Positions 1 to 64,000 of a stretch of DNA of 64,000 bases are shown here, piece after piece. The position numbers and the translations under genes were made by a program. The DNA comes from Sphingomonas sp. Leaf357 (GTDB lineage: Bacteria > Pseudomonadota > Alphaproteobacteria > Sphingomonadales > Sphingomonadaceae): assembly GCF_001423845.1 (NCBI RefSeq), contig NZ_LMPM01000002.1, positions 186,001 through 250,000 on the forward strand, in the 5' to 3' direction. The notes under the pieces are model-generated. The model was given only the letters and a program-made list of their open reading frames with translations. It did no database searches and was not told the origin of the DNA. Within the stretch, counting starts at the first letter, position 1. Each line of letters opens with the position of its first letter.

Positions 1-1
1 C

Positions 2-196
2 GAGGCGGTGTCCTGGGGCAGCGAACGTCTCGAGGCGCATGGCCTCGGCACGTACATCGCCAAAGCCACCACCGCCGGCGATTTTCCGCGCGTGACGCTG
101 GGCATCGCGGTGATGTCGATCTTCGTGATCGGCTTCAACCGCCTGCTGTGGCGCCCGCTGTACGCTTATGCCGACCGCCGCCTGCGCCTCGCCTGA
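2..196 (+). CDS. ABC transporter permease, C-terminal fragment
   Basis: Only the last 64 codons lie in the window; the reading frame is open from the left edge. The visible part has one hydrophobic stretch (around VTLGIAVMSIFVIGFNRLLW) and ends in a basic tail, as in the last membrane segment of binding-protein-dependent permeases of the nitrate/sulfonate/bicarbonate type. It ends 16 bases before the ATPase gene, so the two very likely share an operon and a transporter complex. The assignment rests mainly on the neighbour, because too little of the protein is visible to identify the family alone. Confidence 0.6.
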   Translation, partial: EAVSWGSERLEAHGLGTYIAKATTAGDFPRVTLGIAVMSIFVIGFNRLLWRPLYAYADRRLRLA

Positions 197-212
197 CAGA
201 AGGAACCGGATC

Positions 213-1532
213 ATGGCCAAGCCCCTCGCCCGCCCCGCCACGTCGCCAGCTCTCGTCAGGGTCGAACGTCTCACCCACCGCTACGGCAAGGCCGGCGGGG
301 GCGGATTGCTGGTGCTCGACGATGTCGGACTCACCCTGCGCGAGAACGAGATCGTCGGGCTGCTCGGCCGGTCCGGCTCGGGCAAGTCGACACTGCTGCG
401 CTCGATCGCGGGGCTGATCCGCGCCGACGAGGGCGAGATCGATTTCGTCGCCGATGCGCAGGGTGCCGCGCCGACCGTCAGCATGGTGTTCCAGACCTTC
501 GCCCTGTTCCCCTGGCTGACCGTCCTGCAGAACGTCGAACTCGGCCTGGAGGCGCAGCGCGTTCCCGCCGACGAACGCCGCACCCGCTCGCTCGCCGCGA
601 TCGACCTGATCGGCCTGGACGGATTCGAGAACGCGTATCCGAAGGAATTGTCCGGCGGGATGCGCCAGCGCGTCGGCCTGGCGCGCGCGATCGTGGTCAA
701 CCCCTCGCTGCTGCTGATGGACGAACCCTTTTCCGCGCTCGACGTGCTGACCGCCGAAACGCTGCGTACAGATCTGCTCGATCTGTGGGCGGAGGGGCGG
801 ATGCCGATCAAGTCGATCCTGATCGTCACCCACAATATCGAAGAGGCGGTGCTGATGTGCGATCGCATCCTCGTCTTCTCGTCCAATCCCGGCCGCATCG
901 CCGCCGAGATCAAGGTCGATCTGCCGCAACCACGCGACCGGCTCGATCCGCCATTCCGCGCGCTGGTCGATGACATCTATGCCCGCATGACGGCCCGCCC
1001 CGCGCCCCAGCCGGTCCGCGACGGCGGATCGCCCGGCACCGGTATCCAGATGGTGCTGCCCCGCGTCTCGACCAACTCGCTCGCCGGCTTGATCGAGGAG
1101 GTCGATGCCGGCCCGTTCGATGGCCGCGCGGGCATGGCCGATCTCGCCGATCAGCTTCAACTGGAGATCGACGAGCTGTTCCCGATCGCGGAAACGTTGC
1201 AGTTGCTGCGCTTCGCCGAACTTCAGGGCGCCGAAATCCAGCTTACCCCGCTCGCCCGCCGTTACGCGCAGGCCGATGTCGACACCCGCAAGGCGATATT
1301 CGCGCAGGCCCTGCTCGCGCATGTGCCGCTTGCCCAGCACATCAAGCGCATTCTCGACGAACGCTCCGGGCACGTCGCCCCGGCACGTCGCTTCCGCGAC
1401 GAACTCGAGGATCATATGTCGCCGGACTATGCCGAGGAGACATTGCGCACCGTGACGCTGTGGGGTCGCTATGCCGAGGTCTTCGCCTATGACGAGGACG
1501 ATGATCGCTTCTCGCTGGACGACGCCGTGTGA
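213..1532 (+). CDS. ABC transporter ATP-binding protein with AAA-associated C-terminal domain
   Basis: A 439-residue nucleotide-binding subunit that should power the permease encoded just upstream. Visible motifs are Walker A (GRSGSGKST, near residues 52-60), the Q-loop (MVFQTFALFPW), the signature (LSGGMRQRVGLARA) and Walker B (LLLMDEPFSALD), with the switch histidine in IVTHNIEE. The first 270 residues match the nitrate/sulfonate/bicarbonate (NitT/TauT) ATPase class. About 150 further residues form the extra AAA-associated C-terminal domain found in one subgroup of these ATPases, which makes the protein longer than the usual 260 residues. The ATG at 213 follows a good AAGGA site. Its TGA overlaps the ATG of the porin gene, so the genes are probably translationally coupled. 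The substrate cannot be told from sequence. Confidence 0.9.
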   Translation: MAKPLARPATSPALVRVERLTHRYGKAGGGGLLVLDDVGLTLRENEIVGLLGRSGSGKSTLLRSIAGLIRADEGEIDFVADAQGAAPTVSMVFQTFALFPWLTVLQNVELGLEAQRVPADERRTRSLAAIDLIGLDGFENAYPKELSGGMRQRVGLARAIVVNPSLLLMDEPFSALDVLTAETLRTDLLDLWAEGRMPIKSILIVTHNIEEAVLMCDRILVFSSNPGRIAAEIKVDLPQPRDRLDPPFRALVDDIYARMTARPAPQPVRDGGSPGTGIQMVLPRVSTNSLAGLIEEVDAGPFDGRAGMADLADQLQLEIDELFPIAETLQLLRFAELQGAEIQLTPLARRYAQADVDTRKAIFAQALLAHVPLAQHIKRILDERSGHVAPARRFRDELEDHMSPDYAEETLRTVTLWGRYAEVFAYDEDDDRFSLDDAV

Positions 1533-2734
1533 TGCGCTGGATGGTCAGTGCGATCCTGCTGCTGCTGGCGCATCCGGCCTGGGCGCAGGACGAGCGGCCG
1601 ACCGGCTATCCACGGTCGGCGAACGAAGGATCGACCAAGGCGGTATCGCTATCCGCCGTCTATACCGCCGATGTCCGCAGCGACATCGACGGCGGCATCG
1701 CGCGGGGCACGCGCTATCTCGACAATCTCGACCTGCAGGTCGCGGTCGATGCGGAGCGGCTGGTCGGCTGGCACGGCGCGCGGCTGTTTGGCTATGCGAT
1801 CTACAATAACGGCACGCATTTCTCTTCCGATCTGGCCGGCGCGACCCAGGGGGTGTCGAACATCGAAACCGGCATGCGCGCGCTGCGGCTGTTCGAGGCC
1901 TGGGTGGAACAGGATGTCGGGCGCAATGCCTCGCTCAAGGCCGGGCTCTACAATCTCAATTCGGAATTCGACACGACACAGAGCGGCGGGTTCTTCCTGC
2001 TGTCGTCGCACGGCATCGGCCCGGATTTCTCGCAAAGCGGGCGCAACGGGCCGTCGATCTTTCCGGTGACCTCGCTCGCGGTGCGCGCGGAAGGCAAGTT
2101 CGGTACGCACTGGCTGGCGCGCGTTGCGGTGCTCGACGGCGTGCCCGGCGACCCGGGACATCCCGCCGCGACCGCGATCAAGCTGTCGGCCCGCGACGGC
2201 GCACTCGTCGTCGGCGAGGTGAACTATCTCAGCGGCGGCACGAAGGCCGCGATCGGCGCATGGGCCTATACCGGGCGGTTCGATGCGATCCCCTTGGGCA
2301 CCGCACCGTCGTCCGGCCACGGCAATTCCGGAACCTATGTCTTCGCCGAACACCGGTGGCGGGGCACACGCGCCGAAGATGCGGACGGATTGGCGGGGTG
2401 GCTGCGTTTCGGCATTGCCGACACGCGCTACAATCCGATCGCGCGCTATCTGGGCGGCGGCCTCGTCTATGCCGGCCCGTTCGCGCGACGAAAGACCGAC
2501 CAGATCGGCCTGTCCGTCGCGGTCGCCGAGTTCGGAGATCGTTATCGGCGATCGCAGGCGCTGTCGGGCGAGCCGGCCGGGCCGCGCGAAATCGTGATCG
2601 AGGCGGGCTATCTCGCCCAGCTGGCACCATGGCTGCGCGTTCAGCCGGACGTGCAGTACGTCGTCCATCCCGGCGGCGACACCCTCGTGGACCATGCCGT
2701 CGTGGCCGGATTCAGGATCAAGGTCGGCCAGTAA
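1532..2734 (+). CDS. OprB-family carbohydrate-type outer membrane porin
   Basis: A 400-residue exported protein with a cleavable signal peptide (hydrophobic core VSAILLLLAHPAWA, cleavage after AWA). The mature part is rich in alternating beta strands and Gly/Asn/Asp turns and carries OprB-like segments such as LKAGLYNLNSEFD and a C-terminal strand ending in a hydrophobic position (FRIKVGQ). OprB porins pass sugars and similar small solutes through the outer membrane. Its ATG shares one base with the stop of the ABC ATPase (TGATG), so it belongs to the import operon and probably provides the outer-membrane step for the same solute. The fold is well supported; the solute is unknown. Confidence 0.8.
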   Translation: MRWMVSAILLLLAHPAWAQDERPTGYPRSANEGSTKAVSLSAVYTADVRSDIDGGIARGTRYLDNLDLQVAVDAERLVGWHGARLFGYAIYNNGTHFSSDLAGATQGVSNIETGMRALRLFEAWVEQDVGRNASLKAGLYNLNSEFDTTQSGGFFLLSSHGIGPDFSQSGRNGPSIFPVTSLAVRAEGKFGTHWLARVAVLDGVPGDPGHPAATAIKLSARDGALVVGEVNYLSGGTKAAIGAWAYTGRFDAIPLGTAPSSGHGNSGTYVFAEHRWRGTRAEDADGLAGWLRFGIADTRYNPIARYLGGGLVYAGPFARRKTDQIGLSVAVAEFGDRYRRSQALSGEPAGPREIVIEAGYLAQLAPWLRVQPDVQYVVHPGGDTLVDHAVVAGFRIKVGQ

Positions 2735-2793
2735 GCCGACACGGCGTAACTTCGCCGGTAGCGCCCCGCGCCGGCGAATGGCAGAACGGAAGG

Positions 2794-4251
2794 ATGAACC
2801 TTCGCCCTGCTTTGCTGATCGCCGCGCTCCTGATGACGGCGGCGTGCGACAAGCGCCGCGACGCGGGGCGCGTGGTGGTCAGCGCGATCGGTGGCGATCT
2901 GGCGATCGGCGACCCCTCGCGCACGCCGCAGGGCTACGCTGCACGGGTGATGATGGATTCCACCGCGCAGGGCCTGGTGCGGTTCGATGCCAGCGGTCAG
3001 ATCGAGCCGGGAATCGCCGAGCGATGGATCGTGATCGATGACGGGATGAGCTACATCTTCCGGCTGCGCGATGCGGAATGGAGCAATGGTGCGCCCGTCA
3101 CGGCATCGGAAGTGGTCGCGGTGCTGCGCCGGCAGATCGCGGCTCGATCGCGCAATCCGCTCGCTCCGTTCCTCAGCGCGATCGACGAGATCGTCGAGAT
3201 GACGCCCGAGGTCATCGAGGTGCGGTTGAAGCGCCCACGCCCCGATCTGCTCAAGCTGTTCGCGCAACCCGAGCTGGCCGTGTTCCGGACCCGGCCATTC
3301 GGCGGCAGCGGCCCGTTGCGCGTCGTCAACCGGACGCGCGACATGGCCCTGCTGCGCCCCGCGATCGATCCGACGCGCTCGCCCGACGACGTCGCCGATC
3401 CCACGCCCGAAGACGAGGTGCGGCTGATCGGCGAACGCGCCGCCCGGGCGATCGCGCGGTTCGCGGCGGGCGAGTCCGATCTCGTCACCGGCGGCACCTT
3501 CGTCGACTGGCCGCTGATCGGTAGCGCGACGATCGCGCCGACCAACCGCAAGATCGATCCGGCGGCTGGCCTGTTCGGGCTGGCGATCGTGAACCGCACC
3601 GGCTTCCTCGCTGATGCGCGCGTCCGTGCCGCGATCTCGGGCGCGCTGGATCGGCAGGCGATCGTCGGCGCATTCCTGCCGGAATGGACCCCGACGACGC
3701 AGCTTCTGCCCGAACAGCTCGATTCCGCCACCGTGCCGGTCGTGCCGGACTGGAGCGCGGTGGCGCAGGACGACCGCTTGCAGACGATCCGCGCACTCGT
3801 GGCCGCGTGGCGATCGGCGCATCCCGGTCCGCTCACACTCCGCCTGGCGCTGCCTGCCGGGCCGGGTGCGACGATATTATACGGCCAGATCGGCGCGAGC
3901 CTCGCCACGATGGGTATCCGGGTACAGCGCGTCGGTGCGGAAGAGGATACCGACCTGCGCCTGATCGATGCGGTCGCGCCCTACGACAGCGCACGCTGGT
4001 ATCTCGCCACCGCCTGCGCACCGTGCGGCGAGGCGGCCACGGCGGCGATCGACGCCGCGCGTGACGCCCCGGACATGGCGTCCCGCGCGCTGCGGATCGC
4101 CGAGGCCGACATCGCGCTTGCCGCCGACGTCGCCTACATTCCGATCGCCCGGCCGCTGCGCTGGTCGCTGGTCGCGGTGCGGCTCAAGCAGTGGGAGCCG
4201 AACGCGCGCGCGTGGCACCCGTTGAATCATCTGCGCGCCGCCCCCAATTGA
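2794..4251 (+). CDS. lipoprotein solute-binding protein of the peptide/nickel ABC family
   Basis: A 485-residue protein with a lipoprotein signal (LLIAALLMTAAC, lipobox Cys about residue 17), so it is probably tethered to a membrane on the periplasmic side. The body follows the SBP_bac_5 layout: an N-terminal segment with LVRFDASGQIEPGIAERW, then SYIFRLRDAEWSNGAPVTASEVV, the classic start of oligopeptide-binding proteins. I chose the ATG at 2794 because it follows a GGAAGG site and gives the lipoprotein signal. It sits 59 bases behind the porin gene. An oligopeptide-class binding protein beside a NitT/TauT-class ATPase is a mixed pairing, so it may serve the same operon or another permease. 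Confidence 0.8.
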   Translation: MNLRPALLIAALLMTAACDKRRDAGRVVVSAIGGDLAIGDPSRTPQGYAARVMMDSTAQGLVRFDASGQIEPGIAERWIVIDDGMSYIFRLRDAEWSNGAPVTASEVVAVLRRQIAARSRNPLAPFLSAIDEIVEMTPEVIEVRLKRPRPDLLKLFAQPELAVFRTRPFGGSGPLRVVNRTRDMALLRPAIDPTRSPDDVADPTPEDEVRLIGERAARAIARFAAGESDLVTGGTFVDWPLIGSATIAPTNRKIDPAAGLFGLAIVNRTGFLADARVRAAISGALDRQAIVGAFLPEWTPTTQLLPEQLDSATVPVVPDWSAVAQDDRLQTIRALVAAWRSAHPGPLTLRLALPAGPGATILYGQIGASLATMGIRVQRVGAEEDTDLRLIDAVAPYDSARWYLATACAPCGEAATAAIDAARDAPDMASRALRIAEADIALAADVAYIPIARPLRWSLVAVRLKQWEPNARAWHPLNHLRAAPN

Positions 4252-4256
4252 GATTC

Positions 4257-4688
4257 ATGGCCAACACCACGCGCATCGACGACGATCCCATCCGCCGCAT
4301 GTCGGGCATGCTGCCGCTCGGCACCGACGCCGCCGCCGTGCGCCAACGCGTGGTGGCGATGGAACATCTGCTGGAAGGATTGTTCACCATTCCCGGCACC
4401 AACCGCAAGGTCGGGCTGGACGTGCTGATCGGCATCGTGCCCGTGGCCGGCGACGTGATCGCCGCGGCGATGGGCTCCTGGTTGGTGTGGGAAGCGCGCA
4501 ACCTCGGCATGTCGAAGCTGCAGATGGCGCGCATGTTCGGCAATGTCGGCACCGATTTCCTGCTCGGGCTGATCCCGATCATCGGTGTCGTGCCCGACTT
4601 CTTCTTCCGATCGAACACGCGCAACCTGCGCATCATCAAGAAGCATCTCGACAAGCATCACCCGTCCACCGTCACGGTGGACGGCTGA
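4257..4688 (+). CDS. DUF4112 family membrane protein
   Basis: A 143-residue protein that matches the DUF4112 pattern: an amphipathic N-terminal part with the conserved core IPGTNRKVGLDVLIGIVPVAGDV, then two hydrophobic helices separated by WEARNLGMSK and a second glycine/proline-rich helix (LLGLIPIIGVVPDFFF), and a basic tail. The biochemical role of the family is not known. The ATG lies five bases behind the stop of the solute-binding protein, so the two are probably co-transcribed. The overlapping longer reading frame that starts at 4191 lies inside the previous gene and was not used. Confidence 0.85.
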   Translation: MANTTRIDDDPIRRMSGMLPLGTDAAAVRQRVVAMEHLLEGLFTIPGTNRKVGLDVLIGIVPVAGDVIAAAMGSWLVWEARNLGMSKLQMARMFGNVGTDFLLGLIPIIGVVPDFFFRSNTRNLRIIKKHLDKHHPSTVTVDG

Positions 4689-4691
4689 AGG

Positions 4692-5399
4692 TTACCGCCG
4701 CCCGCGCCAGATCTTGAGGTCCGCGCCCGCCGGCAGGCCGCCGGAATTGGGCCGGCAGCGTTCGTAATTATAGGCCTTGTCGAGGCACAACCAGATCTCG
4801 TCCAGCCAGCCCTGCTTCGTCGCGGTCACGCGGATCGACGTGACCGGTAGCCCCGGATTGGCCTTCGCGAACGCGGCCGAAAAATCGCCGACCGTCAGAG
4901 GCGCGCGCGACAGGCCGTCCATGTCCGGATAGCGCAACGCCGCGAACAGTCGGGTCGAGCTGCGGAAATAGGCGGTCGGCGTGGTGCCCATGCAGGTGCC
5001 GTGCTTGGCCCATTCGTGCTGGATCAGTTGCGGCGACGGCGTCGAGCACAGGGTGTCGCGGATCACCTTTTTCGGCACGATCGGCGTGGCGGCGCAATAT
5101 TGCGGCCAGTCCTTGCCCACGCCGTCCGGCCACAGGCCGTGCAACGTGAAGCCGAAGCTATTGCCTCCCCCGCATTGGAAGCGCGCCGAGCGATCGTCCT
5201 TGTGCGCGCGGCAATAGCCCGGTGCCCAGGTGATCGCGAGCGTATAGCTGCCGATCGGCAGCACGCGCTTCGGCTGGTCGGCCGACGGCAGATCGGGGCG
5301 CGGCGTCGGCACATTGCCGGGAATGGCGCATTGATAGGCCTGCGCCTGCGCGACACCGGGCAGGCCGAGCGCGACCAAGGCGAGAAGCTTCAGTTTCAT
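4692..5399 (-). CDS. ribonuclease T2 family protein
   Basis: A 235-residue secreted endoribonuclease. Residues 1-20 form a signal peptide (LLALVALGLPGVAQA). Both catalytic segments of the T2 family are intact: CAS I (FTLHGLWPDG) and CAS II (HEWAKHGTC), with the two catalytic histidines and the glutamate. Several cysteines suggest disulphides, which fits a periplasmic or extracellular location. T2 enzymes cut single-stranded RNA through 2',3'-cyclic phosphates and are used in nutrient scavenging. The ATG at 5399 overlaps the stop of nadC by four bases, so the gene is the second member of a leftward nadC operon. It converges on the DUF4112 gene with only three bases between stops. Confidence 0.9.
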   Translation of the reverse strand: MKLKLLALVALGLPGVAQAQAYQCAIPGNVPTPRPDLPSADQPKRVLPIGSYTLAITWAPGYCRAHKDDRSARFQCGGGNSFGFTLHGLWPDGVGKDWPQYCAATPIVPKKVIRDTLCSTPSPQLIQHEWAKHGTCMGTTPTAYFRSSTRLFAALRYPDMDGLSRAPLTVGDFSAAFAKANPGLPVTSIRVTATKQGWLDEIWLCLDKAYNYERCRPNSGGLPAGADLKIWRGRR

Positions 5400-6247
5400 G
5401 CTGGCATCTCCGTGAAATCCAGGCCGATATCGGCGGCGGGCGCGGACTGCGTCAAGCGGCCGACGCTGACATAGGTCACGCCGGTTTCCGCCAGCGCGCG
5501 GATCGTGTCCAGCCTTACGCCGCCCGACGCCTCGGTCGGCACGCGTCCGCCGACCAACGTCACCGCGCCGCGCAGCGTCGGCGCGTCCATATTGTCGAGC
5601 AGCAGGTGAGTCGCGCCCGCCGCCAAGGCCGGTTCGATCTGATCGACCCGGTCGACCTCGACGATGATGCTGGCGATCCCCGCCGCTTTCGCGCGCGCGA
5701 CCGCCGCGCCGACTCCACCGGCGACCGCCACGTGATTGTCCTTGATCATCGCCGCATCCCACAGGCCCATGCGGTGATTGGTCGCACCGCCCATACTGGT
5801 CGCGTACTTCTCGAGTCGGCGAAGGCCCGGGATGGTCTTGCGCGTATCGAGCAGGGTCGCGCCGGTGCCGACGATCTTGTCGACGTAAGCGCGCGTCATC
5901 GTCGCGATACCGGACAGATGCTGCACCGTGTTGAGCGCCGAACGCTCGGCGGTCAGCATCGCCCGCGCGGAGCCTTCGAGGCGCATGAGATCGGTGCCGG
6001 CGGGCACGCGTTGCCCGTCCGCGACGAGCATTTCGATCCCGACCTCCGGATCGAGCGCGCGGAAGAACGCCTCGGCGATGCCCAGCCCGGCGACGACGAT
6101 CGCATCGCGGCTGTCCATCACGCCGCTGAAGCGCGCCTCCGCCGGAATGACGGCAGCGGAAGTGATGTCACCCCCCTCCCCCAGATCCTCGGCCAGCGTC
6201 GCGCGGACGAACGAGTCGAGGTCGAAACCGGGCAGTTCGAAGCTCAT
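5396..6247 (-). CDS. nadC: nicotinate-nucleotide diphosphorylase (carboxylating), quinolinate phosphoribosyltransferase
   Basis: A 283-residue enzyme of NAD synthesis that converts quinolinate and PRPP to nicotinate mononucleotide, CO2 and pyrophosphate in the cytoplasm. Family landmarks are the N-terminal LAEDLGEGGDITSAAV, the segment ERSALNTVQHLSGIATMT, the substrate-binding LDTRKTIPGLRRLEKYA, the HRMGLWDAAMIKDNH motif and the C-terminal barrel strands LLLDNMD and EASGGV. Length is normal for NadC. The ATG at 6247 was chosen because it gives the usual N-terminus; the frame stays open upstream but without similarity. The upstream 240 bases are shared with the divergent histidine kinase gene and should carry both promoters. 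No nadA or nadB lies nearby. Confidence 0.95.
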   Translation of the reverse strand: MSFELPGFDLDSFVRATLAEDLGEGGDITSAAVIPAEARFSGVMDSRDAIVVAGLGIAEAFFRALDPEVGIEMLVADGQRVPAGTDLMRLEGSARAMLTAERSALNTVQHLSGIATMTRAYVDKIVGTGATLLDTRKTIPGLRRLEKYATSMGGATNHRMGLWDAAMIKDNHVAVAGGVGAAVARAKAAGIASIIVEVDRVDQIEPALAAGATHLLLDNMDAPTLRGAVTLVGGRVPTEASGGVRLDTIRALAETGVTYVSVGRLTQSAPAADIGLDFTEMPA

Positions 6248-6488
6248 GCCTGCTCTCCGAAAGTCACGAAAGTCACGCGATACGACGCTTGAGGCGTCCT
6301 CGCGCTGACAGGTTTGAGGGTCGGCGGCAGGCCTTGGCCCGGATGCGATCGGCTGAGCATGCTCGCCCTGTGGCATGGATCGGGGTTTGTAGGACAGAGG
6401 GTTGTCGAACCGCCGGCGATGATGGCCGCCCCGATCCGTAGCCAATCCGTATCTTTGCACGAGTCGCGGCAAGGTGTACAAAGCGGGC

Positions 6489-8435
6489 ATGACGGGGAAA
6501 GAGGGCGAGATCGCGGCTGCGGGGGAACGCAAGACTGCCTGGCGCACCAGCATGCTGATCGTGATGGCGCTGCTGGGTGCGGTGGTGCTCGTCGGGCTGA
6601 CGATGACCCTGGGCGAAGCCAATCGCCAGCGCGATCGCGCGCTGCGCCTGCAATCGCACAGCTACGAGGTGATGATCCTCGCGCGCACCTTCTCCAGCAC
6701 GATCGCGCGATCCGAGGCATCGCTCGGCCGCTACGTGATCAGCACCGACAAGCAGCTCGGACGGCTCTATTCGGACGACTGGAAGATCGCGGGGCAGCAG
6801 ATCGCTCGGCTCGACCAGGTCACGCGCGACAATACCGGACAAAACCGCCTGATCACGCGCCTGCGCCGGGCCTATACCGCGCGCGGCGAGGAATTGTCGG
6901 ATACCGCGCTCAGCACCAATTACGGCAAGAACGACATGGCGCTGAAGCGCTATTACAAGGCGCGCAACTCGGCCGCACTGCGCCAGATCAACGACCTGCT
7001 CGACCAGATCATCGCGCACGAACGCGCCCTGCTCGATGCGCGCACCAGCAATGCGATGAAATCGGCCGAACGCTCCAATCGGTCGGCGGCGGTGCTGGCG
7101 GTGTTCGGCATGCTGATCGTGATCGGGGCGATCGTGCTCGGCTGGCTGACGGTCAAGGCGCTCGGCGAGCGCGCCAGCGCGCGGGCCGAGGCGGAGCAGC
7201 AGCGCGAGCGCGCGATGGAACTGGAATTCGCCGTCGAGCATGCGACGAGCGAATTGCAGAAGCAGGAGAGCAAGCTGCGCCAGGTGCAGAAGATGGAGGC
7301 GGTCGGCCAGCTGACGGGCGGGATCGCGCATGATTTCAACAATATGCTTGCCGTCGTCGTCGGCGGCCTGGAACTCGCCAGGCGCAGTCTGGACAAGGAT
7401 AGCGACGCGACGCCGCGCCACATCGACAATGCAATGGAAGGCGCCAACCGCGCCGCCGCCCTGACCCGCCAATTGCTCGCCTTCAGCCGCGAAGAGACGC
7501 TGAAGCTGGAGCCGATCGCGGCGGGCGAATTGATCGCCGGCATGTCGGACCTACTCGATCGCACGCTGGGCGACGCGATCACGGTCGAGGCGCGCGACAA
7601 GGGCAGGAACTGGCTGACCTGCGCCGACCGGCATCAACTGGAAAACGTCATCCTCAACCTCGCCGTCAACGCCCGCGACGCGATGGACGGGCGTGGACAG
7701 ATGACGATCGTGACCGCCGGCACGCAGCTCGCCGAACATGCGGTCGGCCGCTGCCCGGCGGGCCAATACGTCACCATCGCCGTCACCGACACCGGCCACG
7801 GCATGACGCCCGAGGTGATGGAACGCGTGTTCGAGCCCTTCTTCACCACCAAGCCGATCGGCCAGGGCACCGGCCTAGGGCTCAGCCAGATCTTCGCGTT
7901 CGTGCGTCAGGCGAACGGCGAGATCGGGCTTCAGTCCAAGCCCGGCAAGGGCACGACGGTGACGCTCTATTTGCCGCGCCACATCGCGGACGCGCCGGCC
8001 AAGTCGGCACGCCCCGCCCCGCTGCCGGAGATCGGCCCGACCGCCGCACTCGATATATTGGTGGTCGAGGACGATCCGCGCGTGCTGACCGCGACGATCG
8101 GCGCGCTGCAGGATCTCGGCCACCGCCCGATCCCGTGCAGCGATCCGCGTGCCGCGCCGGCCATGCTCGCCGAGGCGGGCTCGGTCGACCTGATCGTGTC
8201 CGACGTGCTGATGCCGGGCCAGACGGGACCGGAACTGATCGCGGAACTCACCGCCGACTATCCGCACGTCGCGGTGCTGTTCGTCACCGGCTATGCCGGG
8301 GAGGCGGGCGGCGAGGCGGAATTCGGCGGCCATCACGTGCTGCGCAAACCGTTCACGATCGCCGCACTGGAACGCGCGGTGGGGGCCGCGATGGCGGCGG
8401 AACGGCCTGCGCCGCAGAGCATCGCGGCCGAGTGA
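6489..8435 (+). CDS. hybrid sensor histidine kinase with CHASE3-like sensor and receiver domain
   Basis: A 648-residue membrane kinase. Order of parts: transmembrane helix 1 (about residues 20-42), a periplasmic helical sensor resembling CHASE3, helix 2 (about 200-223), a short coiled coil, a HisKA domain with the phospho-acceptor in GGIAHDFNNML (His near 281), a HATPase domain with N box (NLAVNARDAMDG), G1 (DTGHGM), F (FEPFFTTK) and G2 (GTGLGL), then a receiver domain with phospho-Asp near 572 (DLIVSDVLMPG) and conserved Lys in LRKPF. It is therefore a complete phosphorelay start. The ATG at 6489 is preferred; a GTG at 6474 is also in frame. No response regulator gene is adjacent, so its output is unknown. 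Confidence 0.9.
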   Translation: MTGKEGEIAAAGERKTAWRTSMLIVMALLGAVVLVGLTMTLGEANRQRDRALRLQSHSYEVMILARTFSSTIARSEASLGRYVISTDKQLGRLYSDDWKIAGQQIARLDQVTRDNTGQNRLITRLRRAYTARGEELSDTALSTNYGKNDMALKRYYKARNSAALRQINDLLDQIIAHERALLDARTSNAMKSAERSNRSAAVLAVFGMLIVIGAIVLGWLTVKALGERASARAEAEQQRERAMELEFAVEHATSELQKQESKLRQVQKMEAVGQLTGGIAHDFNNMLAVVVGGLELARRSLDKDSDATPRHIDNAMEGANRAAALTRQLLAFSREETLKLEPIAAGELIAGMSDLLDRTLGDAITVEARDKGRNWLTCADRHQLENVILNLAVNARDAMDGRGQMTIVTAGTQLAEHAVGRCPAGQYVTIAVTDTGHGMTPEVMERVFEPFFTTKPIGQGTGLGLSQIFAFVRQANGEIGLQSKPGKGTTVTLYLPRHIADAPAKSARPAPLPEIGPTAALDILVVEDDPRVLTATIGALQDLGHRPIPCSDPRAAPAMLAEAGSVDLIVSDVLMPGQTGPELIAELTADYPHVAVLFVTGYAGEAGGEAEFGGHHVLRKPFTIAALERAVGAAMAAERPAPQSIAAE

Positions 8436-8450
8436 CGTAGGGCCTCACTT

Positions 8451-8554
8451 CTCCCCTCCCTGAAAGGGAGGGGCAGGGGTGGGTTGCTCACCAGGAAACG
8501 CCGTCCTCTCCCCATGCCGACCCACCCCCAGCCCCTCCCTTCCAGGGAGGGGAG
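8451..8554. repeat. intergenic inverted repeat, about 35-bp arms
   Basis: Two near-identical arms (8451-8485 and 8520-8554) face each other across about 34 bases. Each arm itself contains the small palindrome CCCTCCCTGAAAGGGAGGGG, so the element can fold into a double-lobed hairpin. It lies between the histidine kinase stop and the lptF start and does not code for anything. It looks like a mobile-type intergenic repeat and may also end the kinase transcript. Confidence 0.8.
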
Positions 8555-8664
8555 CCCACAGGCCAATTAACGGCTGACGGACGGCTCAGACCCGGATATA
8601 GCTGCCCGTCCGAGTATCCCGGCGCACGTCTGCGTCCCTGTTCCGAAAGCCCCCCGCCCCCACC

Positions 8665-9876
8665 ATGAAGTCGATCGATCGCTACATGGTCCGGCTGATT
8701 CTGGTGCCGCTGCTGTCGACGCTGACGATCTCGGCGATGCTGCTGGTGCTCGATCGCATGTTGCGGCTGTTCGATTTCGTCGCGACCGAGGGCGGACCGA
8801 TCACGGTCGTGTGGAAGATGCTGGCCAATCTGCTGCCGGAATATCTCGGGCTCGGCATTCCGATCGGCCTTCTGCTCGGCGTGCTGCTCGCCTTCCGCAA
8901 GCTCGCCACGTCGTCCGAACTGGACGTGATGCGCGGCGTCGGGATCAGTTACTGGCGGTTGCTGCGCATGCCGTACATGTTCGCGATCGTGCTGGCGGCG
9001 ATCAATCTGGCGATCGTCGGCTATATCCAGCCGACCGCGCGCTACGCCTATGAGAATCTGCGCTACGAACTGCGCACTGGCGCGCTCGGCGCCTCGATCA
9101 AGGTCGGCGAGTTCACGCATTTCGGCGACAAGATGACGATCCGCATCGAACAGAGCCGGGACGAGGGCCGCAAGCTGTCCGGCATCTTCGTCCAGGCGGT
9201 GGGCAAGGACGGCACGTCGTTCGCGGTTACGGCGGCGAGCGGCAAGTTCCTCGCCACCGACAATCCCGACGAGATCGTGTTCCAGCTCACCGACGGGGTC
9301 CTGATCAGCCAGGCGCCGAAGATCCCGACGCCGCGCGTGCTGACCTTCACCACGCACAACCTGCCGATTCCGCTGCCCAAATACGGCAGTTTCCGCCAGC
9401 GCGGCGAAGGCAATATGGAACTCACCCTGCCCGAATTGGTGCGCATCGGCAGCAACCCGCAGACCAGCGAGGATCTGCGCGACACCAGCCGGTCCGCCTT
9501 CCACTTCCGCGTGGTCGAGATCGCGACGATGTTCCTGCTGCCGTTGCTCGCGCTGGCGCTCGGCATCCCGCCCAAGCGCTCGACCTCGGCGCTGGGCGTA
9601 TTCCTGGCGATCGTGATGGTCGTCACCTATCACAAGGTGAACCAATATGCCGAGGCGATCGGCGGGCTGGGCAAGATCGATCCGCTGATCGCCTTGTGGA
9701 CGCCGTTCGCGATCTTCACCGCCTTGGTCGGCTGGATGTTCTACACCATTGCCTATGTCCCCGACGGCCAGCCGATCGGCGCGCTGGAGCGCGTGTTCGG
9801 AAAGCTCGGCAAGTGGATCGTGCGCCGCATGCGCGGCCCCCGGCGCGAAGACGCGACGGGAGTGCAGGCGGCATGA
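8665..9876 (+). CDS. lptF: LPS export ABC transporter permease LptF
   Basis: A 403-residue inner-membrane subunit of the LptB2FG complex that extracts lipopolysaccharide from the inner membrane and passes it to LptC. It has the YjgP/YjgQ layout: two N-terminal helices (IDRYMVRLILVPLLSTLTISAM, then LLPEYLGLGIPIGLLLGVLLAF), the coupling helix segment SELDVMRGVGISYWRLLRMP, a periplasmic jellyroll region in the middle, and C-terminal helices (MFLLPLLALALGIPP). The next gene is the partner lptG and starts inside its stop codon (ATGA), as is usual for this pair. The lptB, lptC and lptA genes are not in the window. I assigned F to the first gene of the pair by order and similarity. Confidence 0.92.
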   Translation: MKSIDRYMVRLILVPLLSTLTISAMLLVLDRMLRLFDFVATEGGPITVVWKMLANLLPEYLGLGIPIGLLLGVLLAFRKLATSSELDVMRGVGISYWRLLRMPYMFAIVLAAINLAIVGYIQPTARYAYENLRYELRTGALGASIKVGEFTHFGDKMTIRIEQSRDEGRKLSGIFVQAVGKDGTSFAVTAASGKFLATDNPDEIVFQLTDGVLISQAPKIPTPRVLTFTTHNLPIPLPKYGSFRQRGEGNMELTLPELVRIGSNPQTSEDLRDTSRSAFHFRVVEIATMFLLPLLALALGIPPKRSTSALGVFLAIVMVVTYHKVNQYAEAIGGLGKIDPLIALWTPFAIFTALVGWMFYTIAYVPDGQPIGALERVFGKLGKWIVRRMRGPRREDATGVQAA

Positions 9877-10961
9877 ACTTCTTCCCCTCCCGCGTCGTCG
9901 CCGTCTACATGGCGCGGCTGTTCGTCGTGCGCACCTTCGCGGTGATGGCCGGCCTGGTGCTGGTGCTGCAGGCGCTCGATCTGCTCGGCCAGTCGGGCAA
10001 CATCCTGGCCTATCCCGGCAACGGCGATGCTCAGGTATGGCATTATATGAGCCTGCGCGCGCCGCAGATCATCGCCTTCGTGCTGCCCTTCTCCGTCCTG
10101 CTCGGTACGATCCTGACGCTGAGCCAGATGAACCAGAACAGCGAGATCATCGCGCTGAAGGCGTCGGGGCTGTCCGCGCATCAGGTGCTGGCGCCGCTGG
10201 TGCTGGCGAGCCTGATCGTCGCGGTGATCTCCTTCACGTTCAACGACCGCATCGTCGCGCGCGCCACGTCGGCGCTCAACCAGTGGCAGAACGTCAATTA
10301 CGGCCCGCTGCCGATCGATCGTGGCGATCGCTCCAACGTTTGGGTGCGCGATGGTGACGATCTGATCCAGGCCGATCAGATCAAGGGCCGCGGCACGGCG
10401 GCGCAGCTCGGCGGGATCACGCTCTACGATCGCGAGAAGGGCAATCTCGTCGGCATCATCGAGGCCGAGCGCGGGCGCTATGCCGCGCCCGGCTGGCAGA
10501 TCTTCCACGCGACGCGCTTCGACGTGGCAAGCGGTAAAAAGATCAAGATCGGCAATCCGGTGGTCGCCAAGAGCGTGCGACCCGATCAGTTCACGCTCGC
10601 CACGGTCGATGCCGATTCGCTGTCTTTCGGCGCGTTGCGCAGCGCGATCGGCGACCTGTCCGATGCCGGCCGGCCGACCAAGGCGCTCGAAGGATCGGCC
10701 TGGCACAAGCTCTCCGCGCCCTTGTCGTCGGTGCTGATGCCGTTGCTCGGCGCGGTGGCGGCCTTCGGTCTGGCGCGATCGGGCAAGCTGTTCCTGCGCG
10801 CGGCGATCGGCATGGGGCTGGGCTTCGCCTATTTCGTCGCCGACAATTTCGCGCTGGCGATGGGCAATCTGGGCGCATATCCGCCGTTCCTGGCTGCCTG
10901 GGCACCCTTCCTGCTGTTCTTCCTGATCGGCGAAGCGGTGCTGGTGCGGACCGAGGAATAG
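9873..10961 (+). CDS. lptG: LPS export ABC transporter permease LptG
   Basis: A 362-residue second permease of the LptB2FG lipopolysaccharide exporter. It starts with the typical LptG segment (SRVVAVYMARLFVVRTFAVM), contains the characteristic LQALDLLGQSG and the helix LPFSVLLGTILTLSQMNQNSEIIALKASG in which the polar end forms the coupling helix, a central periplasmic domain (WVRDGDDLIQADQ onward), and C-terminal helices with LSAPLSSVLMPLLGAVAAFG. The ATG at 9873 overlaps the lptF stop by four bases. The pair ends at a strong bidirectional hairpin. Confidence 0.92.
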   Translation: MNFFPSRVVAVYMARLFVVRTFAVMAGLVLVLQALDLLGQSGNILAYPGNGDAQVWHYMSLRAPQIIAFVLPFSVLLGTILTLSQMNQNSEIIALKASGLSAHQVLAPLVLASLIVAVISFTFNDRIVARATSALNQWQNVNYGPLPIDRGDRSNVWVRDGDDLIQADQIKGRGTAAQLGGITLYDREKGNLVGIIEAERGRYAAPGWQIFHATRFDVASGKKIKIGNPVVAKSVRPDQFTLATVDADSLSFGALRSAIGDLSDAGRPTKALEGSAWHKLSAPLSSVLMPLLGAVAAFGLARSGKLFLRAAIGMGLGFAYFVADNFALAMGNLGAYPPFLAAWAPFLLFFLIGEAVLVRTEE

Positions 10962-11006
10962 CAACCAAGCCGGGCTGGCCCGGACCGCCGGACGGCCACG
11001 AAAAAA

Positions 11007-11030
11007 GCCGCCGATCTCGCGATCGGCGGC
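11007..11030. terminator. bidirectional intrinsic terminator
   Basis: A perfect 10-bp stem (GCCGCCGATC / GATCGGCGGC) with loop TCGC is flanked by a run of six A on the left and a T-rich stretch on the right. It sits between the converging lptG and PEP-CTERM genes and fits a terminator for both. Confidence 0.85.
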
Positions 11031-11055
11031 TTCGTCGTTTTAGGCTATCCGCCGA

Positions 11056-11988
11056 TCAGGCAGCGTAGGACACCCGGGGCGCACCCTTCTTGCTGCGGCG
11101 CATTCCGAGGCCGATGCCACCGAAGCCGACGAGCATCATGGCCCAGGTTGCGGGCTCAGGCACGGCGCCGGCTGCCACTTCGAAGTTCGAATTGACCGCG
11201 CGACCACCGCTGAAGTTGACGTTCACGTTGTCGACCGCGCCATAGAACTGGTTGTTCCATCCCGAACCGATGCCGATTTCCAGACCGTAGACGGTCAGGT
11301 TCGCATTGGCATTGTCCGTCATCCACTGCGCCAGCGTCTTCTGCCCGCCATTCGCCGCTGCGAACGTCGGGCCGAGCGAGGCGTTCGTCGCCCACCAGAT
11401 GCCGGTGTTGAGATTGGCGGTCAGCGTGGTCCAGCTATCGACCGGCGCGGCCGTCTGCTGCTGATAGACATTTTCGAACACCAGCGATCCGGCGAACACC
11501 CCATCCTTCAGCATGTCGAAGCGCAGCACCGGCGAGAAATTGGCGTCGGTCGTGGACGTGCCCGCGCGATAGAAATCGAACGACACGCTCGTCAGGGTCG
11601 AGAGCGCGACGGGTGCGATCGCCCCGGCATTGCCGAACAGATAGACCAGATCGCCCTTGCCGGGATCACCTTGCGTGCTGTTGAAATACGCCGATCCATT
11701 ACCGGAGCGGGCATAATCGGTCGTGATGCCGACGGTGGAGCCAGCACCGACGTTCGCCTGATACCAGCTGTTCAACGCCGTCGTGCCCGACGCACGGTTC
11801 GCGCCGGCATTCGGCCCCGGACCGGTCACGATCGTCCGCGTGCCCGTGGCGGTCGTCGTCGTCGTGGCGGTGCTCGTACCGAACGTACCGTTGACGTTCT
11901 GAAGGCTCGTGTTGTTCACCGTCTCCGCCGTCGCGCTGGACGCGACGACCGCGATAGCGGCGGCAGCCGTCAAATATAGGCTTTTCAT
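11056..11988 (-). CDS. PEPxxWA-CTERM sorting domain-containing exported protein
   Basis: A 310-residue surface or extracellular protein handled by the exosortase system. It has a Sec signal peptide (YLTAAAAIAVVASSATA), a Thr/Gly/Asn-rich beta-sandwich-like body with one notable low-complexity threonine stretch near residues 40-50, and a complete sorting tail: VPEPATWAMMLVGFGGIGLGMRR followed by basic residues. The tail is the PEPxxWA variant typical of sphingomonads. The body is of no family I can name; similar architecture is common for carbohydrate-associated matrix proteins. An AGGGGAAG site precedes the ATG. No exosortase gene is visible in the window. Confidence 0.85.
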   Translation of the reverse strand: MKSLYLTAAAAIAVVASSATAETVNNTSLQNVNGTFGTSTATTTTTATGTRTIVTGPGPNAGANRASGTTALNSWYQANVGAGSTVGITTDYARSGNGSAYFNSTQGDPGKGDLVYLFGNAGAIAPVALSTLTSVSFDFYRAGTSTTDANFSPVLRFDMLKDGVFAGSLVFENVYQQQTAAPVDSWTTLTANLNTGIWWATNASLGPTFAAANGGQKTLAQWMTDNANANLTVYGLEIGIGSGWNNQFYGAVDNVNVNFSGGRAVNSNFEVAAGAVPEPATWAMMLVGFGGIGLGMRRSKKGAPRVSYAA

Positions 11989-12443
11989 TATAGCTTCCCC
12001 TCTTCTCGGCCAGTTCTTGTACTGTTTGCGTGGCCGCAGAAATTGCGCCCGATGCCGAAGGAATCGTTCTTAACCGGTTGTTCATAAATCGCAAGATGGT
12101 GATATGGATACTGTTTCAAACTGTGACATCTTGCGGAATTTCGTGCCTGACAGATCGTTATGATACCGAAATTAGTTGTCCATACATTTCGAATTACGGT
12201 GTTAACCTGATTTAGATCACCAATTTCCGCTCGGTTCTTGTTTGGTTTTTGTAACCGACACACCAGACAGCAGTTTTTTTGTTCATGTGATCAGTGACGC
12301 GTCTTGCGCCGCCAGCGTGATCACCATGCGCAGACATCGCGGCGAAATCTTCGGATTATGCGGTAACGGCGCTTCGGACCGCGCGATCTGAGACGCTGGT
12401 ACCGATGCTCCGGCTATGCAGCCAGGCTCTGCCGACGGCGACG
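11989..12443. other. 455-bp AT-richer gene-free stretch upstream of the PEP-CTERM gene
   Basis: No credible gene was found; the reading frames here lack ribosome sites and family features. The base composition is clearly lower in GC than the flanks. It should hold the promoter of the leftward PEP-CTERM gene. It contains an inverted repeat with 9-bp arms, CGCAAGATG at 12090-12098 and CATCTTGCG at 12127-12135, which could be an operator. The right part also holds the end of the transcript from the leftward membrane-protein gene. Confidence 0.5.
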
Positions 12444-14168
12444 TCAGCCGGCAATCCGGGTCCAGGGATCGGCCTGCCGCATGTCGAGGCGGCAGAGGTC
12501 GCGAAAATCGTGGCGGCGCGCATAGGCCAGCACACGGGCATCGTAGTCCGCGGCGAGCGGGTCGGCGAATTTCCAGTCCGGCGGGTTGAAGGTGGAAAAG
12601 CCGTTGATCGTCGGCACCCGCCACATCTCGGCGAGGAACATCGCGTCGACATTGTGCGGATAGACGCCGTTCGCTTCCGGATTGATGTAGACCGGCTCGT
12701 CCCGCCGCGCCGCCACGACGTAGAAGCTCGTGCAGCTTGCCGGCGGAGCGGGAATCGGTTCCAAGGCCGTACGCTGTGCCGAGCGGCTGAGCTGTGCCGG
12801 CGATTCCGCGCTGAGGTTTTCGGCGACGAGCAACGCCAGGAATCCGGCGGCCAGCCAGGGCTTCGATCGTGCCACCAGTCTCGCCCGCTCCTGCCACGCC
12901 GCGACCACCAGCAGCAGGAACGGGAGCACCAGCCAGAGCTGATAGCGCGAGACGACCCGCATGCCCTTCGCCCCCGGGACCAGTTCGAACACCAGACCCC
13001 AGGGCGATGCCACGTCGAATTGCAATGTCAGGAACCACGCTACGATCGTCGCCAGCGCAAAGGCGCGCAGTTCGATCGAGACCGGGCGATCCAGCCCGAC
13101 CCGCCGCCGCACGATGATCCGCCACGCCGCCGTGACGATTAGGGTGACCAGGACTACCGGCAGCCCCGATTGATGCTCCCCGCCGAGCAGGCGTGCCGGC
13201 AGCGTCGGGATCGCCGGATTGATCACATGGACCAGCGCGCCCAGCGCCCGGAAGATCCAGCCCCAGACGTAATTGCCCGGCCCGACATTGATCATGTCGA
13301 CCACCGGCGTGACGAGATAGCCGAGCATCTGATGGTAGGACTGCCCGCCGGTCTCGCGCGCCTTGGGCAGGTAGACGATGAGGAAGGGTATGATCAGGAC
13401 GATGAAGGCGATCGCCCCGCAGAGGAAAGTCCCCGCATGGCGGCGCGCGAGGCCGAGCAACGTCGCAGGCCGCCAATGGCCGCTCAGGACACACCAACAG
13501 ACGGCGAACAGGCCGGCCGAAAAGATCGTGAACCAGGCCATGTAATAGGATGTCAGCAGCCAGGCCGCCGTCAACGCAGCGAGTGCCACGGCCAGCCATC
13601 GCGCCTGGAAATAGCGCCCTTCTCGCTCGACCCGAACCACGCCGATCGCCAAGATCATCGCCACCGGCAGCAACGCGACGCTCTGCAATTGGGCATGCAC
13701 CGCCTGAAGCAAGATGTTGCTGGCGATGGTCCACAGCAGCGCCACGATCAACGCGCCCGAGCGACCCCAGCCGAGCGTCCGGGCGACTAGCAGATAGGCG
13801 GCGGCGAAGCCGATCGTCTTAAAGGTCAGGATGTTCAGCGTGTCGGCGTGAAAGGGATCGGCGAACAGCCGCCAGAAGGAATAGACCAAGCCGTAGAGGA
13901 AATAACCGTCATTGTAGCCGAGCGTCCCGGTATAGGGATGGAAATAGCCGGTCGTATTCCAGGCGGCGGCACCGCTCAGAACGTTGCGCCAATGTTCGAG
14001 GATGCTGATCTCGATCATCCCGTCCGCGCGGTCGCCGAAGCCGAGATCGAATCCGCTGAGGATAGGCGCGCGGAAGAACAGCGCCATCGCCACGACGTAG
14101 ACGAGCGCGAATGCTGCAAGGTTGGTGATCGGCCGGCGCTTGGGCGCGTGCTCGGGGCCGGCGCTCAC
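12444..14168 (-). CDS. polytopic inner-membrane protein, GT-C glycosyltransferase-like
   Basis: A 574-residue protein with roughly ten or more hydrophobic segments in the first 430 residues, and a soluble C-terminal part of about 130 residues. The first loop has acidic residues (GFGDRADGM) and an aromatic stretch (YFHPYTGTLGYNDGYFLYG), the layout seen in GT-C type lipid-linked-sugar glycosyltransferases and the YfhO/GtrII group. The C-terminal region has PVYINPEANGVYPHN and WRVPTINGFSTFNPPDW. The start is a GTG at 14168, inferred from the open frame. No other polysaccharide genes are adjacent. I cannot name donor, acceptor or family with certainty. Confidence 0.65.
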   Translation of the reverse strand: MSAGPEHAPKRRPITNLAAFALVYVVAMALFFRAPILSGFDLGFGDRADGMIEISILEHWRNVLSGAAAWNTTGYFHPYTGTLGYNDGYFLYGLVYSFWRLFADPFHADTLNILTFKTIGFAAAYLLVARTLGWGRSGALIVALLWTIASNILLQAVHAQLQSVALLPVAMILAIGVVRVEREGRYFQARWLAVALAALTAAWLLTSYYMAWFTIFSAGLFAVCWCVLSGHWRPATLLGLARRHAGTFLCGAIAFIVLIIPFLIVYLPKARETGGQSYHQMLGYLVTPVVDMINVGPGNYVWGWIFRALGALVHVINPAIPTLPARLLGGEHQSGLPVVLVTLIVTAAWRIIVRRRVGLDRPVSIELRAFALATIVAWFLTLQFDVASPWGLVFELVPGAKGMRVVSRYQLWLVLPFLLLVVAAWQERARLVARSKPWLAAGFLALLVAENLSAESPAQLSRSAQRTALEPIPAPPASCTSFYVVAARRDEPVYINPEANGVYPHNVDAMFLAEMWRVPTINGFSTFNPPDWKFADPLAADYDARVLAYARRHDFRDLCRLDMRQADPWTRIAG

Positions 14169-14308
14169 GTCCGACGCTCGTCAGCTGCGGCCACGCTGGT
14201 TACAAAATCGGCGTGCCACGGTTGCATGGCACCCGCCTATCTTCCTCGTGGCGCCCTGTCGATGGGACGAGACATCAACAAGACGCGTCGGCTCGCACTA
14301 TGAATCGA

Positions 14309-15409
14309 TCAGCGCGCCGCCATCGTGCTGCGCGCGATCTTCGCCACCAGACCCGGCAGGCCAGGATAGCTGGCCTTGTGGTAGGGCGACTCCACTTCCA
14401 GCGCGGCGGAAATGCGGCGATGCGCCTCGCCCAGCGCGTGATAGGGGAGGCCCGGCAGCAGGTGATGCAGCGCATGATAGCGCAGGCCCACCGGTGCCCA
14501 CAGCATCGGCAGCAACGCCGGCGGCGGCACGTTGACGGTGTCGAGATATTGCGCGGTGACGGTCATCGCCTCGCCCTCATTCTCCCACAGATGTGCGACC
14601 AGCGTGCGCACCTGATTGATCACCATCACCGCCGAAGCGATGCCCAGACCGATCAGGAACACGCGAAGCGGCACGATGCCGGTGGCGACCATCGTGATCA
14701 CCGCGATCGCCCATGCACTGGCGGCCGCTTCCTGCCACAACCACTGCGTCCGTGCGGCTCCTTCGGGTGCGCGGCGACGGAAGCCGGGGTTGATCGACAG
14801 CGACGAATAGCGCTCGATCACCAGCCGGCGCACCGCCGGGATCACCGACAGCGGCGTCAGCACGGCAAAGCGGAACAGTAACGCGATCGGGCCGAGCGCC
14901 GAGACGACGATGAACAACGGCAGCGTCCACGGCTTCATCAGCGCGAGCGGCAGATATTCGGGATCCTCCGCCGTGCCGTAGCGCGTGCGGGCGTGGTGCA
15001 GATTGTGCACGCCCTCATACATGAAGCTCGGCACCAGCAGCGGAATGCCGGCGATCAGGTTCCACGCAATATGAAAGCCCGGCACGGCCGACGACTTGAA
15101 ATGCGTCAGTTCATGAATGAACGAGCCCGCGCGGTAGAGCGCCAGCACCGAGATCACCCCCGCCAGCACGGCCCAGCCGCCCGGCGCCAGCACGGCCGCG
15201 GCAAACGCCGCATAACCGACCACCGCCGAGACGATCAGGTCCGTCCAATAGATCGCCGGACGATGCGCCAGGATGTCGCGCGTCAGATCGGCGGCGGCGC
15301 GGAGCATCGCGCGATCGTCGGCGATCCGCTCGCGGGCGGCGCGCGGTGCCACGGCGGGCGCGGCGGCGCGGCGATCGAAGGTGAGAGCGGTTTCCATAAG
15401 GCGTTCCAT
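14309..15409 (-). CDS. fatty acid desaturase family protein
   Basis: A 366-residue membrane-bound di-iron desaturase. The three histidine boxes that bind iron are intact: HELTH, HNLHH and HALHH, each preceded by hydrophobic helices. Additional family signs are the segment EDPEYLPLALMKPW after the second box and the NEGEAMTVTAQYLDT region before the third. Such enzymes introduce double bonds (or hydroxyl groups) into acyl chains or carotenoid-type lipids at the inner membrane; the substrate here is unknown. Two in-frame starts, 15409 and 15397, are possible; I used the first. It is transcribed divergently from the acetyltransferase-like gene with only 63 bases between them, so the promoters overlap. 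Confidence 0.88.
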   Translation of the reverse strand: MERLMETALTFDRRAAAPAVAPRAARERIADDRAMLRAAADLTRDILAHRPAIYWTDLIVSAVVGYAAFAAAVLAPGGWAVLAGVISVLALYRAGSFIHELTHFKSSAVPGFHIAWNLIAGIPLLVPSFMYEGVHNLHHARTRYGTAEDPEYLPLALMKPWTLPLFIVVSALGPIALLFRFAVLTPLSVIPAVRRLVIERYSSLSINPGFRRRAPEGAARTQWLWQEAAASAWAIAVITMVATGIVPLRVFLIGLGIASAVMVINQVRTLVAHLWENEGEAMTVTAQYLDTVNVPPPALLPMLWAPVGLRYHALHHLLPGLPYHALGEAHRRISAALEVESPYHKASYPGLPGLVAKIARSTMAAR

Positions 15410-15472
15410 TATCCCCAGATAGTGGCGGCAGCGTGGCGGTGAAAGGTCTACGGTGTTGCAGGGGTTGCAGCC

Positions 15473-16690
15473 TTGACAGCAGACCGTGCACGCAGGACTG
15501 AAACGACCTCCTTCCCGCAAAAGGCGCGTATCTTGGCCGACCAATCCCTCACCATCCGCCCGATCCACAGCAAGGCCGATCGCAAGGCGTTCATCGACCT
15601 CGCTTTCCGTCTCAACGCGGATGACCCCAATTGGGTGCCGCCGCTCAAGGGCGAAGCGCTGGGGCTGATCACGCCGGAGAAGAACGGCTGGTTCAGCCAT
15701 GCCGAGGCGCAACTCTATCTGGCGGAGCGCGGCGGCAAGATCGTCGGGCGGATTTCCGCGCATATCGACACGCTGGCGCTGACGTTGCCGGCGGAACAAG
15801 GCTTCGGCCCCGGCGTGGGGTGCTGGGGGCTGCTGGAGGCGGAGGGTCGCGATCTGGCGCACGCGCTGATCGCGACCGCCGAGCAATGGCTGCGCGACAA
15901 GCACATGGTGCGCGCGCTCGGGCCGATCAGCATGTCGATCTGGGAAGAGCCGGGCCTGCTGATCGAGGGCTTCGATCATCCGCCGACGATCATGATGGGC
16001 CATCACAAGCCGCATTATCAGGAATGGATCGAATCCGCCGGCTATCGCGGCGTCAAGACGCTTTACACGTATGACCTCGATATCACGAAGGAGTTTCCAC
16101 CGCTGGTCGGCCGGATCATCGCCGCGGGCGAAAAGAACGCGCGCATCCGCATCCGCAAGGTCGACAAGTCGCAGTTCGACAAGGAAGCCGCGATCATCCT
16201 CGCGATCCTCAACGACGCCTGGTCGGACAATTGGGGCTATGTGCCCTTGACCGAGCCCGAGATCGTCGACGTCGGCGTGAAGTTGAAGCCGATCGTGTTC
16301 GAGGATCTGATCCGCATCGCCGAGGTGGATGGCGAACCGGTCGCGTTCATGATCGTCCTGCCCGACCTCAACGAAGCGATCGCGCCGCTCAACGGCAGCC
16401 TGTTCCCGTTCGGCTGGGCGAAATTGCTGTGGTGGTTGCGCAAGCCCAAGGTCCGCACCGTTCGCGTGCCGCTGATGGGCGTGGTCAAACGCCTGCAATC
16501 GTCGCGCATGGCGAGCCAGTTGGCGCTGATGATGATCGAATATATTCGTCGGTCCGCCGTGGCCGAATATGGCGCGTCGCGGGGCGAGATCGGCTGGATC
16601 CTCGAGGACAATCAGGGCATGCGATCGATCGCCGACCTGATCGAATGCAAGATCAACAAGAAATACGAAGTCTACGAACGCACGTTGTGA
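15473..16690 (+). CDS. GNAT-like N-acetyltransferase domain protein
   Basis: A protein of up to 405 residues with two halves. The N-terminal half begins LTIRPIHSKADRKAFIDLAF and contains the acetyltransferase-like strand-loop LYLAERGGKIVGRISAHID, then GFGPGVGCWGLLEAE. The C-terminal half has LIRIAEVDGEPVAFMIVLPDLN and the closing segment RGEIGWILEDNQGMRSIADLI, which looks like the acetyl-CoA region of a second GNAT fold. This architecture is frequent in alphaproteobacteria and is often annotated simply as N-acetyltransferase; the substrate is unknown. No ATG lies near the start: TTG at 15473 or TTG at 15533 are the candidates, so the N-terminus is uncertain. Confidence 0.75.
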   Translation: MTADRARRTETTSFPQKARILADQSLTIRPIHSKADRKAFIDLAFRLNADDPNWVPPLKGEALGLITPEKNGWFSHAEAQLYLAERGGKIVGRISAHIDTLALTLPAEQGFGPGVGCWGLLEAEGRDLAHALIATAEQWLRDKHMVRALGPISMSIWEEPGLLIEGFDHPPTIMMGHHKPHYQEWIESAGYRGVKTLYTYDLDITKEFPPLVGRIIAAGEKNARIRIRKVDKSQFDKEAAIILAILNDAWSDNWGYVPLTEPEIVDVGVKLKPIVFEDLIRIAEVDGEPVAFMIVLPDLNEAIAPLNGSLFPFGWAKLLWWLRKPKVRTVRVPLMGVVKRLQSSRMASQLALMMIEYIRRSAVAEYGASRGEIGWILEDNQGMRSIADLIECKINKKYEVYERTL

Positions 16691-16697
16691 GCGGCGC

Positions 16698-16727
16698 GGC
16701 CCGCGACGTTTTTTAGCGTCGCGGGCC
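16698..16727 (+). terminator. probable hairpin terminator
   Basis: A perfect 10-bp stem (GGCCCGCGAC / GTCGCGGGCC) starts eight bases after the acetyltransferase-like gene. The loop holds six T residues and the downstream side is not T-rich, so it is not a textbook intrinsic terminator, but position and stability suggest transcript end for both converging genes. Confidence 0.6.
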
Positions 16728-16735
16728 TGTTGCCT

Positions 16736-16999
16736 TCACTTGGCGAGCGGATCGAAACCACGCGACAGCCAATCTTCCCGCGTGTGGCAGGTGCGGATCG
16801 GGAGCATGGACCCGGTAATCCTTTGCACAACACAATAGTTGGTAGGCTTTACCGCTGTCTTTGCTGAGATTGACGGCGCAACAGCAGAGGTCGAAGCTTC
16901 TACCGGAACTTCGGTCGCAGGTTTTGCGATATCGGCGAATGCCGGAGTAGCAGCGGCGATCAGCGCGCCCGAAAGCGCGGCGATTACGGTCTTGATCAT
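16736..16999 (-). CDS. small exported protein of unknown function
   Basis: An 87-residue protein with a signal peptide (IKTVIAALSGALIAAATPAFA). The mature part is a short alanine/valine-rich linker followed by a compact C-terminal block, YCVVQRITGSMLPIRTCHTREDW, with two cysteines that could form a disulphide, and the ending GFDPLAK. Small proteins with this end (Cys, TGS, Arg, Cys, W, DPL) recur in sphingomonads; their role is not known. The ATG at 16999 is chosen because GGAGG lies at the right distance upstream; a longer frame reaches 17026 without a ribosome site. Confidence 0.75.
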   Translation of the reverse strand: MIKTVIAALSGALIAAATPAFADIAKPATEVPVEASTSAVAPSISAKTAVKPTNYCVVQRITGSMLPIRTCHTREDWLSRGFDPLAK

Positions 17000-17188
17000 G
17001 AAATCCTCCATCGACCGATCCGGCATCGTGCCGGTCGTAACTGTGTTAGTGCATTATGCATGCCAAACACCTGGTCGACGCAAGTTCAATAGCTTATCGG
17101 AATATCGGCATGGATCATGCGGCAATAGAAACGAGACTTCGGGAAATTTCGCCAATCATCGGTGCTCTATGCGCCGCGATCGAACGGT

Positions 17189-17980
17189 TCAGAAACGTCG
17201 CGACACCCCGAGATACACCTCCATATCCGGCGCGTCGCGATTGAGCCCGGCGTTCGCGCCAGCGTCGATCTGCAGGTTTTCGCCCAGCACGCAGGCGAGC
17301 GACACGCCGGCGAGCATTTGCGTCGTCGCGCCCGAGGGATCGTCATCCCGCAGCGCCTGCAACTCCGCCGTCGCGGTCAGCGCCTTGCTGAGGGCGAGAC
17401 CCAATCCGACCGTTTCGCTGAACGCGACGTGACGGCCGCGGCCGTCTTCATCCACCGCCGCATCGATTTCGGACGTCGTCTCGAAATTGAGCGCGTCGCT
17501 CAGATCATAGGTCACCGGCACGACCAGCCCCGCCCCCCAATCGCCGGCACCGACGGGCGAGCGCCCGACCGGCACGGTGACAAACGGATGTACCGCGACG
17601 GACAGGCCCTTGCCGTCCGGATTCTTCAGGTTGGCCTTGAAACCGAGCATCGCATCGCCGACGCGATCGGCGCTGTCGATATCCCCGGCGAGTTTGTCAC
17701 GCGTTCGGACATGGCCGAACGGCGTGAAGCCGATCTGCGCCTCGATCGTATCCGTCAGTCCGATGCGCATCAGGGTATCTCCGAGCAGGACCGTGTCGCT
17801 GCGCTGATCGGCATCCTCGTCCCGCGTCCAATCGCCCAGCGCGGTTTCCACCGACACGCGGCCGGGCGAGATCGTGCAGGCCGGCGTGCCGAGCCCGGGC
17901 CGTTCGGGGCAATACTCGCGATCCTGCGCGGCGGCAGGCGCGGCGACGATCGTCAACAGTCCGGCCAGCATCCAGCGCAT
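17189..17980 (-). CDS. outer-membrane beta-barrel transporter-like protein
   Basis: A 263-residue exported protein: signal peptide MLAGLLTIVAAPAAAQ, then alternating strands with conserved segments typical of the phenol-degradation MetA-like/transporter barrel group (SVETALGDWTRDE, IEAQIGFTPFGHVRTRD, RVGDAMLGFKANL, SVAVHPFVTVPVGRSPVGAGDWGAG-like turns) and a final strand ending in a phenylalanine (VYLGVSRRF), the usual signal for outer membrane insertion. No substrate can be inferred. It follows xth by 11 bases on the same strand, so both may be co-transcribed although their functions are unrelated. Confidence 0.7.
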   Translation of the reverse strand: MRWMLAGLLTIVAAPAAAQDREYCPERPGLGTPACTISPGRVSVETALGDWTRDEDADQRSDTVLLGDTLMRIGLTDTIEAQIGFTPFGHVRTRDKLAGDIDSADRVGDAMLGFKANLKNPDGKGLSVAVHPFVTVPVGRSPVGAGDWGAGLVVPVTYDLSDALNFETTSEIDAAVDEDGRGRHVAFSETVGLGLALSKALTATAELQALRDDDPSGATTQMLAGVSLACVLGENLQIDAGANAGLNRDAPDMEVYLGVSRRF

Positions 17981-17991
17981 ATGATTCCCTT

Positions 17992-18762
17992 TTAGCGGAG
18001 CTTGACCCAGGTCGGTGCGTGATCGCTCGCTTTTTCGCGCCCGCGATAGTCCTTGTCGACGCCGGCATCGGCCAGCCGATCGGCGGCCACCGGCGACAGC
18101 AGCAGGTGATCGATGCGGAATCCGGCATCGCGTTGCCATGCACCGGCCTGATAGTCCCAGAAGGTCCAGACACCGCCTTTGGGGAAGCGCGTGCGCAGCG
18201 CGTCGGTCCAGCCCTGAGCGACCAACCGGCGCAGACCCTCGCGGCTTTCCGGCTGCATCAAGGCATCTTCGGCCATCGCGCGCACCGAATAGGTATCGTC
18301 GTCATTGGCAATGACATTGTAGTCGCCGGCCAGCACTACCGCCTTTTCCTCGGCAAGCAGCACACGCGCGCGCGCGGACAGTCGTTCGATCCAGCGCAAC
18401 TTATAGTCGAACTTCGGCCCCGGCTGCGGATTGCCGTTGGGCAGATAGAGCGAGGCGACGATCACCCCGTCCACCTCGCACTCGAGATAGCGGCTATGTT
18501 CGTCCTCGGGCTCGCCCTCCAGCCCGCGCTGGCGCTCGATCGGGTCCGCGCCTCTGGCCAGCACGGCCACGCCGTTCCAGCTCTTCTGCCCGTGCCACAC
18601 GGCACCGTAGCCCGCCGCGCGGATATCCGCCTCGGGAAAGGTTTCGTCGCTGGTCTTCAGTTCCTGGAGGCAGACCACGTCGGGCTGCTGCTCGGCCAGA
18701 TATTCGACCAGACGCGGCAAGCGCGCCTTGATGCCGTTGATATTGTAGGTGACGATCTTCAC
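17992..18762 (-). CDS. xth: exodeoxyribonuclease III (AP endonuclease)
   Basis: A 256-residue endonuclease/exonuclease/phosphatase-fold enzyme of base excision repair that cuts at abasic sites and has 3'-phosphatase and exonuclease activity. Metal and catalytic motifs are present: YNINGIKARLPRL, VVCLQELKT (metal-binding Glu), YLPNGNP, AGDYNV, and RIDHLLLSP, with the final catalytic pair in KASDHAPTW. The family start is MKIVTYNINGIKA, so I chose the GTG at 18762; a TTG at 18774 directly touching the erpA stop would add four residues. It lies downstream of erpA in the same direction. Confidence 0.92.
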   Translation of the reverse strand: MKIVTYNINGIKARLPRLVEYLAEQQPDVVCLQELKTSDETFPEADIRAAGYGAVWHGQKSWNGVAVLARGADPIERQRGLEGEPEDEHSRYLECEVDGVIVASLYLPNGNPQPGPKFDYKLRWIERLSARARVLLAEEKAVVLAGDYNVIANDDDTYSVRAMAEDALMQPESREGLRRLVAQGWTDALRTRFPKGGVWTFWDYQAGAWQRDAGFRIDHLLLSPVAADRLADAGVDKDYRGREKASDHAPTWVKLR

Positions 18763-18774
18763 GTGGCAGGGCAA

Positions 18775-19116
18775 TCAGACCGAGAAGCTCGAGCCGCAGC
18801 CGCAACCGGACGCGGCGTTGGGATTCTCGACCTTGAACGCCGCACCGCCGAGCGATTCGACATAATCCACCGCACAACCGCGCACCAGATCGAGGCTGAT
18901 CGCGTCGACCACCAGCTTCACCGCATCGGTTTCCGCGACGACATCGTCATCGGCCACCGTATCGGCCAGTTCGAATTTGTACTGGAATCCCGAACATCCG
19001 CCGCCATCGACCGCGAGGCGCAGGATCGCGGGCTTGCCCTGCCGCTCCGCAATCGCCGCGACGCGCGCGGCGGCGGACGGTGTCAGGGAAACGGGCGATG
19101 GTGCGATGGTAGCCAT
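18775..19116 (-). CDS. erpA: iron-sulfur cluster insertion protein ErpA (A-type carrier)
   Basis: A 113-residue A-type carrier that receives Fe-S clusters from the assembly machinery and hands them to apoproteins. The three conserved cysteines are present: one in DGGGCSGFQYKF and two in the C-terminal GCGCGSSFSV. ATG at 19116 gives the standard length; the open frame continues upstream to 19215 without similarity. HesB/IscA-type paralogues look alike, so ErpA is assigned by the QYKFELAD and FSV ending. Confidence 0.9.
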   Translation of the reverse strand: MATIAPSPVSLTPSAAARVAAIAERQGKPAILRLAVDGGGCSGFQYKFELADTVADDDVVAETDAVKLVVDAISLDLVRGCAVDYVESLGGAAFKVENPNAASGCGCGSSFSV

Positions 19117-19224
19117 CAGGGGGAGATAGGCCGTCCAAAGGGGAACGGCAACGGGGATGCCTGTGTTTGGTCTTTCGCGAGCAAAGCGCTCTGCGAGGAC
19201 GGACCGATCTTTCACCTATCACGG

Positions 19225-19247
19225 CATCCTGAAGGTGTTTCAGGATG
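19225..19247. repeat. short hairpin repeat behind the M23 peptidase gene
   Basis: Arms CATCCTGA (19225-19232) and TCAGGATG (19240-19247) with a 7-base loop lie about ten bases beyond the stop of the leftward peptidase gene. The sequence resembles a common sphingomonad intergenic hairpin and may serve as its transcription end. No T tract follows. Confidence 0.55.
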
Positions 19248-19256
19248 ACGACGAAT

Positions 19257-20468
19257 TTACTCCGCGCCGTCGGCCGCAGGGCCGCCCATCGATACCGGCG
19301 TCATCTTCAGGCCGCTCTTGCTCGCGGCGAGATAGTCGGCGGTCTGCAGGAACGGGATCGGGTTCACGGCATGGCCATCGATGCGCACTTCGTAGTGAAG
19401 GTGCGGGCCGGTCGAGCGACCGGTCGAGCCCATCAGCGCGATCAACTGGCCGCGCTTAACGCGGGTGAAGGGCGCGACGAGGATCTTGGAGAGGTGGCCG
19501 TAACGGGTCTGGATGCCCTTGCCGTGATCGATCTCGACCAGATTGCCATAGCCGCCCGAGCGCTCGGCGCGATCAACGTAACCGTCGGCGGTGGCGTAGA
19601 TCGGCGTCCCGACCGGGCCGGGAATATCCACACCGGCATGCATCGCCGCGGTGCCACGGAACGGATCGGCGCGGACGCCGTAATTGCTGGTGAAGCTGAG
19701 CCGCTCGACCGGCTGCGCCGACGGGATCGCGATCACCGACTGCTCGAGCGAATCGAGCTTCTTCCAAGTCATGAACAAAGAGCGGAATTGCTGGTCGGCC
19801 TGCAGGTCGACGCTGGCTTCGTTGCTGTCGGCAGCTTCGAACGGGCCGCCCATCGCCAGATTTCGGGCCGGCATCTTGGCCAGGCGCTTCGCAGCAACAC
19901 CGAGGCGGCTGACCTTCTGCGTGGTCATCGCGATACGCTGCTCGACGACGCGGCGGGCCTGCACGGCCAGCACGACCTGGCGGCGCTCGATCTTTTCCAG
20001 CGGGGCGACGACGTCGGCCGCGAGCTTGGCGGCCTTGGGATCGATCACGGTCGCGGCCACTTCCTGCGGCGCGCCCTTGCCGGTGACGACGGCGGTGATG
20101 AGAGCCTGACGCTGCTCGACGCGGACGGCATGCGCCTGGGCGACGCTCTTGATCGTGGCGACATCGGCCTGCATCGCTGCGACCTTCGCCTGCATCTGCG
20201 CGACCTTGGCGTCGGCGGAGGAATGCGCATCGACCATGCCGGTCAGTGCGACGGCGCCGACGGCGGCCTGGGCCGCGCCGTAGACCGAGAAACACATCGT
20301 GACGGCGGCAACGCTGGCGGCGATCGCCTGGGTCCGGCCACCGATGCTGAAACGGCGCAGGGCGCGGCCGTCGTGGAAAATGAAGTCCCGCGTGACGAAC
20401 CACGTCCGGAACCGCGCAAGCTTGTTCGCGGTATCTTCCGCGACGTGCGCGATCGAAATCTTGGTCAT
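19257..20468 (-). CDS. M23 family metallopeptidase, membrane-anchored with coiled coil
   Basis: A 403-residue cell-wall endopeptidase or divisome activator. It has a basic cytoplasmic N-terminus, one transmembrane helix (about residues 48-75), a long alanine-rich coiled coil (about 80-190) and a C-terminal LytM/M23 domain. Zinc ligands are visible in AMHAGVDIPG and in PHLHYEVRIDG, with a further catalytic His in RYGHLSK, so the domain should be active. This architecture matches periplasmic enzymes that split peptidoglycan cross-links. The gene stands alone behind a 288-bp upstream region. Confidence 0.88.
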   Translation of the reverse strand: MTKISIAHVAEDTANKLARFRTWFVTRDFIFHDGRALRRFSIGGRTQAIAASVAAVTMCFSVYGAAQAAVGAVALTGMVDAHSSADAKVAQMQAKVAAMQADVATIKSVAQAHAVRVEQRQALITAVVTGKGAPQEVAATVIDPKAAKLAADVVAPLEKIERRQVVLAVQARRVVEQRIAMTTQKVSRLGVAAKRLAKMPARNLAMGGPFEAADSNEASVDLQADQQFRSLFMTWKKLDSLEQSVIAIPSAQPVERLSFTSNYGVRADPFRGTAAMHAGVDIPGPVGTPIYATADGYVDRAERSGGYGNLVEIDHGKGIQTRYGHLSKILVAPFTRVKRGQLIALMGSTGRSTGPHLHYEVRIDGHAVNPIPFLQTADYLAASKSGLKMTPVSMGGPAADGAE

Positions 20469-20756
20469 TAATCCCCGGCGATCTTGCTAGGGACACCGGA
20501 TCATTCCGGCGTCCAACCCCTGATTCGTCTCGATCGCAGCCCCTCCGCGTTCTCGACCCGGCCTTTGTGGCCCACAGAGTCTTTAACTAACAACCCTAGG
20601 CCCGGGTTTGCGCGGTCAGTTGCAGGGGTCGCGCGGCGAGTCGTTGAATCGCGCGTGAACGTTCGGGAAGCCGGCTGGTGCGGCGCACAATTTCGGTGAT
20701 CGGAAGGGCCGGATCCGGCGAGCGGATCGGTGGAATTCAGCGGCGCGAACCTGGGG

Positions 20757-21224
20757 TCAGGTCAGCTCCTTGGCCGCCGCCAATACGGCCATCGCATGGC
20801 CCGGCACTTTCACCTTGCGCCACACCCGTTGCAGCACGCCGGCGGCATCGAACAGCCACGTCGATCGATCGATGCCGAGATAGGCTTTACCGTAGAGCTT
20901 CTTCTCGATCCACACGCCGAACGCCTCGGTCACCGAGCCATCCTCATCGCTCGCCAGCGGCACCTTAAGATCGTATTTGGCGATGAATTTCGTGTGTTTC
21001 GCCGGCGTGTCCTTCGACACGCCGAGAACTTCGACGCCCAGCGCCTGGAATTCAGGATAGAGCGCACCGAAATCCTGCGCCTCGCGCGTGCAGCCGGTCG
21101 TGTCGTCCTTGGGATAGAAATACAGCACCAGCGGCTTGCCGAGATAGGCGCGCAGATCGACCTTCTCGCCACCGGGACGCGTCAACGCGACGTCCGGCGA
21201 TGTATCGCCCAGCTCAACCGACAT
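20757..21224 (-). CDS. bcp: peroxiredoxin of the BCP/PrxQ family, one-cysteine form
   Basis: A 155-residue thiol peroxidase that reduces hydroperoxides. The thioredoxin fold and active site are visible (YFYPKDDTTGCTREAQDF with the peroxidatic Cys at residue 45, the Arg in STWLFD context, and FGVWIEKKLYGKAYLGIDRSTW). The resolving cysteine five positions later in Escherichia coli Bcp is replaced by Gln, and Cys45 is the only cysteine in the protein, so it must be recycled by an external thiol. The gene overlaps the end of glnE by 11 bases and is probably co-transcribed. Confidence 0.9.
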   Translation of the reverse strand: MSVELGDTSPDVALTRPGGEKVDLRAYLGKPLVLYFYPKDDTTGCTREAQDFGALYPEFQALGVEVLGVSKDTPAKHTKFIAKYDLKVPLASDEDGSVTEAFGVWIEKKLYGKAYLGIDRSTWLFDAAGVLQRVWRKVKVPGHAMAVLAAAKELT

Positions 21225-23895
21225 CGTCGCCTCCCACGCTCGCCCAGAACCGCATCACCTCCTGCCGCGTCCGTTCGAACGCGGCAAGCGTCGTCGGCCA
21301 GTCGGGCAACCCGACGGCGCGGGCGATCAACGCCTGCGTCGTCGGTTCCGGCACCTGAGCATCGGGTGCGACGAGGCGCAGCGTGACGATCAGACGGGTC
21401 AGCAGATCGTGCGCGCCGCGCATTTCCGGCGGGGCCAGCCCGGCAGCGATCTGCGCATCGATCGCACGACCCAGATTGGCATCGAAGCCGGCGCGATGGA
21501 CGAGCTGCGCGACATGCGTGGCGAACTCAAGATCGACCAGCGCGCCCGGCGACAGCTTGGCATCGAGCGGCCCGGCCGGCGGCTTGTGCGCGGCCATGTC
21601 GGCGCGCATCGTCACCGCATCGGCGATCAGGTCGCGTTCGGGGCGCTCGCCGTGCAGGACGGCATCGATCACCGCGACCGTCTCCGCGCGCGCCGCCGCC
21701 GATCCGAACACCGGCCGCGCGCGGGTCAGCGCCATATGCTCCCACGTCCACGCGCTTTCGCGCTGATAGCGCGCGAAACCGTCGAGCGAGACCGACAGCG
21801 GTCCTTGCGTGCCGGACGGCCGAAGCCGCGTATCCACCTCGTAAAGCGGGCCGGAGGCGGTCGCGACCGACAGCGCACCGGTAAGACGCTGTGCCAGCCG
21901 ATTGTAGTAAAGCACTGCCCCCAGACGCTTTTCGCCGTCGGATTCGGCCGCGAAATCGCCGGTGAAGAGGTAGATGAGGTCGAGATCCGAGGCATGGGTC
22001 AATGCCCCACCGCCCATCCGCCCGAGCGCCAGAACGACCAATTCGCTGTCGGGTACGCGGCCATGCTTCGCGGCGAAATCGGCGACGGTCGCCTCGGCCA
22101 GCACCTGGATCGCGGCCTCCGCGACGCGCGCATAGCCGGCCGAGACGTCGAGCGGATCGGACACGCCGGCCACGATCTGCGCGCCCAGGGCGAAGCGCTT
22201 CTCGCCCACCACCTTGCGCACATGATCGAGCCGCGCCTGATAATCCGCCCCCTCCCCCATTTCCGCGGCCAGTTCGGCGACCGAACCGACCGCCTCCAGC
22301 GCAGTCGCGTCGATCAACCCGTCCAGCAGGTCCGCCCGCCGTCCCAGCGCCTCGGCCAGCGGCGCGGCATGGCTGAGGATCGCGCCGAGCAGGCGCGCCA
22401 GCGCCGGGCGCGCTTCCAGCAGGCGCAGGAAATTGATCGCGCTGGGCAACCGCGACAGCATCGCATCGAGCCGCAGGATCGCGGCATGCGGGTCCGGCGC
22501 GGTGCCGAGCGCGTCGATCAGGCCGGGCAGCACCGCCTCCAATGCCTCCAGCGCCGCCGGGCTGCGCAGCGCGGCATAGGATCCGGCGCGCCACTGCACG
22601 ACGCGCTGCACCGCGCCCGCCGTATCGGTGAAGCCCGAGGCGGCGAGCTGCTCGGCCAGACGCGCGGTATCGTGCGACAAACCGTCGCCCTCGTCCGGCT
22701 CGATCGAATCATAGATGCGCGCGGTACTGGCGACGTGCGGCCGCAGCAGATCGAGCAACGCCGCACCGCTCTCCAGCCCGTGCAGCCGCGCCACGCCGTC
22801 GAGCGCAGCGCCGGTCGGCAGGTGATGCGTCTGGCGATCGTCGATCATCTGCACGCGGTGTTCGATCGTGCGCAACAATGTGTAGCTCTCGGCCATCGCC
22901 ATGGCATCGTCCGTGCCGATCCACCCCGCCCCGGCCAGCGCCGCCAGGGCGTCGCGGGTTGCTGGCGCGCGCAAGGCGGGGTCGCGCCCGCCGTGAATCA
23001 ACTGGTGGATCTGCGCGAAGAATTCGACCTCGCGGATGCCGCCGCGCCCGCGCTTCAGGTCGAAGCCGGGGCCGAACGCCTGCCCCTGCGCATGATGATC
23101 GCGAATACGGCGCGAGATACCCCGGATCTCGCCGATCGCGCCGAAATCGAGCGCGCGGCGCCAGACGAACGGGCGGATCGTATCGAGGAAACGCTGGCCC
23201 AGCGCGAGATCCCCGGCAGCGGCGCGGGCACGGATGAACGCGGCACGCTCCCATGGCAGCGCCTGCGCTTCGTAATAGGCGATCGCAGCATCGACCGGCA
23301 GCGCGAGCGGCGTCGCCTCGGGCGATGGGCGCAGCCGCAGGTCGACGCGTAGAACATATCCGTCGCCATCGCGCGCCTGGAGCAGTTCGACCACGCGCTT
23401 GCCGATCCGCACCGCAGCCTCTTGCGGCTCTTCGCGACCCCGGCGTGGCAAGGTGGCGGGATCGAACAGCAGGATCGGATCGATATCGGACGAGTAATTC
23501 AGTTCGTGGCTGCCCTGCTTGCCGAGCGCGATGCCGACGAAGCCGACCGGTTCGGCCCCCGGCGTGCGCTCCGCGATCGCGGTGCGGATCGCCAGATCGA
23601 GCGCGCGATCGGCGAAGTCGCTCAACGCCCCGGTCACGGCGGTGAGGTTCAGCACGCCCGCCAGGTCGCCGATCGCCACGAGCAAGGATATGCGGCGCCG
23701 CGCGAGCCTGAGCCTGCGGGCCACCGGCTCGTCCGATGAAACATCGCTCAGGACATCGAGCGGCGGCAGCACGCCCGCTTCGAGCGCCGCGGCCAACTCC
23801 GGCTCGCGCCCCGCCACCATCGTCAAAAACGGCGAGCCGGCGCGCGCCCGCGACAGGGCATCCACGATCCGGGGGTCTGGCAGCGGCCTGTTCAT
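21214..23895 (-). CDS. glnE: glutamine synthetase adenylyltransferase/deadenylylase
   Basis: An 893-residue bifunctional enzyme that adds AMP to, or removes it from, a tyrosine of glutamine synthetase in response to PII signals, setting nitrogen assimilation. Two nucleotidyltransferase halves are visible: the N-terminal one with HELNYSSDIDPILLFDP and LRPSPEATPLALPVD, and the C-terminal one with LTHASDLDLIYLFTG and VDTRLRPSGTQGPL, joined by a helical regulatory region. Length is slightly short of the usual 950. ATG at 23895 begins MNRPLPDPRIVDAL; a TTG at 23937 would add 14 residues without similarity. Confidence 0.93.
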   Translation of the reverse strand: MNRPLPDPRIVDALSRARAGSPFLTMVAGREPELAAALEAGVLPPLDVLSDVSSDEPVARRLRLARRRISLLVAIGDLAGVLNLTAVTGALSDFADRALDLAIRTAIAERTPGAEPVGFVGIALGKQGSHELNYSSDIDPILLFDPATLPRRGREEPQEAAVRIGKRVVELLQARDGDGYVLRVDLRLRPSPEATPLALPVDAAIAYYEAQALPWERAAFIRARAAAGDLALGQRFLDTIRPFVWRRALDFGAIGEIRGISRRIRDHHAQGQAFGPGFDLKRGRGGIREVEFFAQIHQLIHGGRDPALRAPATRDALAALAGAGWIGTDDAMAMAESYTLLRTIEHRVQMIDDRQTHHLPTGAALDGVARLHGLESGAALLDLLRPHVASTARIYDSIEPDEGDGLSHDTARLAEQLAASGFTDTAGAVQRVVQWRAGSYAALRSPAALEALEAVLPGLIDALGTAPDPHAAILRLDAMLSRLPSAINFLRLLEARPALARLLGAILSHAAPLAEALGRRADLLDGLIDATALEAVGSVAELAAEMGEGADYQARLDHVRKVVGEKRFALGAQIVAGVSDPLDVSAGYARVAEAAIQVLAEATVADFAAKHGRVPDSELVVLALGRMGGGALTHASDLDLIYLFTGDFAAESDGEKRLGAVLYYNRLAQRLTGALSVATASGPLYEVDTRLRPSGTQGPLSVSLDGFARYQRESAWTWEHMALTRARPVFGSAAARAETVAVIDAVLHGERPERDLIADAVTMRADMAAHKPPAGPLDAKLSPGALVDLEFATHVAQLVHRAGFDANLGRAIDAQIAAGLAPPEMRGAHDLLTRLIVTLRLVAPDAQVPEPTTQALIARAVGLPDWPTTLAAFERTRQEVMRFWASVGGDDVG

Positions 23896-23937
23896 GCGAC
23901 GAACCGGTGCATCGGCGCTTCCGCCACCTATTGGCAA

Positions 23938-23962
23938 GCAACAAATGGGCTTTTCGGCCGTT
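23938..23962 (+). promoter_or_regulatory. EcfG-type (general stress sigma) promoter match, GCAAC-N16-CGTT
   Basis: The -35 element GCAAC (23938-23942) differs from the alphaproteobacterial EcfG consensus GGAAC by one base; the 16-base spacer and the -10 element CGTT (23959-23962) are exact. The expected start of transcription lies at about 23969-23971, practically on the ATG of the small NepR-like reading frame, so that mRNA would be leaderless. Confidence 0.5.
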
Positions 23963-23970
23963 TAGACGAT

Positions 23971-24147
23971 ATGATGGCCGAGGCTCTTCTTACTTCGACG
24001 CAGGTCGCGAACCAGGGCGCTTTTCGCGTCGTTGCCCCATTCATGGGCGATTCGGTCAGCGGTGCGTTGAACTCGGCCTTTGGCGAGCAGGACGATCTTC
24101 CACCGGACTGGTGCCGGCTACTAAATAGTCTCGACGAGATCGACTGA
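23971..24147 (+). CDS. candidate second NepR-like anti-sigma factor, 58 residues
   Basis: A short reading frame in the gap between glnE and ecfG, divergent from glnE and convergent with ecfG. Its last 25 residues (VSGALNSAFGEQ, then DDLPPDWCRLLNSLDEID) align with the end of the NepR encoded at 26232-26420 (ALRTVYQ, then EDIPSDLLDLLGKLD): shared features are the ALxxxY/F helix, the Asp-Ile/Leu-Pro turn and the final LLxxLD. NepR proteins hold EcfG inactive until phosphorylated PhyR binds them. No Shine-Dalgarno site precedes the ATG (a second ATG follows at 23974), which fits leaderless expression from the promoter match just upstream. Unrelated small protein or non-coding remain possible. Confidence 0.5.
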   Translation: MMAEALLTSTQVANQGAFRVVAPFMGDSVSGALNSAFGEQDDLPPDWCRLLNSLDEID

Positions 24148-24200
24148 GGCTCAGCTAGGCCGAGAAACTCTTTCCGGCTTTCACCGGAAAAGAATCTGCA

Positions 24201-24854
24201 TCAGCCGCGATCGCGACTTAGGCTCTCGACCTCGCCCATGATCGTATCGAGCGCCGTCATGCCAGGCTCATTGCTATGCGTCCGACGCGACGGCAGCGAT
24301 CCGTCACCAAGGATCGTCTCGAGCGCCACGCGACCGCGTGCGACGCGACTCTTGATCGTGCCAACCGCGACGCCGCAGATCTCGGCCGCCTCCTCATAGG
24401 CGAAACCACCGGCCCCCACCAGAATCAGCGCCTCGCGCTGCGGCTGCGGCAGATGCAGCAACGCGCGCTGCATGTCGCCGAGTTCGACATGGCGATCCTG
24501 GCTCGCCGGGGCGGCAAGGATCTTGTCGGCGACAAGATCGTCCCATTCGCCCTTGAAGCGCGCACGGCGCATCTGGCTGAGATACAGGTTGCGCAGGATG
24601 ATGAACGTCCAGGCGCGCATGTTCGTACCGGCCTGGAAGCGCTGCCGCGCGGCCCAGGCCTTCATCAGCGTTTCCTGCACCAGATCGTCGGCGAGATCGC
24701 GGTTGCCGGACAGAGAGCGACCGAAGGCGCGCAGATGCGGAATGACCTGCGCGAGTTCTTTCTTGAACTCGGGATCGGACAACGCGACGTGCTCGACGAC
24801 CTCGTTCGCCGCTTCTGCGCCGACCTCGTCGCCGTTCGTTTCGGATTCAGACAT
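24201..24854 (-). CDS. ecfG: general stress response sigma factor EcfG
   Basis: A 217-residue ECF sigma factor of the EcfG class (region 2: IPHLRAFGRSLSGNRDLADDLVQETLMKAW with RFQAGTNMRAWTFIILRN, and region 4: LPQPQREALILVGAGGFAYEEAAEICGVAVGTIKSRVARGR). It should recruit RNA polymerase to GGAAC-N16/17-CGTT promoters and is released from NepR by phosphorylated PhyR. The assignment is by domain pattern and by sitting in the phyR/nepR locus. ATG at 24854 has the better ribosome site; an ATG at 24875 adds seven residues. The protein has a long acidic N-terminus and a C-terminal extension of about 30 residues beyond region 4. Confidence 0.9.
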   Translation of the reverse strand: MSESETNGDEVGAEAANEVVEHVALSDPEFKKELAQVIPHLRAFGRSLSGNRDLADDLVQETLMKAWAARQRFQAGTNMRAWTFIILRNLYLSQMRRARFKGEWDDLVADKILAAPASQDRHVELGDMQRALLHLPQPQREALILVGAGGFAYEEAAEICGVAVGTIKSRVARGRVALETILGDGSLPSRRTHSNEPGMTALDTIMGEVESLSRDRG

Positions 24855-24945
24855 GAACACCCGCTTTTGCCTCATTCGTACCGGACATAGGGATAAGACC
24901 GGCAGAACGCCAGCACGCCCCCGAAAATCAAACGCTTAGCCTGAT

Positions 24946-25083
24946 CTATTTCATGAACAGGAAGGCGAAGATCACGATGACGAGCACCAGCGAGATGCCC
25001 AGGATATAACGCGTCATGTGGGGCGTGGCGCCCGCACGGGCATCTTGGCCGGAAACGCGGATCTTTTCGTTTGGATCGGTCAT
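24946..25083 (-). CDS. small single-helix membrane protein between phyR and ecfG
   Basis: A 45-residue protein: a polar N-terminal half (TDPNEKIRVSGQDARAGATPH) and one hydrophobic helix (YILGISLVLVIVIFAFLF) ending in MK. The pattern resembles tiny alphaproteobacterial membrane proteins of unknown role whose helix follows a Gly/Arg-rich motif. It lies between phyR and ecfG on the same strand, so it may be co-expressed with the stress regulators. The start at 25083 is the first ATG that gives a compact product; the frame is open farther upstream. Function unknown. Confidence 0.65.
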   Translation of the reverse strand: MTDPNEKIRVSGQDARAGATPHMTRYILGISLVLVIVIFAFLFMK

Positions 25084-25114
25084 GCAGGATAAACCCGCGA
25101 AAACCGTTTTGGGT

Positions 25115-25150
25115 CCGTATCGTTGGGAACTTTCGTCGCCAACGATACGG
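25115..25150. repeat. 12-bp perfect inverted repeat between phyR and the 45-residue gene
   Basis: Arms CCGTATCGTTGG (25115-25126) and CCAACGATACGG (25139-25150) are separated by 12 bases. The element lies just beyond the phyR stop and 32 bases upstream of the small membrane protein start (leftward). No T tract follows on either strand, so it is more likely an operator or an RNA processing/attenuation hairpin than an intrinsic terminator. Confidence 0.7.
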
Positions 25151-25163
25151 AAATCCCGTGGAC

Positions 25164-25970
25164 TCAAAGCGCTGGTACGGTCGCCGAGTCGAAGAACAGT
25201 GCCTGGGCGATCGCCGCCTTGACGGTCGAGCGCTGGAACGGCTTGGTGATCAGGAAGGTCGGCTCGGGCCGCTCGCCTGTCAGCAGGCGCTCCGGAAACG
25301 CGGTGATGAAGATCACCGGCACCTGGAACTCGGCCAGGATGTCCTTCACCGCATCGATGCCCGAGGAATCGTCGGCCAATTGGATGTCGGCCAGCACGAG
25401 ACCGGGGCGATCCTCCATCGCCAGGGCCACGGCCTCGTCGCGCGTCACGGCGACGCCGGTCACCTCATGGCCGAGATCGCGCACGATCGTCTCGATATCC
25501 ATCGCGATCAGCGGCTCGTCCTCGATGATCAGCACACGGGCCCGGGTCTGCTTCTCGATCTCAGCGAGGGCCTCGGCGACCAGCGAGTCGACTTCGGACG
25601 TCTCGACCTCGATCAGATACGCCGCGTCTTCCGGCGTGAAGCCTTCCATCGCGGTCAGCAGCAGCGCCTGACGCGACAGCGGCGTCATCCGCGCCAACCG
25701 CGCCCGCGCGATCGATTCCTGATCGTCACCATCGTCCGCGGATGCGTTTTCCGGCGTCTCGTCATAATTGGTGGAGCCCCAGATCGCCTGGAACATACGA
25801 TACAGCCCGAGCCGGGGATCGACATCGCGGGGGAATTCGTTCGGGGCGGCGACGATCGCTTCCAGCGTGGCGCGGACGTAACGGTCGCCATGCGTCTGGC
25901 TGCCGGTGAGTGCCCGGCCATAGCGGCGCAGGAAGGGGAGATGGGGGGCAAGCTGCTGTCCAAGCGACAT
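25164..25970 (-). CDS. phyR: general stress response regulator PhyR (anti-anti-sigma factor)
   Basis: A 268-residue response regulator with the inverted PhyR architecture: an N-terminal EcfG-like sigma domain (LAPHLPFLRRYGRALTGSQ, then LSRQALLLTAMEGFTPEDAAYLIEV) followed by a receiver domain (ARVLIIEDEPLIAMDIE, phospho-Asp about residue 195 in LVLADIQLADDSSGID, conserved Lys in LITKPF). When phosphorylated, the sigma-like part mimics EcfG and binds NepR, freeing EcfG. It is divergent from nepR, which lies 261 bases away, and the two share the regulatory region between them. Confidence 0.95.
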   Translation of the reverse strand: MSLGQQLAPHLPFLRRYGRALTGSQTHGDRYVRATLEAIVAAPNEFPRDVDPRLGLYRMFQAIWGSTNYDETPENASADDGDDQESIARARLARMTPLSRQALLLTAMEGFTPEDAAYLIEVETSEVDSLVAEALAEIEKQTRARVLIIEDEPLIAMDIETIVRDLGHEVTGVAVTRDEAVALAMEDRPGLVLADIQLADDSSGIDAVKDILAEFQVPVIFITAFPERLLTGERPEPTFLITKPFQRSTVKAAIAQALFFDSATVPAL

Positions 25971-26072
25971 GGCTGTCGGGGTCTCCTGACATGAAAAATC
26001 GCCGTCCTTGTGGAAGCGGCTCCGGTGGTTTGCAATGCGATTCAGTCGTGTGGGAATTTTCGCATCGCAGGT

Positions 26073-26097
26073 GGAACAATCGGCGCGCTATTTGGTT
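26073..26097 (+). promoter_or_regulatory. EcfG-type promoter upstream of nepR, GGAAC-N16-GGTT
   Basis: The -35 element GGAAC (26073-26077) is exact, the spacer is 16 bases and the -10 reads GGTT (26094-26097), three of four consensus bases. It would start transcription near 26104 and make nepR and phyP subject to the sigma factor they restrain, the autoregulation seen in other alphaproteobacteria. Confidence 0.65.
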
Positions 26098-26231
26098 TCA
26101 TGCAGTCGTCGCACGATGTACGTGCGATGAATCGGTGCGTGTCGCGGGCCGGTTTTTTGTCATCTGGCCGATCCCAAGTCGGTGTTTCATATCGTACCCG
26201 GCTGCCGCCGGCGTGTTCAGGGGGGACGGCA

Positions 26232-26420
26232 TTGCGTTCGGGCGACGAGTCTTCAAGATCTTCGAGGAAGCCGGCATCGACCGGAAAGACTCCGGTCGGT
26301 TCCACCAGGGTACAGAGCAAGGATCGCGACATGGGCGCGGCACTGCGCACCGTGTACCAGAAGACCGTGGAAGAAGACATTCCGTCCGACCTGCTCGATC
26401 TTTTGGGTAAACTCGATTGA
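26232..26420 (+). CDS. nepR: anti-sigma factor NepR
   Basis: A small protein, 62 residues if started at the TTG at 26232, which holds EcfG inactive and is captured by phosphorylated PhyR. The conserved family core is clear at the C-terminus: MGAALRTVYQKTVEEDIPSDLLDLLGKLD is an almost ideal NepR signature with its two short helices. The start is uncertain: the TTG is preceded by a GGGGGAC ribosome site and gives the standard length with a polar, disordered N-terminus; the frame continues open upstream with ATG codons at 26100 and 26130. Only seven bases separate its stop from the phyP start. Confidence 0.88.
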   Translation: MRSGDESSRSSRKPASTGKTPVGSTRVQSKDRDMGAALRTVYQKTVEEDIPSDLLDLLGKLD

Positions 26421-26427
26421 CCGGATA

Positions 26428-28056
26428 GTGAACGACCACAGCGTTACGGGCCAGCCCGCAGAGACACGTCCCCTGTCCGGCACGGTCGGCAATATCCCCC
26501 TCCGATCCTCCCTGTTCGTCGCCGCGATTCCGACCGGCGCCAAAGTTTTCCTGATCCTGAGCGCGGCCTTGCTGCCGCTGGCCGTGATCGCCTTCTTCGC
26601 CACGCTGAACACCGCGCAGAACGCTACGGCGGATGCGCGGGCCCGGGTGCGAGTCGCGTCCTCCGAAACTGCGCGCCGCCTCGCGATCGAGATGATCGGC
26701 GACATGACCGCATTGCGCGTCGCGCTCAATGCTTTGGACAGCGATGCCGGCGACGCCCCGAGTTGCGCCCGCGCGCAGGGCGTGTTCGCGCAGCAGGCGG
26801 CCAGCGGCACGCGCTTCGCGATCATCGACGCCAACCGGCGGGTGCTGTGCGGCACCGCGCTGCCATCCGATCTCACCTTGCTCGCCGCCCCTGGCACCGC
26901 ACAGATCGCGGCGCGCGTCGTTCCCGGTAAGGGCGTCGTGCTGGCGATCGGCGGCAATCGCAGCGGGGCGAGCGCCAACGCCTTCTTCCCGGCCCGCTTC
27001 CTCGCCGACATCGGCCAGCCGAGCGGATTTCCGATCCCGTTCGAAACCCGCCTGGCGCAGGGCGATGTCGAACTGACCCTGACTCCCCTGCCCGACCGCG
27101 CCACGCTGGAACGACGCGAGACACAGCGGATCGCGCTCGGCCTCGGGGATCTCGATCTCGAGATGACGATCCGCAGCCAGCCGATCACGCCGCCGGTGTT
27201 GATCGCCTTGCTGTTCCCGATCCTGATGTGGTTCGCCGCCGCCAGCATCGGCTGGTTCATCGTCGATCGTCTGCTGATCCGTCCCCTGCGTCGCCTGCGC
27301 ACCGCGGTCGCTGCCTATGTGCCGGGCGAGGAGATCGATCCCGAAGAGGTCCGTGCCCTCCCCGCGCAGGAAATTCGCGAACTGGGCGACACGTTCCGCA
27401 ACATCAGCCGCACCGTCGCCACGCACGAGGCCGGGCTGGCCGAGGGGCTCGTGCGCCAGACCAAGTTGACGCGCGAGGTGCATCATCGCGTGAAGAACAA
27501 TCTTCAGGTCATCTCCAGCCTGATCAATTTCCACGCCCGCAGCGCCAAATCGGTCGAGGCGAGCGCGGCCTATGCGGGCATCCAGCGTCGCGTCGATGCG
27601 CTGGCCGTCGTCCACCGCCACCATTTCGCCGAGATGGAGGAGCATCGCGGCCTGTCGCTGCGCTCGGTGATCGGTGAACTCGCCTCCAACATCCGCGCGA
27701 CCGCGCCCGACAATTCTTCCGGCCTTGGGATACTGCTCGATGTCGAACCGTGGCTGGTCAATCAGGATATCGGCATCGCCGTCGCCTTCCTGATCACCGA
27801 GATCGTCGAGCTGGCGATGAGCTGCAATCCGGCCGCGCAGATCCGCATATCGGTCAAACCGGGCGAGACGGAGGAGCGCGCGGTGCTCCGGATCAGTTCG
27901 CCATCGCTGATCGATTGCGATGCGTTGCAGGGCGCGATCAAGGATCGCTACGGCCGCGTTATGGAAGGCCTGTCGCGCCAATTGCGGTCGAAGCTGCACC
28001 ACGATCCGCTGATCGGCGCCTATGAAATCACCATCGCGGTGATCGGGCGCGACTGA
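26428..28056 (+). CDS. phyP: PhyP-type HisKA_2 sensor kinase/phosphatase with degenerate ATPase domain
   Basis: A 542-residue membrane sensor. It has two transmembrane helices (about residues 38-58 and 258-280) flanking a periplasmic sensor, a HAMP-like stretch (DRLLIRPLRRLRTAV), and a HisKA_2 dimerisation domain with the conserved block REVHHRVKNNLQVISSLINFHAR (acceptor His near 353). The following catalytic domain is poorly conserved: the N-box position reads ITEIVELAMSCN and I see no DxGxG or GxGL glycine boxes. In Sphingomonas the protein in this position, PhyP, keeps PhyR unphosphorylated, and loss of ATP binding fits that role. GTG at 26428 is chosen as start; it is coupled to nepR. Confidence 0.85.
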   Translation: MNDHSVTGQPAETRPLSGTVGNIPLRSSLFVAAIPTGAKVFLILSAALLPLAVIAFFATLNTAQNATADARARVRVASSETARRLAIEMIGDMTALRVALNALDSDAGDAPSCARAQGVFAQQAASGTRFAIIDANRRVLCGTALPSDLTLLAAPGTAQIAARVVPGKGVVLAIGGNRSGASANAFFPARFLADIGQPSGFPIPFETRLAQGDVELTLTPLPDRATLERRETQRIALGLGDLDLEMTIRSQPITPPVLIALLFPILMWFAAASIGWFIVDRLLIRPLRRLRTAVAAYVPGEEIDPEEVRALPAQEIRELGDTFRNISRTVATHEAGLAEGLVRQTKLTREVHHRVKNNLQVISSLINFHARSAKSVEASAAYAGIQRRVDALAVVHRHHFAEMEEHRGLSLRSVIGELASNIRATAPDNSSGLGILLDVEPWLVNQDIGIAVAFLITEIVELAMSCNPAAQIRISVKPGETEERAVLRISSPSLIDCDALQGAIKDRYGRVMEGLSRQLRSKLHHDPLIGAYEITIAVIGRD

Positions 28057-28101
28057 AACCGGGATGGCGCGAAAAAAGATTCGGTTTTTGTAAGAATCGT
28101 C

Positions 28102-28126
28102 GGAACCGATTTTTGTGAAGCCCGTT
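28102..28126 (+). promoter_or_regulatory. perfect EcfG promoter, GGAAC-N16-CGTT
   Basis: GGAAC at 28102-28106, a 16-base spacer and CGTT at 28123-28126 match the EcfG consensus exactly. The predicted transcription start is about 28132-28134. No open reading frame begins here; the transcript would begin at the first of two stable hairpins, so it most likely drives a small RNA (and possibly a long leader for the entericidin-like gene). Confidence 0.85.
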
Positions 28127-28132
28127 ATAGTC

Positions 28133-28230
28133 TTCGGATAGCGAATTTATGCCCCCCCGCTCTCGCTATCCAAGACATGGGCCCGGAAGCGTCTACCCTC
28201 CCCCCCCCGGAGGCGCTTCCGGGCCCAATA
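28133..28230 (+). ncRNA. candidate EcfG-dependent small RNA with two cytosine-rich hairpin loops (GsrN-like)
   Basis: Directly downstream of the perfect EcfG promoter. Hairpin 1: GATAGCGA (28137-28144) pairs with TCGCTATC (28163-28170) and its loop contains seven consecutive C (28152-28158). Hairpin 2: GGGCCCGGAAGCG (28179-28191) pairs with CGCTTCCGGGCCC (28214-28226); inside it CCTCC and GGAGG can pair, leaving a loop of C. Exposed C-rich loops on an EcfG-class-controlled RNA are the hallmark of Caulobacter GsrN, which base-pairs with G-rich ribosome sites such as that of katG. The 3' end is approximate; no U tract follows hairpin 2, so the RNA may be processed from a longer transcript. Strand is fixed by the promoter. 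Confidence 0.65.
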
Positions 28231-28292
28231 ACTTTCCGACATCGCAAACTCCTTACCGTGCCGCCGGTCGTCGTAAATGTCGCGTCGTGTCC

Positions 28293-28317
28293 GGAACGAA
28301 CCGACGACCCGATCATT
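28293..28317 (+). promoter_or_regulatory. EcfG-type promoter upstream of the entericidin-like gene, GGAAC-N16-CATT
   Basis: GGAAC (28293-28297) is exact, the spacer is 16 bases and the -10 reads CATT (28314-28317), three of four consensus bases. The predicted start near 28324 leaves a leader of about 35 bases with an AAGGAG ribosome site ahead of the lipoprotein ATG. Confidence 0.7.
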
Positions 28318-28358
28318 CTCAGGTCAGGTTTCACCCATCCACAACAAGGAGAAGTCAA

Positions 28359-28493
28359 ATGCGTAAGCTCGCAGGAATGGCCGTAGTCGCCGCAGCCCTT
28401 TTGGTCAGTGCGTGCAACACGATCGAAGGCGCCGGCAAGGACGTGTCGTCCGCCGGCAAGACGGTCGCGAAGACGGCCGACGACGCCAAATAA
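28359..28493 (+). CDS. entericidin A/B-family small lipoprotein
   Basis: A 44-residue lipoprotein: signal AGMAVVAAALLVSAC with the lipobox Cys about residue 19, followed by NTIEGAGKDVSSAGKTV and a lysine-rich tail, the standard entericidin pattern. Entericidins are tiny membrane lipoproteins linked to stress survival and, in enteric bacteria, to a toxin/antidote pair; here there is a single copy. In several alphaproteobacteria such genes are induced through the general stress sigma factor, which fits the promoter match upstream. A strong AAGGAG site precedes the ATG. A good terminator follows. Confidence 0.88.
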   Translation: MRKLAGMAVVAAALLVSACNTIEGAGKDVSSAGKTVAKTADDAK

Positions 28494-28519
28494 GCTTTCG
28501 GCTCTGGCCGAAACAGGAA

Positions 28520-28547
28520 AGGCCCTCTCCCACCCGGGAGGGGGCCT
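28520..28547 (+). terminator. intrinsic terminator of the entericidin-like gene
   Basis: A 12-bp stem with one wobble pair (AGGCCCTCTCCC / GGGAGGGGGCCT) and loop ACCC is followed by TCTTCATT. It begins 26 bases beyond the stop codon. Confidence 0.8.
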
Positions 28548-28631
28548 TCTTCATTGTCGGCGACCTTCTCGGAAGTACGCTTCACATCTCCGTTTGACCC
28601 CGAGCTGGTCGACGGGGATGCCCCGATCCCG

Positions 28632-28657
28632 CCCTTCGACAAGCTCAGGCCGAACGG
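28632..28657. repeat. single copy of a TTCGACAAGCTCAGG-type intergenic repeat
   Basis: CCCTTCGACAAGCTCAGGCCGAACGG is a half-element of the family whose facing pairs occur at 29955-30026 and 35901-35982. It lies ten bases beyond the tatC stop. Confidence 0.7.
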
Positions 28658-28666
28658 AAAATAGCT

Positions 28667-29455
28667 TCAGACCCCCTCGGACGCCTCGGGCGTTTCCGCC
28701 GCAACCTTCGCGCGCTTGCGCTCGGTGAACCAGATCCCGATCAGCGCCATTTCGTAGAGCAGCACCAGCGGGATCGCGAGCAGCAGCTGCGAACCCACAT
28801 CCGGCGGCGTCAACACCGCCGCGATCGCGAACGCCGCGACGATCGCGTAGCGCCGCGCCGCGACCAATTGCTTGCGCGTCACGATGCCGGCACGCTCCAG
28901 CAGCATCAGCAGCACCGGTAGCAGAAACGACAGGCCGAACGCGAACAGGAACTGCATGACGAACGAGAGGTAGCTTGTCACCGTCGGCAGTGCCTCCTGG
29001 CGGATGCCGCCAAGATCGCCCTGATAGGAGAGCAGGAATTTGAGCGCCATCGGAACGGCGATGAAATACGCCATCGACGCGCCGGCGATGAACAAGACCG
29101 GCGTGGCGAGCAGGAACGGCAGCAAGGCGCGCTTCTCCTGACGGTACAGGCCGGGCGCGACGAATTGCCACAATTGGTTGGCGATCACCGGAAACGACAT
29201 CATCATCGCGGCGAAGAACGCCACCTTCACCTGCACCAGGAAGCCGCCGAACACTTCGGTGGAGATGATCGTCTTCTGCCCCGCCATCACCAGTGGATGC
29301 ACCAGGAACGCGAAGATCGGGCGCGAGAAATAGAAGCCGATCAGGAACGTCAGCAGCATCGCCACCGCGCAATACAGCAGCCGGCGGCGCAGTTCGATCA
29401 GATGATCGAGCAGCGGCGCACGCGACGCGTCGATCTCGCTCACATCGTCGCTCAC
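28667..29455 (-). CDS. tatC: Sec-independent protein translocase subunit TatC
   Basis: A 262-residue six-helix membrane protein, the receptor for twin-arginine signal peptides. Family landmarks: LLDHLIELRRRLLYC at the N-terminus, the FLVQVKVAFFAAMMMSFPVIANQLWQFVAPGLYRQEKR region, the VPMALKFLLSYQG stretch, and the final helices with FLLPVLLMLLERAGIVT and ATAVLTPPD-like PPDVGSQLLLAIPL. GTG at 29455 overlaps the tatB stop by four bases (GTGA). It is the last gene of the leftward tatA-tatB-tatC operon. Confidence 0.95.
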   Translation of the reverse strand: MSDDVSEIDASRAPLLDHLIELRRRLLYCAVAMLLTFLIGFYFSRPIFAFLVHPLVMAGQKTIISTEVFGGFLVQVKVAFFAAMMMSFPVIANQLWQFVAPGLYRQEKRALLPFLLATPVLFIAGASMAYFIAVPMALKFLLSYQGDLGGIRQEALPTVTSYLSFVMQFLFAFGLSFLLPVLLMLLERAGIVTRKQLVAARRYAIVAAFAIAAVLTPPDVGSQLLLAIPLVLLYEMALIGIWFTERKRAKVAAETPEASEGV

Positions 29456-29901
29456 GACGCGGCCTTGGGTTCGGCGCTCTTGGCGCGCGGCTTGCGCGTC
29501 TTGGCGACGGGCCGCGGCGCACCGGGTTCGAGTTCGAGTTGCGGCTCGGCGGCCGGCGTGACGACCGGCTGCTCGACCATCACCGGCGGTGCATCCTCCG
29601 AAACAGGCTCGACCACGGTTTCACTGGCGTGATCGGCCGGGCTGGACGGCAAGGACGGCACCGGATCGGCATGTTCGCGCATGATCCGGGCGTTCTCCTC
29701 GGCCCATTTCTTCTCCATTTCCTGGAGTTCCGCCTCGCGCACCATCGTGTCGAAGCCGGAGCGGACCTGATTCATCACCCCGCGCCCCTTCGCGACCCAA
29801 TGGCCGACGAAGCGCATCGCGCGCGGCAGATCCTTGGGCCCGATGACGACCAGCGCGACGACCGCGACGAGCATCAATTCGGTAGGCGCGATGTCGAACA
29901 T
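29452..29901 (-). CDS. tatB: Sec-independent protein translocase subunit TatB
   Basis: A 149-residue protein with one N-terminal membrane helix and the TatB signature (MFDIAPTELMLVAVVALVVIGPKDLPRAMR with the conserved Glu in TELM and the GPKDLP hinge), an amphipathic helix (FVGHWVAKGRGVMNQVRSGFD), then a long acidic/proline-rich tail and a basic lysine/alanine end. TatB binds signal peptides with TatC. The tail is typical of alphaproteobacterial TatB proteins. Between tatB and tatA lies a 154-base gap holding a repeat. Confidence 0.93.
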   Translation of the reverse strand: MFDIAPTELMLVAVVALVVIGPKDLPRAMRFVGHWVAKGRGVMNQVRSGFDTMVREAELQEMEKKWAEENARIMREHADPVPSLPSSPADHASETVVEPVSEDAPPVMVEQPVVTPAAEPQLELEPGAPRPVAKTRKPRAKSAEPKAAS

Positions 29902-29954
29902 GACGGGCTATCGTTCAGGCGGGAGGGTGGAAAATGTCATCGAATCCCGCCGTC

Positions 29955-30026
29955 CGTCCTGAGCTTGTCGAAGGACTGTCCTTCTCTGCCAGGCAGGAGA
30001 AGGGCAATGCTTTGACAGGCTCAGCA
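29955..30026. repeat. facing pair of TTCGACAAGCTCAG-type repeats between tatA and tatB
   Basis: CGTCCTGAGCTTGTCGAAGGAC (29955-29976) and ATGCTTTGACAGGCTCAGCAT (30006-30026) face each other. Between them lies another hairpin (CCTTCTC and GAGAAGG arms). It sits in the middle of the tat operon, where insertion could separate or process the tatA message. Confidence 0.7.
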
Positions 30027-30055
30027 TGGGCGGGGGCCCAATACGGTGGGGAAAC

Positions 30056-30286
30056 TCAGCGCTCTTCGCGCAGCTTTTCGCCGTCGCGATCGAATGCGGG
30101 ATCGGCGGCGGGCTTCGCGTCGATCCGCGACGGCGTCGCCTTGTCGTCTTCCTCGGCCATGCCCTTCTTGAACTGCTTGATGCCCTTGGCGACGTCGCCC
30201 ATCATGTTGGAGAAGCGGCCGCCGCCGAGCACGAGCACCATCACGACGCCCAACACCAGCCAATGCACGAGGCTGAAACTACCCAT
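30056..30286 (-). CDS. tatA: Sec-independent protein translocase subunit TatA
   Basis: A 76-residue pore-forming subunit of the Tat pathway: a short N-terminal region, one transmembrane helix (HWLVLGVVMVLVLGGGRFS) with the conserved Gly-Arg-Phe hinge, an amphipathic helix (MMGDVAKGIKQFKKGMAEED) and a charged tail. The FKKGM motif is the standard TatA signature. It is the first gene of tatABC, 29 bases from the scpB stop, so all may share a transcript coming from scpA-scpB. Confidence 0.95.
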   Translation of the reverse strand: MGSFSLVHWLVLGVVMVLVLGGGRFSNMMGDVAKGIKQFKKGMAEEDDKATPSRIDAKPAADPAFDRDGEKLREER

Positions 30287-30314
30287 GAAACTTCTCCTTG
30301 GAGTTGGACCCTAT

Positions 30315-30893
30315 CTAGTCTTCCTCATACGGATTGGCCACCTCGATAGTTTCAAAAGCGAGATCGACCGGATCGAGCAGCCCCGCCGCCTTGAGATCGT
30401 CCAGCCCCGGCAGATCGCGGCGACTGGACAATCCGAAATGGGCGAGGAAATCCGCCGTCGTGGCATACAGTAGCGGTCGCCCCGGCACGTCGCGCCGCCC
30501 CGCCGGGCGCACCCAGCCCGCCTCCATCAGCACGTCGATCGTGCCCTTGGAAATCTGCACGCCGCGAATCGCCTCGATTTCCGCGCGCGTCGCAGGCTCG
30601 TGATAGGCGATGATCGCCAGTGTCTCGATCCCCGCCCGGCTCAGCTTGCGCGGCTCCTCGCGGTCGCGGCGCAGCAGATGCGCCATGTCCGCCGCGGTCT
30701 GGAAATGCCAGCGCTCGCCGCGCACCACCAGTTCCACGCCGCGCCCGTCATAATCGGCCTGCAACCGCGCCAGCGCCTCGCGCACGCCGGTCGCTCCGTT
30801 CAGGTGCGCGCGGATCGCGTCCGCGGTCATCGGTTCGGTCGCGGCGAACAGCACCGCCTCCACCGCGCGCGCCAGATCGTCCGGAGGGCTCAT
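30315..30893 (-). CDS. scpB: segregation and condensation protein B
   Basis: A 192-residue winged-helix subunit of the SMC-ScpAB condensin that organises and segregates the chromosome. The two winged-helix parts are visible: VEAVLFAATEPMTADAIRAHL and the strongly conserved LSRAGIETLAIIAYHEPATRAEIEAIRGV with LLYATTADFLAHFGLSSRRDLPGLDDL. ATG at 30893 overlaps the scpA stop by four bases. The longer open frame in this register (to 31631) is a shadow of scpA. Confidence 0.93.
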   Translation of the reverse strand: MSPPDDLARAVEAVLFAATEPMTADAIRAHLNGATGVREALARLQADYDGRGVELVVRGERWHFQTAADMAHLLRRDREEPRKLSRAGIETLAIIAYHEPATRAEIEAIRGVQISKGTIDVLMEAGWVRPAGRRDVPGRPLLYATTADFLAHFGLSSRRDLPGLDDLKAAGLLDPVDLAFETIEVANPYEED

Positions 30894-31621
30894 ACCGGCG
30901 CCCGCAGATACAGCGGCGCGAACGGCGATTTCTGGCGCAGTTCCACCCGCCCCTGACGCGCCAGTTCCAGCGCGGCGAGGAAGCTGCTCGCCAGCGCCGA
31001 TTTGCGAAAAGGCCCCGCCGCCGCGTCGGGCAGGAAACTTTCGATCGTACCCCATTCGACCGTCATGCCGAGCAGTCGCGACACGCGTTCGAGCGCCGCC
31101 TCCAGCGTCATCACATGCCGATCGGCGACGACATGCATCACCGGCCGGGTGCGCGCCGTGATCCGGCCATACGCTGCGATCAGGTCGAAGACCTCCGCCT
31201 GCCACAAGGCCCTGCGCACCGTCCGCAGCCCCTCCGGCTGCCCGCGCACGAACACGTCGCGGCCGATCCGGTCGCGCGCGATCAGCCGCGCGCCGGCCTC
31301 GCGCATCGCGTTCAGCCGTTCGAGCCGCAGCTGCAGCCTGAGCGCCAGTTCCTCCGGATCGGGCTGGGCCTCGGGATCGCGCGGCAGCAGCAACGCCGAC
31401 TTCAGATACGCGAGCCACGCCGCCATCACGAGATAATCGGCCGCCAGCTCCAGCTTGATCGCCTTCGCCTCCTCGACATAGCGCAGATATTGATCGACCA
31501 GCGCCAGGATCGAAATCTCGCGCAGATCCACCTTCTGCCGCCGCGCCAGATCGAGCAGCAGATCGAGCGGCCCTTCCCACCCGTCGATATCCAGCGTCAA
31601 TTGTTCGGGCTCGTCGGTCAC
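30890..31621 (-). CDS. scpA: segregation and condensation protein A
   Basis: A 243-residue kleisin that links the two SMC heads in the bacterial condensin. The N-terminal SMC-binding helices are typical: GWEGPLDLLLDLARRQKVDLREISI then LVDQYLRYVEEAKAIKLELAADYLVMAAWLAYLKSALLLP, and the C-terminal winged helix (SFLAALELARQGRVELRQK). GTG at 31621. It is likely the first gene of the leftward scpA-scpB-tatABC cluster; nagZ lies 159 bases farther upstream with a repeat in the gap. Confidence 0.93.
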   Translation of the reverse strand: MTDEPEQLTLDIDGWEGPLDLLLDLARRQKVDLREISILALVDQYLRYVEEAKAIKLELAADYLVMAAWLAYLKSALLLPRDPEAQPDPEELALRLQLRLERLNAMREAGARLIARDRIGRDVFVRGQPEGLRTVRRALWQAEVFDLIAAYGRITARTRPVMHVVADRHVMTLEAALERVSRLLGMTVEWGTIESFLPDAAAGPFRKSALASSFLAALELARQGRVELRQKSPFAPLYLRAPV

Positions 31622-31679
31622 GGGCGCACATTACCCATAATCGCTACGGCAGCTAAACCCCTTCGTCGCCAAACCCGAT

Positions 31680-31762
31680 CGTCACCCCAGCGCAGGCTGG
31701 GGTCTCTGTGGGGAAAGCGATCCGCGCGCCTCCGGGAGACCCCAGCCTGCGCTGGGGTGACG
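31680..31762. repeat. intergenic inverted repeat, perfect 26-bp arms
   Basis: Arms at 31680-31705 and 31737-31762 are exact reverse complements (core CACCCCAGCGCAGGCTGGGG, itself partly palindromic) with a 31-base loop. It lies between scpA and nagZ and contains no coding potential. Confidence 0.85.
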
Positions 31763-31780
31763 GGCTGGGTCGAGGATCGC

Positions 31781-32788
31781 TCACACCACCGCCAGCAACG
31801 CATCCCGCTTGGCGATCAGGTCCGCCAGATCGCCCTGCGGCACCGCCCCCGCGATCGTCGCCATCGCCCGATCGAGCCGCGCGCGCGACACGTCGGAGAT
31901 CGCGCTCGATCGCCCGGCGATCTCCTCCATCTCCGGCATCCGCGCCCAGCAATCGAGCACGATGTCGCACCCCGCCGCGATCGCGCCCGCCGCCTTGTCG
32001 CCCGCGCTCCCGCTCAGCGCCTTCATGTCGATATCGTCGGTCATCAACAGCCCGTCGAAGCCGATCCGCTTGCGGATGATCTCCTGGACGATGATCGGCG
32101 AGAGGGTCGCGGGGCGCTCCGGATCCCAAGCCTCGAACACGATGTGCGAGGTCATGCCCATCGGTGCATCCTTCAGCGCGATGAACGGCGCGAGATCGGT
32201 CTCCAGCTCGGCATCCGACGCGGTGACGGTCGGCAAATGGTGATGCGTATCGACGATCGCGCGGCCATGCCCGGGCATGTGCTTGACCACCCCGACGACA
32301 CCGCCGCGCTGCAATCCATCGAGCATCGCCCGCCCCATCGCCGCGACCCGCATCGGCTCGCTTCCCAGAGTGCGGCAGGCGATCGCCTCGGTCGTATCGG
32401 GCTGCGCCACGTCGAGCAGCGGCAGGCAGTCGACCGTGATGCCGACCTCGGCCAGCATCAACGCGATGCCCTGAGCGTTGACTCGCGCCGCCTCGATCCC
32501 CGAGATCGGCGCACGCTCGTACAGCGCATCGAAGGCGGGGCCGGCGGGGAATTCCGGCCATTCCGGTGCCCGCATTCGCGCCACGCGCCCGCCCTCCTGA
32601 TCGATCAGGATCGGCAGGTCGTCCCGCCCGGACAGCGCGCGCAGATCGTCGGTCAGCGCGCGGACCTGCGCGCGAGTCTCGATATTGCGTTTGAACAGGA
32701 TATAGCCGGCGGGGTTGGCGCTGGCGAAGAAGCTGCGTTCTTCAGCGGTGATGGCAAGGCCGGAAAGGCCGAAGATGACGGGGATCAT
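31781..32788 (-). CDS. nagZ: beta-N-acetylhexosaminidase (glycoside hydrolase 3)
   Basis: A 335-residue cytoplasmic enzyme of muropeptide recycling that removes N-acetylglucosamine from anhydro-muropeptides. Family 3 landmarks: LPILIDQEGGRVARMR, the catalytic pair region KHMPGHGRAIVDTHHHLP (His/Asp on the flexible loop), and the nucleophile Asp in LLMTDDIDMKAL. Length fits NagZ. ATG at 32788 is chosen because it gives the family start (IPVIFGLSG); a start at 32803 would add five residues. The SPOR protein and argS lie upstream in the same direction and may be co-transcribed. Confidence 0.93.
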   Translation of the reverse strand: MIPVIFGLSGLAITAEERSFFASANPAGYILFKRNIETRAQVRALTDDLRALSGRDDLPILIDQEGGRVARMRAPEWPEFPAGPAFDALYERAPISGIEAARVNAQGIALMLAEVGITVDCLPLLDVAQPDTTEAIACRTLGSEPMRVAAMGRAMLDGLQRGGVVGVVKHMPGHGRAIVDTHHHLPTVTASDAELETDLAPFIALKDAPMGMTSHIVFEAWDPERPATLSPIIVQEIIRKRIGFDGLLMTDDIDMKALSGSAGDKAAGAIAAGCDIVLDCWARMPEMEEIAGRSSAISDVSRARLDRAMATIAGAVPQGDLADLIAKRDALLAVV

Positions 32789-32863
32789 GCCCCGTTCTAA
32801 CAAGCTCCGCCCGCCCTGAGTAGGGATGATATCCTCAGGACGGACGGAAACCGGTAGCCGAAC

Positions 32864-33595
32864 TCAGTTGTTCGGAATGAAGCAGGCCTCGCCCGCGACC
32901 TTCAGCTTGCCGCACAGCGTCTTGGCCTGTCCGGCGCTGCCGGCGTTCACGCGCAGCCGATATACGGTGTTGCCGTTGACGTCCGCCTTCTGGACCAATT
33001 TGCCTAGCGGCGCGAGATCGGTGAACCGCTTGGACAGTTTCGTCCAGACCGCGTTGGCCTCCGCCTCGCTGCCCAGCGACCCGAGCTGCACCAGCGACCC
33101 GCCCGAGGCGGCCGCGCCGGCCACGTTGATGTCGGGACCGGTCGGCGCCGCGGTCAGCTTGCCGCCCGATGCCGGCACCGGCGCCACCGTCTTGGCCGCG
33201 CCGGCCGCCGCTGCCGGAGCGCCCGGCTTCGCCTTGGTGCCCGCCACCGGCGCTTCCGGCGCGGCGTCGAGGTTGATCACGCCGTTGTTCGTGCCCGTGC
33301 CATCGCTGGTCGCGATCGCGGTGTCGCCCTCGCCCTTCACCTTCATGCCGCCGGGATCGTCGGGCTTGACCTTGTAGTCGCCCGGCTGCGCCTCGATCAG
33401 CGCGCCGTTCCCGTCTGCCCCCCGGCTCTTCTGGAAATAATGATAGCCCAGGATCGCCGCGGCGATCACCGCCAGGCCGATCACCACCAGCCCGAGGATG
33501 CGCGCGATGCTCGGGCCGTTGTCGTAATCCTCCTCGACCGTTTCCAGCCAGGGCAGCCGATCCTCGTCACGCACCGCGTGGTTGTCGGAAGCCAT
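32864..33595 (-). CDS. SPOR domain membrane protein
   Basis: A 243-residue bitopic protein: cytoplasmic N-terminus (about 30 residues), one transmembrane helix (ILGLVVIGLAVIAAAILGYHYF), an alanine/proline-rich periplasmic linker, and a C-terminal SPOR domain (SLVQLGSLGSEAEANAVWTKLSKRF, then YRLRVNAGSAGQAKTLCGKLKVAGEACF). SPOR domains bind denuded peptidoglycan at the septum, so it likely assists division (FtsN/DedD-like). The ATG shares a base with the argS stop (TGATG). A similar domain occurs in the protein encoded at 37301-39517. Confidence 0.88.
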   Translation of the reverse strand: MASDNHAVRDEDRLPWLETVEEDYDNGPSIARILGLVVIGLAVIAAAILGYHYFQKSRGADGNGALIEAQPGDYKVKPDDPGGMKVKGEGDTAIATSDGTGTNNGVINLDAAPEAPVAGTKAKPGAPAAAAGAAKTVAPVPASGGKLTAAPTGPDINVAGAAASGGSLVQLGSLGSEAEANAVWTKLSKRFTDLAPLGKLVQKADVNGNTVYRLRVNAGSAGQAKTLCGKLKVAGEACFIPNN

Positions 33596-35319
33596 CAATT
33601 CATCTCCTGGACCGCCTGCACCCCCATGATGCCGAGTCCGTTGCGGATGATCTGCCCGATTGCGTCGGCCAAGAAAAGACGCGCGCACGTGACGCTGGCA
33701 TCGTCCGCGATCAGGAAGCGCCGCGCCGGATTGTCGTTGCCGACATTCCACAGCGCGTGGAACGCCGCCGCCAAGTCATAGAGATAAAAGGCGATTCTGT
33801 GCGGCTCGCGCGCCGCCGCGGCGGTATCCACCACCCGCGGGAACTGCGCGGCGAGCTTCACCAGCGCCAGATCGTCCGTTTCAAGCTGGGACAGATCGAT
33901 GGCCGCGCACGCGATTCCGGCCTCCTTGGCGCGGCGATGCAGCGACATGATGCGGGCGTGCGCATATTGCACGTAGAAGACCGGATTGTCCTTCGACGCC
34001 TCCACCACCTTGGCGAAATCGAAATCCATCTGCGCATCGGCCTTGCGCGTCAGCATCGTGAAGCGGACGACATCCTTGCCGACCTCGTTCACGACATCGG
34101 CCAGCGTGACGAAGTTGCCGGACCGCTTGGACATCTTCACCGGCTCGCCGGCGCGGAGCAGCCGCACCATCTGCACCAGCTTGACGTCGAACTTCGTCTT
34201 GCCGCCGGTCAGCGCCTGCACCGCCGCGACGATCCGCTTGACCGTGCCAGCGTGATCCGCGCCCCAGATATCGATCAGCGCGTCGGCCGACTGCGCCTTC
34301 TGATAGTGGTAGGCAAGATCGGCCCCGAAATACGTCCAGGCGCCCGTCGATTTGCGGATCGGCCGGTCCTGATCGTCGCCGAACTGGGTCGAGCGGAACA
34401 GCGGCAGCACCACCGGCTCCCAATCGTCCGGCGTCTCGCCCTTCGGCGCTTCCAGCACGCCGTCATAGATCAATCCGCGCGACCGCAATTCCGCCTCGGC
34501 CGCCTCGGGCTTGCCTGCCGCCTGCAACTCGGCTTCCGAAGAGAATAGGTCGTGATGGATGCCGAGCAGCGCCAGATCGGCCTTGATCAGCACCAGCATC
34601 GCCGCGACCGCGCTCTTGCGGAACAGGTCGAGCCACTCCGCCTCGGGCGCATCGACATATTTGTCCTCGAATTCCTGCGCCAACGCCTGGCCGACCGGGA
34701 TCAGGTAGTCGCCCGGATACAGCCCTTCGGGAATCTCGACGCCCTCGCCCAGCGCCTCGCGGTAGCGCAGGTGCGCCGAGCGCGCTAGGACGTCGACCTG
34801 CCCGCCGGCATCGTTGACGTAATATTCGCGGATCACCGTGTTGCCGGCGAATTCCAGCAGCGATGCCAGCGCATCGCCGACCACCGCGCCACGGCAATGC
34901 CCCATATGCATCGGACCAGTAGGATTGGCCGAGACATATTCGATATTGACCGTCGTCCCCCGCCCGCGCGACGACCGTCCGTAATCCGCGCCGCCATCGG
35001 TGATCGCCGACAGCTCCGCGCGCCACGTATCCTCGGTCAGCGTCATGTTGATGAAGCCCGGCCCGGCGATCGACACCCTCTCGACCTCGTCGAACTTGCC
35101 CAGTTCGGCGGCGATCTTCTCGGCCAGCGCGCGCGGATTGGTCGCGGCCGGCTTGGCCAGCACCATCGCGGCATTGGTCGCCAGATCGCCATGTGTCACG
35201 TCGCGCGGCGGCTCCACCGTCACGGCGGTGCGATTCAACCCCGCCGGCAGATCGCCCGAAGCGACGAGGGTATCGAGCACCGCATCGAGATGCGCGGCGA
35301 AACGGGTGTAGAGCGTCAT
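33595..35319 (-). CDS. argS: arginine--tRNA ligase
   Basis: A 574-residue class I aminoacyl-tRNA synthetase that charges tRNA-Arg. Class I motifs are visible: HIGH-type ANPTGPMHMGHCRGAVVGD and KMSKS-type PVKMSKRSGNFVTL, plus the add-1 N-terminal domain and the C-terminal DALR helical domain ending in NGLGIMGVQAVQEMN. Length is normal. The ATG at 35319 is the first of the frame. It starts a leftward unit argS, SPOR protein, nagZ. Confidence 0.96.
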   Translation of the reverse strand: MTLYTRFAAHLDAVLDTLVASGDLPAGLNRTAVTVEPPRDVTHGDLATNAAMVLAKPAATNPRALAEKIAAELGKFDEVERVSIAGPGFINMTLTEDTWRAELSAITDGGADYGRSSRGRGTTVNIEYVSANPTGPMHMGHCRGAVVGDALASLLEFAGNTVIREYYVNDAGGQVDVLARSAHLRYREALGEGVEIPEGLYPGDYLIPVGQALAQEFEDKYVDAPEAEWLDLFRKSAVAAMLVLIKADLALLGIHHDLFSSEAELQAAGKPEAAEAELRSRGLIYDGVLEAPKGETPDDWEPVVLPLFRSTQFGDDQDRPIRKSTGAWTYFGADLAYHYQKAQSADALIDIWGADHAGTVKRIVAAVQALTGGKTKFDVKLVQMVRLLRAGEPVKMSKRSGNFVTLADVVNEVGKDVVRFTMLTRKADAQMDFDFAKVVEASKDNPVFYVQYAHARIMSLHRRAKEAGIACAAIDLSQLETDDLALVKLAAQFPRVVDTAAAAREPHRIAFYLYDLAAAFHALWNVGNDNPARRFLIADDASVTCARLFLADAIGQIIRNGLGIMGVQAVQEMN

Positions 35320-35605
35320 GAAAGGTTCCGAACCTGAAAGCGAGCGCGCGCCTTAGCGGAACGCCGCCCTCGACTCAAATCCTCGCCGGATCGCGGGGGA
35401 TCCGCCCGCCCCGGGCCGCCGCTGCCGTGATCGGCGGAGCCGGTGGATTCACCGCCCGGCCCCGCCGATCATCTTGCGTTCGGTGCAACCGGTCGCGCAA
35501 TCTTTGCGCTTGGGATCATGCTGCACTGCAATATGATGGCGTCAACGAACGATGATCACAGGACGAGGATGCTGATCCGGCTTCGCTATTCGAAGGGACC
35601 AGACC

Positions 35606-35890
35606 ATGACCAAGCTCCTCACCGCCGCGGCTTTGATCGCCACGCTCGCCGCCCCGGCCTTCGCCAAGGATGTGGCCGCCCAGCGCAGCTTCACGCGCGA
35701 TGGCGAAACCTATGTCTACACCGCCGCCGTCAAGGGCGACGCGACGGTCCTGTCGGGCCGTAGTTCGTCCGGCCGCGACTTCCGCCTCACCGTGCGCAAC
35801 GGCCATGTCACCGGTCGTTCGGGCGGCGTGCCCGTCTCGTTCGACGTCGACAGCGCGACCACCGGCGGCCTGGAACTGGCCGCGCGTTAA
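35606..35890 (+). CDS. small exported protein of unknown function
   Basis: A 94-residue protein with a signal peptide (TKLLTAAALIATLAAPAFA) and a compact beta-strand-rich mature domain: SFTRDGETYVYTAAVKGDATVLSG, then RLTVRNGHVTGRSGGVPVSFDVD. The single domain has no cysteine. I do not recognise a family; similar short periplasmic proteins are seen in sphingomonads. The ATG follows GAAGGGACC. It stands alone; the 286 bases before it show no clear promoter match of the EcfG type. Confidence 0.75.
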   Translation: MTKLLTAAALIATLAAPAFAKDVAAQRSFTRDGETYVYTAAVKGDATVLSGRSSSGRDFRLTVRNGHVTGRSGGVPVSFDVDSATTGGLELAAR

Positions 35891-35900
35891 ATCACGCACC

Positions 35901-35982
35901 GTTCGTGCTGAGCCTGTCGAAGCACCGTTTTTCTATTCAGATCGAATGAGAAGAACGGCCCTTCGACAGGCTTAGGGCGAAC
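35901..35982. repeat. facing pair of TTCGACAGGCTCAG-type repeats
   Basis: GTTCGTGCTGAGCCTGTCGAAG (35901-35922) and CTTCGACAGGCTTAGGGCGAAC (35961-35982) form an imperfect inverted repeat with a 38-base centre, between the converging small exported gene and dgt. It belongs to the same family as 28632 and 29955-30026 and may end both transcripts. Confidence 0.8.
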
Positions 35983-35991
35983 AGACGTTTC

Positions 35992-37155
35992 TCAAAACCC
36001 CTCTGGCAGATCCACCGGCCCGACCGCCTCGCGATATCGTGTCACCGCATAGCGATCCGTCATCCCGGCAATGAAATCGGCGATGTGCCGGCTGCGCTCG
36101 GGCTCGGCCGTCGGCAGGCGCTCCGGCCAGTCCCCGGGCATCAGCGCGGGATCGGCATGATAGGCCGCGAACAGGCCCGCCACCACGCCATGCGCCGCCT
36201 GCGCCGCCTCCAATTGCCGGGGGTGGTGATAGAGATTGGCGTACATGAAGCGCTTCAACCCGCGCTCGTCCTCGCGCATCGCATCCGAAAATCCGACCAA
36301 TTGCCCCGCCGCCCGCACGTCCTCCGCGGTTTCGACCCGCGCATCGGCCAGCCGCGACCGCGTTTCGGCGATCACGTCGTTGACCATCGCCCCGATCTGC
36401 GCGCGGATCAGCTCGCCGACCAGCTTGATCGGCGCGATATCGTCATTGTCGGAACAGGTCTGCCGCCAGCCGTTCGCGACGAACCCGACCGCCATCATCT
36501 GGTCGATGCTGAGCAAGCCGGCGCGCAGGCCATCGTCGATATCGTGATTGTCGTACGCGATGTCGTCGGCGATCGCCGCGACCTGCGCCTCCAGGCTCGG
36601 CCAGCGCGTCAGATCGAGCGGGAACGCCGCATCCGCCTGCGCCAGCGCCCAGCCGGTGTCGTGGATCGGACCATTATGCTTGGCTAGCCCCTCCAGCGTC
36701 TCCCACGTCAGGTTCAGCCCCGGCCAGCGCGGATAGGGCGAATCGATCGTCATCAGCGCGCGCAGCGTGTTGCCGTTGTGATCGAACCCGCCCTGCCCCG
36801 CGAGCGCGGTCTTCAGCGCGTCCTCCCCCGCATGACCGAACGGCGGATGGCCGATATCGTGCGCGAGGCACAGCGCTTCGGTCAGGTCTTCGTTCAGCCC
36901 CAGCGCCCGTGCGATCGTCCGCCCGATCTGCGCCACCTCCAGGCTGTGCGTCAGCCGGACGCGGAAATGATCGCCGTCGGGCGACATGAACACCTGGGTC
37001 TTGTGACGCAGCCGGCGAAAGCTGATCGAATGGATGATCCGATCGCGATCGCGCTGAAACGCGTCGCGCGGCCCCCGCACGGATCCGACACGCTCGGGAT
37101 GCAGGCGGCCGCGACTATGCTCCGGGTCCGAGGCCCAGCGGGCGAGCGTGGTCAA
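35992..37155 (-). CDS. dgt: deoxyguanosinetriphosphate triphosphohydrolase-like HD protein
   Basis: A 387-residue HD-domain hydrolase that removes triphosphate from dNTPs. The HD residues are intact: [43 protein letters not shown] and [19 protein letters not shown] supply the metal ligands. The N-terminal [29 protein letters not shown] is the usual Dgt start region. Start is a TTG at 37155, the only nearby option. It lies in the same direction as the SPOR/TPR gene, with a 145-base repeat-bearing gap. Confidence 0.9.
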
Positions 37156-37180
37156 ACCCTGCCCTCGCCAAACCCACAGC

Positions 37181-37276
37181 CGTCATCCCGGACTAGATCC
37201 GGGATCCAACGTGCCGCGGAAGCAACGTCCGCGATCCCTGCGGCACGTTGGATCCCGGATCGAGTCCGGGATGACG
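37181..37276. repeat. intergenic inverted repeat, 37-bp arms
   Basis: Arms at 37181-37217 and 37240-37276 pair over 37 bases with one mismatch (core GTCATCCCGGACTAGATCCG). It fills most of the gap between dgt and the SPOR/TPR gene and is larger than a normal terminator. Confidence 0.85.
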
Positions 37277-37300
37277 ACGGTAATCGAGCGTAGCGAAAAC

Positions 37301-39517
37301 TCACTTGCCCGCCAGCCGCGTAACCTTCTGCCCCGCCTCGCTGGTGAACGTGAACCCCGACATCCCCTCCTTTGCCAGCGCGTTGACGAACGCGCGCGCC
37401 TCGGCATCGGTCTTGAACGGCCCGGTCAGCACGCGGTTGGTGGCGCGCAGCGGCGTCATCCAGCCGCTCTTTCCTTTGAATGCCGCTGGGGCCTTCTCGC
37501 GCACCTTGGCCCATTCCTTGGGCAGATCGCCCTCGTTGGCGCCGCCGGCGACCTGCACCCAGATCCGCGACGGTTCGAGGATCTTGGGATCGTTCTTCTT
37601 CTTCAGTTCCTCCGCCTTCTTGGCGTCGGCCAGTTTCTTGGCATCGGCGGCCTTCTTGTCCGCCAATTTCTTGTCGGCGAGTTTCTTGTCCGCCGCCTTC
37701 TTGTCGGCCAGCAGCTTGTCGGCGGCCGCTTTCTCGGCCGCCTTGGCCTGGATCTCGGCGGGATCCGGCTCGACGCGGGCCGGAGCCTTGGCAATCGTGC
37801 GCACCGGCGCCGCCTCGGCCAATTTGACCGGCTGCGCCGCGACCGGTGCGGCCTCGCGCTCCGGCGTCGACACATCCAATTCTGACCCGGGCACGGTTAT
37901 GTTGGCGATGATCTTCGCCAGGATCGAATCCTCGCCCTTGATCGGCCCCGGCACCGGCGGAAGCGATTTCGGCGCGGCCTGCGCGATGGTCGGCTCCCGC
38001 ACCGCCACCGACGGCGGGGTCGCTACGACCGGCGACGAAAGTTCGGACTTCAACACCGGCGTGACGTCCGCCGAGGGCACAGCCGCAAGAGGTTGCGACG
38101 GAGTCGGAGCCGGTGTCGGTAGAGACTTGGCAAGCGCGGTCGGAGCGATCGGCTCATACGGCCCTGCGGAATCGCCGAGCGGCGTGGGCATGGGCGTGGG
38201 CGTCGAAGGAATCGCAACCCGCCCCGTCGCCAACCCAGACCGCGCGGTCGGCGCGAGCGCACGATCCGGCACCACGCTCGCCACGCGCATATCGGTTTCC
38301 GCCGCCGCGCGATTGGAGGTGACCTCGTCGCGCCGGGGTGCCGGCAGCGCACTGGGCAGATTCGCCCGGTTCGAGGCCAGCACCACCGATTGCGAAGGGG
38401 TCGGCGTCGGCGTCGGCGTCGGCGTAGGCGTCGGCGTCGGTGAAAGCAGCGGCGAGCGCGTCAGCGGGGCGTAGGTCGGGCGCGTCGGCAACGCCTGCAC
38501 CATCGCCACCGCTGGGGCCTGGTAGGTTGGCGGCGGCGGCAGCGGCACCGGAGCCTGTTCCGCGATCGCCAACACGACCTTGTCGCGCTTGCCGCGTTTC
38601 TTGTCGCGCTTGTTCGTCTTGGTCTCCACCTCGGCCGGGCGCGTAGCGGCCACCGCCACCGCCGCCGGCTTGTCCGGATCGGGGCCTAGGGCGGCCATCA
38701 CCGGTGCCATCCGCGCATCGGCCAGACGTTGCGGCGTCATGCGCACCTCGCCGAAATGCACCGCGAAGGCGCGATCCGCCGGCCCCAGCGTCGCCAGTTT
38801 CTCGAAGAACGGTTGCAGGCCCTGCCCCAGTCCGCCGGGCATCATGCTCGCCGCGATCCGCTCCGCCCCACGCCCGTCGCCGTTCATCGCCAGGATGAAG
38901 GCGCGCGCGCGCCAGGCACCGCGATCGCTGCGACGGAGCAACGGATCGATCTCCGCCAGCGCCTCGTCACGCTTGCCCGAAATGCCCAGCGACAATGCGT
39001 AGAGCCGCGCCGTTTCGTCCGCGCTCACCCCGTTCAGCGTGCCGGATTTGAGCGCCAGCCGGTAATCGCGCTGCGCCCGCTCCTGTTCGCCGATTAGGTC
39101 GTAGGCCAGGGCGCGTTCGGCGGCGAAGATGCGCACGTCGCCGCGCGCCTGCTCCGCCTCGGCGAACCGGCGCAGCGCCTCGCCCGGCCGCCCCGAGCGC
39201 AGCAGGATGATGCCCTTGCCCGCCTTGATGCGCGGATTGTTCGGGTCGATCCGCTCGGCCCGCGCAAAGAAGCCCGATGCCGCGGTCGTATCGTCCAGCT
39301 TGAGCGTCAGTTCGCCCGCGCGCACCATCGCCCGCACGTCGGTCGGGTTGACGGCGAGCACGCGCATCTCGCCCGCCAGTTCATCGGCCGGCGATTGCGG
39401 ACCGTATTGCGTCTGGCCCGGCGTCTGCTGGACATAGACCTGCGCGCGAGCCGCGGGAATCGTCGTCACCACGGCAAGAGCCATCACGGCGGCGGACGTC
39501 GGAAATATCGGTTTCAT
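37301..39517 (-). CDS. SPOR domain-containing TPR protein with low-complexity middle
   Basis: A 738-residue exported protein. Residues 1-25 form a signal peptide (AAVMALAVVTTIPAARA). Tetratricopeptide helices follow to about residue 260 (SPADELAGEMRVLAVNPTDVR, ASGFFARAERIDPNNPRIKAGKG). The middle is rich in proline, threonine and alanine, with a PT repeat of about eight units encoded near 38401-38445, then a charged KKLADKK repeat region encoded near 37630-37740. The last 80 residues are a SPOR domain (RIWVQVAGGANEGDLPKEW, RVLTGPFKTDAEARAFVNAL). It lies next to ftsZ, so a septal peptidoglycan role is likely by inference. The middle is probably unstructured. Confidence 0.8.
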   Translation of the reverse strand: MKPIFPTSAAVMALAVVTTIPAARAQVYVQQTPGQTQYGPQSPADELAGEMRVLAVNPTDVRAMVRAGELTLKLDDTTAASGFFARAERIDPNNPRIKAGKGIILLRSGRPGEALRRFAEAEQARGDVRIFAAERALAYDLIGEQERAQRDYRLALKSGTLNGVSADETARLYALSLGISGKRDEALAEIDPLLRRSDRGAWRARAFILAMNGDGRGAERIAASMMPGGLGQGLQPFFEKLATLGPADRAFAVHFGEVRMTPQRLADARMAPVMAALGPDPDKPAAVAVAATRPAEVETKTNKRDKKRGKRDKVVLAIAEQAPVPLPPPPTYQAPAVAMVQALPTRPTYAPLTRSPLLSPTPTPTPTPTPTPTPSQSVVLASNRANLPSALPAPRRDEVTSNRAAAETDMRVASVVPDRALAPTARSGLATGRVAIPSTPTPMPTPLGDSAGPYEPIAPTALAKSLPTPAPTPSQPLAAVPSADVTPVLKSELSSPVVATPPSVAVREPTIAQAAPKSLPPVPGPIKGEDSILAKIIANITVPGSELDVSTPEREAAPVAAQPVKLAEAAPVRTIAKAPARVEPDPAEIQAKAAEKAAADKLLADKKAADKKLADKKLADKKAADAKKLADAKKAEELKKKNDPKILEPSRIWVQVAGGANEGDLPKEWAKVREKAPAAFKGKSGWMTPLRATNRVLTGPFKTDAEARAFVNALAKEGMSGFTFTSEAGQKVTRLAGK

Positions 39518-39629
39518 GAGCGTCGCAGCCTAGACGCCAGACTGGCTTAACCGGCAATGTCCGAGATCGGCCATGCGCGACGGGACGACGCGCACCGGCG
39601 ACGAGCCGGTGGCGTCCTGCCCGCTCACC

Positions 39630-41111
39630 TCACTGATTATTCTGCCGATGCAGGAAGCGCGGAATATCGAGCGCATCCTTGTCGGCCTTTTCGGCCTCCT
39701 CGTCGCGCGCGGCACCACGGCTCGCGCCCGACATCCGCTCGAACAACGTGCCACCCAGCTTCACGCGCGGCGCGGGAGCGAGCGGCTCGGCCGGGGCTTC
39801 GGCGGCAGGCGTCTCGACCGGCGCACCGGGCGACAGCCAGCGCCGACGCGCGCCACCTTCGGCAACATCCAGCGCCGGCGCGGCGGGTTCGTCACCGAAC
39901 GTGATCGGCGTCTTCGCCACCGGCGGCGCGGGCGGCGCTTCGATATCGCTGCCCAGCACCAGTTCGTCGGCCGCTTCCGGCTCGGGCGCGATCGCTTCGG
40001 GCTCGGGCGCGGAGCCCGAGGCGTCCTCCATCGTCGGCGCAGGCTCGACCAACGGCGCAACGGCGGCTGGTGCCACTTCCTCGGTTTTTTTCGGCGCGGA
40101 GAAGCTGAAGGCGCGCGACGATGGCGCGGCCTCGGCCGGGCGCGCGGTCGCCTCTATGCCGGTCGCGACGACCGAGACGCGGATCTTGCCTTCCAGTTCC
40201 GGGTTGAACGCCGAGCCCCAGATGATGTTCGCATCTTCGTCGACCAGTTCGCGAATATGGTTCGCCGCCTCGTCAACTTCGAGCAGGCGCATGTCGTCGC
40301 CGCCGGTGATCGAGACGATCACGCCCTTGGCACCCTTCATCGAAACGCCGTCGAGCAGCGGGTTGGCGATCGCCTTCGACGCCGCCTCGATCGCGCGATT
40401 GTCGCCGGTCGCCTCGCCGGTGCCCATCATCGCCTTGCCCATTTCCTGCATCACGGAACGGACGTCGGCGAAATCCAGGTTGATCAGGCCGGGCATGACC
40501 ATCAGGTCGGTGATGCCGCGCACGCCCTGCTGCAGCACCTCGTCCGCCATCTGGAACGCCTCCTTGAAGGTGGTGTTGGCGTTGGCGACCAGGAACAGGT
40601 TCTGGTTCGGGATGACGATCAGCGTGTCGACATACTTCTGCAGTTCGTCGATGCCCGCCTCGGCGCTCTTGGCGCGGCGGCTGCCTTCGAATGCGAACGG
40701 CTTGGTCACGACGCCCACCGTCAGGATGCCCATGTCGCGCGCCGCCTTGGCGATCACCGGTGCCGCGCCGGTGCCGGTGCCGCCGCCCATGCCCGCGGCG
40801 ATGAACACCATGTGGCTGCCCTCGAGCATCTTGGCGAGCGCATCGATCGTCTCTTCCGCCGCCGCGCGACCGATTTCGGGCCGGCTGCCGGCACCCAACC
40901 CCTGCGTGATCTTCGCGCCCAGCTGAATGCGCTTCGAGGCGGTCGACTGCTTCAGCGCCTGCGCATCGGTGTTAGCGACCAGGAAGTCCACGCCCTGAAC
41001 CTCCGCGGCGATCATGTTGGCGATCGCGTTGCCGCCCGCGCCGCCCACACCGATCACCGCGATACGCGGGGTCAATTCGTCGACTTCGGGGGCAAGAAAT
41101 TCGATGCTCAT
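39630..41111 (-). CDS. ftsZ: cell division protein FtsZ
   Basis: A 493-residue tubulin-like GTPase that assembles the division ring. GTP-binding signature [13 protein letters not shown] and the N-terminal [16 protein letters not shown] are intact, as are the T7 loop ([11 protein letters not shown]) and the C-terminal core. It has a long alanine/proline/glutamate-rich linker and ends with the conserved peptide DIPRFLHRQ that binds FtsA and other partners. The ATG at 41111 follows the family. It is the last gene of the dcw cluster and is separated from ftsA by 112 bases, so it may also have its own promoter. Confidence 0.96.
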
Positions 41112-41223
41112 GGTCTTGTCTCCAACGCGCGCCCACACCCCGGCGCCAAAGTTTTAATGTTAACCGTTCTGCACCAACACTTGGCGGCGTGCCAGCGCGA
41201 AAGCTACCAGATGTCGTAATTCT

Positions 41224-42483
41224 TCAATAATTCGCCCGGGCCATCGCGATCAGGCGGCGGATCGCCCCAAGGCCCTTCGGCCGGTGCACCGTCTGATGCT
41301 TGCTCGACAGCGAACGCAGGTCGACCGGGTCGGACGCGGCGTAGAAGGCCAACCCCGCCAGCGTCGCGAACGCCGGCCCCGAATGCGCCTCCGGCAGTGC
41401 CGTCAGCCCACGCGGCCGGCCGATCCGCACCGAGCGACCCAGCGCCTGTTGCGCATAATCGGCGATGCCCTTCAGCTCCGCGCCGCCGCCGGTCAACACC
41501 ACCTGCCGCCCTACGGGGCCGGAGAATTTCAGGTCGGTCAGCGCCTTCTGCACCTCGCCGATCAGATGATCGAGCCGCTGGCGGATCACCGCGATCAGCT
41601 GCGCGCGGGTGATGCGGCTGCCCTCGGCCTGCCCGTCCTCGCTGATCGGCGCGACCTCGATCATGTCGTGATTGTCGCGCGGGGAGGCATTGGCCGATCC
41701 GTAGAAACATTTCAGCCGCTCGGCCTGCGCCCGGCTGGTGCCGAACGCGCTGGCGATGTCGTCGGTGATGTCCTGCGCGCCGTACGGGATCGAGGTCAGG
41801 CCCACGAGCATGCCGCCGGCGAACAGCGATACGTTCGTGATCCCCGCCCCCATCTCGACCAGCGCGACGCCAAGCTCGCGCTCCTCGTCGGACAGGCACG
41901 CCATGCCCGTCGCGACCGGCGCGGCGATGATCGACTTGACCTCGAGATGCGCGTTCGCGACGCACAGGCCGAGGTTGCGCACCGGCGAGCCATCGGCGGC
42001 GACGACGTGAATGTGCACCCCCAATCGATCGGCATGCAGGCCCAGCGGCTTCTTGACGCCGGTCAGCCCGTCCAGCGTGTACAGCGCCGGTTGCGCGTGC
42101 AGCACCATGCGCCCCGCCGGATCGATCGACTCCCGCCCGGCATGCAGCAACGCGTCGATATCGGATTGCTCGACCCGGTGGCCGCCAAGCTCGAACTCGA
42201 TCGAGGCGACATCGCTCACGAGCCCGCCGGCGGAGAAGCTGACCCACACGTTCTGGATGTTGACGCCCGCGATCCGCTCGGCCTGCTCCACCGCTTCGCG
42301 TACCGCCGCCTCGGTCGCATCGGCATCGGCGATATAGCCGCGCTTCACGCCCCGGCTTTCGCGCTGCCCGGTGCCGAGCACGATCAGTTCGCCCCCATCG
42401 CCCTTCTGCGCGATCATCGCCGACACCTTCGACGACCCGATATCGAGCGCCGTGATCAAACCCTCTGGTGCTACCTTCGCCAT
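41224..42483 (-). CDS. ftsA: cell division protein FtsA
   Basis: A 419-residue actin-like ATPase that tethers FtsZ to the membrane. Actin-fold motifs: ITALDIGSSKVSAMI, GYIADADATEAAVREAVEQAERIAG (the SHS2 insert region), ALVEMGAGITNVSLF, VVLTGGGAELKGI. The C-terminal end is amphipathic (AIRRLIAMARANY), as needed for membrane binding. It follows ftsQ with a 16-base gap. Confidence 0.95.
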   Translation of the reverse strand: MAKVAPEGLITALDIGSSKVSAMIAQKGDGGELIVLGTGQRESRGVKRGYIADADATEAAVREAVEQAERIAGVNIQNVWVSFSAGGLVSDVASIEFELGGHRVEQSDIDALLHAGRESIDPAGRMVLHAQPALYTLDGLTGVKKPLGLHADRLGVHIHVVAADGSPVRNLGLCVANAHLEVKSIIAAPVATGMACLSDEERELGVALVEMGAGITNVSLFAGGMLVGLTSIPYGAQDITDDIASAFGTSRAQAERLKCFYGSANASPRDNHDMIEVAPISEDGQAEGSRITRAQLIAVIRQRLDHLIGEVQKALTDLKFSGPVGRQVVLTGGGAELKGIADYAQQALGRSVRIGRPRGLTALPEAHSGPAFATLAGLAFYAASDPVDLRSLSSKHQTVHRPKGLGAIRRLIAMARANY

Positions 42484-42499
42484 GCCCCGTTCACCCCTT

Positions 42500-43453
42500 T
42501 TAGCCCTGCCCCAGGCTGCCCACTTGCTTTACCGTCTTCTTCGCCTCGATCACCGCGGGCTTCGGCGCGGCGTCCGTCTCGTTCGGGTCGGTGATCGCCC
42601 GCCCTTCCGCCTCGCCCGGCCGCCTGGCGACCAACTTGCTCGGATCGCGCATGTCGAACCGCAGCCAGCCCTTGCCGAGCAACGGCTTCACCCCGTCCAG
42701 TTCGGCGAACTTCACCAGCGCATGCGCCGCCGCCATCTCGCCCTCCGGCAATGCCAGAGTCTCTCCGCTCTCGAATGTCAAATTCCAGCGTCGATTGCCG
42801 ACCCAGGTCGCCGCCTTCACGCTGGGCCTGAGCGCCGGCGCGGCGCTCAGCAGCTTCTGATATGCCGCTTCCTGCTCGTTCGCACCCGGCCCGATCACCA
42901 GCGGCAGATCGGGCATCGCATCGGCGCGCACCCGCTCCAGCCACACGCCGTTCGAGCCGATCAGCGCCAATTGCCCCTTGTCCTGCCACACCGCCGTGGG
43001 CTTGCGCTCGACGATGTGGACGAGCAACGTGTCAGGCAGACGGCGCGAGACGTGCGCGTCCTGGATCCAGCCATATTTCAGCAGCTTCTCGCGCGTGTCT
43101 TCCAGGCTGACCAACGGCATCGCGCGCGATTTCTGGTCCAGCGCCACGGCATAGACCGACATGCGGTCCATCCGCGACAGCCCGGTCACCTCGATCTGCT
43201 CGACCCGGAAGCCGGCGCGCCCGACGCCCTCGGCCAGCGCCGATCCGATCGCGGCGGGCACGCCCGCCCACACCGCCAGCGTGCCGAGGCCCGCGATCAC
43301 CGCGCCGGTGATCGTCCAGGTCGCGATCCGGTGGAGCGCCACCTCGCTGATCGGCAGCGCGGCGATGATCCGGTCGAGGATCGACGTGCGCGGCACCTTG
43401 CGCTTCGGCACCGGCCGCCGCGCCGGGGCGCGTTTGAGCGTGCGGCTGCTCAC
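42500..43453 (-). CDS. ftsQ: cell division protein FtsQ
   Basis: A 317-residue bitopic division protein that links FtsL/FtsB with other divisome parts. It has a basic N-terminus (RAPARRPVPKRKVPRT), a membrane helix (ATWTITGAVIAGLGTLAVWAG), a POTRA domain (FRVEQIEVTGLSRMDRMSVYAVAL) and the FtsQ domain (DAHVSRRLPDTLLVHIVERKPTAVWQ). GTG at 43453 overlaps the ddl stop by four bases. Confidence 0.92.
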   Translation of the reverse strand: MSSRTLKRAPARRPVPKRKVPRTSILDRIIAALPISEVALHRIATWTITGAVIAGLGTLAVWAGVPAAIGSALAEGVGRAGFRVEQIEVTGLSRMDRMSVYAVALDQKSRAMPLVSLEDTREKLLKYGWIQDAHVSRRLPDTLLVHIVERKPTAVWQDKGQLALIGSNGVWLERVRADAMPDLPLVIGPGANEQEAAYQKLLSAAPALRPSVKAATWVGNRRWNLTFESGETLALPEGEMAAAHALVKFAELDGVKPLLGKGWLRFDMRDPSKLVARRPGEAEGRAITDPNETDAAPKPAVIEAKKTVKQVGSLGQG

Positions 43454-44367
43454 AGCAGCGCCTCATCGATGATTTTCTGCACCAGCTCGGGATAGCTCAT
43501 CCCATTATGCCGCGCCTGTTCCGGCACCAGGCTCAACGCCGTCATGCCCGGCTGCGTGTTGACCTCGAGCAGGAACAGCCCGTCCACCCCGCGCTGGTCG
43601 TCCCAGCGGAAGTCGGAGCGCGAACAGCCCTTGCAGCCGAGCAAGCGGTGCGATTCCAGCGCCAGCGCCTTGCATGCCTCGGTGATCTCGTCTGGGATGT
43701 CGGCGGGGTAGATATGCTCGGTCAGACCGTCGGTATATTTGGATTCGTAATCGTAGAACCCGCTCTTTGGGCGAAGTTCGGTCACGCCAAGCGCCTCTCC
43801 GCCCAGCACGGCGGTCGTCAGTTCGCGCCCGCGGATGAATGGCTCGGCGAGCAGTTCGTCGAACTCCTGCCATGGCCCCACCGAGGCGGGTGCGATCGGG
43901 TTGCCGTGATTGCCCTGGTCGGTGACGATCGCCACTCCGACCGACGATCCTTCGTTGACCGGCTTGAGGACGTATGGACGCGGCAGCGGATCGCCCTCGA
44001 ACAAGGTCGCCGTCTTCACGATCCGCCCCCCCGGCATCGGGATGCCGTGCGGCACGAGCGCCTGCTTGGTCAGCACCTTGTCGATCGCGATCACCGAGGT
44101 GGCGAGGCCCGAATGGGTATATTTCAAACGCATGATGTCGAGCAGGCCCTGCACCGACCCGTCTTCCCCCGGCGTGCCGTGCAGCGCGTTGAACACCACG
44201 TCCGGCGCGATCTCCTTCAGCTTGGTGGCGACATCGCGGTCCATATCGACACGCGTCACCCGGTGGCCGAGCGATTCCAGCGCCTCGGCCACACCCGCGC
44301 CCGACATGAGCGACACCTCACGCTCGGCCGACCAGCCGCCCATCAGCACGGCGATGTGGAGTGTCAT
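43450..44367 (-). CDS. ddl: D-alanine--D-alanine ligase
   Basis: A 305-residue ATP-grasp enzyme that makes the D-Ala-D-Ala end of the peptidoglycan stem. Motifs: N-terminal VLMGGWSAEREVSLMSG, PDVVFNALHGTPGEDGSVQGLLD, ATP-grasp YVLKPVNEGSSVGVAIV, and metal/substrate region LLEVNTQPGMTALSLVPEQ. ATG at 44367 gives the family start. A 145-base repeat-bearing gap separates it from murB, one of the larger gaps in the cluster. Confidence 0.95.
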   Translation of the reverse strand: MTLHIAVLMGGWSAEREVSLMSGAGVAEALESLGHRVTRVDMDRDVATKLKEIAPDVVFNALHGTPGEDGSVQGLLDIMRLKYTHSGLATSVIAIDKVLTKQALVPHGIPMPGGRIVKTATLFEGDPLPRPYVLKPVNEGSSVGVAIVTDQGNHGNPIAPASVGPWQEFDELLAEPFIRGRELTTAVLGGEALGVTELRPKSGFYDYESKYTDGLTEHIYPADIPDEITEACKALALESHRLLGCKGCSRSDFRWDDQRGVDGLFLLEVNTQPGMTALSLVPEQARHNGMSYPELVQKIIDEALL

Positions 44368-44369
44368 GA

Positions 44370-44502
44370 AATCCTCCCCGGGACGGGGAGGGGGACCGCG
44401 ACGCGAAGCGGCGTGGTGGAGGGGGCGGGCCGGCAACGCGGCGCTTGGGGAGAGCCCCCTCCGTCACGCTGCGCGTGCCACCTCCCAATACCGGGGAGGA
44501 TC
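44370..44502. repeat. composite intergenic repeat between ddl and murB
   Basis: ATCCTCCCCGGGACGGGGAGG on the left and CCTCCCAATACCGGGGAGGAT on the right face each other, with further internal palindromes (CGCGACGCGAAGCGGCGTGG and the CACGCTGCGCGTG hairpin). The layout is that of a mosaic intergenic element; no reading frame of substance lies in it. Confidence 0.75.
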
Positions 44503-44512
44503 TGAAAATTAA

Positions 44513-45412
44513 TCACTTCACCACCCCCACGCGCTGAATTTCCCATTCAAGCGTCACACCCGATTGCGCCCGCACGCGATCGCGCACCTCCTCGCCCAGC
44601 GCCTCGATCTCGGCACTCGTCGCCGATCCGAGATTGAGAAGGAAATTGCAATGTTTCTCAGACACCTGGGCATCACCGCGTGTCAGCCCACGGCAGCCGG
44701 CGGCATCGACCAGCGCCCAGGCCTTGTGCCCCTCGGGGTTCTTGAAAGTCGATCCCCCGGTGCGCGAGCGCAGCGGCTGCGACGCCTCGCGCTCGAACGA
44801 GATGCGGTCCATCTCCGCCTGGATCGTCGCCGGCTCCTCGGCATGCCCGCGAAATGTCGCGCCGACCACGATCGCGCCTTCGGGCAGATTGCTGTGGCGA
44901 TAGGTGTAGCCCAGATTGCCGACCGCCAGCGTGACCAGTTCGCCCGATCGCAGCACGACGTCGCATGCGACCAGAATGTCCTTCACCTCGCGCCCGTAGG
45001 CACCGCCGTTCATCCGCACGAACCCGCCGACCGTGCCCGGGATCGAGCGGAGGAATTCGACCCCGCCGATCCCCGCATCGCGCGCCTTGGACGATACGAG
45101 GATGCCGGATGCGCCACCACCGCAGCTCAGCGCGGTCTCGTCCAGGCGCTCGACCTGAGCGAACGCCTTGCCCAGCCGCACCACAACGCCCGGCACGCCC
45201 CCGTCGCGCACGATCATGTTCGATCCGAGCCCGAGCGCCATCACCGGCACGGCGGGATCGAGCGCCGCGAGAAAATCGCGCAGGTCGGCCACGTCCTTCG
45301 GCTCGAACAGCCATTGCGCCGCGCCGCCCGATTTGAACCAGACGAGCGGTGCCAGCGGGGCGTTTGCGGTCAGCCGCCCGGCAACGTGAGGAATGGCCGT
45401 CGCAAAATTCAC
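44513..45412 (-). CDS. murB: UDP-N-acetylmuramate dehydrogenase
   Basis: A 299-residue FAD enzyme that reduces UDP-GlcNAc-enolpyruvate to UDP-MurNAc. Family features: NAPLAPLVWFKSGGAAQWLFEP, FAD motif VMALGLGSNMIVRDGGVPGVVVRLG, FLRSIPGTVGGFVRMNGGAYGREVKD, and GSTFKNPEGHKAWALVDAAGCRG with the catalytic Ser replaced by the local STFKNP block. GTG at 45412 is chosen, preceded by a G-rich ribosome site. It follows murC with a repeat in the 103-base gap. Confidence 0.93.
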   Translation of the reverse strand: MNFATAIPHVAGRLTANAPLAPLVWFKSGGAAQWLFEPKDVADLRDFLAALDPAVPVMALGLGSNMIVRDGGVPGVVVRLGKAFAQVERLDETALSCGGGASGILVSSKARDAGIGGVEFLRSIPGTVGGFVRMNGGAYGREVKDILVACDVVLRSGELVTLAVGNLGYTYRHSNLPEGAIVVGATFRGHAEEPATIQAEMDRISFEREASQPLRSRTGGSTFKNPEGHKAWALVDAAGCRGLTRGDAQVSEKHCNFLLNLGSATSAEIEALGEEVRDRVRAQSGVTLEWEIQRVGVVK

Positions 45413-45427
45413 GACCCGCCCCCCAAT

Positions 45428-45498
45428 CCGTTCGTTTCGAGCGCAGTCGAGAAACCGGTTATTGGGACCGGTTTCTCGACTGCGCTCGAAACGAACGG
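45428..45498. repeat. perfect 32-bp inverted repeat between murC and murB
   Basis: Arms 45428-45459 and 45467-45498 are exact reverse complements (core CGTTTCGAGCGCAGTCGAGA) with a 7-base loop. A diverged copy lies at 53135-53220. It would form a very stable RNA hairpin inside the dcw message. Confidence 0.9.
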
Positions 45499-45515
45499 TA
45501 GGAGGGAAGCGATGC

Positions 45516-46997
45516 TCATACCCGCGCCGCCTCGATCCCGGCAGCCAGACCGGCCGCCCATTTCGTGATGTCGCCGGCACCGAGGCATACGACCATGTCG
45601 CCGGCCTGAACCACGCCCGCCAGCGCCTCCGCCAGCGCGCCGGCATCCGCCACGGTCGCCGCCGAACGGTGCCCGCGCCGCTTCAGTCCCTCGACCAGAG
45701 CCGCGGCATCGACACCCTCGATCGGCGCCTCGCCGGCGGCATAGACCGGCGTAACCAGCACCATATCGGCATCGTTGAACGCCTGCTGGAAATCCTCCAT
45801 CAGATTGCCGAGCCGCGTGTAGCGATGCGGCTGCACCACCGCGATCACGCGGTTCTGAGTTGTCAGGTCGGTCATGCCCCCGGCATGACCTTGGCTTGCC
45901 GGGGGCAAGCCAACCTGCGCAACTCCTTCGCGCGCCGCCGCCAGCACGGCGCGGATCTCGACCGGGTGGTGGCCGTAATCGTCGATGATCGTCACCACGC
46001 CGCCCTCGACCGCGACCTCGCCGACCTTGGTGAAGCGCCGCTTCACCCCGCCGAACTTGGCGAAGCCGGTGCAGATCGTGGCGTCCGGAATGTTCATTTC
46101 CAGCGCCACGCCGATCGCCGACAGCGCGTTCTGCACATTGTGCCGGCCCGGCATCGGCAGCTCGATCCGCTCGATCGTGCGCACCGATCCGTCGCGCGCG
46201 CGGACCACCGCGTCGAAGCGGTTGCCGCCGGGGATCGGCGTCACGTTAACGCCGCGCACGTCGGCCTGCGCCGCGAAGCCGTACGTCACCACGCGCCGGT
46301 CGCGCACGCGCGGGATGATCGCCTGCACTTCCGGATGATCGAGGCACAGCAGAGCCGCGCCGTAGAAGGGCACGTTCTCGACGAATTCGACGAACGCATC
46401 CTTCACCGCATCGAACGATCCGTAATGGTCGAGATGCTCGGGATCGATATTGGTGACCACCGCGATCGTGCCGTCGAGCCGCAGGAAGCTGCCGTCGCTC
46501 TCGTCCGCCTCCACCACCATCCAGTCGCTCGCGCCCAGCCGCGCGTTCGACCCGTAACTGTTGATGATCCCGCCATTGATCACCGTGGGGTCTACGCCGC
46601 CGGCATCGAGCAACGCCGCGATCATGCTCGTCGTCGTCGTCTTGCCGTGCGTACCCGCCACCGCGACGGTGGATTTCAGCCGCATCAATTCCGCCAGCAT
46701 CTCCGCGCGCCGCACCACCGGAATGCGCCGCTCCAGCGCGGCGACAACTTCGGGGTTGTCGCGCTTGATCGCAGTCGATGTAACGACAACTACCGCGTCA
46801 CCTAAGTTATTGATATTATGTCCGATAGCCACGGAGATGCCGAGTTTGCGCAGACCCTCTACTGCGTAACCTTCGCCAACATCCGATCCCTGCACGCGAT
46901 AGCCGAGATTATGCATCACCTCGGCGATGCCGGACATGCCGATCCCGCCGATGCCGACGAAATGGATCGTCCCGATATCGGTCGCCACGCCCCTCAT
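45516..46997 (-). CDS. murC: UDP-N-acetylmuramate--L-alanine ligase
   Basis: A 493-residue Mur ligase that adds L-alanine to UDP-MurNAc. Motifs: N-terminal [27 protein letters not shown]-loop [41 protein letters not shown], and the C-terminal [18 protein letters not shown] with [10 protein letters not shown]. Between the last two blocks an extra stretch of roughly 20 residues ([21 protein letters not shown]) is encoded by two adjacent palindromes (see the repeat at 45870-45913), where most relatives read straight through. ATG at 46997; overlaps the end of murG by four bases. Confidence 0.95.
45870..45913. repeat. tandem palindromes inside the murC coding region
   Basis: Two palindromes lie back to back: 45870-45890 with 9-bp arms (GGTCATGCC / GGCATGACC, loop CCC) and 45891-45913 with 10-bp arms (TTGGCTTGCC / GGCAAGCCAA, loop GGG). 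They keep the murC frame open and encode part of an insert absent from the conserved core. The design recalls palindromic elements that invade protein genes in other bacteria. Confidence 0.75.
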
Positions 46998-48145
46998 GCG
47001 AAGCTCGGCTTTCCGGTCGGCAGCGGCACGCCGATCGGCATGGTACCGAGCGGCGCATCGAGGCTCTCGACGAGATCGGCGAGATCGCGCGCCGCATCGG
47101 GCCGCCCGCAACTCCGCGCCCGGCCGGCGGCATTCTGCAACGCAGCGGGATCGAGCCCGAGCCGCTGCATCTGCTTGGCCAGTTCGATCGGCGTGAACGC
47201 CGGCTGCGGAATCGTCCGCGCGCCGCCCGCCTCTGTCATTTCCTTCGCGTTCGCCGTCTGGTGATCGTCGGTCGCGCTGGGCAGCGGCACCAGGATCGCC
47301 GGACGCCCGGCACAGGTCAGTTCCGCCAGCGTCGAGGCCCCGGCCCGCGCGATCACCAGATGCGCCCAGGCCAGTTGCTCCGGCATGTCGGGCAGATAGG
47401 TCGCCAGTTCCGCCGCGATCGACAGTTCGGCATACTTCGCCCGCGCCGCGTCGATATCCTCGATCCGCGCCTGATGCGTCACCTGCAAGCGCCGCCGGAA
47501 CGCGACCGGCAGCAGCGAGAGCCCATCGGGCACCACCTGGCTCAGCACGCTCGCGCCCTGACTGCCGCCCGTCACCAGCACGCGGAAAATGCCGTCCTCT
47601 TCCAGCAGCGGATAGGGTTGCGAGCGCAGCGCCAGCACCGCATCGCGCACCGGATTGCCGACCAGATGCGCCTTGCCGCGATACTTGTCCTTTAGCCGCG
47701 CGACATTGGCGTAGGAGGTCGCGATCGCATCCACCTTGCCAGCGACCAGCCGGTTGACCCGCCCCAGCACCGCATTCTGTTCGTGCACTGCGGTCGGGAT
47801 GCCGGTCTTGAACGCCGCCAGCAGCGCGGGCAGCGCGGGATATCCGCCGAAGCCGATCACCGCCGCCGGCTTCTGATGCCGGTACAGTTCGATCGCCTGC
47901 GCACGGCCCGCCATCATCGCCTTCGCGGCCTTCGCCCAGCCGACAGGCCCGCCCGCCAGCCGACCGGCCGGCAGCACATGCGTCTGCACCTTTTCGAACA
48001 GGCCCGGAAAGCGCACGCCCCGATCGTCGCTGATCAGCGAGACGTGATGCCCGCGCCGGCCAAGTTCCGCCGCCAGCGACGCCGCCGGCACCATGTGCCC
48101 GCCGGTGCCGCCCGCCGCCAAGACGAAATGCTTCTGACCGGTCAC
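46994..48145 (-). CDS. murG: UDP-N-acetylglucosamine--N-acetylmuramyl-(pentapeptide) pyrophosphoryl-undecaprenol N-acetylglucosamine transferase
   Basis: A 383-residue GT-B glycosyltransferase that makes lipid II from lipid I at the inner membrane. Motifs: [45 protein letters not shown] and the donor-binding [24 protein letters not shown] with [14 protein letters not shown] at 48145 is the chosen start; the ribosome site is weak but the family N-terminus ([12 protein letters not shown]) agrees. It follows ftsW by ten bases. Confidence 0.95.
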
Positions 48146-48155
48146 TCCGAGATCC

Positions 48156-49385
48156 TCATTCGCCGCTCCACCGCGCGATATAGGGTGAGCGCGACACGAA
48201 CGGGTTTCGCCGCGTGAATGCAAGCAGCAATCCCATGCCGATCGACAGCGCGATCATCGACGATCCGCCATAGGAAATGAACGGCAAGGTCATGCCCTTG
48301 CTCGGGGCCATGCCGGTGTTCACGCACATGCTGATCAGCGCCTGTGCCCCGAATTGGGTCGCCAGCCCGGCGGCGGCATACAGGCGGAACTCGTCCTGCT
48401 CGTCGAGCAGCTTGACGAACACGCGCACCACGATCGCCAGGAACAGGATCGCGATCACCGCACACGCGACCAGCCCGAATTCTTCGCCGATCACCGAGAA
48501 GATGTAATCGGTATGCCCCTCGGGCAAGCGGAACTTCATCGTGCCGCCACCGGGGCCGGTGCCGCGCCACCCGCCATTGGTGATCGTGTTGTACGCCGCA
48601 TTGGTCTGGAAATTGTCCGATCCGCCCTCTGCGCCCGGGAACAGGAACGCGTCGATCCGCACCCGCGCGGTGTCGTAGAACAGATAGGCCGCGACCAGCC
48701 CGACCGGCACGCACCCGATCAACGCCGCCATCGTCCTGACCGGCGTGCCCGAAATCAGCAGCAACGCGATCCACACCGAACAGAACACCACGGTCTGGCC
48801 GAAATCGGGCTGCAGCATCAGCAGCATCGCGACGAACGCGGTGAGCGCGCCGGTGATCAGCACCACCGGCAGTTGTTCGTCCTGCGCCCGCATCGACAGC
48901 AGCCAGGCGGTGGTCACGATGAAGAACGGCTTCAGGAACTCGGATGGCTGGAGCAGCGAAAGGCCGAAATCGAGCCAGCGCGTGGCACCGTTGCGCGTCA
49001 CGCCGATGAACGGCACCGCGATCAGCAGCAGCAGGCAGATCACCGTGCCGATCAAAGCCATGCGGCGCGCGGCCGACACCGGCAGCATCGAGGTGACGAA
49101 CAGCACCGGCAGCGACACGCCAACCCAGCCCAATTGCCACCACAGATAGTAAAGCGGCGCGATGTGATGCTTGTCGCCGGAATAGCGCTGCGCCGCCGAC
49201 GGGCTCGCCGCGCCGACCGCGACCAGGCCGATCGCGATCAGCAGCAGGGCAAGCAACAGCAGCACCCGGTCGATATCCCAGAACCACATGCCCAGCGCCG
49301 AGCGATCGCCACGCCCGCCACGGCCCTTCATCCGGCTCCACACGCCGCTGCCCGGTGTGGAACTCTGCGCGCGCATATCGGTCAT
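48156..49385 (-). CDS. ftsW: peptidoglycan glycosyltransferase FtsW
   Basis: A 409-residue ten-helix SEDS protein that polymerises septal glycan with FtsI. Landmarks are the catalytic-loop region NGATRWLDFGLSLLQPSEFLK, LMLQPDFGQT, the GGSDNFQTNAAYNTITNGGWRGTGPGGG loop, GHTDYIFSVIGEEFG and the C-terminal LPFISYGGSSM. The first 30 residues are a polar cytoplasmic extension. ATG at 49385 overlaps the murD stop by four bases. Confidence 0.94.
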   Translation of the reverse strand: MTDMRAQSSTPGSGVWSRMKGRGGRGDRSALGMWFWDIDRVLLLLALLLIAIGLVAVGAASPSAAQRYSGDKHHIAPLYYLWWQLGWVGVSLPVLFVTSMLPVSAARRMALIGTVICLLLLIAVPFIGVTRNGATRWLDFGLSLLQPSEFLKPFFIVTTAWLLSMRAQDEQLPVVLITGALTAFVAMLLMLQPDFGQTVVFCSVWIALLLISGTPVRTMAALIGCVPVGLVAAYLFYDTARVRIDAFLFPGAEGGSDNFQTNAAYNTITNGGWRGTGPGGGTMKFRLPEGHTDYIFSVIGEEFGLVACAVIAILFLAIVVRVFVKLLDEQDEFRLYAAAGLATQFGAQALISMCVNTGMAPSKGMTLPFISYGGSSMIALSIGMGLLLAFTRRNPFVSRSPYIARWSGE

Positions 49386-50665
49386 GCCAAAGCCTCCACC
49401 GCCTGCCGAAACTGATCGCCGCGATCCTCGAAATCGCGAAACTGGTCGAACGAGGCGCAGGCTGGAGACAGCAACACCGTCTCGCCCGGCTTCGCCTGCG
49501 CCGCCGCGCTGATCACCGCCGCCGCGAGCGTAGCGCTTTCCTCGACCGGCATCCGCCCCTTCAAAATCGCGGCGAATTTCGGCCCCGCCGCCCCGATCGT
49601 GTAGGCGCGCACGACATGCCCGAAGCTCGGCGCGCAGGCGTCGAGATCGTCGCTCTTCGATTGCCCACCCAAGATCCAATGCACCCGGTCGAATGCCGCC
49701 AGCGCCGGCGCCGCGGATTCCGGGTTGGTCGCCTTGCTGTCGTTGACGAAGGCGACGCCGTGCTTGGTGGCGACGCGTTCCATGCGGTGCGGCAGGCCGG
49801 TGAAGGTGCGGAGGCCGAGTTCAACGTCTCCCGCAGCAATATCAAGCTGGATACAAGTTGCGATCGCACAGGCCGCATTGGCGGCGTTGTGCGGTCCTTT
49901 TAAAGACGGCCATTCATTTTGCGCCGACACGTCGGCCATATCGGAAAAATAAATGAGCGGATCTTCGCGCTCTTCGGTCGCGCCGAACATGGCATCGGTT
50001 TCGTTGTCGACAACCATCACATGATAGCCGGTCTGCATTGCGAATAAGCGCAGCTTCGATGCCGCATACGCCTCGAACCCATCATACCTATCGAGATGGT
50101 CCGGCGTGATGTTGAGCAGCACCGCCACGTCGCAATCCAGCGTCTGCGTCAGGTCGATCTGATAGCTCGACAATTCCAGCACATACACGCCGCCCTCGGG
50201 CAGCGGCTCCTGCTCCAGGATCGGCAAGCCGATATTGCCGCCCAGCCGTGACGGAACGCCCGCCGTCTGCAGGATGTGATGGATCAGCGACACGGTAGTC
50301 GACTTGCCGTTCGTCCCGGTGACGCCGACCACTTTGTGCGACGGCAATCCGACGCGCGCCTGCGCGAACAATTCGATATCGCCGATGATCGGCACCCCCG
50401 CTGCCCGCGCCTTCGCGGCGACCGGGTGCCGGTTGAGCGGCACGCCGGGCGACACGACCAGCGCATCGAACCCGGCAAGGTCGATAAGTTCGGGATCGGC
50501 GAAACTCAAACGAGGCGAAGTAAGCCCCTCCCGCTTCGCCGCATCCGAATCCCACGCCACGACCTCGGCGCCGGACGCCAGCAGCGCGCGCACGGTCGCC
50601 GCGCCGGAGCGCGCCAGCCCCAGCACCGCGAAGCGTTTTCCGCGCCAGAGGTCGCTCGTGATCAC
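49382..50665 (-). CDS. murD: UDP-N-acetylmuramoylalanine--D-glutamate ligase
   Basis: A 427-residue Mur ligase that adds D-glutamate. Motifs: [25 protein letters not shown]-loop [80 protein letters not shown] (substrate-binding), and [16 protein letters not shown] at 50665 overlaps the mraY stop by four bases. The next gene on the map is the N-terminal neighbour mraY. Confidence 0.95.
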
Positions 50666-51732
50666 CTGAGCTTCAACGTCGAGAGGCCGGCCAGCGCCAG
50701 CACGAAGGCGATGATCCAGAAACGGATCACCACCGTCGCCTCGGCCCAGCCGAGCTGTTCGAAATGGTGGTGGATCGGCGCCATCTTGAACACGCGCTTG
50801 CCGGTGCGCTTGTAGAAGAACACCTGGATGATGACGCTCAGCGCCTCCATCACGAACAATCCGCCGATGATCCCCAGCACGATCTCGTGATGCGCGACGA
50901 CCGCGATCGCGCCCAGCGCGCCGCCCAGCGCCAGGCTGCCGGTATCGCCCATGAACACCGCCGCCGGCGGCGCGTTGAACCACAGGAAGGCGAGCCCCGC
51001 CCCGACGATCGCGCCGCAGAAGATCGCCAGTTCGCCCGCCCCCGGCACGTGCGGAATGCCGAGATAAGCGGCGAACTTCACGTTGCCCGCCAGATACACG
51101 ATGATCATGAACGCGACCGAGGCGATGATCACCGGCATCGTCGCCAGTCCATCCAGCCCGTCGGTCAGGTTCACCGCGTTGCCGAACGACACGATCGTGA
51201 AGGCGGCGAACAAGATGTAGAAATAGCCCAGATCGATCGACACGCTGCTGAAGAACGGCACGTACAGATGCGTGCCGCTCTCGCCGACGATGATCCAGCT
51301 GGCGATGCCGGCGATCAGGAACTCGCCGATCAGCCGCGTCCGCCCCGATACGCCTGCGGTGCTCGCCTTCCGCACCTTGTCGTAATCGTCGAGGAATCCG
51401 ATCGCGCCGAAGCCCAGGGTAACGAACAGGCAGGCCCAGACGAACGGATTGCGCAGGTCCATCCAGATCAGGATCGACAGGCACATGCTGGTCAGGATCA
51501 TCAGCCCGCCCATCGTCGGCGTGCCGCGCTTGGCGAGGTGGGTCTGCGGGCCGTCGGCACGGATCGGCTGTCCCCGCCCCTGCCGCACGCGCAGCCAGCC
51601 GATGAAGCGCGGGCCGATGATCAGCCCGACGATCAGCGCCATCGTCACCGCCCCGCCGGTCCGCACCGATTGGTAGCGGATCAGGTTGAGCAGCCCCGGA
51701 AAGCCCAGATGTTCGGCGATGAAATAGAGCAT
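50662..51732 (-). CDS. mraY: phospho-N-acetylmuramoyl-pentapeptide-transferase
   Basis: A 356-residue ten-helix enzyme that forms lipid I from UDP-MurNAc-pentapeptide and undecaprenyl phosphate. Landmarks: [18 protein letters not shown], the Mg-binding [27 protein letters not shown] with the second acidic pair, and [18 protein letters not shown] with the HHH motif. The ATG at 51732 shares one base with the murF stop (TAATG). Confidence 0.96.
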
Positions 51733-53126
51733 TATGCTGTCCCGACCCCGGTTGCGGGGGATTTGAGGGCCGCGACCAATGCCGCCAGCCCTACGCCGTT
51801 CGATCCCTTGATGAGCACCGCATCGCCCGGCGCCAATATCTGGAGCAAGCTTGCCCGGGCGGCGGCGGCATCCGCCACATGGACGAATTGCACGCGGCCC
51901 TCAAGCGCTTCCACGAGCGCCGCCATCTCCGCGCCGACCAATACGGCGTGGGAAATACCCGCTTCGGCGACGGGATCCGCCAAAGCGGCGTGATAGTCCG
52001 CGCTGCCGTCGCCCAGTTCGCGCATCTCGCCCAGAACCGCGATCTTCCGCCCGGCACCTTCTGCCCCCAGCACCGCGAGCGTCGCGCGCATCGAGGCGGG
52101 ATTGGCGTTGTAGCTCTCGTCGATCACCAGCGCCTCGCCGTCCGCGACCTTCGCCATAAAGCGCGCGCCGCGCCCCTGCAGCCCGCCCAGCTCGGCCAGC
52201 GCAAGGCCCGCTGAGCCGAGATCGCCGCCCACCGCATCCACCGCCGCCAGCACGCCAAGCGCGTTGGATACCCAGTGTATGCCGGGCTGCGCGATCGTGA
52301 AGCTCAGTTCGCGATCGCCGATCCGCGCGGTCACGAAGGTCGCGCCGGTCGCCAGCCGCATCGTCTCGATCGCGCGTACATCGGCCCCGGCATCCAGCCC
52401 GAAGGTCACGATCCTGCCGGCATGCGGTTCGGAATGGCCGATCAGTCGATCGCGGTGCGCGCTGTCGTAGGGGATGATCGCCACCCCGCCCGGCTCCAGC
52501 CCGGCGAAAATCTCGCCCTTGGCATCGGCGATCGCGCTCTCGTCCGGGAAGAAGGCGGTGTGCGCCGGGGCGATCGCCGTCACCATCGCGACGTGCGGGC
52601 GCACCAGAGTGGTCAGATGCGCCAGCTCGCCGGGATGGTTCATGCCCATTTCTAGCACGGCGAATTTCGACGCCGCCGGCATCCGCGCGAGGCTCAGCGG
52701 CACGCCGACATGATTGTTGTAGCTTTTGACCGAGCGATGCGCCGCGCCCGGCCGCGCCCGGTCCAGCGCCGCGAACAACGCCTCCTTGGTGCTGGTCTTC
52801 CCGACCGATCCGGTCACGCCGATGATCTTCGCCGACGTGCGGGCGCGGGCCGCGACGCCCAGCGCCTCCAGCGCGGCGAACGTATCGGCCACGCGAACAT
52901 GCGGGTACGGACAATCTTCGGAGACGATCGCCCCCGCCGCGCCGCGCTCGAACGCCTGGGCCAGGAATTTGTGGCCATCGGTCGCCTCGCCGGTCAGCGC
53001 GACGAACAGATCGCCGGGCCCGACTTCGCGGGAGTCGAAGGTGACGCCAGTCGCGTCGAAAGGCGTCGATGCGATACCGCCGGTCGCGGTCGCGATGTCG
53101 GAAGAGGCCCAGAGAGCGTCAGTCAC
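51732..53126 (-). CDS. murF: UDP-N-acetylmuramoyl-tripeptide--D-alanyl-D-alanine ligase
   Basis: A 464-residue Mur ligase that adds the D-Ala-D-Ala dipeptide. Motifs: [23 protein letters not shown] (MurE/F N-terminal domain), P-loop [35 protein letters not shown], and [21 protein letters not shown]. Start is GTG at 53126. A repeat of the 45428 family separates it from murE. Confidence 0.95.
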
Positions 53127-53134
53127 AAAAAAAA

Positions 53135-53220
53135 CCGTTCGTTTCGAGCGAAGTCGAGAAACAAGTTACAAGCGATCCGTCCAGCCCCAATGGCTTCTCG
53201 ACTGCGCTCGAAGCGAACGG
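53135..53220. repeat. second copy of the TTCGAGCGNAGTCGAGAA-type inverted repeat, between murE and murF
   Basis: Arms 53135-53160 and 53195-53220 (CCGTTCGTTTCGAGCG and CGCTCGAAGCGAACGG outer parts) pair with two mismatches and a 34-base centre. It is related to the perfect copy at 45428-45498 but has a longer centre. Confidence 0.85.
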
Positions 53221-53234
53221 AACTTGGGGCGAAC

Positions 53235-54650
53235 TCACGCCGCCATCTCCCGCGCCACGGACACGTCATCGAACGGCAGCACCAGATCGCCGACGATCTG
53301 CCCCTGCTCATGCCCCTTGCCCGCGACCAGCACGATATCCTCGGGGCCTGCCATCGCGATGGCCGCGCCGATCGCGTCGCGCCGCGATCCGATCTCCGTC
53401 GCGCCCGGTGCGCCCTGCATCACCATCGCGCGGATCGCCGCCGCATCCTCGCCACGCGGATTGTCGTCGGTCACGATCACCACGTCCGCCATCGCCGAGG
53501 CGATCGCGCCCATCGCGGAGCGCTTGCCCTGGTCGCGATCGCCGCCTGCGCCAAACACCACGATCAGCCGGCCCTTGGCATGGGGTTTCAGCGCGGAGAT
53601 CGCCGCCTCCAGCGCATCCGGCGTATGCGCGTAATCGACATAGACCGGCGATCCCTTGGCCGAGATCACCGCGCGCTCCAGCCGCCCGCGCACCGGCTGC
53701 AACCGCGCCACCGCCGCCAGCGTCGCGGTCACGTCGCCGCCGGTCGCGATCGCCAGTCCGGCCGAAACCAGAGCATTCGCCGCCTGATACGCCCCGATCA
53801 GCGGCAGGTTCACCTTGTGCGTCTGGCCCTCAGCCTCGATCACCAGCCCCTGCCCGAGCAGGGTCGGATCGCGCGACACCAGTTTCAGCGTTTCGCCCTG
53901 CGTACCGACCGACAGCACCCGCACGCCGCGCGCCGCCGCAATCTCGATCACCTTAGCCGACCAGGGATCGTCGGCCCACACCACCACCGCGCCGTCCGCC
54001 GCGACGACTTCGGAAAATAGCCGCGCCTTGGCGTCGAAATAGGCGTCCATCGTGCCGTGATAATCGAGGTGATCGCGCGACAGGTTGGTGAACGCCGCCG
54101 CCCGCACCGGCAGCCCTTCGGTGCGATACTGGTCCAGCCCGTGGCTCGATGCCTCGAACGCGACATGGCTCACGCCCTCGCGCGCCAGCCCCGCCGTGTT
54201 CGACAGGAACGTCACCACGTCGGGCGTCGTCAGCCCGGTCGAGACCCGGTCGTCGCCGGTCGTTACGCCCAAAGTCCCGATCGACGCGGCATGAAACCCC
54301 GCCATGCGCCACAATTGCCGCGTCATCTCCACGCTGCTCGTCTTGCCGTTGGTCCCCGTCACCGCCACCGCGACGGTCGGGAACGGCGCGAAGAACTTCG
54401 CCGCCAGCCCAGCGAACACCTTGCGCGGATTGGCGTCGGCGATGTGCACCGCGCCCTTCACCACCGCCTCGGGCCGAGCGACCACCGCGATCGCCCCGGC
54501 TTTCACCGCCGCGGCGATATAATCCTCGCCATTCACCTTGGCCCCGGCGAACGCGCCGAAGACGCAGCCGTCCGCGACCTTGCGATGGTCGATCGCGAAG
54601 CCGCTGACCGTGTCGGTCTCGCCGGCACCTGTCAGCTGGCCCAGCTTCAT
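53235..54650 (-). CDS. murE: UDP-N-acetylmuramoyl-tripeptide synthetase (meso-diaminopimelate-adding)
   Basis: A 471-residue Mur ligase that adds the third amino acid of the stem. Motifs: FAIDHRKVADGCVFGAFAG, P-loop VAVTGTNGKTSSVEMTRQLW, ASSHGLDQYR, LSRDHLDYHGTMDAYFDAK, YVDYAHTPDALE, and DDNPRGEDAAAI. The DNPR block is the mark of enzymes that use meso-diaminopimelate, so the wall should have the common Gram-negative DAP type. ATG at 54650 overlaps the ftsI stop by four bases. Confidence 0.95.
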   Translation of the reverse strand: MKLGQLTGAGETDTVSGFAIDHRKVADGCVFGAFAGAKVNGEDYIAAAVKAGAIAVVARPEAVVKGAVHIADANPRKVFAGLAAKFFAPFPTVAVAVTGTNGKTSSVEMTRQLWRMAGFHAASIGTLGVTTGDDRVSTGLTTPDVVTFLSNTAGLAREGVSHVAFEASSHGLDQYRTEGLPVRAAAFTNLSRDHLDYHGTMDAYFDAKARLFSEVVAADGAVVVWADDPWSAKVIEIAAARGVRVLSVGTQGETLKLVSRDPTLLGQGLVIEAEGQTHKVNLPLIGAYQAANALVSAGLAIATGGDVTATLAAVARLQPVRGRLERAVISAKGSPVYVDYAHTPDALEAAISALKPHAKGRLIVVFGAGGDRDQGKRSAMGAIASAMADVVIVTDDNPRGEDAAAIRAMVMQGAPGATEIGSRRDAIGAAIAMAGPEDIVLVAGKGHEQGQIVGDLVLPFDDVSVAREMAA

Positions 54651-56377
54651 TCCGGATCTGCCGTGCGCTCGCCCGGGGCCTGCCACAGCAAGGGCAGCAG
54701 ATCGGACTCGTCGATATCCAGCGTCGTGTCGGGGATGACCCCGAGCAACCCGCCGACCCGCGTGATCACGCGGCCGACGACGGGCGCCGCGTTCCAGGCC
54801 GCGGTCTTCCATCCGCCGGTTTCCTTGGTGCCCTGCGGCGAATCGAGCATCGCCAGCACCACGTAACGCGGACGATCGATCGGGAAGGCAGCGACGAACG
54901 TCGCCATGTTGCGCGACCGATCATACCCGCCCCCGCTCGGCACTTCGCCCGTTCCGGTCTTGCCGGCGACGCGATAGCCCGGGGCCTCGCCCTTGCGGCC
55001 GGTGCCCTTGAGCACGATCAGGCGCAGCATCTGGCGCATGCGATAGCTCGTCGCATCGCTGATCACCTTGCGGCCCGGCGCGACCGGATGCCCCGGCCCC
55101 ACCTTCAGCAGGGTGGAAGGCCGCCACGTCCCGCCGTTGACCAGGGCCGCATAGGACGCGGCCAATTGCAGCGGGGTGATCGCGATGCCGTGGCCGTATC
55201 CCGTGGTCATGGTAGTGGTTCGCGCCCAGAATTTGGGCCAGAGCGGTCGCCCCTTTTCGCGCAGTTCGATATCGGGCTTCGTGTCGAGCCCCATCCGACG
55301 AAACATGGTCTGCATCCGCTGCGGCCCGATCTCGTCCGCGATCCGTGCGGTGGCGACGTTCGACGAATAGATCAGCGTCTCGGGCATGTTCAGCCATCTT
55401 TTGGGATCGCCCGCCTCGTCGTGGATCGTGAACCGCCCCACCTTGAGCGGCGCGGTCGCATCGAACCGTCGGCTGATGTCCTTCACCACCCCAAACTCGA
55501 TCGCCGCGGCGACCGTGAGCGGCTTGAAGGTCGAACCGAGTTCATAGACGCTCTGCGTCGTGTTGTTGCGCAATTGCTCGCTGCCCGACAGACCGACCCG
55601 GTTGGGGTTGAACACGGGTAGCGAGACCATCGAGATGACCTCGCCCGTGTCGACGTCGAGCACGATCCCCGCGGCACCGCGCGCCGAGAAGGTCGTCATC
55701 GCCTGGCTGAGTTCGCTCTCCATCGCCGCCTGCACGCGGTAGTCGAGCGACAGCGCCAGCGGCGTGCCGCGCTCGGCCGGGCTGGTCAGCCGCTCCTCGA
55801 ACGCGCGCTCGATCCCGCCCTGCCCCTCGATGATGCGCGAGTCGTTCTTGTTGTGGCCGAGAAAGCCCAGCACGTGCGCCGCCATCGTCGTCTGCGGGTA
55901 CAGCCGCTCGGCCTCCTTCTCGAAGGTCAGCGCCGGCTCGCCCAGCGCATGCACCTGGGTCACCAGCGACGGCGACACATGGTGTTCGAGATACGTGAAG
56001 TTCACGTCCATCGTCAGGCGCTGATAGAAATACTCGACGTCGTGGCCCGGGATCAGTTGCGCCAGCTTCTCGGCAATCTCGCGCTTGTCGCCCAGGATCT
56101 TGCCCGGATGCACACCGATGCCCCACGCCTCGATCGTGCGCGCAAGCGGTTCGCCGTTGCGATCGACGATGTCCGCCCGGCTCCAATTCTCGCCGATCAT
56201 CGCCGTGCGCGTGCTGCCGGAATCGGACACGAACGCCAGCGCGGTCAGCCGGATCAGCACGACGATGATCGCCGCCGTGAACAGCAGCAGCAGGATCATC
56301 AGGCGCATATGTGCCGTCTGGATCAGCGCATGGCGCTGCCCGGCTGGCCGGCGGCCCGGCATCGGTCGGGCGACCAT
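54647..56377 (-). CDS. ftsI: septal peptidoglycan D,D-transpeptidase FtsI (PBP3)
   Basis: A 576-residue class B penicillin-binding protein that cross-links septal peptidoglycan with FtsW. Short cytoplasmic N-terminus, one membrane helix (LMILLLLFTAAIIVVLIRLTALAF), a pedestal domain (IVDRNGEPLARTIEAWGI) and a transpeptidase domain with the active-site SxxK (YELGSTFKPLT), SxN (YSSNVATARIADE) and KTG (VAGKTGTGE) motifs. ATG at 56377 was chosen; a TTG at 56386 adds three residues. It follows ftsL directly. Confidence 0.95.
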   Translation of the reverse strand: MVARPMPGRRPAGQRHALIQTAHMRLMILLLLFTAAIIVVLIRLTALAFVSDSGSTRTAMIGENWSRADIVDRNGEPLARTIEAWGIGVHPGKILGDKREIAEKLAQLIPGHDVEYFYQRLTMDVNFTYLEHHVSPSLVTQVHALGEPALTFEKEAERLYPQTTMAAHVLGFLGHNKNDSRIIEGQGGIERAFEERLTSPAERGTPLALSLDYRVQAAMESELSQAMTTFSARGAAGIVLDVDTGEVISMVSLPVFNPNRVGLSGSEQLRNNTTQSVYELGSTFKPLTVAAAIEFGVVKDISRRFDATAPLKVGRFTIHDEAGDPKRWLNMPETLIYSSNVATARIADEIGPQRMQTMFRRMGLDTKPDIELREKGRPLWPKFWARTTTMTTGYGHGIAITPLQLAASYAALVNGGTWRPSTLLKVGPGHPVAPGRKVISDATSYRMRQMLRLIVLKGTGRKGEAPGYRVAGKTGTGEVPSGGGYDRSRNMATFVAAFPIDRPRYVVLAMLDSPQGTKETGGWKTAAWNAAPVVGRVITRVGGLLGVIPDTTLDIDESDLLPLLWQAPGERTADPE

Positions 56378-56382
56378 GACGC

Positions 56383-56997
56383 TCAACGCAGGCGTCGCGC
56401 TTCTGCGTTCGCGCCGCTGGCCAGATCGCCGAGCATCGAATCGCTCAGCAACTTGCGGTCGAGCATCGCCACCGCCTGGGTCTTCATCGCCTGGAGGTGC
56501 GGACGGGTCACGGCGGCAGTCTTCACCATCGCCGCGCTATGCGCAATCGCCGGCTCGGCGCGCGGCGTAGTCAGGACAGCGGCCATCGCCACCGGAGCCT
56601 GCGCTGCGGGGGCCGGCGTCGTAGCAACCGGAGCGGCCGAACCTGCCGCCTGCGACGGCACGATCGCCGAGGCCATCCGCACATCGGCACCGCCGGTCAG
56701 CGGACGGTGGAAATCGAGCGATGCCAGCGCGGCTTCGTCGCGCACATATTGCGCGGCGACGGGCGCGGACAGGCGCAGCGTGTCGCCGTTCCACTTTTCC
56801 AGCTGCGCGATGTTCGAGCGCGTCTCGAACTCGGTTTCCAGCGCGCGGATGTCGCGCTCGGCCTGCGCGACCTCGGCGGTGGTCGCGTCCAGCTTCTTGC
56901 GCTCGGCGGCGACATGCAGCGGCACGATCAGCACGCTGAGCGCCATCGCCACGCCGATCCCGAACCAGACCAGCATCTTCCACGCAAGCGCGATCAT
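56383..56997 (-). CDS. ftsL: cell division protein FtsL
   Basis: A 204-residue bitopic protein: one membrane helix ([20 protein letters not shown]) followed by a leucine-zipper-like coiled coil ([29 protein letters not shown]) that should pair with FtsB, and then an unusually long Ala/Pro/Val-rich tail of about 100 residues. Typical FtsL is near 100-120 residues, so the tail is extra, as often in alphaproteobacteria. Identity rests on position between rsmH and ftsI. ATG at 56997 overlaps the rsmH stop by four bases. Confidence 0.85.
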
Positions 56998-57950
56998 TTC
57001 CGTACTCCTACACTGGTCCAGGGCGCGGCCGACGTCCGCTTCGCCACCCGCAACGTCGCCGATCGCGCCCGCGGGTTGCGCGCGATCTCTTCGTCGCCGG
57101 CGCGGACGGCGCGGGCGACCTGTTCGAAGCTCGGCGCGGCGGCCGCCTTTATCTCGGGCATGTGCCGCGATCCCGAAGGCAGGCCGCCGCTGCGCTCCTT
57201 CAGGAAACGCTTCACCATCCGGTCTTCTCCCGAATGGAAGGTGATCACGGCCAACGTCCCGCCCGGTTTCAGCACCCGTTCGGCGGCGGCCAGGCCATCG
57301 GCCAGTTCGCCCAGTTCGCGGTTCACCTCGATGCGCAGCGCCTGGAAGGTCCGCGTCGCCGGATCCTTCTTGTCGTGCGGTTTGTAGCCGAGCGCGCGAC
57401 GTACGACATGCGCCAGCTCCGCCGTGCGCGTGATCGGCCGCGCCGCGACGATGAACTGCGCCACCCGGCGCGACCGCGGCTCGTCGCCATATTCGTACAG
57501 CACGTCGGCGATCTCGCTCTCGTCGGCGGTGTTGACGAAATCGGCGGCGGTCGGCCCCTCCTGCGACATGCGCATGTCGAGCGGACCGTCCGACTGGAAG
57601 CTGAAGCCGCGCTCGGCCTGGTCGAGCTGCATCGAAGACACGCCGATATCCATCGTCACGCCGTCCACCGGCACCGCGTCGCGCGCCGCCAGCTCCGCCT
57701 CCATCGCCGAAAAGGTCGCGGGCACGAGCGTCAGCGTGTCGTATTCGGCCTCCAGCGCGCGGCCGGCCGCGATCGCGTCGGGATCGCGATCGAAGGCATA
57801 GACGCTCGCGCCGGCCGCCAGCATGCCGCGCGTATAGCCGCCCGCGCCGAAGGTCGCGTCGACATGGACCTCGCCGGGGGCAATGGCGAGCGCATCGAGC
57901 ATTTCGCTGAACAGGACGGGGATGTGCGGGGCGTCGGCATGCGGGGTCAC
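56994..57950 (-). CDS. rsmH: 16S rRNA (cytosine-1402-N4)-methyltransferase
   Basis: A 318-residue SAM-dependent enzyme that methylates N4 of C1402 in 16S rRNA. Motifs: [16 protein letters not shown]-binding [57 protein letters not shown] and [16 protein letters not shown]. Start is GTG at 57950. It overlaps the mraZ stop by four bases. Confidence 0.95.
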
Positions 57951-58447
57951 AGCGCGATCCCCTTCTGCTTGCAGTGATAGCGGCAGGCCGCCTGCATGAC
58001 GGGATCGACGTCACTCGCCGCCATCAGCGTCCTGGGATCCCAGATCTCGATCCAGTCCATCGTGCCCCAGAAGAACGCCGTCTCGTCGATCCCGGCATAA
58101 TCGCGCGGGAAGCCGGGCATAATGAACCGGCCGCTGCCGTCGAACGGCACCGCTTCGCCGCTCGCGCCGCGCCGCTTGAAATTGTAGTTAGGCTCGCCGT
58201 CCTCGCCGGTGTGCAGCGCCTCGCGCGCATCCAGTTGCGCCTTCAGGATCGCGACATAGGCCGGATCGTAGGCGCGCAGGCAGGTCTGCTTGGGATGGAC
58301 GCCGACGATGACGGTGCCGCCGTCCTTGCCATCGGCTCGCGGGCTGTTCGCCGCCAGCGCCTGGCGGAGGGACGCAGGGATAGCGCACCGACCCTTGTCG
58401 TCGACAAGGCCGATACCGTCCCCCTGATAGTCCACCCGTTCGGCCAC
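57947..58447 (-). CDS. mraZ: transcriptional regulator MraZ
   Basis: A 166-residue AbrB-fold protein with two MraZ repeats ([19 protein letters not shown] and the second half [18 protein letters not shown]), the conserved regulator at the head of dcw clusters. In Escherichia coli it represses its own cluster by binding spaced direct repeats upstream. GTG at 58447, with a GGGG ribosome site. Candidate operator repeats lie about 130-155 bases upstream (see 58578-58602). Confidence 0.92.
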
Positions 58448-58913
58448 TTGGTCCCCACATTAGCGGGCAAAGCTCTCGCGTTCCCGGAAAGCGACCTTCA
58501 AGTCGGCTTCCGGTTCCTGACTGGCGCAGGCGAAAGAGTATGCCCCTCTATGTGAAGATGGTTATCTTGGGTTAACCGGGGATTCAAGGGGAAACCCGGG
58601 GACGGAGCGGGATTTGCTGCTATCTGTCGCTAAATAACACCAAATATATCGCACCCGAAATGGGGCGTTCCGGATCCGTTCGCGGGAGATGAACAGACGG
58701 GACGGGGATTGCCGGGGATTTCATGGTCGGCGGGCGAATCCGCCATTCGTCGACCGGAATCATGACAGCCATCGGCCTCCCCCAGGTCCTGACGAAGCCG
58801 AGCCGTCGGTTGGCGGCCCTACGCCTATTTACCCCGAAAGTTCTGTTTTTGTTCTTCCAAAGTTGGATTTTGATGTTCGGTTAGAACGTCCCTCGACTCG
58901 AAAGGACGATCCA
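58448..58913. other. 466-bp gene-free region at the head of the dcw cluster
   Basis: No gene is supported; the rightward frames here are shadows. It should carry the leftward mraZ promoter(s) and the rightward promoter for the small gene at 58914. It contains the three GGGGA repeats and a GC-rich stretch with the palindromic TTAACC nearby. I see no other clear motif. Confidence 0.6.
58578..58602 (+). promoter_or_regulatory. candidate MraZ operator: three GGGGA repeats with 10-bp period
   Basis: GGGGA occurs at 58578, 58588 and 58598, each pair separated by exactly five bases, with weaker GGGT (58569) and GGGA (58609) at either end. MraZ of Escherichia coli binds TGGGA-type repeats with a five-base spacer upstream of its own gene. 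The repeats are on the strand opposite to the E. coli orientation relative to the gene, so the match is suggestive rather than certain. Confidence 0.45.
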
Positions 58914-59168
58914 ATGAGCAAATACTCTTTTCAGCAGTTGTTGCCGTACCAGGAGTATCTGGCCTCCTATTTCTCCCAACTCGGCGGCGACGTCGCGGTG
59001 ATGGGGCGTATTGCCGCTGCATACGCGGTAAACGAAGCGTCGCCGCCGGCGCAGCCTTCCGCGGCGGCACGGTCGTGGACGTTCCGACCCGGACCACGCC
59101 GCCGATCGCGGCACCCGCGAACAATCCTCGAATTGACCGCGTCGTCGTCAATCCGCAGACGGATGTGA
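58914..59168 (+). CDS. N-terminal part of a glycine-rich protein, followed by frame change
   Basis: An 84-codon frame with a strong AAAGGA ribosome site. The start MSKYSFQQLLPYQEYLASYF looks like a true N-terminus; the last part (SWTFRPGPRRRSRHPR) looks like an out-of-frame tail. Near 59040 the other rightward frame becomes coding-like (AAGAAFRGGTVVDVPTRTT) and continues into the protein at 59075. A one-base slip there would fuse the two into a single polypeptide of about 350 residues. Either a real mutation, a sequencing slip or a programmed -1 shift is possible; no classical slippery heptamer is seen. Confidence 0.55.
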   Translation: MSKYSFQQLLPYQEYLASYFSQLGGDVAVMGRIAAAYAVNEASPPAQPSAAARSWTFRPGPRRRSRHPRTILELTASSSIRRRM

Positions 59169-59971
59169 TCTTGGTTGTTCAGGGAACGGAGGCGGCATCC
59201 CCGACGCCGCCGCTGGTACCGTCGGGCTATTTGCCGCTCGCCCGGATCGCGCTTGCCCCCGCCACCACTGCGATTACCAACACGGCGATCACGGACGAGC
59301 GCGTCACGACGACGGCCGCCACCTCCACGCCCGGCGGATTGGTCGGCGTGCAGACGTTCACGAGCAACGGCACCTACGTACCCACGCCGGGGACGAACAG
59401 CGTGATCGTCGAAGCGGTCGGTGGTGGTGGCAGCGGCGGCGGATGTGCTGCCACCAGCGGTTCGCAAGGCTCGGCCGCCGGTGGCGGTAGCGCCGGTTCC
59501 TTCGCACGCGCGCGCCTGACCGCCAATTTTTCCAATGTGGCGGTGACCGTGGGAGCGGGGGGCGCCGCGACGTCGGCTGGGTCGGTGACCGGCAACTCCG
59601 GCGGCACGTCCAACTTCGGAACGTTGGTTTCCGCGCCGGGCGGGTTGGGGGGACCTGGAAGTCCTGCCTATAGCCCGCCTGCGCTGGTCGGCGGGGCTCT
59701 TCCCGGCAGCGCCCCGACCGGCGGCAATCTGCTAAGCGCTTTGGGATCTTGCGGCCAATATGGCTCGGTATTGAGTGTCTATGCCGTCATTGCCGGTTGC
59801 GGCGCGCCATCGATCTATGGAGGGGGCGGTGCCGGCGCAGGAAACACACCGGGATTTGCGGCTGGTGCTTATGGTGCGGGCGGCGGCGGTGCTAGTTCGG
59901 TGGGAAGCGGAGCAGCGCGGTCCGGTGGTGCCGGTATGGCCGGTCTGGTAACGGTATATGAATACGCCTGA
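59075..59971 (+). CDS. glycine-rich domain protein, tail/surface type
   Basis: A frame of 298 codons whose first part (DVPTRTTPPIAAPAN) is better read as the continuation of the gene at 58914. After a Pro/Thr/Ala-rich stretch it shows the glycine-rich domain pattern TFTSNGTYVPTPGTNSVIVEAVGGGGSGGG, and then repeated Gly/Ala/Ser-rich segments to the end (GGGGASSVGSGAARSGGAGMAG), closing with LVTVYEYA. Such domains appear in phage tail-fibre and surface proteins. No phage genes surround it. Function unknown. Confidence 0.65.
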   Translation: MDVPTRTTPPIAAPANNPRIDRVVVNPQTDVILVVQGTEAASPTPPLVPSGYLPLARIALAPATTAITNTAITDERVTTTAATSTPGGLVGVQTFTSNGTYVPTPGTNSVIVEAVGGGGSGGGCAATSGSQGSAAGGGSAGSFARARLTANFSNVAVTVGAGGAATSAGSVTGNSGGTSNFGTLVSAPGGLGGPGSPAYSPPALVGGALPGSAPTGGNLLSALGSCGQYGSVLSVYAVIAGCGAPSIYGGGGAGAGNTPGFAAGAYGAGGGGASSVGSGAARSGGAGMAGLVTVYEYA

Positions 59972-59989
59972 TTAGCGTTGTGACAAGTA

Positions 59990-60023
59990 ATTCGGGCGGC
60001 TTCTAACAAGAGACCGCCCGAAT
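59990..60023 (+). terminator. hairpin behind the glycine-rich gene
   Basis: ATTCGGGCGG (59990-59999) pairs with CCGCCCGAAT (60014-60023) with a 14-base loop. It lies 19 bases past the stop codon; no T tract follows, so termination is likely but not proven. Confidence 0.6.
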
Positions 60024-60029
60024 ATCACG

Positions 60030-60200
60030 GTGCAATCACCCGCTCATCTGGTGCGTACGCTGAATCCGGACCTCTATCCCGACCATGTGGCGTTTCGGCA
60101 TGTCATGCAGGACGAACGTCTCGCAGACCCGATCGTGCTGCTGGGCGATCTGCAGGGCTTTCGCACGCAGGGTACTGCCAGCCGCCTATTCGTGCGCTGA
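60030..60200 (+). CDS. possible small unknown reading frame, 56 residues
   Basis: A GTG-started frame ending in TGA between the hairpin and the leftward gene at 60246. The translation (QSPAHLVRTLNPDLYPDHVA, then DPIVLLGDLQGFRTQGTAS) has natural-looking composition and codon use but matches no family I recognise, and no clear ribosome site is present. It may be a gene remnant. Low confidence. Confidence 0.25.
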   Translation: MQSPAHLVRTLNPDLYPDHVAFRHVMQDERLADPIVLLGDLQGFRTQGTASRLFVR

Positions 60201-60245
60201 ACCATTCCCGGCAAAAATGATCGAAGGGCGACCGAAAAACCGGAG

Positions 60246-60554
60246 TTATCGCGCGGCGGTCTTGCTGGCTTTCGGCACGGCATCGGTATTTTCGGTCGCG
60301 GTGCTCGGCGCGACGCCCAGATCGGCCAGCGGTTCGCTACCATCGCCGATCCCGGCCATGTCGTTGCCGATCGTCAGATTGGCGACCACCGCCGGGTTCG
60401 CGCCGCCCGCCACGGCATGCTCGCGGCTCGCGGTCGAGAAGATCGCGGCGGCCAGCCCGATCAGCAACAGCACGGCGGCTAGGCCGATCATGCCGACCTT
60501 CACGCGCTGTGTGGTCTGGCCCCGATCGAGGTTGGGTTCCGGTGATGTCATCAT
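60246..60554 (-). CDS. small single-helix membrane protein of unknown function
   Basis: A 102-residue protein with a polar N-terminus (SPEPNLDRGQTTQRVKV), one membrane helix (GMIGLAAVLLLIGLAAAIFS) and a periplasmic part rich in Ala, Asn and Asp (GGANPAVVANLTIGNDMAGIG). ATG at 60554 (a second ATG at 60551) is used; the frame is open farther. It lies 50 bases behind cysteine synthase in the same direction. I do not recognise a family. Confidence 0.7.
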   Translation of the reverse strand: MMTSPEPNLDRGQTTQRVKVGMIGLAAVLLLIGLAAAIFSTASREHAVAGGANPAVVANLTIGNDMAGIGDGSEPLADLGVAPSTATENTDAVPKASKTAAR

Positions 60555-60604
60555 GCCTGTGGCATAAATGTAACGCAAACGGGTCGTCTTGTCGATGCCA
60601 CGGC

Positions 60605-61597
60605 TTAACTTGCCGCAAGCCAGGGCGGAATCGGCAGTCCCTTGGCCGTCAGCCACTCGCGATTGTACAGTGTCGAGAGGTAGCGAAAGCCGGTATCGCA
60701 GAGGATCGTCGCGATCCGCTTGCCCGGCCCCAGGTGCTTGCCCAACCGCACCGCGCCGGCCACGTTGATGCCCGAAGACAGGCCTAGACAGAGGCCTTCC
60801 TCGGCCAGCAGCCGCACCACCCAATCCATTCCCTCCTCGTCCGAGATCCGGAATTGCGTGTCGATCGGGGCGCCTTCGAGATTGGCGGTGATCCGCGCCT
60901 GCCCGATCCCCTCCGCGACCGAGGACCCCTCGGCCTTCAACTCGCCATGCGCGTAATATTCATACAGTGCCGCGCCGTGCGGATCGCTGAGCGCGATACA
61001 GATCGTTTCGTCCTTCGCCTTCAGCCCCAACCCGACTCCGGCGATCGTGCCGCCCGTCCCGGCCGCGCAGGTGAAGCCGTCTATCCGGCCGTCCATCTGC
61101 TGCCAGATCTCCTCCGCCGTGCCGACGATATGCGCGCGGCGATTGGCGATATTGTCGAACTGGTTGGCCCAGATCGCATTCGGAGTCTCCTCGGCGATGC
61201 GGCGCGAGGTGTGCACGAAATGCCCCGGATTCGAATAGGCCGCCGCCGGCACCAGCACCAGTTCCGCGCCCAGCGCGCGCAGCGTGTCCATCTTCTCGCG
61301 ACTCTGCGTTTCGGGCATGACGATGATCGTCTTGTAGCCCTTGGCGTTGGCGACCAGCGCCAGCCCGATGCCGGTATTCCCCGCCGTTCCCTCTACGATC
61401 GTCCCGCCCGGCTGGATCGCATTACGCGCTTCGGCATCCTCGACGATGTACAGCGCTGCCCGGTCCTTCACCGAGGCGCCGGGATTGGCGAATTCGCATT
61501 TGGCGAAGATCTCGCACCCGCTCGCCTCGCTCGGCCCCTTCAGGCGGACGAGCGGAGTGTTGCCGATGAGAGCGAGCGTATCGGATGTCGTGTGCAT
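60605..61597 (-). CDS. cysK: cysteine synthase A (O-acetylserine sulfhydrylase)
   Basis: A 330-residue PLP enzyme that makes cysteine from O-acetylserine and sulfide. Motifs: IGNTPLVRLKG, PLP-lysine region FANPGASVKDRAALYI (Lys near 44), substrate loop VEGTAGNTGIGLALVA (Ala replaces the more usual Ser of TSGNTG), phosphate-binding AAGTGGTIAGVG, and C-terminal ILCDTGFRYLSTLYN. The TAGNTG change and overall length fit a sub-branch of the cysteine synthase family, so a related activity cannot be excluded. ATG at 61597 gives the family start. Confidence 0.88.
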   Translation of the reverse strand: MHTTSDTLALIGNTPLVRLKGPSEASGCEIFAKCEFANPGASVKDRAALYIVEDAEARNAIQPGGTIVEGTAGNTGIGLALVANAKGYKTIIVMPETQSREKMDTLRALGAELVLVPAAAYSNPGHFVHTSRRIAEETPNAIWANQFDNIANRRAHIVGTAEEIWQQMDGRIDGFTCAAGTGGTIAGVGLGLKAKDETICIALSDPHGAALYEYYAHGELKAEGSSVAEGIGQARITANLEGAPIDTQFRISDEEGMDWVVRLLAEEGLCLGLSSGINVAGAVRLGKHLGPGKRIATILCDTGFRYLSTLYNREWLTAKGLPIPPWLAAS

Positions 61598-61697
61598 GCG
61601 CCTTAGATAGCTCGCCAGCCCGATCCGGCAATGCACGCAATTTCCGATGCGGCAAACCCGGGCTTATGGTAGAAGGATATCTATCGGAGGTAGAGCG

Positions 61698-61961
61698 ATG
61701 GGCGTGCAACTCAACATCAAGGATGCCGAGACCGTTGGACTGGCGAAGAAACTGGCCGACGCGACCGGCCAGTCCGTCACCGCCGCCATCAAGGGCGCGC
61801 TGGAAGATATGCTCCGGAATCGCGAGGAGGAGCGCGTCCGCAAACGGGCGCGTATCGATGAGATGCTGGGCGATCTCGATCGGCACCGCCCTAAGGATGT
61901 GGATGGGTTGTCTTCCCGGGAGATCATGGATGCCATCTACGTCGATGGGTTGCCCGAGTGA
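61698..61961 (+). CDS. vapB: type II antitoxin, VapB/PSK family
   Basis: An 87-residue antitoxin with the Rv0623-like pattern: N-terminal DNA-binding part (VQLNIKDAETVGLAKKLADATGQSV, then TAAIKGALEDMLRN), a basic linker (REEERVRKRARIDEM) and a C-terminal toxin-binding end (MDAIYVDGLPE). The stop overlaps the vapC start (GTGA), the standard coupling of such operons. Ribosome site GGAGG precedes the ATG at 61698; a longer frame to 61647 was not used. Confidence 0.88.
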   Translation: MGVQLNIKDAETVGLAKKLADATGQSVTAAIKGALEDMLRNREEERVRKRARIDEMLGDLDRHRPKDVDGLSSREIMDAIYVDGLPE

Positions 61962-62356
61962 TCATCGATACGTCGGTGATCATCGCCATTCTGACCGACG
62001 AGCCGGAACGGGCGCGATTCTTGGACATTCTGCAGGATACGCCGGACACGACGATTTCGGCAGGGTCGCTGATCGAACTGGCCGCGGTCATCACGCGTAA
62101 GCTCGGCAGCCGCTATATCGTGGTCGCGGAACAACTGTTGGAACAGCTCGAGATACGCATCGCCCCCGTCTCCGAAGAGCAGGCGCAGATCGGATGGCGA
62201 GCATATCAGGAATTCGGCATCGGCACACAGCATCCCGCGAAGCTCAACTTCGGCGATTGTTTCGCCTACGCCCTCGCCAAGGCGACCGGCGAACCGCTCC
62301 TGTTCAAGGGCGACGATTTCTCCAGCACCGACATCAGGTCCGCGCTTCCGTTGTAA
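61958..62356 (+). CDS. vapC: type II toxin VapC, PIN-domain ribonuclease
   Basis: A 132-residue PIN-domain endoribonuclease. The acidic triad is visible: Asp4 in MIIDTSVIIAIL, Glu in SAGSLIELAAV, and Asp in NFGDCFAYALAKATG, with Asp in LLFKGDDFSSTDI completing the site. Toxins of this group cut tRNA or rRNA when free. GTG start overlaps the antitoxin stop by four bases. Confidence 0.92.
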   Translation: MIIDTSVIIAILTDEPERARFLDILQDTPDTTISAGSLIELAAVITRKLGSRYIVVAEQLLEQLEIRIAPVSEEQAQIGWRAYQEFGIGTQHPAKLNFGDCFAYALAKATGEPLLFKGDDFSSTDIRSALPL

Positions 62357-62403
62357 GCGCTGGCCCCCTCCCCATCTACACCGCAACGATGAGGGGATGA
62401 ACC

Positions 62404-62910
62404 ATGGCCACCGAACTGTACGACATCACCGTGCCCGCCTTCCTGCGCGGCTTTGCCGCGATGTCCGCCTTCCTCACCAAGGCCGAACGATGGGTGAAGG
62501 ACAATGGCGTGGACCCGTCCGAACTGCTTGCCGCGAGACTCTACGAGGACATGGGCCCGCTCACGGCGCAGGTGCAGCGCGCCAGCGATTCGGCCAAGCT
62601 GGCCGTCGTGCGGCTCGGCGAGGTCGAGAATGTCGCGATGCCCGACGATGAAACCAGCTTCGCCGATCTTCAGGCGCGCATCGCGAAGACGGTCGATCTG
62701 CTCAAGTCGGTCGCGCCCGACGCGATCGACGGTCGGGAGGACAAGGCGATCACGCTGCCCACGCCCAACCGCACGCTCGAATTTACCGGACGAAGCTATG
62801 TTCTGCAATTCGTGCTGCCGAACTTCTATTTCCACATCACCACGGCCTATGCGATCCTGCGCATGAAAGGCGTGCCGGTCGGCAAGCTGGACTATCTCGG
62901 CGCGGCGTGA
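62404..62910 (+). CDS. DUF1993 family protein
   Basis: A 168-residue protein of the DUF1993 family: LYDITVPAFLRGFAAMSAFLTKAERW at the start, then RLYEDMGPLTAQVQRASDSAKLAVVRLGEVEN, and the end FYFHITTAYAILRMKGVPVGKLDYLG, a conserved pattern that recalls DinB-like four-helix bundles. The His in YFHITTAYAILR is typical. Role unknown. A GAGGGG site precedes the ATG. Confidence 0.88.
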   Translation: MATELYDITVPAFLRGFAAMSAFLTKAERWVKDNGVDPSELLAARLYEDMGPLTAQVQRASDSAKLAVVRLGEVENVAMPDDETSFADLQARIAKTVDLLKSVAPDAIDGREDKAITLPTPNRTLEFTGRSYVLQFVLPNFYFHITTAYAILRMKGVPVGKLDYLGAA

Positions 62911-62926
62911 ACGCGCGCCCCGGCCG

Positions 62927-63079
62927 CTACCAGGTGAACAGCGATCCGCTGCCCATGTGCGACACGAAGTGGAAGAAATGGCCGATTACGCCTACCACGT
63001 CGAGCACATGCTCGCCCCGCGCCACGCCGATATCGACGAGCGAGAGCATCAGGATCGAGGCGGCAAGGAATTTCAGCAC
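62927..63079 (-). CDS. small membrane protein of unknown function, 50 residues
   Basis: A short leftward frame converging on the DUF1993 gene with 16 bases between stops. The GTG at 63079 gives one hydrophobic helix (LKFLAASILMLSLVDIGVA), a charged turn (RGEHVLD) and a second semi-hydrophobic segment (VVGVIGHFFHFVSHMG). Upstream codons stay open without a usable start. The product looks natural (low charge, two helices), but no family is recognised. Confidence 0.5.
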   Translation of the reverse strand: MLKFLAASILMLSLVDIGVARGEHVLDVVGVIGHFFHFVSHMGSGSLFTW

Positions 63080-63208
63080 CTCGCCACCATAGCTGCCGGC
63101 CGTTAAGATTCGGTGTATCGTATGGGGGGCTGTCGCGGGCGACGTCCGTCGCGCCTCCTTTTCGACACACGATCCTGCGATCCGACCTCACGGACGGCAG
63201 GGGATTCG

Positions 63209-63610
63209 ATGCTCATCTCGCTCATCATCGTGCTCCAGGCCGCCGCGTCCGATTCGATCCTCCGGTTCGACCTCGCCACGGTGAAGGGGGCGCCGCGCGA
63301 TCGGTCGTCCTGCGCGACGACGGACGACGACACGATCCTCGTTTGCGGCAAACGCCGCGATTTCCGCCTGCCGCTCCCGGTCGAACGCGATCCCGATGCC
63401 CGCATGCGCGACGACGCGAGCGGGCTCGCGGCGATCACGCCGAAGGGCGGATGCGGCGTTTTCGCCGGGCAACGCAACTGCAGCAAGGCGGAGATGAAGC
63501 GCGCTGGCTATGGCGGCGGCCGCGATCCGCTGACCTTGCTGACCAACCTCGCCACGAAAGCGCTCGATCCGGATGCCGAAATCGCCCCCATCTATCGACC
63601 GCCGCGCTGA
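63209..63610 (+). CDS. exported protein of unknown function
   Basis: A 133-residue protein with a hydrophobic N-terminus (MLISLIIVLQAAA, probably a short signal or anchor), followed by a Cys/Arg/Asp-rich region: CATTDDDTILVCGKRRDFRLPLPV, PKGGCGVFAGQRNCSKAEMKRAGYG, then DPLTLLTNLATKALDP. Four cysteines may pair. ATG at 63209 follows AGGGGA; the frame is open back to 63113. No family recognised. Confidence 0.65.
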   Translation: MLISLIIVLQAAASDSILRFDLATVKGAPRDRSSCATTDDDTILVCGKRRDFRLPLPVERDPDARMRDDASGLAAITPKGGCGVFAGQRNCSKAEMKRAGYGGGRDPLTLLTNLATKALDPDAEIAPIYRPPR

Positions 63611-63611
63611 C

Positions 63612-64000
63612 ATGTCGGACCCGGTTAAGCGCAGCTTCCCTCCCGTCGTCGATATCGACACCCGCCTGCTCGTCCTCGGCAGCCTGCCGGGGGACCGTTC
63701 GCTCGCCGAAGCGCGCTATTACGCGCATCCGCAGAACCAGTTCTGGCGCTTGATATCCGCGGCGATAGATCGCGACATCGCCGGTCTGCGCTATGAAGAT
63801 CGCCTCGCCGCGCTCCGCACCGCGCGGGTCGGCCTGTGGGACGTCGTGGCCAGCGCGGTTCGCCCCGGCAGCACCGACGCCGCGATCCGGGATCTCGTCG
63901 GCAACGACCTGCCCGGCCTGATCGCCCGCCTGCCGAACCTGCGCGCGATCGCCTTCAACGGTGCCACCGCCCACCGCCACGGCAGCCGCCAATTGGTCGC
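63612..64000 (+). CDS. DNA-deoxyinosine (hypoxanthine) glycosylase, N-terminal fragment
   Basis: The first 129 codons of a uracil-DNA-glycosylase-superfamily protein, cut by the window edge. The start RLLVLGSLPGDRSLAEARYYAHPQNQFWRLIS is the pattern of hypoxanthine-DNA glycosylases, with GLWDVVASAVRPGSTDAAIRD and AIAFNGATAHRHG later. It would remove deaminated purines. It starts one base after the previous gene's stop, so both are probably coupled. Confidence 0.88.
   Translation, partial: MSDPVKRSFPPVVDIDTRLLVLGSLPGDRSLAEARYYAHPQNQFWRLISAAIDRDIAGLRYEDRLAALRTARVGLWDVVASAVRPGSTDAAIRDLVGNDLPGLIARLPNLRAIAFNGATAHRHGSRQLV

Follow-up and report, generated by a model that had tools for sequence, protein, structure and literature searches.

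A conserved, putatively EcfG-transcribed small RNA with two C-rich loops in the general stress response locus of sphingomonads

Within the general stress response (GSR) locus of a sphingomonad genome we have delineated an RNA of about 105 nt, composed of two hairpins, which by the comparative evidence assembled here is real, conserved and noncoding, and which is very probably a small RNA (sRNA) gene transcribed by EcfG. The reading that we consider likely is that it is a separate sRNA gene of the sphingomonad general stress response, that EcfG directs its transcription, and that its C-rich loops pair with G-rich sites of mRNAs encoded in trans. An initial annotation of the window (the whole 64-kb stretch of DNA that was analysed) had suggested an unannotated stress sRNA behind phyP, and this suggestion is now backed by conservation, covariation in the stems, a footprinted promoter and a maintained gene order.

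Results

The stress locus around the RNA

Domain matches place ecfG, phyR and nepR at 24-28 kb of the window (Table 1), and it is established for the general stress response system that PhyR releases EcfG from NepR. The kinase gene upstream of the RNA is called PhyP/PhyT-like from its domains and its position. The gene order PhyP - RNA - entericidin - TatC is common, entericidin being present in 60 and TatC in 56 of the 70 genomes whose flanks were read, some of these flanks ending at a contig edge; a PhyP homologue lies upstream in 66 of the 70, and the RNA thereby shares with GsrN, the C-loop sRNA of Caulobacter, a position close to the GSR locus. Directly 3' of the entericidin gene there is a strong terminator-like hairpin of 13 bp (28519-28548), which is probably the end of the entericidin transcript.

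Table 1. Features in and around the RNA, with positions in the window, strand and supporting evidence
Feature	Position	Strand	Evidence
ecfG-type sigma factor gene	24201..24875	-	Sigma70_r2 and Sigma70_r4_2 domains; GSR-locus position
phyR	25164..25970	-	PhyR_sigma2, PhyR_sigma-like and Response_reg domains; 61% identity with PhyR of PDB 3n0r
NepR anti-sigma factor gene	26331..26420 (conserved part of ORF 26010-26420)	+	PF18557, E 7.1e-8
PhyP/PhyT-like HWE/HisKA_2 kinase gene	26419..28056 (putative start codon)	+	PF07568 and PF07536
Upstream A/T-rich (UP-like) element, weakly conserved	28083..28090	+	columns -49 to -42, 0.26-0.58 bits, n=170
EcfG -35 element GGAAC	28102..28106	+	read in sequence; 1.60-1.66 bits per column over 170 members
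EcfG -10 element CGTT, N16 after the -35	28123..28126	+	N16-CGTT in 128/170, another accepted variant in 41 more
Small RNA	28132..28237 (model bounds; predicted start +/-2 nt, end about 28236)	+	models R1 and R2 match
Hairpin 1, 9-bp stem, C7 apical loop	28136..28171	+	9/9 pairs changed on both sides, 99.0% of cells paired
Hairpin 2, 15-bp stem, C-rich loop, probable intrinsic terminator	28179..28226	+	15/15 pairs changed on both sides, 94.8% of cells paired
T-rich tail	28227..28237	+	mean 5.6 T in the 14 nt after stem 2 vs 2.7 in nt 31-44 (n=129)
Entericidin gene's own EcfG-like promoter (GGAAC-N16-CATT)	28293..28317	+	read in sequence
Entericidin EcnA/B-like lipoprotein gene, 44 aa	28359..28493	+	PF08085, E 7e-7
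tatC, conserved downstream neighbour	28667..29455	-	PF00902

Conservation and distribution

A 304-nt query taken from around the RNA matched 100 of the 101 genomes of the genus (E <= 0.001) and all 88 of those of good quality, the sole miss being a genome 84% complete and split over 610 contigs; most of these matches span just the RNA and its adjoining flanks. Covariance model R1, built from an alignment of 29 genus sequences (A1), matched 67 of 199 genomes and 37 of 96 genera in the family (E <= 0.01), 23 of 147 genomes in the order, where the only match outside the family (G312, E 0.024) does not resemble the RNA, and 3 of 385 genomes in the class, two of them of the same genus and one weak (E 0.099); these counts are lower bounds, because the first pass scores few candidates per genome. 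The 132 of 199 family genomes in which R1 found no match are explained in part by limited sensitivity and in part by differences between lineages.

The set of 170 genomes used for the promoter comprises the 100 genus matches to the query and 70 from the covariance-model searches of family and order. From the 67 family matches we left out G122, at a contig edge, and the weak G278 and G169; weak matches that came second or lay on the opposite strand were likewise omitted, and so were G312 and G395, also weak, and L031, L033 and L061, which duplicate other genomes. A second covariance model, R2, built from 130 members (alignment A2), was applied to 32 genomes of the family in which nothing had matched before; 14 gave E <= 1, and four of these (L520, L521, L534 and L524) were accepted by promoter and position. 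L523, a weak R2 match that adjoins tatC, has no promoter and was rejected. In L524, at 45% G+C, the order PhyP - RNA - entericidin, two C-loops and a T7 tail are all retained, and an EcfG-like promoter (AGTT) ends 14 nt before the model start.

The core motif was present in at least 120 named public records, those listed including Sphingomonas, Stakelama, Sphingosinicella, Hephaestia, Sphingorhabdus, Parasphingopyxis and Sphingomicrobium, together with metagenome bins labelled Sphingomonadaceae, Sphingomonadales, Alphaproteobacteria, Proteobacteria or uncultured bacterium. No Rfam 15 family reached its threshold anywhere in the window, and a covariance model is now available for this RNA, which none of those families covers at threshold.

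The EcfG promoter of the RNA

The initial annotation had read an exact GGAAC-N16-CGTT at 28102-28126, and the letters agree. This is the EcfG consensus given for Sphingopyxis granuli, where in vitro a CGTT -10 element yielded more transcript than CATT or TGTT (as reported in the relevant passages of PMC7083833). The exact promoter (spacer 16-17) matches the 64-kb window once against 0.81 matches expected by chance; a single match at about chance level means that the case rests on conservation.

Conservation is pronounced. The promoter, taken as GGAAC, a spacer of 16 or 17 and an accepted -10, stands before the RNA in 169 of the 170 genomes, the exception being L072, and in 169/170 it keeps a distance of 4-8 nt to the RNA while the sequence of the spacer drifts. 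Its variants are 16-CGTT (128 genomes), 16-GGTT (18), 16-TGTT (14), 17-CGTT (6), 16-AGTT (2) and 16-CATT (1); as background, the same motif with a [CTG]GTT -10 occurs 9 times on the same strand of 281,692 flanking bases. Over the 170 members, columns -30 to -25 (GGAACC) hold 1.28-1.66 bits, columns -9 to -6 (CGTT) 0.94-1.76 bits and a T at column -4 0.84 bits, the spacer columns staying at or below 0.35 bits. By this alignment the promoter of the RNA is phylogenetically footprinted, and at the level of the motif (169/170 genomes) the RNA has the EcfG/SigT-class promoter that is a trait of GsrN. The window stretch 28083-28090, which corresponds to the UP-like element, is T-rich, and by eye an imperfect direct repeat (GGTTTTTGTAAGAATCG / CCGATTTTTGTGAAGCCCG) can be seen around the -35 element, within 28083-28125.

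Hairpins, C-loops and 3' end

Stem 1 pairs GGATAGCGA (28136-28144) with TCGCTATCC (28163-28171) and encloses a C7 run at 28152-28158. Stem 2 pairs 28179-28193 with 28212-28226, including one G-U pair; the shorter arms GGGCCCGGAAGCG/CGCTTCCGGGCCC of the initial annotation lie inside it, and a C9 run occupies 28200-28208. The folded stretch 28127-28240 reaches -58.5 kcal/mol (z = -8.4), a stability equalled by none of 200 shuffles.

From the structure alignment (A2) L148, cut by a contig end, was omitted, and filtering the other 169 members to <93% identity left 130. Changes on both sides occur at all 24 stem pairs (n=130), and 317 compensatory cells were counted against 51.5 (sd 17.1) in shuffled and at most 55 in slid controls, with 96.4% of cells paired; since the structure was taken from the window sequence, it is favoured over its slid versions in paired cells, and to a smaller degree in compensatory changes. 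Two hairpins with C-rich loops had been claimed from the single sequence, as had their dependence on conservation in related genomes, and on both counts the proposal is strengthened: the C7 and C9 runs are there, and the hairpins are strongly conserved (100 of 101 genus genomes) and covarying (24 of 24 pairs).

Despite the changes in the stems, loop 1 holds a run of at least six C in 129 of the 130 members, which gives the RNA the exposed 5' C-rich loop of GsrN, and loop 2 holds at least five in all 130, with CCTCC in the loop of hairpin 2 in 96. Loop 1 is near-invariant, and the longest C-run ranges from C4 to C10 in the loop-1 part and from C4 to C14 in the hairpin-2 part, varying by single bases. 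The statement that no reading frame fits the RNA holds only in part: ATG-initiated frames do cross it, but an ATG in the loop occurs in only 52 of the 130 aligned members, and together with the single-base variation of the C-runs this makes a coding sequence very unlikely.

Conservation and T-richness cease about 10 nt 3' of stem 2, near 28236, and the next 35 nt are background. A T-rich stretch followed by unconserved sequence fits an intrinsic terminator and suggests that the transcript ends after hairpin 2; the 3' end, which had been called unclear, is by this drop settled in part. The tail in the window is TTT only, and a scan of the window for terminators did not report that of the RNA. 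The longest T run is 1-2 in 40 of 129 members, and with a U-tract so short in many of them termination may be inefficient. A length of about 105 nt and a terminal hairpin would fit the size and hairpin of GsrN; the tail is T-rich on average but short in the window and in many members.

Comparison with GsrN

GsrN is known for Hfq-dependent stability, cleavage to a 5' isoform and a role in peroxide survival. Passages of PMC5869019 describe GsrN (CCNA_R0081) as acting via the tandem C of its 5' loop on G-rich mRNA, as findable by BLAST in the Caulobacteraceae near the GSR locus and best conserved in its C-rich loop, and they already make the case for a wide occurrence of EcfG-controlled C-loop sRNAs across the class. 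GsrN-type genes were located here via a match adjoining phyR in genome G676. Only to spot this match did we make use of a class-wide pattern, GGAACN{16,17}BGTTN{10,40}CCCCCC, which was otherwise rejected, occurring in 97 of 385 genomes and thus at about the frequency of its backwards control. The PhyR of G676 shares 81% identity with the PhyR of PDB 3n0r, which we take to be the Caulobacter protein. BLAST matches of the GsrN type were found in 59 of 99 genomes of G676's family, and 28 of the 30 loci read have both an EcfG-type promoter and a C-run, the other two having a short or misplaced flank. These genes are called GsrN by the description in passages of PMC5869019, not by comparison with the GsrN sequence printed there.

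Reciprocal covariance-model searches did not link the two RNAs by sequence and structure. At the GsrN of G676, R1 scored 12.2 bits (E 0.64, not significant), and R2 did not list that gene at E values up to 10. Model R3 was built from the 28 GsrN sequences (A3; L550 and L557, with a short and a misplaced flank, omitted) and finds GsrN in L363 (118.6 bits) and L364 (98.3 bits). A search of this sort across sphingomonads had been proposed as a check in the initial annotation, and it went against homology: on 24 chosen sphingomonad loci R3 gave no significant match, its best at the RNA (16.8 bits, E 0.03, at hairpin 2 of L041) being outscored by an unrelated match in L178 (18.4 bits), and on the window it found nothing at the RNA.

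The two RNAs nonetheless have much in common. In both, a promoter of the EcfG/SigT type precedes the RNA start by about 31 nt, both measure about 105-115 nt with a C-run 17-24 nt from the 5' end and a terminal hairpin, and both lie at the GSR locus. They differ in fold and in place. Folding of two GsrN sequences placed the C-run in an asymmetric internal loop and gave the terminator a short loop lacking such a run, whereas the sphingomonad RNA carries its C-run in the apical loop of a simple hairpin and has a C-rich terminator hairpin; gsrN adjoins phyR in G676 and G463, whereas the sphingomonad RNA occupies the gap between PhyP and entericidin. The earlier label of GsrN-like therefore stands by analogy (EcfG promoter, GSR locus, about 105 nt, C-run at about nt 20) and not by homology.

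That the RNA and Caulobacter GsrN are true orthologues which have diverged strikes us as improbable. It would account for the shared promoter class and its spacing to the start, the length, GCCCCCCCG at about nt 17-20 and the GSR-locus position, but the reciprocal models are not significant, and the placement of the C-run, the terminator loop and the position in the locus all differ. By these comparisons the RNA is of the same kind as GsrN and probably of another family; we regard it as representing a new family of such sRNAs, one with an additional C-loop. Erythrobacter litoralis is a Sphingomonadales species. The figure 9 legend of PMC5869019 gives this outgroup as having no apparent gsrN-like gene.

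Proposed action and candidate targets

In the mechanism that we propose, EcfG, set free from NepR by PhyR, would direct RNA polymerase to GGAAC-N16-CGTT, transcription would start at about 28131-28133 (range 28130-28134), and an RNA of about 105 nt would end at hairpin 2. The RNA would display loop 1, typically UUNUGCCCCCCCGCUC, and a second C-rich loop, often with CCUCC, in the terminator hairpin. Most likely the C-loops would pair with mRNAs encoded in trans, at G-rich stretches located at ribosome-binding sites or in leaders, and pairing would alter the translation or stability of these targets under stress, as with Caulobacter GsrN. By analogy, such C-loop pairing is a plausible mechanism.

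Candidate targets were approached through the leaders of three genes. katG was found in 41 of 41 genomes. The katG of the window's own genome has no run of five or more G near its start, and among its relatives such a run occurs within 330 nt upstream of the match in 5 of 30 and close before the start in L411 alone, a count that takes a G-tract as its only criterion and in which L397 is misplaced owing to a truncated locus. In this the sphingomonads differ from GsrN, since judged by the presence of a G-tract their katG leaders have no conserved pairing site. Runs of five or more G were seen at flgC in 3 of 29 and at nuoF in 7 of 30, the own genome included, so that no conserved G-tract is apparent there either. 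A count over the whole of the own genome (G000) gave 129 sites for G6-N3-12-ATG and 42 for the pattern read backwards; ribosome-binding sites could suffice to produce this excess, and we do not count it as support. By eye, several of the frames after these G6-N3-12-ATG sites start with signal-peptide-like sequence.

It could be argued that the RNA mainly binds a protein or sponges G-rich RNA, rather than pairing with mRNA leaders, which we judge unlikely. Loop 1 is conserved past its C-run, with UUNUG before and GCUC after it, and the lack of a conserved G-tract in katG, flgC and nuoF points the same way, but these are three candidates only. GsrN, moreover, a C-loop sRNA of known action, pairs with G-rich mRNA (according to passages of PMC5869019).

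Independence from the neighbouring genes

We hold it to be very unlikely that the RNA is a long structured 5' leader, with the EcfG promoter driving entericidin and the hairpins regulating it in cis. The entericidin gene is indeed the next one, on the same strand and about 200 nt downstream in the 60 of 70 genomes that have it. It has, however, an EcfG-like promoter of its own. Of the 170 genomes, 133 have such a promoter in the first 220 nt past the RNA (with CATT in 122), and counting only genomes whose sequence reaches that far the figure is 133/168; the chance expectation, taken from upstream flanks, is 0.005 per 220 nt. Entericidin would thus not depend on the promoter of the RNA, read-through being possible, and the RNA is most probably not its leader. 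In five loci of one genus (g78) the order is PhyP - RNA - TatC, TatC ending close behind the RNA, and the RNA is kept with no detectable entericidin gene. Taken with the end of conservation past hairpin 2, the separate promoter and these five loci make the RNA most likely a transcription unit of its own.

Equally, it is highly unlikely that the RNA is the 3' region of the phyP mRNA, with hairpin 2 mainly a phyP terminator and the hairpins shielding the 3' end, for although phyP ends on the same strand at 28056 and the scan found no other terminator before the RNA, the EcfG promoter motif stands just 5' of the hairpins in 169 of 170 genomes, and a near-invariant loop combined with weak conservation upstream of the promoter is unlike a mere terminator. 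The roles of sRNA and of phyP terminator can, of course, coexist.

Discussion

Searches of open-access papers yielded no description of the sphingomonad RNA; given this scope, it may have been sighted earlier in a data table, be it in a supplement, in a subscription paper or in the 2018 sRNA paper on Sphingopyxis granuli TFA (cited in PMC7083833). In their main texts, the papers on the EcfG regulons of Sphingomonas melonis Fr1 and Sphingopyxis granuli TFA treat protein genes only, and the terms 'sRNA' and 'small RNA' are absent there. If confirmed, the sRNA would add a post-transcriptional arm to the stress response of these environmentally and agriculturally important sphingomonads, and Sphingomonas melonis Fr1, already established for genetics, would allow it to be tested. 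It would also offer a clear example of sRNAs in which promoter, locus and C-loop are retained and the remaining sequence changes.

In stress sRNAs such as RsaE and the CcsR/Cuckoo RNAs, pairing with Shine-Dalgarno regions has been proposed for loops that are C-rich or contain CCUCC. These RNAs differ from the sphingomonad RNA in sigma factors, hosts and gene neighbours. The Rhizobiaceae and other predicted GsrN-like RNAs have an EcfG promoter, a place in the GSR locus and an exposed C-rich 5' loop, a likeness that goes by their description in passages of PMC5869019. Scr3202, an sRNA of Streptomyces (RF02833), also has two hairpins, each with a C-rich loop, and its model aligns end to end (1-95) with 28132-28230 at 34.2 bits, where the gathering score is 52. 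This amounts to E 0.0022 in 321 bases, and in a 30-kb search 4 of 10 loci matched at E 0.12-0.52, among them L001, the window's own locus. Homology was rejected, the score being below the Rfam gathering score and the phylum another, and the likeness is best read as convergence or composition.

Further C-loop elements came to light at other GSR loci. In three genomes of the family that gave no match to the window RNA (G114, G202 and G141, from two further genera), GGAAC-N16-CATT adjoins phyR (L572:7823, -; L573:8891, +; L574:8956, +) and precedes a hairpin whose loop, CCCCCC(C)TCCCGTCC, holds a run of C6-7, as well as a strong terminator. From its sequence this element, which so far resists alignment, looks like a third EcfG-controlled C-loop sRNA family.

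The combination of an EcfG promoter, a run of at least five C within about 75 nt and a terminator was then counted at 23 GSR loci, namely L572-L574 and a hand-picked 20 of the 58 genomes beyond the family in which PhyR was matched, one of these 20 being shortened by its contig. It was present in 9 of 23, by criteria fixed post hoc on loci already inspected, and 29 controls with a permuted -35 gave a mean of 0.03 loci and at most 1. One of the nine, G507, is less convincing by eye. It is tempting to suggest, tentatively and as a possibility that we would not yet favour, that an EcfG-controlled C-loop sRNA is a near-fixed component of the GSR whose sequence is replaced from lineage to lineage, and that in sphingomonads the two loops, the second of them inside the terminator, match Shine-Dalgarno sequences and provide EcfG with a global switch of translation. 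If so, promoter, C-run and locus would persist in the Caulobacteraceae, in Sphingomonas and its relatives and in L572-L574 while the sequence of the sRNA turns over.

Finally, the Caulobacteraceae-like genome G676 has a stretch with two hairpins and two C-runs (L363:7772-7857, +), matched by R2 at E 0.0013. It sits after an entericidin gene with an EcfG promoter, no EcfG promoter of its own having been found, and it may be a homologue, a terminator or a chance match.
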